Positions 1 to 36,187 of a stretch of 36,187 nt of DNA are shown in pieces (within the stretch, counting starts at the first letter, position 1; each line of letters begins with the position of its first letter). This stretch comes from Candidatus Uhrbacteria bacterium (GTDB lineage: Bacteria > Patescibacteriota > Patescibacteriia > UBA9934). Under the pieces are notes generated by a model. It was given only the letters and a program-made list of their open reading frames with translations, was not told the origin of the DNA and ran no database searches. Position numbers and translations under genes: made by a program. The stretch covers positions 1 to 36,187 of the forward strand of contig CALRHE010000007.1 of the NCBI GenBank assembly GCA_943359345.1. Reading direction: 5' to 3'.

Positions 1-1
1 G

Positions 2-77
2 TGGCAGGGACGGTGGGGCTCGAACCCACGGCCTACGGTTTTGGAGACCGACGCTCTACCAGCTGAGCTACGTCCCT
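2..77 (-). tRNA. tRNA-Trp (anticodon CCA)
   Basis: Read on the minus strand this folds as a complete 76-nt cloverleaf. The 7-bp acceptor (AGGGACG with CGTCCCT) pairs perfectly, the D arm has GG in its loop, the T arm is GTGGG/CCCAC around TTCGAGC, and the CCA end is encoded. The anticodon loop CTCCAAA gives anticodon CCA (complement at 42-44), and the discriminator base is G, as expected for tryptophan. The anticodon stem has one T-T mismatch at its first pair. The 5' end overlaps the last 10 nt of a decayed open frame on the same strand. Confidence 0.95.
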
Positions 78-484
78 TCAATATGCTTAGCAAAAGTATA
101 GTATAGACTTTCAAAGTCTAGTACAAGGGTAGCTTTACCGTAGCTTATCGTGATGCAACCTGGATAGTCGGTTTTCTGTCTTTTACCGGTGTGAGGTTTT
201 TTGTAAGATTGATTGAATTGTGTGAGGGGAATATCGGTAATTTTTGACCAAAATAACAATTGTTTCTTTTCATCATGATATTCGTGCAGGTGAACAAGTG
301 CTCGAAGTTTGGATTCATCAGGTGAAAAGCCTTTCCGGAAAGCAGCGAGAAATGTTTTTATAAGTCGGGGATCTGAATTTGCAAATTTTACTGTTGTAAC
401 CTTTTTTGCCCCTTCACACCAATACAGCAGAGCAGTACAGAGCTGAAAAAATTCGATAGGTGCTTTATACGTGAGCGTCTTTGA
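68..484 (-). pseudogene. 5'-truncated homing-endonuclease-like (LAGLIDADG-like) protein remnant
   Basis: An open frame runs on the minus strand from a TGA at 485-487 down to a TAG at 68-70, about 138 codons. It has no ATG; the only conventional alternative start is a TTG at 259, which would discard the most conserved half. The translation contains ALLYWCEGAKK, then VKFANSDPRLIKTFLAAF, then HLHEYHDEKK, FWSKITDIPLTQF and KPHTGKRQK. I recognise this pattern from a CPR family that normally carries an N-terminal helix-turn-helix followed by a LAGLIDADG-like core. Here the helix-turn-helix part is missing, and only about 120 nt separate the frame from the next gene, so it cannot be encoded upstream. 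The stop lies inside the tRNA-Trp gene. Family assignment is from memory; that it is a relic is inference. Confidence 0.55.
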
Positions 485-505
485 TCATCGAGTACTCGCA
501 GTTCA

Positions 506-535
506 GACCGGAGCTCTCCGCGTGGAGCTCCGGTC
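506..535. terminator. 11-bp perfect GC-rich hairpin, possible bidirectional terminator
   Basis: GACCGGAGCTC (506-516) pairs perfectly with GAGCTCCGGTC (525-535) around an 8-nt loop. A weak T-run (GTCGTTTT) follows on the plus strand. It sits between the truncated minus-strand frame and the DUF1003 gene. A terminator is plausible, but the poor T-tract leaves room for another structured role. Confidence 0.4.
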
Positions 536-587
536 ATGTCGTTTTAAAGCTACGGTGCAAACAGGCGCTTAAACGTTTGAAGATGCG

Positions 588-596
588 TGTTATGAT
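588..596 (+). promoter_or_regulatory. Extended -10 promoter of the DUF1003 gene
   Basis: TGT-TATGAT is an extended -10 element (TGn plus hexamer at 591-596) that ends 9 nt before the ATG at 606. Transcription would start only a few bases before the start codon, so the mRNA would be nearly leaderless. No convincing -35 is visible. Confidence 0.4.
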
Positions 597-605
597 GCTG
601 ACGAT

Positions 606-1121
606 ATGCAAAGGAGGAAAGTTAAACGGACTCGAGTCAAGGCTAAGCGGCCAGTGGTGACGATGACAAGTTTTCGTGAGGAAATTAGTTCTCGTCAACA
701 TGCTTTAGCGCAAGCCGCCGATTATTTAACCAAGTTGTTTGGTTCGGGGTGGTTTTTATTGATGAATATTTCTGGACTGAGTTTTTGGCTTATCTGGAAT
801 CTTGGTTTGATTTCAGGCTTACCCACCATTGATCCATTTCCTTTCAATTTTTTGATTACGCTGGTTTCGCTCGAAGCCATTTTTTTATCAATCATCGTAC
901 TCATGAGCCAGAAGCGGGCGGCTCGGATAGCTGAAATTCGTGAGGAAGTAGATTTGCAGGTTGACATTAAGGTTGAGCAAGACGTTCAGCGGATTTTGAG
1001 CATGCTTGAGGCCGTGCAAAAACAATTAAACATACGCCATCATCAGGTCACTCCTAGTGTCCGCGTCTTTGATTTAGAACAAATTGAAGCTCAGGTGGTC
1101 AAAGATCTAGATAACAATTAA
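606..1121 (+). CDS. DUF1003 family inner-membrane protein
   Basis: This 171-aa protein has a basic N-terminus and two membrane segments, around residues 47-68 and 82-103. They are joined by the short loop with PTIDPFPFNFL that marks DUF1003, followed by SLEAIFLSIIVLMSQ and a charged amphipathic C-terminal helix (EEVDLQVDIKVEQDVQRIL). The family is widespread in bacteria and has no established biochemical role. The ATG at 606 is supported by the extended -10 just upstream; there is no Shine-Dalgarno sequence in front of it, although a GGAGGA occurs just inside the coding region. Its TAA overlaps the stop of the convergent SPFH gene in a shared TTAA. Confidence 0.85.
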   Translation: MQRRKVKRTRVKAKRPVVTMTSFREEISSRQHALAQAADYLTKLFGSGWFLLMNISGLSFWLIWNLGLISGLPTIDPFPFNFLITLVSLEAIFLSIIVLMSQKRAARIAEIREEVDLQVDIKVEQDVQRILSMLEAVQKQLNIRHHQVTPSVRVFDLEQIEAQVVKDLDNN

Positions 1122-1861
1122 CTTTGTTTTTTAAAACCCGTCATGGCTTGCAGGATTTCAAGCGGCACGGTGAAGACTACAGTGTTAGATTGATCTGAAC
1201 TAATGTCGTTGATCGAGTTTAGGGTGCGTAGATGCAGAGCGCCAGGGGTTTCCGACAACATGCGGGCAGCTTTGGTGAGGTTCTCGGCGGCTGAAACTTC
1301 ACCCTCAGAATTAATGATCACGGCGCGGCGTTCACGTTCGGCCTCAGCTTGTTTGGCAATGGTTCTAATCATGTCGGGTGGCAAATTGATATCTTTGAGC
1401 TCGACAGTCGAAACCTCGACACCCCAGGATTGGGTGTTGGCTTCTACGATTTGTTCGATTTTTGTGGACAGTGTCGAGCGCATGGTCAAAAGCTCATCGA
1501 GTGTGACCTCGCCAACTACGTTACGCATGGTGGTCTGTGCTAACTGAAGCACGGCGTAGCCCACGTTTTCAACTTCAAGAATAGACTTGGAGGCATCAGC
1601 GATTTTGTAATAGATCACGGCGGTAATTTTGGCTGAGACGTTATCTTTAGTAATAGCGTCTTGGGCCGGGACCTCCACGGCCTTGGTGCGCAGATCAACC
1701 TTTTTCATGAATTGAAAAACCGGAATCACCAAGCGCCAGCCGGGTTCCACCATGCCTGTGTAACGACCCATGGTAAATTTGATTCCCCGTTCGTATTGGT
1801 TAACCTGGCGTAAGCAGGCTAGGAGCGCGATTATGACCACGATTAGCAGAAAAAACCACAT
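1118..1861 (-). CDS. SPFH/band 7 protein, slipin (stomatin-like)
   Basis: From ATG at 1861 this gives 247 aa; a TTG at 1915 would add 18 residues, but the ATG places the membrane helix (MWFFLLIVVIIALLACL) at the N-terminus as is usual for slipins. The band-7 domain follows: QYERGIKFTMGRY, EPGWRLVIPVFQ, VDLRTKAVEVPAQDAITKDN, and the later VTLDELLTMR and ELKDINLPPDM segment. The C-terminal KQAEAERERRAVIINSEGE coiled segment is typical of stomatin oligomers. Such proteins scaffold membrane microdomains and often partner with NfeD proteases, but no nfeD gene is present in this window. It converges on the DUF1003 gene with overlapping stop codons. Confidence 0.92.
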   Translation of the reverse strand: MWFFLLIVVIIALLACLRQVNQYERGIKFTMGRYTGMVEPGWRLVIPVFQFMKKVDLRTKAVEVPAQDAITKDNVSAKITAVIYYKIADASKSILEVENVGYAVLQLAQTTMRNVVGEVTLDELLTMRSTLSTKIEQIVEANTQSWGVEVSTVELKDINLPPDMIRTIAKQAEAERERRAVIINSEGEVSAAENLTKAARMLSETPGALHLRTLNSINDISSDQSNTVVFTVPLEILQAMTGFKKQS

Positions 1862-1998
1862 AGCTTTGATGATTAATATTTGCTCCCATCCTACTTGGGT
1901 TCGCAAAAGATGCAAGTGTAGATCTGGTTAGTTCATGGAGTTACGGTTTAGACTGAATTTGCCTATGTGTATAACTTTCTTTCGGTTTTTTAGGTCTG

Positions 1999-2007
1999 TG
2001 TTACGAT
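1999..2007 (+). promoter_or_regulatory. Candidate extended -10 promoter of the HU gene
   Basis: TGT-TACGAT at 1999-2007 fits an extended -10, giving a leader of about 30 nt before the HU start. No clear -35 is visible. The 131-nt gap from 1916 to 2046 must hold promoters for both the divergent SPFH and HU genes; I see no other defined element in it. Confidence 0.35.
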
Positions 2008-2046
2008 TTTCCCCGTAAAAACGAATATTCTTAAAAGATACCATTT

Positions 2047-2331
2047 ATGTCCAAGCGTTTGACCAAGTCGCAAATCATGGCTGAGTTATCTACCCGCTGG
2101 AATGTGTCTAAGCGTGAGGCCGGTGAGATGTACGATCACTTGGTAAAGTTTGCTTACGACGAAATCAAGCGAGCTGGCGAATTTGTTATGCCTGGTCTTG
2201 GCAAGATGGCCAAGAAGCACCGTGCTGCTCGTCAGGGTCGCAACCCAGCCACTGGCGCAACCATCCAAATTCCTGCTAAGACTGTTCTCAAGTTTGCTGT
2301 AGCCAAGGCCGCCAAGGAATCTTTGATGTAA
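2047..2331 (+). CDS. HU-family nucleoid DNA-binding protein
   Basis: This 94-aa basic protein has the full length of the HU/IHF family. The N-terminal helical dimerisation part contains LTKSQIMAEL and the C-terminal part contains the family signature GRNPATGATIQIPAKTVLKF, which forms the DNA-binding beta-arm and the last helix. HU dimers bend and compact DNA and assist replication and repair. It is flanked by its own intrinsic terminator, so it is probably monocistronic. HU or IHF subtype cannot be decided from the sequence alone. Confidence 0.93.
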   Translation: MSKRLTKSQIMAELSTRWNVSKREAGEMYDHLVKFAYDEIKRAGEFVMPGLGKMAKKHRAARQGRNPATGATIQIPAKTVLKFAVAKAAKESLM

Positions 2332-2366
2332 ACAGACTCAGTAATCAACAGATTTTTTTCCACAGG

Positions 2367-2390
2367 CCCTCGACTTTTTCGGGGGTTTTT
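2367..2390 (+). terminator. Intrinsic terminator of the HU gene
   Basis: CCCTCGA (2367-2373) pairs with TCGGGGG (2379-2385) with one G-T pair around a 5-nt loop and is followed directly by TTTTT. Confidence 0.8.
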
Positions 2391-2457
2391 GGTATGTCTA
2401 ATGTAGACGATCTTTTTGAACACAATTTTTATACTCTGTTCGTTAAGGTTACATTTT

Positions 2458-3651
2458 ATGAAAGCCTGGATTTTGCCTCTTTTGCTGCTCGCGACTGTTA
2501 CTGGAACAGTCCTAGTCGGCGGTTTTTTATTTGTTAAGCCCTTACCTAACCCATCACTCGAAGCAGCTGAATCTCCAGCTTGGGATGCAGTTGCTGAAGT
2601 CATAGATGCTCGACGGGCCGAATTTGAAGTGGCTTCAGTCATTCCGTTCGGGAGCGACACCCAGATTAATATTTTAGCCCTGGGTATTGATTCAAGAAAA
2701 GAAGGGCAAGAGCAGCATTGTGACGCTATTCACATGCTGACGCTGGATGTGTCTGACTGGAGCATCAGAATCACCTCTGTACCGCGTGGCACATATTCAC
2801 CACTGCCGCCAGGCCGAGATTATGCTGACAGCGATTATTATGTTTCGAACGCCTGTGCTTTTGGAGGGCTTGAGTATGGTGTCAACCAAATTGAGCGCAT
2901 CGTTGGCGTACAAGCCGACTACGTAGCCACGGTGGGCTTTTCACAGGCCCTCGGCATTTTCCGCGTGCTTGAGCTGCCGACTACAGATACGTTGCAGTGG
3001 TTACGTCATCGTCAAAGTTATGCCATTGGGGACCCGCAGCGTAGTCATAACCAGGCGGTCTTCATGAAAGACATGGCTTTAAGGCTACTAAGCCAAGATG
3101 GCATCTCATCTGTGCTGATGCATATTCTTTACTCACTCGTTGATACAGATTTAGATTTTAAAACGCTCCAGGCCCTATACTCGGCTTATCGGGCTTCAGA
3201 TATCGCTTCCAGACCAGACGACATCAGCCTGATCATGAAACCTTATTTTGCCACTCAGGATTACCATTTCGATCCAGCTAACGCCAGCGCTCAAATTGAT
3301 ACGCTGATCGCCTCACTCCAGGGTCGCCTGCCAGATCAAGATTTGTCCAATCAGAATCTGGATGAACTGCAAGCTGAACTAGAAGCGTATCTGCGGGCTT
3401 CATTGGCCTCAAGCGCAAGCGTTAAGCATGTATACATTGAACAGCTGTGGCGACAGCTCGAAGACGAAGACGTCCGTGAGGAGCTGCATTTTAGGGTCAT
3501 GGAAAAATATTTGCGTGAGCTGCAAGCTATCGATCACGACCAAGCGGTTGAGGTTGTGAGCGACTATATTTTGGAAAAACAATTTTACGGCCTAATTGAT
3601 TGGGAGGAGAAGGGTAGGGATCTACTGGTGACTTTGGTAGGCTCTGGATAA
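2458..3651 (+). CDS. LytR-CpsA-Psr (LCP) family cell-wall glycopolymer ligase
   Basis: From ATG at 2458 this is 397 aa; a TTG at 2416 would only add a non-hydrophobic stretch, so the ATG is preferred. A signal anchor (ILPLLLLATVTGTVLVGGFLF) is followed by the LCP domain: INILALGIDSR near residue 70, CDAIHMLTLDV near 88, SVPRGTY near 107, and LRHRQSYAIGDPQRSHNQ, which matches the R-x-D-x-R-x-x-Q region that binds the polyprenyl-phosphate substrate. LCP enzymes move glycopolymers from undecaprenyl carriers onto peptidoglycan or protein outside the membrane. The last 130 or so residues are helical and not part of the core domain; I do not recognise them. The surface-protein gene follows after 42 nt. 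Confidence 0.85.
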   Translation: MKAWILPLLLLATVTGTVLVGGFLFVKPLPNPSLEAAESPAWDAVAEVIDARRAEFEVASVIPFGSDTQINILALGIDSRKEGQEQHCDAIHMLTLDVSDWSIRITSVPRGTYSPLPPGRDYADSDYYVSNACAFGGLEYGVNQIERIVGVQADYVATVGFSQALGIFRVLELPTTDTLQWLRHRQSYAIGDPQRSHNQAVFMKDMALRLLSQDGISSVLMHILYSLVDTDLDFKTLQALYSAYRASDIASRPDDISLIMKPYFATQDYHFDPANASAQIDTLIASLQGRLPDQDLSNQNLDELQAELEAYLRASLASSASVKHVYIEQLWRQLEDEDVREELHFRVMEKYLRELQAIDHDQAVEVVSDYILEKQFYGLIDWEEKGRDLLVTLVGSG

Positions 3652-3675
3652 ATCGTCCCAACCCAGCTGAAGTAG

Positions 3676-3684
3676 TGCTAGAAT
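3676..3684 (+). promoter_or_regulatory. Extended -10 promoter of the surface-protein gene
   Basis: TGC-TAGAAT (hexamer 3679-3684) ends 9 nt before the GTG start at 3694. This supports that start and implies a very short leader. No Shine-Dalgarno sequence is present. Confidence 0.45.
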
Positions 3685-3693
3685 TAGCTAGCT

Positions 3694-6600
3694 GTGAACA
3701 ATGCTTATCCTAGACTAGTATCGAGATGTTTTGAGTTAATGTTTTTAGTGGTGGTTACCACTCTGGTTTTTTTCGTGTTTGTGACCCACGCACAGGCAGC
3801 TACGATTACTTGGGATGGCGGGGGTGCAACCAACAATTGGTCTGAGGATGCTAACTGGTCAGGCAATGTGGAGCCAGGTACTTCAGATTTGGCTAACTTC
3901 ACTGGCGCCTCAATCAAAGACGCTACCATAGACACGGCCATAAGCGTTCAGGGTATTGACGTCAATGCCGGTTACGCTGGCGGGACTATTACTCAGGCGT
4001 CAGGACAAACTATCAGCATCGGCTCTGGAGATTTTGATATCTCAGCTGGTACTTTTGTGGGCGGTAACAGTGACATCACTACTAGCTCAGCTGGCTCCTT
4101 TACCGTGTCTGGGGGGATCTTTACTTCAACTACAGCCAATTTAACTTTGGGTAACACCTTTACGGTGTCTTCAGGTACTTTTAATGAATCTACCGGTACA
4201 GTGACCGCTACACAAGCTACGCAAATCTGGGATGTAGTCACGACTGAGACTTTTTATAATTTGACGATCAATAAAACTGGTGGAGAAGCGATTACCATGA
4301 GCACTAGCGACACCTTCGTAGTTTTAAATACCCTAACGTTAACGGACGGAGCTATTAATGGAGCTACAGGAGTGATTGATGCTAGAAATGCGATTACCCA
4401 AGGTGGCAACTTTGACGGTGGTACAGCTACCATCAATTTTGGCGACAATGCGGTCAGTCAAACCTACTCGATTAACGGCGGCACAACCCCAGTGATTCAA
4501 CTAGACCACGCCAGTGACGCTAGTGACAGCATTACTATGACAGCCGGAGCTACATTTACGGGTTTAACTATCACTTCGGGCTTTTCAGGAGCTATACCGC
4601 TTAACAACAGTTCTAATTTTACTTTGGTCTTTGCCTCCTGGTCTCAAGCCGCAGGCACCTATGACGCCTCAGCCCAAACGGGTTGGAACATGGTTGATTT
4701 TGATATTTCAGCCGGTACTTTTACGGCTCCAGCTCTAGTAACTGCTACTAGCGTGGCCGCCACCTGGGACGTGAATTCGTCACAAACCTTTACCGCCCTC
4801 ACTATCAATAAAAGTAATACCGTCACTTTGACTATGGGTACCGGTGACACTTTTGTAGTGACTGGCGCCTTGACGCTCACGAACGGCGCAGTCGCCACCG
4901 GTACGCTCGACGCTAGGGGCAGTGTCACCGTGGGTTCATTGTATGACGGTGGTACAGCTACGTTGAATTTTGGAGGCACAGCTACACAGGCTTTTGATTT
5001 GACCGGTGCTACTGGTTTGTATGCTGGTGACATCACCGTCAATAAATCTAGCGGGCAGGTGAATTTGTCTTCCGCTTTGGTACTCGACGACGCAAGTCAG
5101 GATTTGACTCTGCAAGAAGGTAAGTTGAGTTTAGGCGGGCAAGCCCTAACAGTTAACGGTGCTAGCGGAACATTTGTGATTGAAGATGGTGGACATTTGC
5201 AGCTGCAAGGAGCGGAAACCATGACTTTAAACGCCACCTATCCAACTTTAAGTACTGGTTCGACGGTTACCTATACAGGGGACGGAGACAGCGCCACGGA
5301 CACATACACGGTGACTACACTCAAAGCTGTTTATCATCACCTCGTAATTAACTCCACCGATGGGGCTACTGATACTTTTCAATTAGGCGCCGCTCTCGAC
5401 ATCAACGGCAACTTAACTAATACTGCTGGTACCTTTGATGTGAGTGCTTCAAGCCACGCTATCACCTTGGCTGGTAACTGGAGTAACACAGGCACATTTA
5501 ACGGTCGCGCTGGCACTGTAACCTTAGATCCTGATACCAACCACACGTTGACTGGTGATACGACCTGGTTTAGCTTGACTTTACTTGATGCCACCAGCAA
5601 TGCCACGGATGTAACTCTGACGCTTCCAGCCAGCAGCACTCAAACTATTTCTGGTGTACTGACACTTGATGGTTTAGACGAAGATGATCGTCTGAATATT
5701 GTTTCGTCGTCAGCTGGCCTGCGAGGAATTATTACTTTTACTGGCACGGGTAGTTTTGTGGGTAATTATCTGGATATCATTGATAGTACCATCACTGACA
5801 ACTCATCGCTTGTGACCGCACCCGTCATGCCGGCTTCATCCGTCAACCGCGGTAACACTACCCTGTGGTTTAAAAGTTCAAGCTTTATCGGCGGCGTAGG
5901 TAGCGGTAGTCCAACCCTGGAGTTGATTAGCCCTAACGGTGGAGAAATTTTTACGGCCGGAGACAGCATGCTGATTAGTTGGCAGTTATCGGGTATGCCC
6001 TCTAGCCACATTGAGGTTGGTATATCTGTTGACGGTGGCTTAACTTACACGCAGTTAGCTGTAGGTGTAAACGGTTTCGGTAATTTGGCTTTAGTGGTCC
6101 CCGACATGCCAAGTACTACAACTAGATTTAGAATTCAAGGCACCGATTTAATTGTAGTTGCGGCTAGCGACGAGTCTGATGCAGACTTTACCATCTTGTC
6201 GTCAAGCTCGGACGAAGCGTTATCTCTGGACGAGCAGGCCGCTGTGGTTGGTGTTACCGGCCCGATCAATGTAGCTGCGGAGGTGGAACATGCACATAGC
6301 TATATCCGTGGCACAAGTTTCCCCACAGTTTATTACGTTGACGCCAATGGTCGCCGCCATCCTTTTGGAGATGAACTGACATATTTCAGTCACCAAGATT
6401 CCTTTGACTCAGTCATAACAGTTTCCGATGCTGACTTGGCCAATCACCCCATGGGTTCCCCCATGTTGCCTAAACCCGGCGCAGTACTTGTGAAAATTCA
6501 AAGTTTACCTGAGGTTTACTTTGTAACTGAAGATTCTGCCGGTGACTACGAGCTACGTTGGGTACCAGATGAGGCTACGGCTCTGGACTTGTTCGGGCCA

Positions 6601-6729
6601 ACCTGGTCTGAGTACGTTGTGGACGTAGAAGCTACTATGTGGACTCATTATCGTAGAGTGACTGACCTAACCAGAGACACTACTCTTGTCGACTCAGGCC
6701 AATTAAGAACACGTACAAGTCTCAAGTAA
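3694..6729 (+). CDS. Large secreted beta-rich surface protein with CPR C-terminal domain
   Basis: This 1011-aa protein starts with GTG and has a Sec signal peptide (hydrophobic FLVVVTTLVFFVFVTHAQA with an AQA/A cleavage site). The mature N-terminus (TWDGGGATNNWSEDANWSG) resembles autotransporter-like passenger repeats. Residues 60-720 are Gly/Ser/Thr-rich beta-solenoid-like sequence with visible duplication: an FYNLTINKTGG...DTFVVLNTLTLTDGA block near 180-250 recurs as FTALTINKSNT...DTFVVTGALTLTNGA near 360-435. An Ig/FN3-like module follows (LISPNGGEIFTAGDSMLISW, near 740-840). The last part (about 866-1000) contains YYVDANGRRHPF, TYFSH and KPGAVLVKIQSLPEVYFV, a domain I know from CPR surface proteins. 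There are almost no cysteines. It is likely a cell-surface or S-layer-associated component, perhaps an adhesin; that role is inference. Confidence 0.8.
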   Translation: MNNAYPRLVSRCFELMFLVVVTTLVFFVFVTHAQAATITWDGGGATNNWSEDANWSGNVEPGTSDLANFTGASIKDATIDTAISVQGIDVNAGYAGGTITQASGQTISIGSGDFDISAGTFVGGNSDITTSSAGSFTVSGGIFTSTTANLTLGNTFTVSSGTFNESTGTVTATQATQIWDVVTTETFYNLTINKTGGEAITMSTSDTFVVLNTLTLTDGAINGATGVIDARNAITQGGNFDGGTATINFGDNAVSQTYSINGGTTPVIQLDHASDASDSITMTAGATFTGLTITSGFSGAIPLNNSSNFTLVFASWSQAAGTYDASAQTGWNMVDFDISAGTFTAPALVTATSVAATWDVNSSQTFTALTINKSNTVTLTMGTGDTFVVTGALTLTNGAVATGTLDARGSVTVGSLYDGGTATLNFGGTATQAFDLTGATGLYAGDITVNKSSGQVNLSSALVLDDASQDLTLQEGKLSLGGQALTVNGASGTFVIEDGGHLQLQGAETMTLNATYPTLSTGSTVTYTGDGDSATDTYTVTTLKAVYHHLVINSTDGATDTFQLGAALDINGNLTNTAGTFDVSASSHAITLAGNWSNTGTFNGRAGTVTLDPDTNHTLTGDTTWFSLTLLDATSNATDVTLTLPASSTQTISGVLTLDGLDEDDRLNIVSSSAGLRGIITFTGTGSFVGNYLDIIDSTITDNSSLVTAPVMPASSVNRGNTTLWFKSSSFIGGVGSGSPTLELISPNGGEIFTAGDSMLISWQLSGMPSSHIEVGISVDGGLTYTQLAVGVNGFGNLALVVPDMPSTTTRFRIQGTDLIVVAASDESDADFTILSSSSDEALSLDEQAAVVGVTGPINVAAEVEHAHSYIRGTSFPTVYYVDANGRRHPFGDELTYFSHQDSFDSVITVSDADLANHPMGSPMLPKPGAVLVKIQSLPEVYFVTEDSAGDYELRWVPDEATALDLFGPTWSEYVVDVEATMWTHYRRVTDLTRDTTLVDSGQLRTRTSLK

Positions 6730-6762
6730 CATAAAACCCGGCTTTAAACCGGGTTTTATGTT
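6728..6762. terminator. Bidirectional intrinsic terminator
   Basis: A perfect 14-bp inverted repeat (6728-6741 with 6749-6762) encloses a 7-nt loop. The stem is GC-rich near the loop and A/T-rich at its base, so each strand ends in a T-rich run. It begins inside the surface-protein stop codon and lies 9 nt from the rpmB stop on the opposite strand, so it can serve both convergent genes. Confidence 0.9.
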
Positions 6763-6770
6763 TAGGATAT

Positions 6771-7001
6771 TTAGGTCTTGATTTGCGCCCAGACGTTATA
6801 CTTGCCTTCGGCTAACCACTTTTTTAAAGTCCGCAAACCACGGCCTGAGACTAAGATACGCTGGCTTTTGCCGCTCTCAGGATTAACTACAGTGCGCACC
6901 TGAAGATTAGGCATCTGGCGACGCTTGGTTTTATTGTTGGCATGACTGACGTTGTTGGCAACGTTAGGCTTTTTGCCGGTAACTGCGCAAATCTGAGACA
7001 T
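6771..7001 (-). CDS. rpmB: Large-subunit ribosomal protein bL28
   Basis: From the ATG at 7001 this gives 76 aa beginning MSQICAVTGKKP; five upstream residues in the same frame lack family similarity. The family core NNVSHANNKTKRR and the PNLQVRTVVNPESG strand are intact, followed by the usual helix SGRGLRTLKKW. bL28 belongs to the 50S subunit near the E site. The gene stands alone without rpmG beside it and shares a terminator with the convergent surface-protein gene. Confidence 0.96.
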   Translation of the reverse strand: MSQICAVTGKKPNVANNVSHANNKTKRRQMPNLQVRTVVNPESGKSQRILVSGRGLRTLKKWLAEGKYNVWAQIKT

Positions 7002-7070
7002 ATTGAGTATAAACAAGTTGGCAAGATAGTAGCTTAAAGCGGGATTTGAGTCAAATGCACATCTACTTAA

Positions 7071-7180
7071 GATATTAGGAATTAGATATTAGTAAGAGTG
7101 TAGAGATTAGATTTTAGATAAGCTGCAGCCGGCCTAACCTCTAAATTCTAAAACCTTACTAATATCTAATTCCTAATATC
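7071..7180. repeat. ATTAG-type palindromic repeat, copy A
   Basis: Perfect 26-bp inverted arms lie at 7071-7096 and 7155-7180, built from TATTAG/AATTAG pentamer-like units, with 58 nt between them containing a GC-rich centre (GCTGCAGCCGGCC). It lies between rpmB and the glycosyltransferase start at 7205. It belongs to a family of five in this window, but is the most divergent in its centre. Confidence 0.85.
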
Positions 7181-7187
7181 TATAAGG

Positions 7188-7193
7188 TATACT
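7188..7193 (+). promoter_or_regulatory. -10 hexamer of the glycosyltransferase gene
   Basis: TATACT ends 11 nt before the ATG at 7205 and follows repeat copy A by 7 nt. This predicts a leader of a few nucleotides. The matching -35 would fall inside the right arm of the repeat. Confidence 0.4.
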
Positions 7194-7204
7194 TTCCTAG
7201 ACTT

Positions 7205-8563
7205 ATGAGCGCAAGCGGGTCTGAGAATGGTGCGGCTTATGTAGTCGCAGTCAGTATGGGGTACGGCCATGAACGGGCTGCCTCTGCTTTGCGATCCATG
7301 GCGGTGGGTAAGCAGGTCATTTTAGCTAACGCTTATACGGGCCTCCCAGCTACCGACCAACGTCTATGGTCAACTGGCCAGACCTGGTACGAGCGTATCT
7401 CGCGCTTTAAACGGGTACCAGTCTTAGGTAGCGCGGCCTTTGGCGTGATGGATCACCTCCAGGAAATTGAGCCCTTTTATCCACGTCGTGATCTGTCTCG
7501 GCCGACGCTCCAGGTTAAACAAACTTACGCCCTTATACGTCGGGCCAAACACTGTAAACACCTGATCGATAAGCTCGCCGTCCAACCGAGGCCACTCATT
7601 TGTACTTTTATGACTCCAGCCTTTGCGGCTGAGGAGTTTGGCTACCCAGGGGATATTTATTTAGTGGTTTGCGATGCTGACGTGTCGCGGGCCTGGGTGC
7701 CGCTTAATCCTCGTAAGAGTCGGATTAAGTACTTTGCTCCCACCGGTCGGGTGGTGGAGCGCTTGCGTCTGTACGGTGTGCGCCCAGAGAATATTTTGTT
7801 CACCGGTTTTCCGTTGCCCATGAACAACGTTGGTGGGCCACAAGCCACGGCTGTGCTCGAAGATTTATCTCGCCGTATGTGCAACCTGGATCCTCGAGGT
7901 GTGTTTGCCCAGCACTCTTCGGAATTGATGCAGGTTAAGTTTGGACAAGATTTTTGTGATTATGTGGCCCATAAAAGGCGCACACCGATCGCGTTGACCT
8001 TTGCCGTTGGTGGTGCTGGAGCGCAACGCGAAATGGGTGTGGCAGCAGCTCAAAGCTTAGCTCACTCGATTCTGGATGATCAGTTGCGACTTAATTTAGT
8101 CGCGGGCACACGACCAGAAGTAGCTGAGTATTTTACTGACGCACTCCAGGCCACATCGCTTAAACGAGCTTTGAGCGACGGTCGCATTACGATTTTGTCG
8201 ACTCCAGACCGGGCCGAGTATTTTTCAAGTTTCAACAAACTCATGCGTAAGACCGATATTCTTTGGACCAAGCCCTCGGAATTATCTTTCTACACCGGTC
8301 TCGGCTTACCAATCTTAATGGCACCAACAGTGGGGAGTCAGGAAGACTTTAATCGTAACTGGCTGTATCAGGTGGGTGGGGGAACTGATGCTCTTGATCC
8401 CGAGTTTGCTAACGAGTGGCTATGGGATTGGATTGAGAGCGGGGCTTTGGCACGCATGGCTTGGAATGGGTATACGAATGCACCTACGCACGGCGCCTAT
8501 CGCATCGAGGATGTGGCTCGTGGTCGGGAGTGGTCCATGCACGAATTACCACTCGTAGTTTAA
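7205..8563 (+). CDS. GT-B fold glycosyltransferase-like protein (GT28/MGDG-synthase type)
   Basis: This 452-aa protein has two Rossmann-like halves. The N-terminal half begins YVVAVSMGYGHERAASAL, resembling the glycine-rich acceptor loop of MGDG synthases and MurG relatives. It then has CTFMTPAFAAEEFG and YFAPTGRVVERLRLYGVRP, ending in ILFTGFPLP, the usual inter-domain link. The C-terminal half shows ALTFAVGGAGAQ and WTKPSELSFYTGLGLPILM, in the place where GT28 enzymes carry the nucleotide-sugar-binding TKPGG-like motif and PGQE-like loop (here VGSQED). It has no transmembrane segment and probably acts at the membrane face on a lipid acceptor. Donor and acceptor cannot be told from sequence. 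Its TAA overlaps the stop of the convergent NTPase gene in TTAA. Confidence 0.65.
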   Translation: MSASGSENGAAYVVAVSMGYGHERAASALRSMAVGKQVILANAYTGLPATDQRLWSTGQTWYERISRFKRVPVLGSAAFGVMDHLQEIEPFYPRRDLSRPTLQVKQTYALIRRAKHCKHLIDKLAVQPRPLICTFMTPAFAAEEFGYPGDIYLVVCDADVSRAWVPLNPRKSRIKYFAPTGRVVERLRLYGVRPENILFTGFPLPMNNVGGPQATAVLEDLSRRMCNLDPRGVFAQHSSELMQVKFGQDFCDYVAHKRRTPIALTFAVGGAGAQREMGVAAAQSLAHSILDDQLRLNLVAGTRPEVAEYFTDALQATSLKRALSDGRITILSTPDRAEYFSSFNKLMRKTDILWTKPSELSFYTGLGLPILMAPTVGSQEDFNRNWLYQVGGGTDALDPEFANEWLWDWIESGALARMAWNGYTNAPTHGAYRIEDVARGREWSMHELPLVV

Positions 8564-9090
8564 TATAAATGCGCGTTACGGAAGGGAATCAAGGCCAGTA
8601 CGGCTGCATGCGTGTAGTAATTAGTTCTATCCATCACCCCATTAGTCAAAATACCTACAGTACCGAGACTTTGCTTAACGTTTATTGATCCGTGAAGTTT
8701 GTCAGCCGCTAAACCCATTTCCAGGCCGGCTCGAATATCTTCGGCCATGCTTTTGGGGATCACAAAGGTGCCGGTTGAGGCTTTACTTTCTCGACCGGCT
8801 TTGTCGACCATAACTATCCAGGCAACCGCAACAAGTTGATCTAAATCATCTGTAACAAGACCGCCTTCGATGCCGACACAGTAATCGGCTTCAGTTCTAA
8901 GCACGCGAGCATTTCGGGCTCGGTTACGAGCACCTAGAATCGTTTGCTCAGTGCCCATTGGTTGGTCGGGAACTTCTGACGGAGCGTTGACGCCTTCTAT
9001 CATGAGCTCGACCTCCGGAAACATCTGCTGAAAAGCTTGTTGTGTGGCTTTGATTTTTACGGGATTAGTCGAAGCGACAACGATATTAAG
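8560..9090 (-). CDS. yjjX: Inosine/xanthosine triphosphatase, YjjX/DUF84 family
   Basis: From ATG at 9090 this gives 176 aa starting MLNIVVASTNPVKIKA, the standard N-terminus of the DUF84 family; the longer frame from 9117 adds nine unrelated residues. Family motifs include GVNAPSEVPDQPMG, GARNRARNA, DYCVGIEGGL and GTVGILTNGVMDR. These enzymes hydrolyse ITP and XTP (and dITP-like nucleotides) to keep deaminated purines out of nucleic acids. It is divergent from the Nudix gene about 100 nt away, another nucleotide-pool type enzyme, so the pair may form a small sanitation locus (inference). Confidence 0.9.
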   Translation of the reverse strand, partial: LNIVVASTNPVKIKATQQAFQQMFPEVELMIEGVNAPSEVPDQPMGTEQTILGARNRARNARVLRTEADYCVGIEGGLVTDDLDQLVAVAWIVMVDKAGRESKASTGTFVIPKSMAEDIRAGLEMGLAADKLHGSINVKQSLGTVGILTNGVMDRTNYYTHAAVLALIPFRNAHLY

Positions 9091-9177
9091 CATACGTTGC
9101 AATGATACCGAGAACATCGCAGCTGTCTAGTCCGAATTCGAGCTTTCAACAGGCCGTGAGTTCGACTCGTTTTTATT

Positions 9178-9186
9178 TGCTACACT
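9178..9186 (+). promoter_or_regulatory. Extended -10 promoter of the Nudix gene
   Basis: TGC-TACACT (hexamer 9181-9186) ends 8 nt before the ATG at 9195, predicting an essentially leaderless transcript and supporting that start over an ATG at 9102. Confidence 0.45.
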
Positions 9187-9194
9187 CGGTCTAT

Positions 9195-9605
9195 ATGCAA
9201 AAACAATGGGTTGTGGGTCTACTGTTTAACTCTAAGCGTGAGCTAGCTTTGATACTGAAAAATCATCCGGACTGGCAAGCGGGTAAGTTGAATGGGATTG
9301 GGGGTAAGATCGAAGAAGGCGAGCCGATAATCAAAGCCATGCAACGTGAGTTCCGGGAAGAGGCCGGAGTTTACATTGAGGTTTGGCGAGAATTTGCAGT
9401 TTTAAAACTTGAGCTTGGTGAAGTTCATTTCTTGGTTGCTCATGGAGACTATACTTTGCAATCCCTAACCGACGAGTCAGTAGCTTTTTATAAACTCGAT
9501 CAATTGAGGAGCCTACCCCATATCGATAATTTGGATTGGTTGATCCCGCTGGCCCTAGATCCCCTAGTTCAGACGACCGAGATTAAGTATGCCGCGCTTA
9601 ATTAA
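9195..9605 (+). CDS. Nudix hydrolase (MutT-like)
   Basis: This 136-aa protein carries a complete Nudix box: the G-x5-E-x7-REUxEExGU pattern is met by GKIEEGE, seven residues, then REFREEAGV. The upstream GKLNGIGG and N-terminal KQWVVGLLFN strand are typical. The start at 9195 fits the domain start and the extended -10 promoter; a frame from 9102 would add 31 residues overlapping the divergent promoter region. Nudix enzymes cleave nucleoside diphosphates linked to another group; the similarity to MutT suggests an oxidised nucleotide substrate, but specificity cannot be read from the motif. Confidence 0.92.
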   Translation: MQKQWVVGLLFNSKRELALILKNHPDWQAGKLNGIGGKIEEGEPIIKAMQREFREEAGVYIEVWREFAVLKLELGEVHFLVAHGDYTLQSLTDESVAFYKLDQLRSLPHIDNLDWLIPLALDPLVQTTEIKYAALN

Positions 9606-9616
9606 GTTGCCCAGTC

Positions 9617-9645
9617 TTGATACATGTGCCTTTTTACGCTATCCT
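9617..9645 (+). promoter_or_regulatory. Promoter for tRNA-Gln
   Basis: TTGATA (9617-9622) and TATCCT (9640-9645) are separated by 17 nt. A small hairpin with a GAAA tetraloop (AATCAC-GAAA-GTGATT, 9653-9668) follows near the predicted start and may shape the tRNA precursor leader. Confidence 0.5.
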
Positions 9646-9716
9646 CCCCCCGAATCACGAAAGTGATTACTTTGCCCATTGGCTGAGGATTGATTTATTT
9701 GAGTCAGTCCGCTTAC

Positions 9717-9790
9717 TCCGAGATCGTCTAATGGCAGGACAGCGGCCTTTGAAGCCGTGAATCTTGGTTCGATCCCAAGTCTCGGAACCA
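9717..9790 (+). tRNA. tRNA-Gln (anticodon TTG)
   Basis: This is a full 74-nt cloverleaf. The acceptor TCCGAGA/TCTCGGA is perfect, the D arm contains GG, the anticodon loop CTTTGAA gives TTG, the T arm is CTTGG/CCAAG around TTCGATC, and ACCA is encoded at the end. The anticodon stem has one G-T pair. It is followed immediately by a terminator. Confidence 0.95.
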
Positions 9791-9824
9791 AAATAGCACC
9801 ACCTTTTTGGTGGCGCTATTTTTG
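9791..9824 (+). terminator. Intrinsic terminator of tRNA-Gln
   Basis: AATAGC-A-CCACC pairs with GGTGG-C-GCTATT, with one A/C mismatch and a TTTTT loop, followed by a T-run. It starts directly after the tRNA CCA end. Confidence 0.85.
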
Positions 9825-9858
9825 TAGATGAGTTTAGTTTATAACCAAAAATGCGAAG

Positions 9859-9882
9859 GCCGCCAGGGGAGGTCCTGGCGGC
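9859..9882 (-). terminator. Intrinsic terminator of the P-loop gene
   Basis: GCCGCCAGG (9859-9867) and CCTGGCGGC (9874-9882) form a perfect 9-bp stem with a 6-nt loop. On the minus strand it is followed by CTTCGCATTTTT. It lies 17 nt past the stop of the minus-strand P-loop gene. Confidence 0.75.
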
Positions 9883-9899
9883 GGAAGGGACGTGAGCAT

Positions 9900-10508
9900 T
9901 TAGATCAATCGCCGCAGGAGCCGAATGAAGGCCTCGCGCTTGTCAGCGAAGTTGTCTTGGCCCGCGACTTGGTGGACGGTTAGTCCTAGGTCGGTGTAGG
10001 CGTTAAGAACTCTGGCGCCGAGCTCCGCGGCTGTCCGGTAGTCCTCGAAGCGGTAGCCGTTTGGATCAGACGGATCATGACAGACGTAATGTTTTGGCGG
10101 CGGCGGTGCAGTCCAGATGACGGCATCGACTTCGTTGGAGCAGAACGGGTCCATACCTGTAATCTGCCAAAATTCTTCCAGGCCACCAGTTAGATAGGCG
10201 GCTCCGTCGAAAGCAAAGCGGTTGAAGATCACGGTGGTTTTGCCAGTTCGTCGTGCTCGTTCAACAGCCAGGAGAACCTTGAGACTCTGCGTAGCTGCGA
10301 CGACCTGCTGGAAGGTGATACGAATAGCTTCGGAGGCCGCGAAATCTTGGCGCGTCATGCTTTGGCCAGCTATGACCCAAGCCGCCGCTTCAGTTTCAAC
10401 GAGCACAAACTCACCTATTTCTGAATCCGATGTGATAGCTGCGATCAGGCTATCCTTGCCACTGCCCGGTCCGCCAGTTACGACGATGACCTTAATGCCA
10501 TTTACCAT
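9900..10508 (-). CDS. P-loop NTPase/kinase-like protein (AAA_28 type)
   Basis: This 202-aa protein starts with a strand and Walker A loop, VIVVTGGPGSGKDS, at residues 7-20. Later come TTVIFNRFAFDGAAYL (Walker-B-like, with D in the place of the second acidic residue), and YRFEDYRTAAELGARVLNAY, which is typical of the AAA_28/NadR-kinase-like ATPase group. Such proteins phosphorylate small molecules or act on nucleotides; the substrate is unknown here. The start is supported by AGGAG five bases before the ATG, and a TTGAAA-N17-TAGTCT promoter lies at 10564-10536 on the minus strand. It has its own terminator and no operon partner. Compared with its neighbours it is unusual in having a clear ribosome-binding site. 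Confidence 0.7.
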   Translation of the reverse strand: MVNGIKVIVVTGGPGSGKDSLIAAITSDSEIGEFVLVETEAAAWVIAGQSMTRQDFAASEAIRITFQQVVAATQSLKVLLAVERARRTGKTTVIFNRFAFDGAAYLTGGLEEFWQITGMDPFCSNEVDAVIWTAPPPPKHYVCHDPSDPNGYRFEDYRTAAELGARVLNAYTDLGLTVHQVAGQDNFADKREAFIRLLRRLI

Positions 10509-10623
10509 GTCAGCTCCTGTTTGCTAGACCGTCACAGACTAGCTGATATTGGCTAATCTTTCAAGATCGCATGCCAGGGGGAGTGGTCAACTTTAAGCCC
10601 AGCATGTATCCTTTTACTAATCT

Positions 10624-11538
10624 ATGACTAAGGTCAATATCGTCCAGGGCGAGAATCGTAGAAAGGTGATTCGCGAGCTAATAGATAGTCTCGGCCAACC
10701 CTTTATAGATAAAATCAAGGACGCCAAGATAATCTTGATCAAGCCTGATTTAGTCCATCATGAGCTCCAGTTGGCGTCTGTCCATGTTGATACCTTGCGT
10801 GGGATTCTCGATGTCATTCGTACTTACTCTACGGCGCCAGTTGTGATTGGCGACGCTGCTCATTTTGGTACTAAGGCCGGCTTCCGTAATTTTGGTTACG
10901 AGCGTCTACTTGAGCATTATCCTGGGGTTTCACTGGTTGATCTCCAGGACGAGCCTTACGTTGAGCAAGTTTTTACCAGCCCCGAAGGTCAACATACAAT
11001 CATGCGCCGACCAAAACTGGCGCTTGAGGCCGAGGTCACGATTTCAGTTTCAAATTTGAAAACTCACAAAGATTACGGCGCAGCTTTGTCAGTCACCAAT
11101 TGGGCCGAAGGCACCATGATTGTGCCGCCCCGCATCACCGTGCAAGGTCGTGTTTGGTCGCGTTCACCCTGGCTCTCGGCCAACGGTCAGAAGTCTATGC
11201 ATCAGATGTTGGCTTGGCTTTATACTCAAAAACCTTGCGATGTGGCTGTGATCGACGGTGTGCTGGCCATGGAAGGTGAGGGGCCGGTGCAGGGTGCGCC
11301 GGTAGCTATGGGAGTAGTTTTGGCTGGTTTTGACCCCGTGGCTGTTGATTCGGTGGCCGCCACTTTGATTGGTCTTGACCCTCACGGTCTCGGCTATCTT
11401 GAAATGATCGCGCAGGCTGGCAAAGGTGTGAATGAGATGTCTAAGATCGATGTTCCGCCACTCCAGATCACCGAGCTTACGCGTTCGTTTCAATTACCCG
11501 TCACTACTCGTGAACATTTACTTGATTGGCAAACGTAA
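10624..11538 (+). CDS. DUF362 domain protein
   Basis: This 304-aa protein has the DUF362 architecture: an N-terminal strand-helix unit with IILIKPDLVH, then VVIGDAAHFG, EAEVTISVSNLKTHKDYGAALSVTNW near residue 140, and VAVIDGVLAMEGEGPVQG plus VVLAGFDPVAVDSVAATLIGLDP in the C-terminal half. No ferredoxin-type Cys cluster is present, although many DUF362 proteins carry one. The family's chemistry is not settled. The stop is followed after one base by the start of the adenylyltransferase gene, so the two are almost certainly cotranscribed. Confidence 0.85.
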   Translation: MTKVNIVQGENRRKVIRELIDSLGQPFIDKIKDAKIILIKPDLVHHELQLASVHVDTLRGILDVIRTYSTAPVVIGDAAHFGTKAGFRNFGYERLLEHYPGVSLVDLQDEPYVEQVFTSPEGQHTIMRRPKLALEAEVTISVSNLKTHKDYGAALSVTNWAEGTMIVPPRITVQGRVWSRSPWLSANGQKSMHQMLAWLYTQKPCDVAVIDGVLAMEGEGPVQGAPVAMGVVLAGFDPVAVDSVAATLIGLDPHGLGYLEMIAQAGKGVNEMSKIDVPPLQITELTRSFQLPVTTREHLLDWQT

Positions 11539-11539
11539 T

Positions 11540-12010
11540 ATGTCCTCAATCATTATCCCTGGCAGATTTCAACCCTTTCATAACGGCCATTTGATGGTCG
11601 TTCAGGGTGCCATGAAACTTTCGGACGATGTTACCATCGTTATTCGTGATGGCAAACGCAGTGGTGATGAAGATCCGTTCACACTCGATCAACGCCGCGA
11701 CATGATTGGAGCTGCCTTGTTAGCAGTAGATATCCTGGATGTCACCATTGCTGTTGTTAAGGACTCTGAGTCCGATGAAGATTGGGCGCATCATGTACTC
11801 GACGCGGCGGGTAACCCGACTGAACCGATAGTTTGGAGTGGTGACGAGCATGTGCGTAGAATTTTTGAAGCCAAAGGTGTGGCCACCAAAAAGATTGTCC
11901 CAGTACCCGGAATTAATGGTACTGAAATTAGAAGCTGGATTAAGGCTAAAAATCCTGCTTGGCGAGCCAAGGTCCCGGCTGGAGCGTTAGACATTGTGGA
12001 TAGGTATTGA
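11540..12010 (+). CDS. NMN adenylyltransferase, NadM-type nucleotidyltransferase
   Basis: From ATG at 11540 this gives 156 aa starting MSSIIIPGRFQPFHNGH, the GxFxPxHxGH ATP-binding motif of the cytidylyltransferase-like superfamily. The C-terminal motif GINGTEIRSWI corresponds to the ISSTxxR-type loop that closes on ATP. Spacing and the GRFQPFHNGH variant match archaeal-type NadM enzymes, which make NAD from NMN and ATP. A frame starting at 11432 overlaps the upstream gene and lacks family similarity. Overlap-like spacing (1 nt) with DUF362 indicates translational coupling. Pantetheine-phosphate adenylyltransferase is a less likely alternative. Confidence 0.75.
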   Translation: MSSIIIPGRFQPFHNGHLMVVQGAMKLSDDVTIVIRDGKRSGDEDPFTLDQRRDMIGAALLAVDILDVTIAVVKDSESDEDWAHHVLDAAGNPTEPIVWSGDEHVRRIFEAKGVATKKIVPVPGINGTEIRSWIKAKNPAWRAKVPAGALDIVDRY

Positions 12011-12057
12011 AGACCCAAAACAGTCGTGTTATTGTAGCCGTACAAAATACGAACATA

Positions 12058-12081
12058 CCCCTACAGCTCAAACTGTTGGGG
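12058..12081 (+). terminator. Probable terminator after the DUF362/NMNAT pair
   Basis: CCCCTACAG (12058-12066) pairs with CTGTTGGGG (12073-12081) with one T-T mismatch; a moderately T-rich AGTTCTTATTT follows. Confidence 0.5.
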
Positions 12082-12100
12082 GAGTTCTTATTTAGTAAAT

Positions 12101-12223
12101 AGGATTAGCAATTAGTTATTAGTCATTAGCAGCTATTAGTGACTAGATATTAGATTGAAACGGTTTGGATCTAATAACTATTTTCTAATTACTGCTAATA
12201 TCTAATTTTGTAATGACTAATCC
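12101..12223. repeat. ATTAG-type palindromic repeat, copy B
   Basis: The left end (AGGATTAG..ATTAGTTATTAGTC) and right end (CTAATATCTAATTTTGTAAT, then GACTAATCC) are inverted and partly complementary: GGATTAG at 12102 pairs with CTAATCC at 12217-12223, and AGTTATTAG at 12114 pairs with CTAATAACT at 12171. The left half matches copy C and the right end matches copy D. Its right end contains the first ATG of the longer uvrB frame. Confidence 0.85.
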
Positions 12224-12236
12224 AGAATATCCAGAT

Positions 12237-14321
12237 ATGCCCTTCAACCTCAAATCCGACTACGCCCCGGCTGGTGATCAGCCCAAGGCTATCGAGCAAC
12301 TCACGAATGGGCTTCGTGACGGTTTGGCTCGTCAAACCTTGCTCGGTGTTACAGGCTCTGGAAAGACCTTCACGATGGCTAATGTCATCCAGAATGTGCA
12401 GCGGCCAACACTTGTCATCGCTCACAATAAAACTTTGGCAGCCCAGCTGTGCAATGAATTCCGCGAATTTTTTCCACAGAACGTCGTTGAATATTTTGTA
12501 TCTTATTACGATTACTACCAACCGGAAGCATATTTACCACGCACTGATACTTATATTGAAAAAGAAGCCACTATCAATCAGGAGATCGATCGTTTGCGCC
12601 ATGCCGCCACGCAAGCGCTCTTAACTCGTAAGGATGTGATCATCGTGGCTTCGGTGTCATGTATTTACGGTTTGGGTTCTCCGGTCGAGTATGAAAAGGT
12701 CATGATGCACGTCGCAGCCGATGGTCGTCTGCAGCGTGTTGATCTCATGCGCCGATTGATCGAAATGCAGTTTACCCGGACAACCAGCGACATTACCCGC
12801 GGCCAATTCCGAGCTCGTGGTGACGTGATCGAGATTATGCCCGTGAATGAAGAGGTTTTGTATCGGGTTGTGCTCGAAGGCGAGGTTGTACAAGAAATTT
12901 TTAAACTCGATGCCATCACCCGCGAGATGATCGAAAAGGTTCACGACATTTGGCTATTTCCAGCTAAGCACTTTATGACCTCGCCGACTGAGCGTGAGCG
13001 GGCCTTGCGTGACATGGAGAACGAACTCAAGATTAGGCTTGATGAGCTCGACCATGACGGCAAGCTACTTGAGTACGAGCGTTTGTCACGTCGTACCCGT
13101 TACGACATCGAGATGATTCGTAACATCGGCTTTTGTAACGGTATTGAGAATTACTCTAGACACTTCGATGGTCGTGCCCACGGCGAGCCGCCGTTCTCGT
13201 TGTTGTCCTATTTCCCCAAAGACTTTTTGACTGTTATCGACGAATCACACGTCACTTTACCTCAGATCGGCGGTATGTTCGCTGGCGATCAAGCACGTAA
13301 ACAAACCTTGATTGAGCACGGCTTTCGTTTACCGTCAGCCAAAGATAATCGACCTCTCAAGTTTGAAGAGTTCATCGGCAAAGTCGGACAAATGGTCATG
13401 GTTTCAGCCACCCCTGGTCCGTACGAGAAGGAGGTCTCAAATCAGATCGTTGAGCAAATTATTCGCCCGACCGGCCTCGTTGACCCGGAAACGATAGTGC
13501 TACCAGTTACGCCAGCCGCCGCCTTCAAACCTCGCCCCGGCGAGCTCTTGCATCCCAATCTGTCATCAGATTATCCCGGCCAGGTTAAGGACATTATCCC
13601 GCGTATTCAAGAGCGAGTTCAGAACGGCGAGCGTGCCTTGATTACGACCTTAACCAAAAAGATGGCGGAAGACCTTGCTGGCTATCTCAAAGAAGATGGC
13701 CTGAAAGTTGCCTACCTGCATTCTGACATCGAAACTCTCGAGCGTATTACTATTCTGTCCGATCTTCGTCGTGGCACTTACGACGTGCTGGTCGGCGTCA
13801 ACCTGTTACGCGAAGGTCTCGATCTACCCGAGGTCTCGCTCATCGGTATTCTCGACGCCGATAAAGAGGGCTTCCTGCGTTCAGAAACATCACTCATTCA
13901 AACCATCGGTCGGGCGGCCCGTAACGTTAACGGACTCGTGCTTTTGTATGCCGATCATATGACCGGGTCGCTTGATCGAGCGCTTAAAGAAACTGCTCGT
14001 CGTCGCGAACTCCAACTCGCCTTTAACGAGGCCAACGGCATTACGCCGGTGACGATTAGTAAAAAGATTAGCGATATCCGAGCCATGCTGGGGGCGACAG
14101 GCGAGGTCGAAACTAAAAAGATTCTTGACATCGAGATCAGTGCCAGTCCGAGGGAGCTTGAAGAAGTTATTCGTGACAAGAAACAAGACATGAAAGCTGC
14201 GGCCGCCGATCTCTTGTACGAGACTGCCGCCATTCTCCGAGACGAGATCGTGCTACTCGAGAACGAGTTGGCCCAGAAACAAAGAAGCCCCGTACCTAAA
14301 CCGCGGAGACGCAAGGTTTAG
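12237..14321 (+). CDS. uvrB: UvrABC excision-repair helicase subunit UvrB
   Basis: From ATG at 12237 this is 694 aa starting MPFNLKSDYAPAGDQPKAI, the normal N-terminus; an in-frame ATG at 12213 lies within repeat copy B and is probably not the true start. Walker A is VTGSGKTFTM. The damage-probing beta-hairpin region YYDYYQPEAYLPRTDTYIEK follows, then the Walker B segment with DESHVTLPQIGGM, the helicase motif region NLLREGLDLPEVSLI and QTIGRAARN, and a C-terminal UVR helix pair (ELEEVIRDKKQDMKAAAADL) that contacts UvrC and UvrA. UvrB loads at lesions with UvrA and then recruits UvrC for dual incision. The last codons overlap a long hairpin. Confidence 0.98.
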   Translation: MPFNLKSDYAPAGDQPKAIEQLTNGLRDGLARQTLLGVTGSGKTFTMANVIQNVQRPTLVIAHNKTLAAQLCNEFREFFPQNVVEYFVSYYDYYQPEAYLPRTDTYIEKEATINQEIDRLRHAATQALLTRKDVIIVASVSCIYGLGSPVEYEKVMMHVAADGRLQRVDLMRRLIEMQFTRTTSDITRGQFRARGDVIEIMPVNEEVLYRVVLEGEVVQEIFKLDAITREMIEKVHDIWLFPAKHFMTSPTERERALRDMENELKIRLDELDHDGKLLEYERLSRRTRYDIEMIRNIGFCNGIENYSRHFDGRAHGEPPFSLLSYFPKDFLTVIDESHVTLPQIGGMFAGDQARKQTLIEHGFRLPSAKDNRPLKFEEFIGKVGQMVMVSATPGPYEKEVSNQIVEQIIRPTGLVDPETIVLPVTPAAAFKPRPGELLHPNLSSDYPGQVKDIIPRIQERVQNGERALITTLTKKMAEDLAGYLKEDGLKVAYLHSDIETLERITILSDLRRGTYDVLVGVNLLREGLDLPEVSLIGILDADKEGFLRSETSLIQTIGRAARNVNGLVLLYADHMTGSLDRALKETARRRELQLAFNEANGITPVTISKKISDIRAMLGATGEVETKKILDIEISASPRELEEVIRDKKQDMKAAAADLLYETAAILRDEIVLLENELAQKQRSPVPKPRRRKV

Positions 14322-14331
14322 ACTACGGGGC
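14287..14331 (-). terminator. Long hairpin over the uvrB stop codon, likely terminator for the minus-strand gene
   Basis: GCCCCGTA (14287-14294) pairs with TACGGGGC (14324-14331), and CTAAACC (14296-14302) pairs with GGTTTAG (14315-14321). The top can close further as GCG-GAGA-CGC. On the minus strand the stem is followed by a T-rich CTTCTTTGTTTC run, so it suits the opposing gene; on the plus strand no T-run follows. The uvrB stop TAG is inside the stem. Confidence 0.6.
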
Positions 14332-14352
14332 ATGACGGTAGACACCACGACT

Positions 14353-14904
14353 CTAGGTAGTGGTTTTGAGGTCGGCAGTTGCGACTGGGCGCAGTTTGGC
14401 TCGACGTTTGGGCCGGCGCACGACTGGCGGCCAGTACTCATGTAACGTTTCCGGATTCTCCTCGATGTGCTTGCCGATTTGGTCGGGATCACGGTAGATC
14501 GGCAGCCCTACACCCCAGCTAGTTTCCTCTTGCGTGGCTCGATTGCTATCATCCCCGGACAGATGAACCCCTCTGGGTTCTGGACGAGTCCGTGGCCTGA
14601 AGAAGTCATCGTAGTCCCTCTGAGGACAGTCTCGCGGCGCATCATCAGGTATCGAGCTGGCACCGCCCATGCCGCACCAAAGTCCATGCAGACGACGTAG
14701 CTCGGCGTTATGGCTGGTCCACTTCTGACCGCCGTGCTCGAGGTCCTTGCGTATAGCTTGCCTGAGCTGCTCGCACCCGGTCTGGAAGTCTGCATGTGTT
14801 TCTGCCGGTACGTGGGCATAGACCACCGAATTGTAGTACTTGCACAGTTCATCCAAGCGCAGTTGAACCCTGACGAGGGTCGAACAGTTTAATGGATCGT
14901 ACAT
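14353..14904 (-). CDS. Orphan hypothetical protein between uvrB and uvrA
   Basis: This is a 183-aa soluble, charged protein with five Cys, four of them in the first 100 residues, and many Pro/Arg residues in the C-terminal third; I recognise no domain. That it is real is supported by AGGAGG four bases before the ATG, by a promoter-like TTGATA-N16-TATGTT (14959-14932, minus strand), and by the long hairpin ending just past its stop. Its promoter overlaps the uvrA start, so the two divergent genes may interfere with each other. The N-terminal half (LRLDELCKYYNSVVYAHV, then LRQAIRKDLEHGG) looks helical. Several plus-strand frames here lack starts or signals and are shadows. Confidence 0.65.
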   Translation of the reverse strand: MYDPLNCSTLVRVQLRLDELCKYYNSVVYAHVPAETHADFQTGCEQLRQAIRKDLEHGGQKWTSHNAELRRLHGLWCGMGGASSIPDDAPRDCPQRDYDDFFRPRTRPEPRGVHLSGDDSNRATQEETSWGVGLPIYRDPDQIGKHIEENPETLHEYWPPVVRRPKRRAKLRPVATADLKTTT

Positions 14905-14936
14905 TGAGCCTCCTGTGAACGCATTAACTTTAACAT

Positions 14937-17468
14937 ATGCAAGATAAAATTGTTATCAAGGGCGCACGTGAGCATAACTTGAAGAATATCTCGCTTGAGT
15001 TGCCACGAAATAAACTTATTTGCTTTACTGGCTTGTCAGGCTCCGGCAAATCGTCGTTGGCTTTTGACACAATTTTCGCTGAAGGTCAGCGTCGCTATGT
15101 TGAATCACTTTCGGCCTATGCCCGACAGTTTTTGGGCAACATGCAAAAGCCTGACGTGGATGAGATCGAAGGTTTATCACCGGCCATTTCTATCGACCAG
15201 AAGGCTCATTCACGTAATCCGCGTTCGACCATCGCTACGATTACGGAAATTTACGATTACTTGCGCGTGCTTTATGCTCGTATCGGAGAGCCACACTGCG
15301 TAAAATGTGGCAATAAGATCGAAAAACTTACCATCGATGAAATGGTGGATATCGTAGTCCGCGATGTTCAACAAGCAAAGACTGAAAACAAAAAACAAAA
15401 AACTGGTGCTGAGGTCGTGATTCTGGCCCCAGTTATTCGTGGTCGCAAAGGGGAATACTACCAATTGCTTTACGATCTTTACAATGCTGGTTTTGCCAAA
15501 GTTCGTGTTGACGGCAAGTTTCATCGCTTGAGCGAGAAGATCGAGCTGTCACGTTACAAGTTGCACACCATTGAGGTAGTGATCGACACCATTCCAGCCA
15601 ACGCGATTGCAGACATGAACAAAGACACGCGTCAGCGTCTGGCCGACGCACTCGAACAAGCCATTCAACGTGGCACTGACCTGGCCTTGATAGTTACTCC
15701 AAATGGCGAAGAGCGACTCCTATCATCAAAGTTCAGTTGCCCGGACGACGGTTTTTCATTTCCGGAAATTGAACCACGTTTATTCTCTTTCAATAGCCCG
15801 TACGGGGCTTGTCAGGCGTGTTCTGGTCTGGGTACGGTTGATGTTTTTTCTGACAAGGTGTGTCTAACCTGTAACGGGGCGCGTTTACGACCAGAAGCCC
15901 TGCATGTTTACATCGGCGGTCAGTCGATTGTGGGCGTGACGAGCATGTCAGTTGACGAGTCAGTGAAATTTTTGCTTGAGCTCGAGCTTACCGAGCGCCA
16001 AACAGAGATCGCCAGCACGATCTTGAAAGAAATTGAAAATCGCCTGGGCTTTATGCTCGACGTTGGGTTGCATTATTTAACGCTTAATCGCACCGCCGGC
16101 ACGCTCTCGGGCGGGGAAGCGCAGCGCATTCGCCTAGCTTCTCAGATCGGTTCTCACCTCGTTGGTGCCATGTACGTGCTCGACGAACCGACCATCGGAC
16201 TCCATCAACGTGACAACGAACGCCTGATCGAAACTCTTGAGAATCTTCGCGACCTTGGCAACACTGTGCTCGTCGTAGAGCATGACGAAGACACCATTCG
16301 ACGCTCTGATTACATGGTTGAGATCGGCCCAGGCGCCGGTGTGCACGGGGGACACGTGGTGGCTGCTGGAACCACGCCAGAAATTTTCAAAGATAAAAAG
16401 TCTCGTACAGCTGCCTATCTGCGTGGCGATCTTCGCATCGAAGTACCCGACCAACGCCGAACCAAGGACGCTGGTGTGATTAAGGTTCGTGGCGCCACCG
16501 AAAATAATCTGAAAAACGTTGATGTTGATTTTCCTTTGCGAAAGTTCGTGTGTGTTACGGGTGTATCCGGATCGGGCAAGTCGACATTAGCGTACGACGT
16601 CATGTACAAGGCTATCGCACAAAAGTTGTACGGCGGTAAAAATCATCCAGGTGCTCACAAGGCCGTACTCGGACTTGAGTATCTCGACAAAGTTATCCTT
16701 ATTGACCAGGGCGCTATCGGACGAACTCCCCGCTCAAACCCAGCCACGTATACCGGAGCCTGGATGCCGATTCGCGAGTTATTCGCACAAACCGAAGAAG
16801 CCCGTTTCCGTGGTTACAAGCCAGGTCGTTTCAGTTTCAACGTGCCTGGCGGTCGTTGTGACCATTGCGAAGGTCACGGTTTGATAGAAATCGAAATGCA
16901 CTTCTTGCCGACTGTTTACGTAACCTGCGAGATCTGTAAGGGCAAACGCTTCAATCGCGAAACGCTGGAGGTCACTTTCAAAGACAAAAATATCTCCGAC
17001 GTTTTGAATATGACGGTCGAAGACGGGGCAATCTTTTTTAAAGACGTTCCGGAAATTCACGATAAGCTCAAGGCCATGGGAGAAGTCGGCTTGTCGTATA
17101 TCACACTTGGTCAATCAGCTACGACGCTGTCAGGTGGTGAAGCCCAGCGTGTAAAGCTAGCAAGCGAGCTTAGCAAGCGCCAAACCGGCCGCACCTTGTA
17201 CTTACTCGACGAGCCCACGACGGGCCTGCATTTTGACGACGTGAAACAATTGCTTGAAGTACTCCACAAGCTCGTTGATAAAGGTAACTCCATGATCATC
17301 ATCGAACACAACCTCGACGTGATTAAAACTGCTGATTGGCTGATCGATATGGGTCCAGAAGGTGGTGACGGTGGGGGAACTGTTGTAGCCGTGGGTACGC
17401 CCGAGGATATCGCCCGAAAATCTCACAGTCACACGGGCAAATATCTGCGTCAGCACTTAAAGACATAA
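14937..17468 (+). CDS. uvrA: UvrABC damage-recognition ATPase UvrA (short form)
   Basis: This 843-aa protein has two ABC ATPase modules: [14 protein letters not shown] near residue 35, [17 protein letters not shown] near 395 and [19 protein letters not shown]; then [15 protein letters not shown] near 545, [16 protein letters not shown] and [14 protein letters not shown]. The C-terminal zinc module is intact (CDHC...CEIC). The UvrB-binding segment between residues 120 and 265 is present. Two changes are visible. The first zinc pair reads C268-P-D-D271 instead of CxxC. Between CQAC (292-295) and CLTC (309-312) there are only 13 residues, where E. coli UvrA has over a hundred (insertion domain). 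This explains the length of 843 against about 940. The uvrC gene follows after 1 nt. Confidence 0.97.
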
Positions 17469-17469
17469 C

Positions 17470-18837
17470 ATGATTCCGGGGTCAATCAAAATTTTGCACA
17501 ACGCCTTGCCCGATGCTCCGGGTGTGTATTTCTATTACAACGAGCAGGGGAAATTGTTGTATGTCGGCAAGGCCACGAGTTTAAAACAGCGTGTTGGCTC
17601 GTACTTCGTTGGCAAAGACAAGCACCCACGCACAGCCGAGTTGGTGAGCAAGATCGTCGAGATCAAATATACGCAAGTACCGACTGTGATTGAGGCCCTG
17701 GTGCTCGAAGCTAACCAAATTCGCACCCACAAGCCGCCTTACAACATTCTTGGTCGCGACGACAAGAGCTTTATTTATTTGTGTCTTACCAACGAGGACT
17801 TTCCAAAGCCAGTCTTGATGCGCGGACTCGATCTCGAGCGCATTGGCATCCAGCCGTTTTCAAAACGACTGTCGCTCAAGGCTCGGCGCAAGTTTTTGGC
17901 TGTTTACGGTCCGTATCTGAGTGGGCGACAACTGAAGATGGCACTCGACCTGGTGCGTCGTACCATTCCTTGGTCGACGTGTAACCCACCAAGCGTGACA
18001 GGTACGAGTCGGCCGTGTTTCGATGCTCAGATTGGCAAATGTCCAGGCGTATGCTCTGGCGCGATCGACAAAAAAGCTTATCGACGCAATATCAAGAAGC
18101 TGATGCTGTTCTTCGAGGGCAAGAAAGACACCCTGCTCCGCCAACTCAAGCGCGAGATGGCCGCGTCAGCCCGTGCGAAAAACTATGAGGCCGCTGCCAA
18201 GCTCCGCGATCGCGTGTTTGCGCTTGAACATATCCAGGACATTGGTCTCTTGATGAAAGACGAGTTTACCTACGAGCTCCCCGAGCCTGCTGCCGGGCAC
18301 ATTAATGCTTTCGGCCGCATCGAGGCTTATGACATCGCCAATATTTCCGGCACCTCAAACGTGGCTGCGATGGTCGTGTTCGAGGGCGGCAAGCCAAATA
18401 AGAATGAGTATCGAAAATTCCGTATTAAGGGTTTCGAGGGCGCCAATGACGTGGGAGCGATGGAAGAAGTTATGCGTCGGCGTTTAGCTCGATCTAGTGG
18501 TTCACTCAACGTCCGACGATCGACTTCCGCAGCGTGGCAACTCCCAGACCTCATGATCATCGATGGTGGTGAAGGCCAAGTAAATCGTGTCGAGCAGGTG
18601 TTACGCGAGCTTAAACTCGACATTCCGGTCGTGGGTATCGCGAAAGGTTTTAATCGTAAACAGGATCGTTTAGTTTTTGATAAGAGTAATCCCGAGCTTA
18701 GGCGTGTGACCAGTGCTTTTAAAGAAGTTTTTCAAAAAGTGCGTGACGAGGCTCATCGCTTTGCTGGGGCTTATCATCGCAATCTGCGAGCTCGACAGTC
18801 TGGCATACCGCAGCGAAAACAAGAAAAAAAACTGTAA
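17470..18837 (+). CDS. uvrC: UvrABC dual-incision endonuclease UvrC (C-terminally short)
   Basis: This 455-aa protein starts with a GIY-YIG nuclease (PGVYFYYN, LLYVGKATSLKQRVGSYF, EALVLEANQI), which makes the 3' incision. A Cys-containing linker (CFDAQIGKCPGVCSG) and a UVR motif (LKREMAASARAKNYEAAAKLRD) that binds UvrB follow. The RNase H-like nuclease for the 5' incision has AYDIANISG, LMIIDGGEGQ and RDEAHRFAGAYHR with the catalytic-type His. The protein ends just after YHRNLRARQSG; the tandem helix-hairpin-helix domain of typical 600-aa UvrC is absent, and the DNA past the stop holds a terminator, not a frameshifted tail. It is cotranscribed with uvrA. Confidence 0.97.
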   Translation: MIPGSIKILHNALPDAPGVYFYYNEQGKLLYVGKATSLKQRVGSYFVGKDKHPRTAELVSKIVEIKYTQVPTVIEALVLEANQIRTHKPPYNILGRDDKSFIYLCLTNEDFPKPVLMRGLDLERIGIQPFSKRLSLKARRKFLAVYGPYLSGRQLKMALDLVRRTIPWSTCNPPSVTGTSRPCFDAQIGKCPGVCSGAIDKKAYRRNIKKLMLFFEGKKDTLLRQLKREMAASARAKNYEAAAKLRDRVFALEHIQDIGLLMKDEFTYELPEPAAGHINAFGRIEAYDIANISGTSNVAAMVVFEGGKPNKNEYRKFRIKGFEGANDVGAMEEVMRRRLARSSGSLNVRRSTSAAWQLPDLMIIDGGEGQVNRVEQVLRELKLDIPVVGIAKGFNRKQDRLVFDKSNPELRRVTSAFKEVFQKVRDEAHRFAGAYHRNLRARQSGIPQRKQEKKL

Positions 18838-18867
18838 GGGCAGGACTCGGTATTGCCTAAATGTGCG

Positions 18868-18902
18868 AAGGACCCCAGCTGCTCGGCAGCGGGGGTCCTT
18901 TT
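18868..18902. terminator. Intrinsic terminator after uvrA-uvrC
   Basis: AAGGACCCC (18868-18876) pairs with GGGGTCCTT (18892-18900). The stem continues as GCTGC/GCAGC after one mismatch and is followed by T residues on the plus strand. It also lies just past the stop of the small convergent minus-strand gene and may serve both. Confidence 0.85.
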
Positions 18903-18912
18903 AGAGGTAGCT

Positions 18913-19035
18913 TCAGCTACCTACGATAACCAAGTAGACGGCTGAGACCGAGAAGATCGCGGCCACCAGCATAAAGGCGGGAATCCAGAAGCGCAAATCT
19001 CGCTTTTCATTACTCTGGTTTGGCACGAGCGACAT
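18913..19035 (-). CDS. Small single-pass membrane protein (40 aa)
   Basis: The minus strand encodes 40 residues, MSLVPNQSNEKRDLRFW then a hydrophobic segment (IPAFMLVAAIFSVSAVYLVIV) and a GS end. TTGGAG lies about 7 nt upstream of the ATG, and TTGACT-N17-TAGTCT (19103-19075) forms a promoter. A polar, charged N-terminus before a single C-terminal membrane helix suggests a tail-anchored type of protein. I recognise no family. It is divergent from mraZ and convergent with uvrC. Confidence 0.6.
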   Translation of the reverse strand: MSLVPNQSNEKRDLRFWIPAFMLVAAIFSVSAVYLVIVGS

Positions 19036-19152
19036 GTCGGTCTCCAAAGGTGGGGGGGGATCAAGACCGGTGTTAGACTACTGCAAATTTACGAAATAGT
19101 CAATTTAATAGGATTTTATCTACATATCCACAGTCGTTTGGAGAGTTAGTGA

Positions 19153-19207
19153 TTGATTTTGGTTTCTAGTGGTGTATAGTGGGGCTATGAGGCACAAAGT
19201 GGGGTGT
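19153..19207 (+). promoter_or_regulatory. mraZ promoter with MraZ operator repeats
   Basis: TTGATT (19153-19158) and TATAGT (19175-19180) form a promoter with a 16-nt spacer. Four exact 10-bp units follow and overlap it: AGTGG starts at 19168, 19178 and 19198, and TGAGG occupies the third unit at 19188. Direct (T)GGG-type pentamers repeated every 10 bp are the known binding pattern of MraZ, which represses its own dcw promoter. Occupancy would cover the -10, so autorepression is expected. Confidence 0.8.
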
Positions 19208-19263
19208 GCCGCGTATCCTGCTATCTAGGCAGTGAACGCACCCGATCTCGGGAAACTTCCCCT

Positions 19264-19310
19264 CGTCATGAAAGACACACATCTGCTTTGGCCGTGTGTC
19301 TGTCGTGACG
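19264..19310 (+). promoter_or_regulatory. Structured leader hairpin of the mraZ mRNA
   Basis: CGTCATGA (19264-19271) pairs with TCGTGACG (19303-19310) with one G-U pair, and AGACACAC (19273-19280) pairs with GTGTGTCT (19294-19301). Together this is a 16-bp stem with one mismatch and a 13-nt loop, ending 18 nt before the mraZ ATG. There is no T-run, so it is not a terminator. A role in translation or mRNA stability is inference. Confidence 0.5.
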
Positions 19311-19328
19311 TGGTAAATCGCAACTGCC

Positions 19329-19760
19329 ATGTTCATTGGCGAATACAACATCACCATCGACGATAAGGGACGGCTTGCCGTTCCGGTGAAGTTTCGCGAG
19401 GCCCTAGCAATTGGGGCGGTTGTGACGCGGGGTCTCGACACTTCACTCTTCTTGCTCCCCTTGGAAGAGTGGGGGAAGCTGGCCGATAAAATCGCCGGCT
19501 TGCCCTTGGGACAAGCTAATTCACGTGCTTTTGCCCGGCTCATGCTGGCCGGCGCCATGGACACGCACTTGGATAAGCAGGGAAGATTCATTATTCCTGA
19601 GTACTTGCGTGCCTATGCGGGTCTCAAGAAGGACGTGGTGATGGTCGGTATCCAAAACCGACTGGAAATTTGGGACAAGGCAGCTTGGGAGGCCTATGCC
19701 AAACATGCTGAGGAGGATGCGACTGCCATCGCCGAACAACTTGGCGCGATGGGTATCTAG
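19329..19760 (+). CDS. mraZ: MraZ transcriptional regulator of the dcw cluster
   Basis: This 143-aa protein begins MFIGEYNITIDDKGRLAVP and contains the two SpoVT/AbrB-like halves of MraZ, each with a DxxGR-type motif (DDKGRLAVPVKFREAL and LDKQGRFIIPEYLRAYA). MraZ forms ring oligomers that bind direct repeats ahead of its own gene; those repeats are visible at 19168-19207. The rsmH gene begins 5 nt after the stop. Length and motif spacing are normal. Confidence 0.97.
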   Translation: MFIGEYNITIDDKGRLAVPVKFREALAIGAVVTRGLDTSLFLLPLEEWGKLADKIAGLPLGQANSRAFARLMLAGAMDTHLDKQGRFIIPEYLRAYAGLKKDVVMVGIQNRLEIWDKAAWEAYAKHAEEDATAIAEQLGAMGI

Positions 19761-19765
19761 CATCT

Positions 19766-20617
19766 ATGCAACATGTACCGGTACTTGCAGCTGAGGTCAT
19801 CATGGGGCTCAATCTTTCATCGGGAAAGACGATCATCGATGGCACGCTCGGACTCGGCGGCCACGCGGCCCTGATACTCGAAGCGACTGCACCCGACGGT
19901 CTCTTGATCGGTATCGATCGTGATGATCGCAACCTCGAGCTCGCTAAACAGCGGCTCGCCCGATACGGGAACAGAGTGCGTTACGTCAACAGTGCTTTTT
20001 CAGCCATGAATACGCTAGGCGTGCAAGCTGACGGGGTTTTACTCGATCTTGGCTTCTCGTCAGTCCATGTCGACGCTCCTGAACGAGGTTTCTCGTTTCA
20101 GAGCGAGGGGCCACTCGACATGCGTTATGACACGCGTGGGGAACTCAGGGCCGAAGACATTGTGAATGGCTGGTCAAAAGATGAGTTGGCGACTTTGCTG
20201 CGACGCCTCGGTGAAGAACCAGCCGCGCACCGAATCGCTAAAGCTATCTTCGACGCCCGTCGTGAACAGCGGATTACTACGACCACGCAACTAGCCGATA
20301 TTATCTCGGCCGTAGTGCCACGTCGTGGCAAGACACACCCAGCCACCAAAACGTTCCAAGCCCTGCGCTTGGTCGTCAACGATGAGCTCGGTGAGGTCGA
20401 AAAAGGACTCGTGGCTGCTCAGGCAGCTTTGAAGCCCGGCGGCATCTTGGCGGTTATCACTTTTCACTCACTTGAGGATCGGCTGGTTAAACATTGGCTC
20501 AAGGACTCTAAGAGCTTCGAGGCTCTGAGCAAGAAGCCGATCGTGCCAGGTCGTCCAGAGGTACTCAGCAACCCACGAGCACGTAGCGCTAAGCTCCGGC
20601 TCGCCAAACGAAGTTAA
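19766..20617 (+). CDS. rsmH: 16S rRNA (cytosine-1402-N4)-methyltransferase RsmH (MraW)
   Basis: This 283-aa protein opens MQHVPVLAAEVIMGL. SAM-binding motifs DGTLGLGGHAALIL and GIDRDDRNLELA are present. Family signatures LLDLGFSSVHVD, GFSFQSEGPLDMRYD, TKTFQALRLVVNDEL and FHSLEDRLVK follow in the usual order. The enzyme methylates C1402 in the ribosomal decoding centre. It sits between mraZ and an FtsL-like gene, the classic dcw order, and is part of the same transcription unit. Confidence 0.97.
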   Translation: MQHVPVLAAEVIMGLNLSSGKTIIDGTLGLGGHAALILEATAPDGLLIGIDRDDRNLELAKQRLARYGNRVRYVNSAFSAMNTLGVQADGVLLDLGFSSVHVDAPERGFSFQSEGPLDMRYDTRGELRAEDIVNGWSKDELATLLRRLGEEPAAHRIAKAIFDARREQRITTTTQLADIISAVVPRRGKTHPATKTFQALRLVVNDELGEVEKGLVAAQAALKPGGILAVITFHSLEDRLVKHWLKDSKSFEALSKKPIVPGRPEVLSNPRARSAKLRLAKRS

Positions 20618-20630
20618 ACATTACGGAGGT

Positions 20631-20948
20631 ATGTTTACACACGGGGGAAAATTGACAGCCATTGTCCAGGACCAACGCGTACTGCGGGTGTTTATGCTCG
20701 CACTCACGTTAGCTTTTGGCATTTTGTATGTTGTACAAGTGAACGCCGCTTCCACCCAGGGCTTCACTATGCGTGATTTGGATAAAGCTAATCAGACGCT
20801 GCGGCGCGACAACGATAAATTAGTTGCGGAGATCGATCGTTTGCGATCACTCTCCAGTGTGTCAGAACGCGAAACTTTTCTAGGACTTGTTAAGCTCCAG
20901 AACGTCACCTACATCCAAGCTGGAAATTCGGAAGTTGCTTTGCGCTAG
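20631..20948 (+). CDS. FtsL-like cell-division protein
   Basis: This 105-aa bitopic protein has a short cytoplasmic N-terminus, one membrane segment (VFMLALTLAFGILYVVQV, about residues 22-40) and a coiled-coil with LDKANQTLRRDNDKLVAEIDRLRSL. Topology, size and its place right after rsmH all fit FtsL, which with FtsB and FtsQ bridges the divisome. Sequence conservation in FtsL is weak, so the call rests on topology and synteny. A GGAGGT lies just before the ATG, closer than usual. No PBP or mur gene follows, so the dcw cluster is cut short here. Confidence 0.7.
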   Translation: MFTHGGKLTAIVQDQRVLRVFMLALTLAFGILYVVQVNAASTQGFTMRDLDKANQTLRRDNDKLVAEIDRLRSLSSVSERETFLGLVKLQNVTYIQAGNSEVALR

Positions 20949-20950
20949 CA

Positions 20951-20959
20951 TGTTACAAT
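20951..20959 (+). promoter_or_regulatory. Extended -10 promoter of gpmI
   Basis: TGT-TACAAT (hexamer 20954-20959) ends 9 nt before the gpmI ATG at 20969, so gpmI probably has its own near-leaderless transcript rather than depending on the mraZ operon. Confidence 0.5.
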
Positions 20960-20968
20960 AGTCACGCT

Positions 20969-22570
20969 ATGGAGCGTGATGTGAAAGTTTCTGAAGGGCG
21001 ACCGCGTCCGGCCGTACTTTTAGTTCTAGACGGTTTTGGAGTGGCGCCGGATGGCGACGGTAACGCGATTACGCGTGCTAATACGCCCACCTTCAAAATG
21101 CTGACAGAGAGGTATCCAACTATGACCTTGCGCGCCTCAGGCGATGAGGTTGGTTTGAGTTGGGGTGAGATGGGGAACTCAGAGGTTGGCCATTTAGCTA
21201 TCGGGGCAGGTCGTGTGTATTACCAAACGCTACCGAGAATCAATAAGGCCATCGTGTCAGGCGAGTTTGCCGGGAACCAAGCTTTTGCGACAGCTATCGA
21301 GACCGTTAAAAAGAGCGGAGGCACCCTACATCTCATGGGCTTGATGTCGTCCGGCAAGGTTCACGCTTTCGACGACCACGCTTTTCAGTTGTTGAAACTA
21401 TTTAAGCAAAATAAACTTAAGGACGTAGCTGTGCACGCCATCCTGGATGGTCGTGACACACTTTATAATTCGGGTGTTGATTTTATTCGTACACTTGAGG
21501 AACACATGAAAGCTACTGGAGTTGGTTATCTGGCGTCAGTGTCTGGCCGCTACTACGCCATGGATCGAGATAATCGTTGGGATCGGATTGAAAAGGCTTA
21601 TCGGGCTATGGCCTTAGGTGAAAGTGAGTATCGGGTTGAAGACGCCGTGGCGGCGCTCGAAGACTCTTACACGCGGGACGTGTTTGATGAAGAGTTCGAG
21701 CCAACAGTAATTGTTAAGCGCGACCAGCCGCTCGCAACCGTCAAACCTGGTGACGCAGTTATTTTTTTCAATTTTCGAGCGGATCGTGCTCGCCAACTCA
21801 CTAAGGCGTTTGTATTACCGTCATTCGACAAGTTTTCCCGTGAGTTTATTCGCAATCTCACCTTCGTCACCATGACGGAGTACGAGACCGGTCTGCCGGT
21901 TGAGGTCGCCTTCCAGCCTGAGGTGGTGACTAATTGTTTGGCTGAGGCTGTTTCTAAAGCTGGATTGGTGCAGCTACACATAGCTGAGACCGAAAAATAC
22001 GCGCACGTAACTTTTTTCATGAACGGTACGCGAGAAGAGGCTTTCGAGAACGAGGATCGAGCCCTGATCGCATCGCCCCAGGTCGCAAGCTACGACCAGG
22101 CACCAGACATGAGCGCTCGCGAGATTACTGAGCGCTTAATTAAGGAGATCAAGACCGAAAATTACGATGTCATCATTGGTAATTTAGCCAATCCTGACAT
22201 GGTAGCCCACACTGGGGACCTTGAGGCCACCATCAAGGCCATCGAAGTGGTTGACGAGTGTGTGGGCAAGATTGTTGAGGCCGTACTTGAGCGTGACGGC
22301 GTGATTTGTATTACTGCTGATCACGGTAACGCTGAAGAAGTTCAAAATTTGCAGACTCATGCTATCGATAAAGAGCACAGTACCAACCCGGTACCGTTTT
22401 GGATTATTGGTAAGCACTTTGAGGGTAAAGCCTCAATTGCCGGCGATGTTCCAGACGGCGATTTGTCGCTCATGCCACCAATTGGTATGTTAGCTGATGT
22501 AGCCCCCACATTTCTAGCGATTATAGGTCTGCCGAAGCCAGACGAGATGACGGGTACACCGTTACTCTGA
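20969..22570 (+). CDS. gpmI: 2,3-bisphosphoglycerate-independent phosphoglycerate mutase
   Basis: This 533-aa enzyme interconverts 3- and 2-phosphoglycerate using two Mn ions. The N-terminal metal segment VLLVLDGFGVAPDGDGNAI and the phosphoserine motif GEMGNSEVGHLAIGAGR are intact. Further motifs are HAILDGRDT, VSGRYYAMDRDNRWDR, FFNFRADRARQLT and the C-terminal metal site CITADHGNAEE with DKEHSTNPVPF. Length is slightly above the usual 510 because of an N-terminal extension and an internal stretch. It ends in TGA. Repeat copy C follows 6 nt later. Confidence 0.97.
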   Translation: MERDVKVSEGRPRPAVLLVLDGFGVAPDGDGNAITRANTPTFKMLTERYPTMTLRASGDEVGLSWGEMGNSEVGHLAIGAGRVYYQTLPRINKAIVSGEFAGNQAFATAIETVKKSGGTLHLMGLMSSGKVHAFDDHAFQLLKLFKQNKLKDVAVHAILDGRDTLYNSGVDFIRTLEEHMKATGVGYLASVSGRYYAMDRDNRWDRIEKAYRAMALGESEYRVEDAVAALEDSYTRDVFDEEFEPTVIVKRDQPLATVKPGDAVIFFNFRADRARQLTKAFVLPSFDKFSREFIRNLTFVTMTEYETGLPVEVAFQPEVVTNCLAEAVSKAGLVQLHIAETEKYAHVTFFMNGTREEAFENEDRALIASPQVASYDQAPDMSAREITERLIKEIKTENYDVIIGNLANPDMVAHTGDLEATIKAIEVVDECVGKIVEAVLERDGVICITADHGNAEEVQNLQTHAIDKEHSTNPVPFWIIGKHFEGKASIAGDVPDGDLSLMPPIGMLADVAPTFLAIIGLPKPDEMTGTPLL

Positions 22571-22576
22571 GATTTA

Positions 22577-22702
22577 TAGGATTAGAAATTAGTTATTAGT
22601 CATTAGCAGCTATTAGAAAATAGTTATTAGATCCGACCCGTAAGCATCTAATAGCTACTTCTCTAATTACTGCTAATATCTAATTTTGTAATATCTGACC
22701 CC
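22577..22702. repeat. ATTAG-type palindromic repeat, copy C
   Basis: It begins TAGGATTAGAAATTAG and ends TAATTTTGTAATATCTGACCCC. Its left half matches copy B, and its whole sequence reads as the reverse complement of copy D, including the unique centre (GACCCGTAAGCATCTAAT) and the terminal GGGGTCAGATATTACAAAAT. Confidence 0.9.
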
Positions 22703-22716
22703 TTCTACGCCTTCCC

Positions 22717-24210
22717 ATGAAACCCTCCGTCTGGAAACACCAGTTTGAAAACCAAGATCCCATTCTAGTGACTGCTATTACGCAGTTGGCTGAGGCTGTT
22801 TTAGCTTTGGAGCCTGATCACGCCTACGCACCTACCACACCACAGGCTGTCATCGTTGGCGGCTATGTGCGCGACCTCATGCTTGGCACGCGACCAAAGG
22901 ATGCTGACGTTGAGGTTTACGGCGTAGCCCCGGAGAGGCTCAAGGAACTCGTCGAGACACTCTTCGAGCGCGTTGATGTGGTTGGTCAATCGTTCGGCAT
23001 TCTTAAAGTTTTGCTCGAAGGTGGTTTTGAGCTCGACGTCGGTATCCCACGCAAAGAAACCAAGGTCGGCACTGGACACAAAGGTTTTCTCATCGAAAGC
23101 GATCCGAGCATGAGCTTCCGCGAAGCTGCTCGTCGTCGTGACTTTACCATCAACGCTATTGCACTTGATCCACTATCAGGTGTTGTTCACGATCCCTACG
23201 ACGGTATCTCTGATCTTGAGAGCGATAAGCTAAGGGTGGTCGACGAGGCCACGTTTCAGGAAGACCCTTTGCGCGTTTTTCGTGGCTTCCAACTTGCAGC
23301 TCGCCTGGATGCCACTATCGAGCCGAAAACCATGCAATTACTGAAGCAAATGGTAGAGCGCGGCCAACTCGACGAGCTTTCAAAGGAGCGTGTGACCGCC
23401 GAGTGGAAAAAAATGCTCTTGAAAGCTCGCAAGCCGTCTAAGGGTCTCGAGCTCATGCTCGAACTCGGCATTGTCGACAAATACTATCCCGAACTCAAGG
23501 CTCTCATTGCGACACCCCAAGAACCCGAATGGCATCCTGAGGGCAACGTTTGGATTCATACTGGCATGGTTATCGACCAAGCAGCACAGCTGATTCGACA
23601 ACCCGAGCGAGCTCTGACGCACGAGGATGCTTTAATCGTCATGCTCGGCTCTCTGTGTCACGATCTTGGTAAAGCGCTGACGACTAAGGTCGAGGACGGT
23701 CGTATCCGTTCTAAAGGTCATGAGGAGGCCGGCGAGGCTCCAGCTCGGTCATTTTTGGGCAAGTTTATTTTCGGTCATGACTTGACTGATAAGGTCGTCA
23801 AGATCACTAAAGATCATTTAAAGACCACTAAGTATTGGAAGTTATTCACTCACGGCGAGCTCGACGAAAAGCAGTATGCCAACAGTTTGCGACGACTGCT
23901 CCGACGTTTAAAGGGTGTGCCGGTTGAAGTCTTTTTGACCGTCACCGAAGCTGATAAGCGTGGTCGCGGCTTTGAGACTGCGACTACTGATCCGTATACT
24001 GAGGGCGAGGTGTTCCGAGCAGCGCTTATCAAATTTGACCTCGAGCATCAAGCCTGCACGCCACTTTTGAGCGGAGGAGAGCTCGTTAAACAACTCGGGC
24101 TCGAGCCCGGTCCGCGCATCGGCGAGCTAATGAAAGCCATCGAGCAGGCCTGGGATGAAGGCCAAATTCAAACTAAAGATGATGCTTGGGCCTGGGTAAA
24201 TAAAATGTAG
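22717..24210 (+). CDS. cca: CCA tRNA nucleotidyltransferase with HD domain
   Basis: This 497-aa protein has a class II nucleotidyltransferase head: VGGYVRDLMLGTRPKDADVEVYG near residue 47 with the DxD metal pair, then RRRDFTINAIALDP and DPLRVFRGFQLAARL. The middle part carries neck and body helices (ELSKERVTAEWKKML). An HD phosphohydrolase domain follows with NVWIHTGMVIDQA, SLCHDLGKALTT and KGHEEAGEAPA. It adds or repairs the 3' CCA of tRNAs; the HD part suggests an added 2',3'-cyclic phosphatase activity as in E. coli Cca. Both tRNAs in this window already encode CCA, so the role may be mostly repair. Confidence 0.93.
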   Translation: MKPSVWKHQFENQDPILVTAITQLAEAVLALEPDHAYAPTTPQAVIVGGYVRDLMLGTRPKDADVEVYGVAPERLKELVETLFERVDVVGQSFGILKVLLEGGFELDVGIPRKETKVGTGHKGFLIESDPSMSFREAARRRDFTINAIALDPLSGVVHDPYDGISDLESDKLRVVDEATFQEDPLRVFRGFQLAARLDATIEPKTMQLLKQMVERGQLDELSKERVTAEWKKMLLKARKPSKGLELMLELGIVDKYYPELKALIATPQEPEWHPEGNVWIHTGMVIDQAAQLIRQPERALTHEDALIVMLGSLCHDLGKALTTKVEDGRIRSKGHEEAGEAPARSFLGKFIFGHDLTDKVVKITKDHLKTTKYWKLFTHGELDEKQYANSLRRLLRRLKGVPVEVFLTVTEADKRGRGFETATTDPYTEGEVFRAALIKFDLEHQACTPLLSGGELVKQLGLEPGPRIGELMKAIEQAWDEGQIQTKDDAWAWVNKM

Positions 24211-24231
24211 TAATTCTACAAAATCTCCGTG

Positions 24232-24237
24232 TATACT
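24232..24237 (+). promoter_or_regulatory. Candidate -10 of the 24.3-25.7 kb unit
   Basis: TATACT preceded by CCGTG lies just after cca and about 67 nt before the next ATG. No good -35 is visible. Unlike most plus-strand genes here it would give a leader of about 60 nt. Confidence 0.3.
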
Positions 24238-24304
24238 GTGAAGTAATAAACTAGTAAGTGCTGAGCTCGACTCAGCCCAACCTAAGGGCCCTGCCCACAA
24301 ACCT

Positions 24305-25129
24305 ATGAACGAGCAACTGAATCCAGCTCCAACGCCCACACGGCAACCTGTATCAGCACACGGTGACCATCACAGTCACGGCTCATTGCACTTAATTGTC
24401 GGTATGCTCGGCGTTTTGCTAGTGCTTGAAACGATTGTGTTCGGGTATGTGGTAACTCAATACGTTGATTTGCAAAATGAACAAGAGGCTATTCTCGAAA
24501 CACGTGCTGAGGTCGCCGATACCAAGATCGATGGAGAAGATCTTGAGAAACCCATAGCGGCTCCATTTGTTTACGTTAAAGATAATAAACAGGTTGTTAT
24601 AGTTAATCGCATAACTGGCAAGGAGACCGTGGTTTATACCTTTGGAAATACTGGCTTTTCATCTAATCGTATTTTTGCTGTGCCTCAGGTAGGTTTTGAT
24701 GGACGTATCTTTACACACAGTATCGGCGAGAACGATAGGCCGAGTGTTGATCTATCAGAGCTCGATATTACTGTTGATAGCCCTGAACTACAGGTGCCGT
24801 CATTTTTATCTGAATTGCCTTTTAAGAGTAAGGAAGCCACGTTGGTATCGCCGGATCAAACCCATTTGGCAGCGGTCTACTATAATCCTGCCTTTGACGA
24901 AGAGTCGCGTGAGATCGTTATCTGGGATCTGTTAAGTGGCGCGAAAGAGGTGGTCGGAACATTGAACGCCGGCGAAGCCTTTTCTAGACAGCTGGAAACG
25001 CTTGGAGGCGCTGGTGGTTACAATCTGGAGTGGACCAATCTTGATTGCGTCAAAACCTACGTTTATTCCATCAGTGAAACTGGTGATGATAATGACTACT
25101 TAACAACCAGAGAATATTGTAAGAAGTAA
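24305..25129 (+). CDS. Membrane-anchored extracytoplasmic protein of unknown function
   Basis: This 274-aa protein has a His-rich cytoplasmic N-terminus (SAHGDHHSHGS), one membrane anchor (LIVGMLGVLLVLETIVFGYVV, about residues 30-50), a short coiled segment and then a beta-rich domain with PFVYVKDNKQVVIVNR, ATLVSPDQTHLAAVYYN and EIVIWDLLSG. The repeated phrases resemble beta-propeller or TolB-like blades, but there are too few for a full propeller. Two Cys occur near the end. It is followed after 24 nt by a PAP2 phosphatase gene. I do not recognise the family. Confidence 0.6.
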   Translation: MNEQLNPAPTPTRQPVSAHGDHHSHGSLHLIVGMLGVLLVLETIVFGYVVTQYVDLQNEQEAILETRAEVADTKIDGEDLEKPIAAPFVYVKDNKQVVIVNRITGKETVVYTFGNTGFSSNRIFAVPQVGFDGRIFTHSIGENDRPSVDLSELDITVDSPELQVPSFLSELPFKSKEATLVSPDQTHLAAVYYNPAFDEESREIVIWDLLSGAKEVVGTLNAGEAFSRQLETLGGAGGYNLEWTNLDCVKTYVYSISETGDDNDYLTTREYCKK

Positions 25130-25140
25130 GTGACAGCAGG

Positions 25141-25146
25141 TAAACT
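25141..25146 (+). promoter_or_regulatory. -10 hexamer of the PAP2 gene
   Basis: TAAACT ends 7 nt before the ATG at 25154 and fits the close-spaced -10 pattern seen elsewhere in the window. Confidence 0.3.
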
Positions 25147-25153
25147 GTGAACC

Positions 25154-25663
25154 ATGAAAGTCGTTGTTAAGCTCGATCATAAACTGACGAACCAAATCCG
25201 TACCTGGGGTCAGCCCATGTACGGGTTTTGGAATTTTCTGGCTGGCCAGAGTATTGTCATCTATGTGCTCGTGGCGGCGCTGTTTGCATATTTTGGCTAT
25301 CTTGCCCTGGGCTTTTATTTAATCGTGTTTCTGAGTTCATACGTGATCGCTATTCTGCTTCAGCATTTTATTCGGCGCCCAAGACCTAACTTTGAAAAAT
25401 TAACAGGTTACAAAATGTGGATTGAGACCTATTCGTGCCCTTCGGCTCATGCCACTGTGAGCGCAGCCGCGGCAGCGTCACTTGGTCTGCTAACTACATT
25501 TCCAAGTTCCGGTTTAGCTATCATCACGATTGTTTGCTCAATCGGGTTTGCGTTTTTGATCGGTGTTTCACGCATAATCGTTGGGGTCCATTATCTGGGT
25601 GATGTCATGTTTGGCTGGATGCTTGGTTGTGTGATAGCTTTGGGATACGTGATCTTGTTTTAA
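25154..25663 (+). CDS. PAP2-family membrane lipid phosphatase
   Basis: This 169-aa integral membrane protein has all three PAP2 motifs: HFIRRPRP (motif 1, with the usual Lys replaced or shifted), PSAHATVS (motif 2) and SRIIVGVHYLGD (motif 3, catalytic His and Asp). Several hydrophobic helices surround them. Such enzymes dephosphorylate undecaprenyl pyrophosphate or phosphatidic acid outside the membrane; in this envelope-rich context undecaprenyl recycling is the likelier role. The mltG gene follows by 24 nt, so a peptidoglycan link is plausible. Confidence 0.9.
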   Translation: MKVVVKLDHKLTNQIRTWGQPMYGFWNFLAGQSIVIYVLVAALFAYFGYLALGFYLIVFLSSYVIAILLQHFIRRPRPNFEKLTGYKMWIETYSCPSAHATVSAAAAASLGLLTTFPSSGLAIITIVCSIGFAFLIGVSRIIVGVHYLGDVMFGWMLGCVIALGYVILF

Positions 25664-25687
25664 GATAACAGTTAAAAGTTGGGGATT

Positions 25688-26713
25688 ATGTTTAAAGGTG
25701 TTGGGTATTTTAGTATCTGTTTGGTCGTCGTGATTATTGCCATTGTAGCTATCAATCAATGTTCCCGTTATTTTTGGCAAAATCCAGCTAAAGATGCAGT
25801 CGCAGAAGAGTTTGTGGTACAAGACGGGCAAAGCTTTGTGGCGATTGCCCAGGCTCTCGAAGATCAACAAATTATTGCCAACGCTCTGTGGTTTCGCATC
25901 AAGGCAGAGTTGGCTGGGCTGACCGACAAGGTGCAGGCTGGAACCTATATTGTGTATGTGGGCGAAGATTACAAAACCACGCTCGCTATTTTGACGGCTG
26001 GTACGACTGAGGGTATCGATGTGCGTGTGACTATTGCTGAAGGTTTAACGCTCAAGCAAATCGGTGAGCTCCTCGAGACTAAACAACTCGTCACCCAAGC
26101 TGAGTGGGCCGTGGCTACGGGTGTTGACTCGCCGCTTGAGACTCATGAGTTTGTTATGGCTGCTCAAAAGCCTGATGATGTCGACTTGGAGGGTTACTTG
26201 TTTCCAGACACCTATCGCTTCGCATTTAATGCTACGGCCGAAGACATCGCCAGAATTATGCTCGACACCATGGCTGATCGTGTCGGCGATCTAGGTCGAC
26301 CAATCGGTGACGCCGCGACCATGACGACACATGAGATTTTGACACTGGCTTCAATTATCGAGCGGGAAGTGCGTCAGCCGAGCACCATGAAGAACGTAGC
26401 TGATATTTTCTTGAAGAGACTGGATATCGGCATGGCCCTTCAGGCTGACTCGACTGTGAACTACGTGATTGAAGGTGACAGTCCGTCGATTACGCTCGAT
26501 CAACGTGACAATACCGAATCACCTTACAACACCTATAAGTATCCAGGACTTCCGCCTGGCCCCATCAGCGCTCCGAGCGCTAACGCGATCGACGCTGTTC
26601 TGAACCCGACCGCTAACAACTACCTCTACTTCCTGACAACCGACGACGGCGAGATCTACTACGCTGAGACGCATGAAGAACATGTCAGAAACAAAGTTCA
26701 GTATTTGGACTAA
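25688..26713 (+). CDS. mltG: Endolytic murein transglycosylase MltG (YceG)
   Basis: From ATG at 25688 (a TTG at 25679 is the alternative) this gives 341 aa with an N-terminal membrane anchor (FSICLVVVIIAIVAI). The extracellular part has a LysM-like start (FVVQDGQSFVAIAQAL), then IAEGLTLKQIGELL, LEGYLFPDTYRF, LASIIEREV with the catalytic Glu, and ADSTVNYV, SPYNTYKYPGLPPGPISAPS and ETHEEH. MltG cuts nascent glycan strands inside the chain and sets their length. All family motifs are present and the length is normal. Confidence 0.95.
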   Translation: MFKGVGYFSICLVVVIIAIVAINQCSRYFWQNPAKDAVAEEFVVQDGQSFVAIAQALEDQQIIANALWFRIKAELAGLTDKVQAGTYIVYVGEDYKTTLAILTAGTTEGIDVRVTIAEGLTLKQIGELLETKQLVTQAEWAVATGVDSPLETHEFVMAAQKPDDVDLEGYLFPDTYRFAFNATAEDIARIMLDTMADRVGDLGRPIGDAATMTTHEILTLASIIEREVRQPSTMKNVADIFLKRLDIGMALQADSTVNYVIEGDSPSITLDQRDNTESPYNTYKYPGLPPGPISAPSANAIDAVLNPTANNYLYFLTTDDGEIYYAETHEEHVRNKVQYLD

Positions 26714-26739
26714 TATTCGACATTGATCCCGAGCCGCTA

Positions 26740-26767
26740 TTGATTTTTCAAATAAAGCTGGTAGACT
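26740..26767 (+). promoter_or_regulatory. Promoter of the orphan Cys-containing protein gene
   Basis: TTGATT (26740-26745) and TAGACT (26762-26767) are spaced by 16 nt. The leader of about 35 nt carries AGGAG before the ATG at 26809. Confidence 0.5.
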
Positions 26768-26808
26768 CTTGAGTCGACACCCTTCCAGCCGTCGATAGGA
26801 GCAGAGCC

Positions 26809-27222
26809 ATGATGATTATTCTCACCGTTGCTTGTGCCATGCACCGCAGCAAGTTGCCGCAGACCTGCATGAATTCGCCGGGAACTATCGGCCTGGCCGA
26901 CATTCCTATAAGTCCCTGTGCGATGGTGGCTGCGGTTGCAGGAGCCCCTGGCTTTTGTAAGCCAGTGGATGCGACTGAGTACCAAGTCGTCACGTTCAAC
27001 TGGGGAGCGTACCCGGTTGTTGACTACAGGTTCCAGCCTGCAGAAAACGGGTGGATCGCGATCGCAACCAAGGACTGGGTCGAGCCTGGCTCATTGCATC
27101 GTTCCATCATCTTCGTGAGGGCGATGGACATGACCTACGACGTGTCACAGTCGACGATGTCGCCTGGTGACGCCGAAGAGAACGACTGGAGCCTTTGCAC
27201 CAATACCCCTAGGGGCTATTAG
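26809..27222 (+). CDS. Orphan hypothetical protein with five cysteines
   Basis: This 137-aa protein starts with a short hydrophobic stretch (MMIILTVACAM) and contains five Cys, at about residues 9, 20, 37, 50 and 130. The middle has a beta-like stretch with YQVVTFNWGAYPVVDYRF and ENGWIAIATKDW, and the end is polar. The N-terminal stretch is too short for a confident signal peptide, though the cysteines hint at an extracytoplasmic fold. A GGAG ribosome site precedes the ATG, and a promoter and a strong terminator bracket the gene, so it is a single-gene unit. I recognise no family. A minus-strand frame over the same area lacks these signals. Confidence 0.6.
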   Translation: MMIILTVACAMHRSKLPQTCMNSPGTIGLADIPISPCAMVAAVAGAPGFCKPVDATEYQVVTFNWGAYPVVDYRFQPAENGWIAIATKDWVEPGSLHRSIIFVRAMDMTYDVSQSTMSPGDAEENDWSLCTNTPRGY

Positions 27223-27267
27223 CGCTAGACCGTGGTCGCCACAAGCACAGATTCAACCCTTCATCGT

Positions 27268-27304
27268 CGCCACCCCCGGGAGGAGGGTGGCGCGTTCGTT
27301 TTTT
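27268..27304 (+). terminator. Intrinsic terminator of the orphan Cys-protein gene
   Basis: CGCCACCC (27268-27275) pairs with GGGTGGCG (27285-27292) around a 9-nt loop, followed by CGTTCGTTTTTT. Confidence 0.88.
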
Positions 27305-27310
27305 GTACGA

Positions 27311-27316
27311 TAAACT
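27311..27316 (+). promoter_or_regulatory. -10 hexamer of the helicase gene
   Basis: TAAACT ends 10 nt before the ATG at 27327, directly after the preceding terminator. The region is too short to hold a leader. Confidence 0.35.
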
Positions 27317-27326
27317 GTTCGGGACT

Positions 27327-29474
27327 ATGAAGGAATTCGTGCTTTCAGCACCTCTGGCTCCTAAGCTCAACATCAATTACGAGGCTGAGCTTAATGAGGA
27401 GCAGCTGCCAGTGGTTCAGACCGGTGACGGGCCGTGTTTGGTGTTGGCAGGGGCGGGGAGTGGTAAGACGCGCACGGTGACCTATCGCGTGGCGTGGTTA
27501 CTCGAACACGGCATTTCGCCTGAACGAATTTTGCTCCTGACTTTTACGAACAAGGCCGCCAAGGAAATGATTACGCGTATCGAAGTGTTGTTAAAAACGT
27601 ATCCGCAAGGACTGTACGCGGGAACTTTCCACTCCGTCGCCAATCGCTTGCTACGTCAGTACGGTAACCACACCGAGTTCGGGGCGGGGTTCTCTATTCT
27701 CGACGAAGACGACGCGACCGACCTCATGAAGCTGTGCATCAAAGAACAGAAAGTGAATGACATGGGCAAGCGTTTCCCGAGTGCGGCCGTTTTGAAGTCG
27801 ATCTCCTCGTACGCCGCGAACGCTCGTATCCCGCTCGACGAAGCGATCGAACGCAAGAACTCGGCCTTTGCAGATTTCAATCACGACATCACGCAGATCC
27901 TAAAGCGTTACGAGCGCGCCAAGATCGAACAGCGTTCGATGGACTTCGACGATCTTTTGCTCGTGCTTTTGAAATTACTCCAAGACCAGCCAGACATTCG
28001 CGAGCTGCTGGCAGACAAGTTCGCTTACGTCATCGTGGACGAGTTCCAGGATACGAACCTCATTCAAGCCGAGATCGTGAAGTTACTCTCGGGTCGTCAC
28101 AAGAACCTGCTTGTCGTTGGTGATGATGCTCAGAGTATTTATTCATTCCGCGCCGCCGAGATTAAGAATATTTTGAATTTTCCAGATCAATACACCGGCG
28201 CCAAAGTTTTTCGTCTTGTCACCAACTATCGATCTACCCCGCAGATTCTTCACGTAGCTAACGAGGTCATCAAAAACAATGAAGAGCAGTTCTCCAAGGA
28301 GCTCGTAGCTGTTTCAAAGACAGGCGAGTTACCACTGGTCGTGCCGGCAGCTGATCAGCGTCAAGAAGGGCAATATGTAGCCGAGCAGATCGTCGAGCTC
28401 ATCAACACCGGTACGCCTCTACATGAGATCGCCGTGCTCTTTAGGGCGGCTTTTCATTCGCAAGCGGTAGAATTTGAGCTCATGAAGCGAAATATTCCGT
28501 ATGACTACCGTGGAGGTTTAAAGTTCTTTGAGCGCGCACACGTCAAAGACTCGATCGCACATTTGCGTATTCTGCGGAACGTGAAAGACAGCATGGCTTG
28601 GATCAGAGCTTTGCAGATTCACCCCGGTGTCGGTCTTGCGACTGCGGCTAAGGTGGCTGCCTACGCCGCCTCGTTTGAAGATGCCAAGGCAGCTATCGCT
28701 TCGAGTCCGAGTCTTGGAGCCAAAGCTTTACTCGGTTGGCAGCGAGCTACGAAGATCTTATCGGCCATGCTAACGACAGATGGACCGGCACCGGCCTTAC
28801 GAGCTTTTGTGGGTGCTGAAAGTTACAAGGAGTATCTCGAGGCCGAGTATCCCAACTATCGCGATCGTTTAGATGATATCGAACAGTTCAGCGTCTTCGC
28901 CGAACAATACGACGAGATCGGCCCCTTCCTGGACGCCGTGACGCTGACGGGGGATTTTGGTGTGAAGCTGATGGACACTGAGCAACAGGCCTCGCAAAAT
29001 TCTGACGAGGATAAAGTGATCTTATCAACCATTCACCAGGCCAAAGGACTCGAGTGGGACAATGTTTTCATTATCAACCTGGCTGAAGGCGCCTTCCCAC
29101 ATCAACGCGCTTATGGCTCGGACGCTGAGATGTCTGAGGAGCGTCGCTTGTTTTACGTGGCCGCCACCAGAGCTCGCACTAAGCTGTTTTTCACTTATCC
29201 GGTAACTAGTGGTTACGAAACTGTCGAAATTCGCCAGCCCTCGACCTTCCTAGATGAGATTCCAAAGGCCGCTATCGAAACTGTTCGCCTGCGGGCCGCA
29301 CTTCCTAGCTGGGCTCAACCAAGCTACGGTCGACCCACAAACTCGCGACCTTCCCCGGTTCGTGCCTCGAGTGATTCCTGGGATGATGAACCGACGATTG
29401 TGCTCGATGAGAGCGGTGATCGTGTTGCGAAGCCGATGCCGAGCTCATTCTTGCGCGATGTGGATGAGTTGTAG
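27327..29474 (+). CDS. UvrD/PcrA-family superfamily 1 DNA helicase
   Basis: From ATG at 27327 this gives 715 aa; a TTG at 27303 lies in the terminator T-run and is rejected. The Q motif LNEEQLPVV, Walker A AGAGSGKT, motif Ia FTNKAAKEM, motif II VDEFQDTN, motif III GDDAQSIYSFRAA, motif IV NYRSTPQI, motif V TIHQAKGLEWDNVF and motif VI RRLFYVAATRAR are all present in order. It is a 3'-5' helicase that unwinds excised patches after UvrABC and removes proteins from DNA. The C-terminal tail is short, ending in a poorly ordered Ser/Pro-rich stretch. PcrA and UvrD cannot be told apart here. Confidence 0.95.
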   Translation: MKEFVLSAPLAPKLNINYEAELNEEQLPVVQTGDGPCLVLAGAGSGKTRTVTYRVAWLLEHGISPERILLLTFTNKAAKEMITRIEVLLKTYPQGLYAGTFHSVANRLLRQYGNHTEFGAGFSILDEDDATDLMKLCIKEQKVNDMGKRFPSAAVLKSISSYAANARIPLDEAIERKNSAFADFNHDITQILKRYERAKIEQRSMDFDDLLLVLLKLLQDQPDIRELLADKFAYVIVDEFQDTNLIQAEIVKLLSGRHKNLLVVGDDAQSIYSFRAAEIKNILNFPDQYTGAKVFRLVTNYRSTPQILHVANEVIKNNEEQFSKELVAVSKTGELPLVVPAADQRQEGQYVAEQIVELINTGTPLHEIAVLFRAAFHSQAVEFELMKRNIPYDYRGGLKFFERAHVKDSIAHLRILRNVKDSMAWIRALQIHPGVGLATAAKVAAYAASFEDAKAAIASSPSLGAKALLGWQRATKILSAMLTTDGPAPALRAFVGAESYKEYLEAEYPNYRDRLDDIEQFSVFAEQYDEIGPFLDAVTLTGDFGVKLMDTEQQASQNSDEDKVILSTIHQAKGLEWDNVFIINLAEGAFPHQRAYGSDAEMSEERRLFYVAATRARTKLFFTYPVTSGYETVEIRQPSTFLDEIPKAAIETVRLRAALPSWAQPSYGRPTNSRPSPVRASSDSWDDEPTIVLDESGDRVAKPMPSSFLRDVDEL

Positions 29475-29539
29475 TGGATAAGTTTAACTTGACATCAAGT
29501 TTCAGAATGGTGGAGTCTTGTTTTATGCTGGCGATTTTG

Positions 29540-29614
29540 GGCTCGTGGGAGTAAAGGTAACTCCACCCGGATTATCACGAAGGAGTTGTGGGTTCGAGCC
29601 CCATCGAGTCACCA
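29540..29614 (+). ncRNA. tRNA-like locus with degenerate anticodon arm
   Basis: A 75-nt stretch ends in GTGGG-TTCGAGC-CCCAT, a T arm, then CGAGTC-A-CCA. The 5' end GGCTCG pairs with CGAGTC (six pairs, one G-U), and GGAG/CTCC can form a D arm with GG in its loop. The middle (CCCGGATTATCACGAAGGAG) does not form an anticodon stem, and the acceptor is one pair short. A TATGCT hexamer lies at 29524-29529 and a strong terminator follows, so it may be transcribed. It could be a decayed tRNA, an unusual tRNA, or another small RNA. An 8-bp alternative pairing (GGTGGAGT at 29509 with ACTCCACC at 29560) competes with the cloverleaf. Confidence 0.4.
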
Positions 29615-29638
29615 GGCTTAAAGCCAGTCGCCGGCTCC

Positions 29639-29670
29639 GCCAAACCCCGCACAAGCGGGGTTTTGGCTTT
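29639..29670 (+). terminator. Intrinsic terminator after the tRNA-like locus
   Basis: GCCAAACCCCGC pairs with GCGGGGTTTTGGC (one bulged T) around ACAA, and is followed by TTT. It could end either the helicase transcript or a separate small RNA. Confidence 0.88.
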
Positions 29671-29743
29671 ATGAAATCTACACCTAGCTTATGCTAGTAG
29701 ATTGAGATAGCGGTGTTTGAATAAAGATTTTCAATTTCTGCGG

Positions 29744-29749
29744 TATAAT
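29744..29749 (+). promoter_or_regulatory. Consensus -10 at the 29756 gene
   Basis: A perfect TATAAT ends 6 nt before the ATG at 29756. The expected start site coincides with the start codon, so this mRNA should be leaderless. Confidence 0.5.
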
Positions 29750-29755
29750 AGTTCA

Positions 29756-30346
29756 ATGAACCGGCATTATCGCAAATCACGACGTAGCCGTTTGTCCCGC
29801 AGTGCGGGTAAACTTTTCCCGAGCATCGCGCTTGTGATCATCGGCTGTGCCGGCTTCTATCTGGCCATGCAATGGTTTCGTGGTGACGCCGAAGACGCAC
29901 CGGTCCAGGCTCAAGAGATTGTGACTGAAGGAGTCGAGGGGATTGTACCAATCACGACAGCGAGCTCGAACATTGACACTGAGATTTTGAAAACTGAAGA
30001 ACTGTCCGCGCCGCTGGTTTCAGCATTTGACGGACAACACACTGGCCGCATCCAACGTTATCTTACAAAAAATTCAGCTGACATGGTTGTCTTAGCATAT
30101 TTACCAGCCCTTGACATGGCGGCTGATTCGTATCATGTTTGGCTCCTCAAAGACGGTCTGGCCGACGTCAAAGATATGGGCCAGCTAGCTCCAAGAGCTG
30201 ATGGCAGTTGGGTTCTAAATTTCACAGCTAGTCCTTCGACCGGTATTGTTGATCCCAGCGTCTACAAATCAATTGTGATCATGCGTGAACCAAACGATGG
30301 CAACCCTGCTCCGTCGGGACATAGGATTGCCGAGGCAAAGTTTTAG
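29756..30346 (+). CDS. Membrane-anchored protein of unknown function
   Basis: From ATG at 29756 this gives 196 aa; a TTG at 29717 would lie upstream of the -10. The N-terminus is strongly basic (RHYRKSRRSRLSRSAGK), then one membrane segment (LFPSIALVIIGCAGFYLAM) and an extracytoplasmic domain. The last 100 residues (MVVLAYLPALDMAADSYHVWLL, then VLNFTASPSTG and VIMREPNDGNPAPSG) look like an anti-sigma K/RskA-type C-terminal beta domain, whose typical features are YxVWLL-like and EPxxGxxxPxG phrases. No sigma-factor gene is adjacent, so an anti-sigma function is doubtful. Confidence 0.55.
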   Translation: MNRHYRKSRRSRLSRSAGKLFPSIALVIIGCAGFYLAMQWFRGDAEDAPVQAQEIVTEGVEGIVPITTASSNIDTEILKTEELSAPLVSAFDGQHTGRIQRYLTKNSADMVVLAYLPALDMAADSYHVWLLKDGLADVKDMGQLAPRADGSWVLNFTASPSTGIVDPSVYKSIVIMREPNDGNPAPSGHRIAEAKF

Positions 30347-30357
30347 AACTCGTAGCA

Positions 30358-30492
30358 GGGGTCAGATATTACAAAATTAGTCATTAGCAGCTATTAAAGA
30401 ATAGATATTAGTAGAGTCATTAGATGCTTACGGGTTGGATCTAATAACTAATTACTAATGACTGCTAATATCTAATTTTGTAATGACTAATA
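30358..30492. repeat. ATTAG-type palindromic repeat, copy D
   Basis: ATTACAAAATTAG (30368-30380) and CTAATTTTGTAAT (30472-30484) are perfect inverted ends. The left end GGGGTCAGATATTACAAAAT and the centre ATTAGATGCTTACGGGT are the reverse complement of copy C. The right end matches copy B. It stops about 13 nt before the ugd start. Confidence 0.9.
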
Positions 30493-30505
30493 CTATATAT
30501 TCGGT

Positions 30506-31783
30506 ATGGAATTAGCTATTATTGGCGCTGGTTGGGTCGGCGTTACCACTGCTGCAGCTATGGCCGATATCGGTCATACGGTCGTGTGTGCTGACCTGAA
30601 TGCTGAGCGCATTGAAAAATTGAATCTTGGGGAGGTGCCTTTTTTTGAACCCGGACTTTTTGAATTACTCCAAAAGTCTTTAGCTTCGGGTCGTTTGAAA
30701 TTTACGACGAGCAACGAAGAAGCTATCAAGGCTGGCGAGCTGGTTTTCTGTTGTGTGAACACGCCAACTTTGCCCGATGGCAGTACCGACCTGAATGCTG
30801 TGACTCAAGTAGCTCGAGCTTTTGCTCAGGATCATCGCGATGGAGCTGTGTTCGTGATTAAGTCGACTGTTCCGGCCGGTACGGCTGCGGCTATGCGTCG
30901 CGTCATGACCGAGATCAGTCAGCGACCGTTCACGATCGCTTCAAACCCAGAATTTCTGGCTGAGAGTACGGCCATTCGCGACACCATGATCCCGTCACGT
31001 ATAGTCATCGGTGCCGATGAGTCAGACACGCTCGAAAAAGTGAAACGTGTTTACGAGCCGATTATCGCCAACGGTGCTCGCGTGTTTATTAGTGATTGCG
31101 CCACGGCCGAGGTCGTCAAAACCGCTTCGAATAGTTTTTTGGCGACGCGCATTAGTTTAATAAATGAGATTGCCAATTACGCTAATCAAGTTGGTGCTGA
31201 CCCTGTGGGCGTAGCTCTCGGCATGAGTTTGGACCCGCGCATCGGTGCGGTTCGACCCGGCGTTGGTTATGGCGGTGGCTGTTTTCCGAAAGATGTGCAA
31301 GCCCTGATCGGCGAAGGTGATCGAACCGGCACTCCGTTGACTGTTTTGAAAGCTGCACACGCAGCTAACTATCGTCAGCGCACCCGTTTGTACGATCGTT
31401 TGTCAGCAGCACTCGGTGGAGTAGCGGGGAAGAAGGTCACCATTTTTGGTCTGGCTTTCAAGCCCAAGACTGACGACGTGCGCGACGCTCCGGCTATTAC
31501 TCTGATCGATCAGCTCCTCAAAGACGGGGCTCAGGTAGTGGCTTACGATCCGCAAGTGCGGCCCACGCTTGTGAACGATCATCACGGGTTGGTGATGGCT
31601 TCATCTGCCCTGGAGGCTGCTCAAGACGCCGACGCTGTAGCGCTAATGTGCGAATGGCAGGAATTTATAGATCTGGATTTGAAAACTTTACAACACGTCA
31701 TGAAGGGACGAATTTTAGTTGATGGCCGTTATATTTGGTCCAGAAAAACCGTTGAAAGTTTAGGCTTTATTTACGTTGTCTAG
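30506..31783 (+). CDS. ugd: UDP-glucose 6-dehydrogenase
   Basis: This 425-aa protein oxidises UDP-glucose to UDP-glucuronate with two NAD. The N-terminal NAD fold begins MELAIIGAGWVGVTTA; FCCVNTPTLPDGSTDL and KSTVPAGTA follow, then SNPEFLAESTAI. The dimerisation helix contains EVVKTASNSFLATRISLINEI. The catalytic Cys lies in GVGYGGGCFPKD. The C-terminal UDP domain has FGLAFKPKTDDVRDAPA. All catalytic residues I can see are present. A TA-rich -10-like stretch (TACTAT, TATATT) lies 4-9 nt upstream of the ATG, between repeat copy D and the gene. UDP-glucuronate would feed envelope glycopolymers. Confidence 0.96.
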   Translation: MELAIIGAGWVGVTTAAAMADIGHTVVCADLNAERIEKLNLGEVPFFEPGLFELLQKSLASGRLKFTTSNEEAIKAGELVFCCVNTPTLPDGSTDLNAVTQVARAFAQDHRDGAVFVIKSTVPAGTAAAMRRVMTEISQRPFTIASNPEFLAESTAIRDTMIPSRIVIGADESDTLEKVKRVYEPIIANGARVFISDCATAEVVKTASNSFLATRISLINEIANYANQVGADPVGVALGMSLDPRIGAVRPGVGYGGGCFPKDVQALIGEGDRTGTPLTVLKAAHAANYRQRTRLYDRLSAALGGVAGKKVTIFGLAFKPKTDDVRDAPAITLIDQLLKDGAQVVAYDPQVRPTLVNDHHGLVMASSALEAAQDADAVALMCEWQEFIDLDLKTLQHVMKGRILVDGRYIWSRKTVESLGFIYVV

Positions 31784-31784
31784 A

Positions 31785-31901
31785 GGATTAGTCATTACAA
31801 AATTAGATATTAGCAGCTATTAGAGAAGTAGATATTAGAACCACTCCGTACACCTCTAATTACTAATTTGTAATGACTGCTAATATCTAATTTTGTAATT
31901 T
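31785..31901. repeat. ATTAG-type palindromic repeat, copy E
   Basis: Perfect 23-bp arms at 31794-31816 and 31877-31899 (ATTACAAAATTAGATATTAG-type and its complement) enclose a centre with CACTCCGTACACC. It starts 1-2 nt after the ugd stop. Confidence 0.9.
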
Positions 31902-31920
31902 CTGAATTTTCGGCTATCTA

Positions 31921-31929
31921 TGCTAAAAT
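31921..31929 (+). promoter_or_regulatory. Extended -10 promoter of the LOG operon with overlapping inverted repeat
   Basis: TGC-TAAAAT (hexamer 31924-31929) lies 20 nt before the ATG at 31950. It is embedded in ATGCTA-AAA-TAGCAT (31920-31934), a perfect 6-bp inverted repeat that could be an operator, though A/T-rich -10 regions produce such symmetry by chance. Confidence 0.45.
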
Positions 31930-31949
31930 AGCATGCGTAACGTCTGTCT

Positions 31950-32708
31950 ATGGACATCTTCAAAGCTAATCCCGGCGCGCGTAAAAGCGGCCGAGTTATG
32001 GCTGAAGACAATGTGCGCATTCCGTTGACGCCAGAAGAGAAGGCGATGTGTGTGGCCGGTGAACGTCCGCCGCGCATGTCAGATCTTACCTGGAGGATTT
32101 TTCGGATCATGTCAGAATTTGTTGAGGGCTTCCAGTTTTTGTCCACGACAAAACGCGAAGTCACGATTTTTGGTTCGGCTCGCTTACAACCTGGTAGCCA
32201 TTGGTATCAAGTAGCCCAAGACTTGGGACACTTGCTGGGTGAGGAAGGTTTTACCATTATCACCGGTGGCGGTCCGGGGATTATGGAGGCAGCCAATAAG
32301 GGTGCCTATGAAGCCGGCGCGCCTTCAATTGGCTTAAATATTCAATTGCCCAATGAGCAGCGCACAAACGCCTATGTCACGCATTCACAGGCTTTTCATT
32401 ACTTTTTTACACGTAAAGTCATGATGGCTGCCAGCGCCCAGGCTTACGTGTATTTTCCGGGTGGTTATGGTACCTTAGATGAGTTATTTGAAATTTTGAC
32501 TTTGATTCAAACAGCTAAATCTGAGGCCGTACCGGTTGTCCTAGTTGGTAGGCAGTACTGGGATGGCTTGGTGGCCTGGCTTGATAAAACTGTTTACGGA
32601 GGCTTCGATACCATTCGCCGTGAAGATCTGAATATCTTTCGGGTGGTTGATACTGCTCACGAAGCGTTTGAAATTATTGCCAAGTCAGAGGAGCGGACTT
32701 TCTTCTAG
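31950..32708 (+). CDS. LOG-family (TIGR00730) nucleotide phosphoribohydrolase-like protein
   Basis: This 252-aa protein has the lysine-decarboxylase-like Rossmann fold of LOG enzymes: VTIFGSARL, GGGPGIMEAANKGAYEAG and FPGGYGTLDELFEI, the PGGxGTxxE signature carrying catalytic Glu. LOG proteins cleave cytokinin riboside monophosphates or, in bacteria, other purine nucleoside monophosphates. The first 65 residues are an extra N-terminal extension (RIPLTPEEKAMCV, helical) seen in many bacterial members. It leads a tightly packed unit with the next three genes (gaps of 11, 8 and 2 nt). Confidence 0.9.
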   Translation: MDIFKANPGARKSGRVMAEDNVRIPLTPEEKAMCVAGERPPRMSDLTWRIFRIMSEFVEGFQFLSTTKREVTIFGSARLQPGSHWYQVAQDLGHLLGEEGFTIITGGGPGIMEAANKGAYEAGAPSIGLNIQLPNEQRTNAYVTHSQAFHYFFTRKVMMAASAQAYVYFPGGYGTLDELFEILTLIQTAKSEAVPVVLVGRQYWDGLVAWLDKTVYGGFDTIRREDLNIFRVVDTAHEAFEIIAKSEERTFF

Positions 32709-32719
32709 ATTGCTCATGT

Positions 32720-34291
32720 ATGCCTGAACAGCTTAAACAACTCGCCTACCGTCTTAGGCCTAAAGATAAACAGGAGCACGCGGCTGGGGTTGAAACTATT
32801 GAAGTTAGTGCACCGGTTAGCACGGCTGCCTCATTTTACGAGCGCGTGCGTAACACACTTGATTATCAAGAAGAGCATTTACTCCGGCGCAACGCCATCT
32901 TGCGTATCTTGAAGCGTTATCTTGGCGCCGACGCACCCTTATCATCGCTTGGAGGTGATCTTTTGAAGGAATTAGTTTGGGCCAAGTATTTGCCCAACAA
33001 GAGTGTACCCGTGGCACTCCAAGATGAATTGGCTCCGATTATTGCTAAGTACGAAGCTCTGTTTAGAGCTGCTGACCATCTGGGCCGGGAGCGTGAGGCC
33101 GTGTTTCATTGGCTGTTAGATGTTTTAGCTACAGAACTAGAAGCCAAGGTTGCTCACAATGAGGCCGAAGAAGCCTTGGTAGCTTTCATGTACGACGAGA
33201 TGAAGAAACGGATTGAGTGGGATCCACGTTTGTCTGTAACTCCTGAGCAGAAAGACCTACGCTTGTATATTGGTGTCCACAAAACGTTACTTAAATCAAA
33301 CCCTGGCATGTTACGCTACCGAGTCTTAACGCTGTATTACCCAGCCTGGACTGGAGCCGCAAATGACGTTTTGATTCAAGAGCTGGCCGGAAATTTATTG
33401 ACAGTGGTGAATACAGTTGAGGCCGAGTTGCGTGATCGTCTGACTGACCGTTTGTCACGTTTACTCCGTCGTCGGGCCGGTATTTTTCGTGTGCTCGGTG
33501 ATGCGCTTCACGCTGCTGATGACGTTGACAAGCTTTTGTCCGAGCCTGAGGAGTTAGACGAAGCAGTTAGTAAGGCTTTGGCCACGCGTACAGCAAATTT
33601 TAAAACCCGTTTGCGCCGCACCGTCATTCGAGCTGTGATTTTCTTATTTATAACCAAAATGTTCTTAGCGTTGTTGCTGGAGTTACCGTATGACCTGTTT
33701 TTGACTCGTCAAGAGGTCCCACTTTACCCATTATTCGTAAATATATTGTTCCACCCTTTGTTCTTGGCCTTGATCGGCTTGACCGTGGCTCTGCCGCATA
33801 AGCGGAATCGTGAAGATTATTTAGCTGCTATCCGGGCCTTGTCAGTTGGTGCTGATCATCCGGTTTTGCATTTGCGCGTCAAACACGATACGCGTAGTCC
33901 TTGGCAAAATATTTATGATGTTCTGTACGCCTTGCTGTTTGTAGGTGTTTATGGACTGATAGCCTTTGGTTTGTATCAATTTGGATTCCACACACTCTCA
34001 ATTGGTCTGTTCCTATTCTTTTTATCGCTGGTTACGTTTTTTGGTATTCGTATCCGTTCATCCACCCGCGAGATTGTGGCCTCTGACGCCCGGAGCGGTT
34101 TGTTAGGCACCCTGTTTGATATTTGGTTCTTGCCAATTGCCAGGGCCGGTTCATGGCTGAGCAGTAAGGTTGCCAAGATTAACGTCTTCATTTATTTCTT
34201 CGATTTTATTATCGAAGCTCCGCTCAAGGTGGCGATCGAGTTCATAGAGAGTTGGTTATCGTTTGTGCGTGATAAAAAAGACGAAATTTAA
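32720..34291 (+). CDS. Uncharacterised multi-pass membrane protein with helical cytoplasmic domain
   Basis: This 523-aa protein has about 300 N-terminal residues of charged, mostly alpha-helical sequence (YERVRNTLDYQEEHLLRRNAI, then VAFMYDEMKKRIEWDPRLSVT) with no signal peptide. At least four hydrophobic segments follow: near residues 308-330 (VIRAVIFLFITKMFLALLL), 340-362, 398-420 and 425-443. A hydrophilic loop and a last hydrophobic region around 490-510 close the protein. The Arg-rich stretch RDRLTDRLSRLLRRRAG precedes the first membrane helix. I recognise no named domain; it resembles conserved unknown membrane proteins of CPR genomes, which is an impression only. It sits between LOG and glycosidase-like genes. 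Confidence 0.7.
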   Translation: MPEQLKQLAYRLRPKDKQEHAAGVETIEVSAPVSTAASFYERVRNTLDYQEEHLLRRNAILRILKRYLGADAPLSSLGGDLLKELVWAKYLPNKSVPVALQDELAPIIAKYEALFRAADHLGREREAVFHWLLDVLATELEAKVAHNEAEEALVAFMYDEMKKRIEWDPRLSVTPEQKDLRLYIGVHKTLLKSNPGMLRYRVLTLYYPAWTGAANDVLIQELAGNLLTVVNTVEAELRDRLTDRLSRLLRRRAGIFRVLGDALHAADDVDKLLSEPEELDEAVSKALATRTANFKTRLRRTVIRAVIFLFITKMFLALLLELPYDLFLTRQEVPLYPLFVNILFHPLFLALIGLTVALPHKRNREDYLAAIRALSVGADHPVLHLRVKHDTRSPWQNIYDVLYALLFVGVYGLIAFGLYQFGFHTLSIGLFLFFLSLVTFFGIRIRSSTREIVASDARSGLLGTLFDIWFLPIARAGSWLSSKVAKINVFIYFFDFIIEAPLKVAIEFIESWLSFVRDKKDEI

Positions 34292-34299
34292 TTTTCCCC

Positions 34300-35283
34300 A
34301 TGAGTCGAGCCTTGCGCGTATCTCTCCTGATTGTTGGCGTGGGTGGTCTGGGCCTGTTTTTGTTGATGCTGTGGCAAGTTAAGCCGGTAGCTTCTCAGCC
34401 TGTTTACGGGGCTACTTTTTCACCAGCTTATGCCAGGTTTTTAGGCCTTGATCCGTATAAGGTCTTGCCGGCCATGCTGGATGAGTTACCGCTGCAGCAG
34501 ATTCGTGTCCCCATACATTGGGATGAAATTCAGCCCGAATCCAAGCAAGCTCGTTTAGACGAGCTGGATTGGATTATGGCTGAGGCGGCCAAACACGATG
34601 TTGGAGTCATCCTGGCAATTGGCAACAAGGTTCCGCGCTGGCCGGAGTGCTACACACCTGTTTGGGCCAAGCAGTTACCCGAGGATGAGTATGAACAAGC
34701 CTTACTTGAGTATGTTGACCTCTTGGTGACGCGTTATCGTTCAGACCGGTCACTTCTACGCTGGCAGGTGGAAAACGAAGCTTTGTTTCCGTTTGGGGTT
34801 TGCCCCAGGGTTAATTATGGGCTTGTTAAACGTGAGATTGAGCGAGTACGCACGCTTGACCCCGAGCATCCGATCCAACTCACGGTGAGTGGTGAACAAC
34901 AGCTTTGGGTTACACAGGCTAAGGATGCAGATGTGATTGGGGCGAGCATGTATCGCAAGGTCGCCTTACCTAATGGCTGGATGATTACCTTTCCAATTCC
35001 ACCCCGATTCTATGGACTTCAAGCCTTAAGTGTTAGCCGTTTTGTTGATAAGGTAGTGATTTCTGAACTTCAAGCCGAGCCCTGGCTCACCCAAGATTAT
35101 CGTGATTACAGTCTGGAGGAGGCCGCGGCCTTATTTACTCCGGTTCAGTTACAAACTTATTTACGTTACGCACAGAGTACTGGCTTAACGGAAATCTCAC
35201 TTTGGGGAGTAGAATGGTGGTATTATCTCAAGCAAAATGGTTATCCAGGACTTTGGGAAGCTGGTCGTGAGTATCTAAACTAA
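34300..35283 (+). CDS. Membrane-anchored glycoside-hydrolase-like TIM-barrel protein
   Basis: This 327-aa protein has an N-terminal signal anchor (VSLLIVGVGGLGLFLLMLW, residues 6-25). The rest resembles a clan GH-A barrel: GATFSPAYARFLGLDP, QIRVPIHWDEIQP, a DELDWIMAEAAKHDVGVIL helix-strand unit, LRWQVENEALFPFG with the Asn-Glu pair expected of the acid/base, and VVISELQAEPW with a Glu in the position expected of the nucleophile. Length is short for a full barrel. If active it would hydrolyse or remodel a surface polysaccharide, but substrate and activity are unproven. Confidence 0.7.
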   Translation: MSRALRVSLLIVGVGGLGLFLLMLWQVKPVASQPVYGATFSPAYARFLGLDPYKVLPAMLDELPLQQIRVPIHWDEIQPESKQARLDELDWIMAEAAKHDVGVILAIGNKVPRWPECYTPVWAKQLPEDEYEQALLEYVDLLVTRYRSDRSLLRWQVENEALFPFGVCPRVNYGLVKREIERVRTLDPEHPIQLTVSGEQQLWVTQAKDADVIGASMYRKVALPNGWMITFPIPPRFYGLQALSVSRFVDKVVISELQAEPWLTQDYRDYSLEEAAALFTPVQLQTYLRYAQSTGLTEISLWGVEWWYYLKQNGYPGLWEAGREYLN

Positions 35284-35285
35284 AT

Positions 35286-36187
35286 ATGGGAGGATTATGG
35301 GGGAAGAAGACAATCTCTAAAACCACGGCCACGTATGACGTGGTAATTATTGGGGGCGGTTCAGCTGGGATGGCGGCTATTGATGGGGCTAAGGCTGCCG
35401 GCGCCAAATCGATCTGTGTGATTGAGTCTGAAAACCATTTAGGCGGCGAGTGTAGTTATTGGGCCTGCGTGCCTACTAAGGCGATGTTGAAAGCTGCTAA
35501 GCTTTACCATTTAGCCAAATATATAGCGGGTAAGTATGGAGTTCGTACCGGTAGAGTGACCTACGATTTTGCCGCTATCCTGCACCGTCGTGACGCGGTG
35601 GTACGAGCTATCACTGGCAATGGTAAGCGTCTCCTCGAATTTACGAAACGCGAAAAAGTGGTGGTCAAGTTCGGTGCAGCCCATTTTGTGAGTACCACCA
35701 TGATCGATGTCAAGGGTGAACGTATTCGAGCCAAAGCCTTCGTGATCGCTACGGGTAGCGTCGAGCGTGAGCCTCAGCTCGATGGTCTCGAAGACGTGTC
35801 CATGTGGTATTCGCGTGATGTGGTGACCATGCAGCATCTACCAAGCTCGGTGGCGATTATAGGTGGTGGCCCAGTTGGATCTGAATTCGCTACGCTCTTT
35901 GGTTTACTCGGGGTCAAGACCACGCTGCTCGAGGTCGGGGAGCATATCCTGCCGCGTGAAGACGCCGAAATCGCTGCTCTGACTGAAGGTAACCTGAATT
36001 ATCTTGGTGTGCAGGTGCAGACTAAAACTAAGCCGCTCAGCATTAAGCGTTATGGTCGTGGACTAAAACTCACTTTTCAAGTTGGTCGTAAACCTCGCCA
36101 ATCACTTGTGGCTGAGCGTGTCATCGCGGCTGTTGGTCGTAAACCTAGGCTTGAGGGGCTTAAGCTTGAGCGGGCGGAGATCACGTT
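35286..36187 (+). CDS. FAD/NAD-linked disulfide oxidoreductase, class I (3' end cut by window)
   Basis: The visible 300 codons start MGGLWGKKTIS two bases after the previous stop. The FAD-binding GxGxxG appears as DVVIIGGGSAGMAA. The redox-active pair is GGECSYWACVPTKAM (Cys-x4-Cys). The NAD-binding site is VAIIGGGPVGSEFA and the second FAD motif begins at VIAAVGRKPR. This is the architecture of dihydrolipoamide dehydrogenase and mercuric reductase relatives. The ECSYWAC variant is typical of uncharacterised members, so I do not assign a substrate. The dimerisation domain lies outside the window. Confidence 0.9.
   Translation, partial: MGGLWGKKTISKTTATYDVVIIGGGSAGMAAIDGAKAAGAKSICVIESENHLGGECSYWACVPTKAMLKAAKLYHLAKYIAGKYGVRTGRVTYDFAAILHRRDAVVRAITGNGKRLLEFTKREKVVVKFGAAHFVSTTMIDVKGERIRAKAFVIATGSVEREPQLDGLEDVSMWYSRDVVTMQHLPSSVAIIGGGPVGSEFATLFGLLGVKTTLLEVGEHILPREDAEIAALTEGNLNYLGVQVQTKTKPLSIKRYGRGLKLTFQVGRKPRQSLVAERVIAAVGRKPRLEGLKLERAEIT

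Follow-up and report, generated by a model that had tools for sequence, protein, structure and literature searches.

Gene-less ATTAG hairpins in a Candidatus Uhrbacteria genome as probable derivatives of a very small element carrying an S23 gene

The window, the whole stretch of 36,187 nucleotides of a Candidatus Uhrbacteria genome (G000) that was analysed, contains five copies of ATTAG hairpins. Copy C (22579..22702, minus strand) is a gene-less element located between gpmI and the gene for a CCA-adding tRNA nucleotidyltransferase, with a predicted single-stranded DNA fold at z −4.7; its strand was assigned from the centre of the family and is opposite to that of copy D. The latter (30358..30493, plus strand; fold z −8.4), also gene-less, occupies the interval between a small ORF (29717-30346) and a UDP-glucose dehydrogenase-type gene at 30506. 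Copies B (12102..12223, plus strand; z −6.0), upstream of uvrB, and E (31785..31908, minus strand; z −7.5), with the UDP-glucose dehydrogenase-type gene on one side and a LOG/lysine-decarboxylase-like gene on the other, belong to the same family as C and D. Copy A (7070..7181, plus strand; z −9.5), with arms of 48 nt, represents a sister subfamily that has two more full copies in the genome (C5:24141 and C4:11863, 87%). A static Rfam element was considered as a candidate and discarded, as an Rfam scan of the window returned tRNAs only.

An earlier note on this DNA had described C and D as reverse complements of each other, including centres unique to the two. The strings on which this description relied are present as quoted: C terminates with TAATATCTGACCCC (to 22702) and D opens with GGGGTCAGATATTA (from 30358), while GACCCGTAAGCATCTAAT lies within C and ATTAGATGCTTACGGGT within D. 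An inverted-repeat search recovers the two copies as an inverted pair (58 nt at 88% plus 56 nt at 86%), and alignment to D gives 48 for C reversed versus 33 for C forward. The reverse complement of C and D have in common the stretch ATTAGATGCTTACGGGT[C/T]GGATCTAATAACT (30 of 31 nt), in agreement with the proposed opposite orientation and shared non-palindromic centre. Within it, the 18-nt loops are identical at 17 positions, a value reached by none of 20,000 shuffles, and the loop is self-complementary at only 6 of 18 positions; the central match is therefore not a by-product of the low-complexity ATTAG composition. The two copies are nevertheless not full reverse complements, because D has additional bases in one arm and the other arm of C is of a different type. 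Nor is the centre restricted to this pair, since a third copy (G000:C1:23269) also has it, and related centres occur throughout the ATTAG family, all in one orientation.

The family amounts to 19 elements dispersed in the genome (a BLAST search gave 20 places, two of which are the arms of a single element). Each of the 18 sites examined is located between ORFs, and an ORF lies within 20 nt of most of them. These multi-copy short elements have terminal inverted repeats and are devoid of a transposase, as expected of miniature inverted-repeat transposable elements (MITEs). Several arms, when tested alone, do not pass a test for period 7, including the right arm of C (p 0.59), the left arm of E (0.32) and the right arm of the element on contig C8 presented below (0.43). 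None of 94 related genomes, four congeners included, contains the family. The gene order around D is conserved in congeners, and the corresponding intergenic gap measures 5 nt in G004 and 13 nt in G001, compared to 159 nt here; in a third congener, G002, it is 91 nt long. In G003, the gap between gpmI and cca lacks ATTAG, and it makes a weak empty site for C because it is about 106 nt long and contains another hairpin. Duplication by a mobile process, as the earlier note proposed for C and D, is thus well supported by the dispersal of the 19 elements, their absence from 94 other genomes and the short gap at the D site in two congeners with conserved gene order.

What the earlier note missed is the likely driver of this process, a gene located inside ATTAG arms elsewhere in the genome. 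At G000:C8:1251-1713, outside the window, ATTAG arms, both as in the hairpins, flank a gene coding for a 120-aa protein of the “23S rRNA intervening sequence”/S23 four-helix-bundle family. The protein matches PF05635 (2e-38, 131 bits, cut-off 33.8) and TIGR02436 (4e-36, 123.6 bits, cut-off 24) as a member of both, and only weakly the Avd model NF033474 (7.5e-8, 32.6 bits, below the cut-off of 80), indicating that it is not an Avd. Solved relatives are found in the PDB (2gsc, 2rld), the best of them for these S23 proteins being 2gsc, which is XCC0516 of X. campestris, and the crystal structure of one S23 homolog is pentameric; to our knowledge, enzymatic activity has never been demonstrated for the family. 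The hairpin ends are common to this S23 cassette, and the small ATTAG copies have a non-palindromic loop of about 20 nt in the place of the gene. Each of the genome's four PF05635 genes lies between inverted arms of repeated units, and the unit differs from one gene to the next.

This organization extends well beyond one genome. The S23 genes examined, which come from many phyla, tend to lie within inverted arms of tandem 7-nt (in some cases 8-nt) units, the unit being specific to the locus. The lag-7 autocorrelation in the flanks of 107 S23 genes is 0.41 on both the upstream and downstream sides, against 0.28 in the flanks of control ORFs, and a period of 7 reaches significance (p<0.01) on one side or both for 70 of these genes and on both for 33; among 107 control flanks, 7 reach it on one side and 8 on the other. 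Complementarity between upstream and downstream flanks has a median of 20 at S23 genes and 10 in 223 control ORFs; under a strict cut, 51 of the 107 loci pass and 56 fail. The upstream unit matches its own inverted downstream unit within the top 5% for 65 of 108 S23 loci. Covariation between protein and heptad is weak (r 0.15, with 2 of 500 permutations as high).

Arms and gene also behave as one insertion unit in a family of viral contigs. Positions 1-1451 and 1875-3232 of contig L172 match the cassette-free contig L198 at 91-92%, and the intervening insert (1452-1874) is an arm-S23-arm cassette of 423 nt that is cleanly absent in five empty contigs. At this one clean present/absent junction, no target-site duplication is evident and about 2 nt were replaced. 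Another contig, L173, has a small gene-less palindrome built of heptads as in the L172 cassette. Contigs without the cassette were found for one of six viral families tried, flank scans of the other five yielding none, and a search of phage records for S23 gave no match. An S23 cassette between cas6 and cas4 on a plasmid of Anabaena sp. 90 was also considered, but Dolichospermum UHCC 0315A was not used as its empty site because a different palindromic insert lies at that place.

Based on these observations, we consider it fairly probable that a very small selfish S23 element gave rise to the hairpins of the window, which would be its gene-less, MITE-like copies and would have spread through the action of S23 on heptad arms. 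Such an element would consist of two inverted arms of tandem units of about 7 nt (here NNATTAG) surrounding one S23/TIGR02436 gene, the C8 locus being its gene-bearing ATTAG member and the small copies keeping a loop instead of the gene. The S23 protein would bind the heptad arrays, either as duplex or as extruded hairpin, and promote the copying of hairpin DNA into intergenic gaps using replication or repair enzymes of the host. The small copies would be served in trans, and the match between arms could be maintained by hairpin-templated correction. The role of S23 as mobility factor is one that we infer from genomic arrangement and not from observed transposition.

Alternatively, the hairpins could be ordinary MITEs that retain just the ends of a conventional DNA transposon, its enzyme having been lost or overlooked, with S23 as a passenger between the arms. 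Their size and terminal inverted repeats are compatible with this reading, and the enzyme search of the genome covered PF01797 and PF00078 only, so that DDE or serine enzymes may be present. We find it unlikely given that many unrelated bacteria have S23 genes within similar arms built of units, that arms and gene are present or absent together in viral contigs, and that no target duplication is evident. Movement as REP/BIME elements by a Y1 (RAYT) transposase would agree with the palindromic and intergenic nature of the copies and with their GGGGTCAG-like ends, which we take to resemble REP; this reading was rejected as very improbable, since the genome (a 97.8% complete draft) has no PF01797 match.

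A route through RNA, in which the transcribed hairpin would be reverse transcribed by a host enzyme such as that of a diversity-generating retroelement (DGR) and then inserted, with S23 as the partner of the reverse transcriptase, might also apply to rRNA intervening sequences. The genome has one reverse transcriptase with an adjoining avd gene (on contig C6), S23 matches the Avd model weakly, and S23 genes tend to share the sense of both neighbours (68 of 89 versus 47 of 77 control ORFs, p 0.04), a modest excess to which this control reduced an apparently strong orientation bias (74 of 98). However, 9 of 35 PF05635-positive genomes have no PF00078 match, including G040 (8 PF05635 matches, 100% complete), G011 (3) and G015 (4), which disfavours a reverse transcriptase acting in trans, and the small copies of the window occur in both orientations. 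We regard this route as improbable. It is also quite improbable, and slightly more so, that the copies have a function between genes as hairpins, serving as sites of mRNA processing, as attenuators or as terminators, and are maintained by selection and spread by recombination: strong predicted folds and sites close to ORFs would suit such roles, but they are difficult to reconcile with the absence of the family from 94 relatives, both orientations, a gene-bearing version and many different heptad families.

The S23 element proposed here resembles several known systems. Intervening sequences of rRNA genes that encode S23p, e.g. in Coxiella burnetii, have inverted terminal arms and one S23 ORF within 428-444 nt in total (PMC4990558), an organization comparable to that of the 423-nt L172 cassette and, in its complementary arms flanking an S23 ORF, of the C8 locus. 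Whereas these sequences are described in rRNA genes, the elements reported here are free-standing in intergenic DNA, multi-copy, accompanied by gene-less derivatives and based on a locus-specific unit; an Rfam scan detected no rRNA around any of 40 S23 loci, the four of this genome included, which places all 40 outside rRNA genes. Like MITEs as reviewed in PMC10969869, the window copies are small, non-autonomous and bounded by inverted repeats, but their gene-bearing partner has no recognised transposase. The Avd protein of DGRs has a homologous four-helix-bundle fold (PMC10053308); the C8 protein, on the contrary, matches TIGR02436 far better, and its cassette has neither reverse transcriptase nor template repeat. 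Tandem, intergenic and scattered 7-nt units also characterize the GGGAATC repeats of Xanthomonas and the GGGGA(T/C)T repeats of Nostoc, the 186 repeats of X. campestris including 70 inverted pairs (PMC4692102), and the TAACTGA repeats of Beggiatoaceae and cyanobacteria (PMC4679880). Association with mobile elements is described in PMC4692102 as generally absent for the Xanthomonas and Nostoc repeats, and the passages of both papers dealing with such repeats name no S23 partner. In the titles, abstract openings and passages of open-access papers searched, free-standing S23 genes were not linked to heptad arms or dispersed repeats, and the relevant passages of PMC4990558 describe S23 proteins as having no known function.

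The arm-S23-arm layout, seen in many bacteria, may account for families of unexplained short repeats. It is possible, although we put it forward only tentatively, that a widespread class of prokaryotic mobile elements without transposase exists, in which an S23 protein of about 120 aa reads tandem 7-nt arrays in inverted arms, drives spread via hairpin DNA, and leaves palindromes lacking the gene as well as solitary clusters of heptads. The S23 four-helix-bundle family is a common one, and existing catalogues of heptanucleotide repeats, of which the cyanobacterial STRRs are a further dispersed example, assign them no mobile partner; should S23 turn out to move heptad arms, the two problems would merge into a single testable system. 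Such an element would be among the smallest mobile elements, with a protein resembling no known transposase, and would unify rRNA intervening sequences, S23 genes without known function, and the heptanucleotide repeats of cyanobacteria and Xanthomonas. Counter-evidence to the S23 reading of the window hairpins comes from clusters of AGGTNNN, which number 55 in G007 and 19 in G005, yet neither relative has a PF05635 match; the remaining seven of nine S23-negative genomes have 0-1 such clusters, and in the S23-positive G012 they are not above control (13 versus 19). In support of that reading, the heptads of the S23 genes on contigs C6 and C12 recur elsewhere in the genome under study without S23, with 27 pattern matches against 3 for the control.

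Their sequences indicate that copies C (22579–22702, reverse strand) and D (30358–30493, forward strand) of the ATTAG hairpin elements are related by common descent. The strings that the earlier note quoted from both copies are present as stated, and a repeat search of the window pairs C with D through long inverted arms, in agreement with the opposite orientation ascribed to them. Reverse-strand C and D share the centre ATTAGATGCTTACGGGT[C/T]GGATCTAATAACT, identical at 30 of 31 positions, and its 18-nt loop, self-complementary at only 6 of 18 positions, is indeed non-palindromic. Because this loop is identical at 17 of 18 positions, a value reached by none of 20000 shuffles, and is not self-complementary, the resemblance points to descent rather than to low-complexity ATTAG composition. 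The description of C and D as reverse complements holds for the inverted arms and the centre, not over the full length: one arm of copy D has extra bases, and the far arm of copy C is of another type (ATTAGTTATTAGTCATTAG versus ATTACAAAATTAGATATTAG). Nor is the centre unique to this pair, the same centre being found at position 23269 of contig C1 in the same genome.

The ATTAG elements form a family with shared arms that has spread in its own genome (732 kb, 24 contigs, 97.8% complete) and is absent elsewhere, with no match at E 1e-4 in the other 94 of the 95 genomes searched, four congeners included. Copy D yielded 48 matches, which visual inspection reduced to 20 places; one larger element accounts for two of these through its two arms, so the elements number 19. 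The centre has a single orientation throughout the 16 aligned copies, and, with DNA parameters, all five window copies fold into strong hairpins, at z values of −4.7 to −9.5. Two additional full copies exist of copy A (7070–7181), which represents a sister subfamily. All 18 sites examined (17 small elements and a gene-bearing one, excluding the contig-edge copy on C24) lie between ORFs, most at 20 nt or less from a neighbour. Contig C24 begins at an ATTAG copy (1–125), which may reflect an assembly break caused by the repeat. At the site of copy D, the gene order ORF209–UDP-glucose dehydrogenase is conserved in three congeners, and the gap, reckoned from tblastn ends, is 159 nt in the window versus 5 nt (G004), 13 nt (G001) and 91 nt (G002); the exact junctions are unreadable because the dehydrogenases are only 37–48% identical. 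In congener G003 (locus L076, about 1068–1173), the gpmI–cca gap, which holds copy C in the window, contains a different imperfect hairpin (GACGAAGG...CCTTCGTC).

One ATTAG element (C8:1251–1713) consists of left and right arms around a 120-aa ORF, which starts a few bases past the left arm and whose stop overlaps the beginning of the right arm. Its product is an S23 protein (PF05635, 131 bits; TIGR02436, 123.6 bits), a family known from 23S rRNA intervening sequences (IVSs), with 2gsc (XCC0516, 9.5e-39) and 2rld as solved relatives. The remaining three of the four PF05635 genes in this genome also have inverted arms built of units, which differ from ATTAG: GTAGACN on contig C6, GTTGACN on C12 and a GGGGTTA-type unit of about 8 nt on C9. 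Three successive GTNGACN units match 27 times in the genome, versus 3 for the reversed pattern, and occur without S23 at nine more places, among them palindromes (L220, L211) as well as solo clusters with 3–4 units. We read the window hairpins as one family of gene-less copies of an S23 cassette.

The arm–S23–arm layout is a widespread tendency of S23 loci. An S23 profile built here detected the gene in 109 of 113 collected loci (29 from relatives, four from the window's genome and the best 80 of 577 confirmed in one scan of bacterial genomes), 107 of them with sufficient flank. Mean lag-7 identity in these flanks was 0.41 on each side, versus 0.28 in 274 and 246 control flanks, and lag-14 identity was 0.39 and 0.37. 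The period was significant (p<0.01 against Markov shuffles) upstream of 56 and downstream of 44 loci, compared with 7 and 8 among the first 107 control flanks; counting either side, 70 loci reached significance, 33 of them on both flanks. Against this, 37 loci, about one third, lack significant heptads by the measure used, and some single ATTAG-family arms fail the period test. Complementarity between the two flanks had a median of 20, versus 10 for 223 control ORFs, and exceeded the control 99th percentile at 51 of the 107 loci. Upstream units matched the inverted downstream unit of their own locus with a mean of 0.61, versus 0.44 for other loci, and at 65 of 108 loci this partner was among the top 5%. 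Among the 53 loci whose unit is clear, protein and unit covary weakly (r 0.15, a value reached in 2 of 500 permutations). Conservation across 108 proteins (N50, E53 and G54 invariant; Q39, R42, S46, R57, S73 and E76 at least 95% conserved) hints at a functional centre. No rRNA was present at any of the 40 loci scanned from the collected set, which are therefore not rRNA IVSs.

The cassette is present or absent as a unit in one family among the 24 S23 loci of viral contigs, that of L172. Five contigs (L196, L197, L198, L200 and L201) have the same flanks without it; L172 1–1451 and 1875–3232 are 91–92% identical to L198, which has about 2 nt in place of the 423-nt arm–S23–arm insert, with no target duplication evident at the junction. 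L173 and L174 carry the cassette at the same place, and L173 has at another place an additional small gene-less palindrome made of the L172-cassette heptads. Five other viral families examined gave no cassette-less contig.

We favour an S23-dependent hairpin-DNA route, by which the cassette would spread using host enzymes, because the cassette has room for the S23 gene alone, no Y1 transposase was found in the window's genome, its sole reverse transcriptase adjoins the Avd gene of a diversity-generating retroelement, and reverse transcriptase is missing from 9 of 35 S23-positive genomes. The matching units of the two arms fit correction templated by the hairpin, as occurs at quasipalindromes, which would keep the arm units of one element matched. 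Counts of AGGTNNN clusters include some that go against the link to S23. They exceed the control in S23-positive G011 (26 versus 1), G013 (41 versus 4), G009 (8 versus 1), G018 (8 versus 3) and G015 (5 versus 4), but not in S23-positive G012 (13 versus 19). Two genomes with no PF05635 match, G007 and G005, have 55 and 19 clusters, possibly owing to another mover or a lost S23, whereas the other seven S23-negative genomes have 0–1. The retroelement (C6:4721–5350) encodes a 371-aa reverse transcriptase and Avd (NF033474, 89.5 bits), with target-like ORFs nearby.

PMC4990558 describes the Coxiella IVS as bounded by terminal inverted repeats and containing an S23 ORF preceded by variable heptameric repeats, and cites a 1993 idea that the ORF of the IVS serves mobility; a survey of the CPR likewise places S23 protein in rRNA insertions. 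Those IVSs lie in rRNA genes, whereas the cassettes described here are free-standing. Published catalogues of heptad repeats cover Xanthomonas and Nostoc, where no mobile partner was seen (PMC4692102), and the TAACTGA repeats of Beggiatoaceae and cyanobacteria (PMC4679880). The link between free-standing S23 cassettes, heptad arms and gene-less copies appears to be new. Among cyanobacterial plasmids, plasmids 1 and 2 of Calothrix brevissima NIES-22 (L166, L167) have near-identical S23 regions with GGGTGTA heptad arms, adjoining a phage-integrase-type gene. On Anabaena sp. 90 plasmid pANA02 (L168), a cassette with a very long heptad array on its left (about 300 nt) lies in a type I-D CRISPR operon, separating cas6 from cas4; at its place the cas6–cas4 gap is 23 nt on a Nostoc UHCC 0302 plasmid, and on a Dolichospermum UHCC 0315A plasmid (L194, near 1923–2168) it holds a different palindromic insert (GTAGGTTGGGTTGA...).
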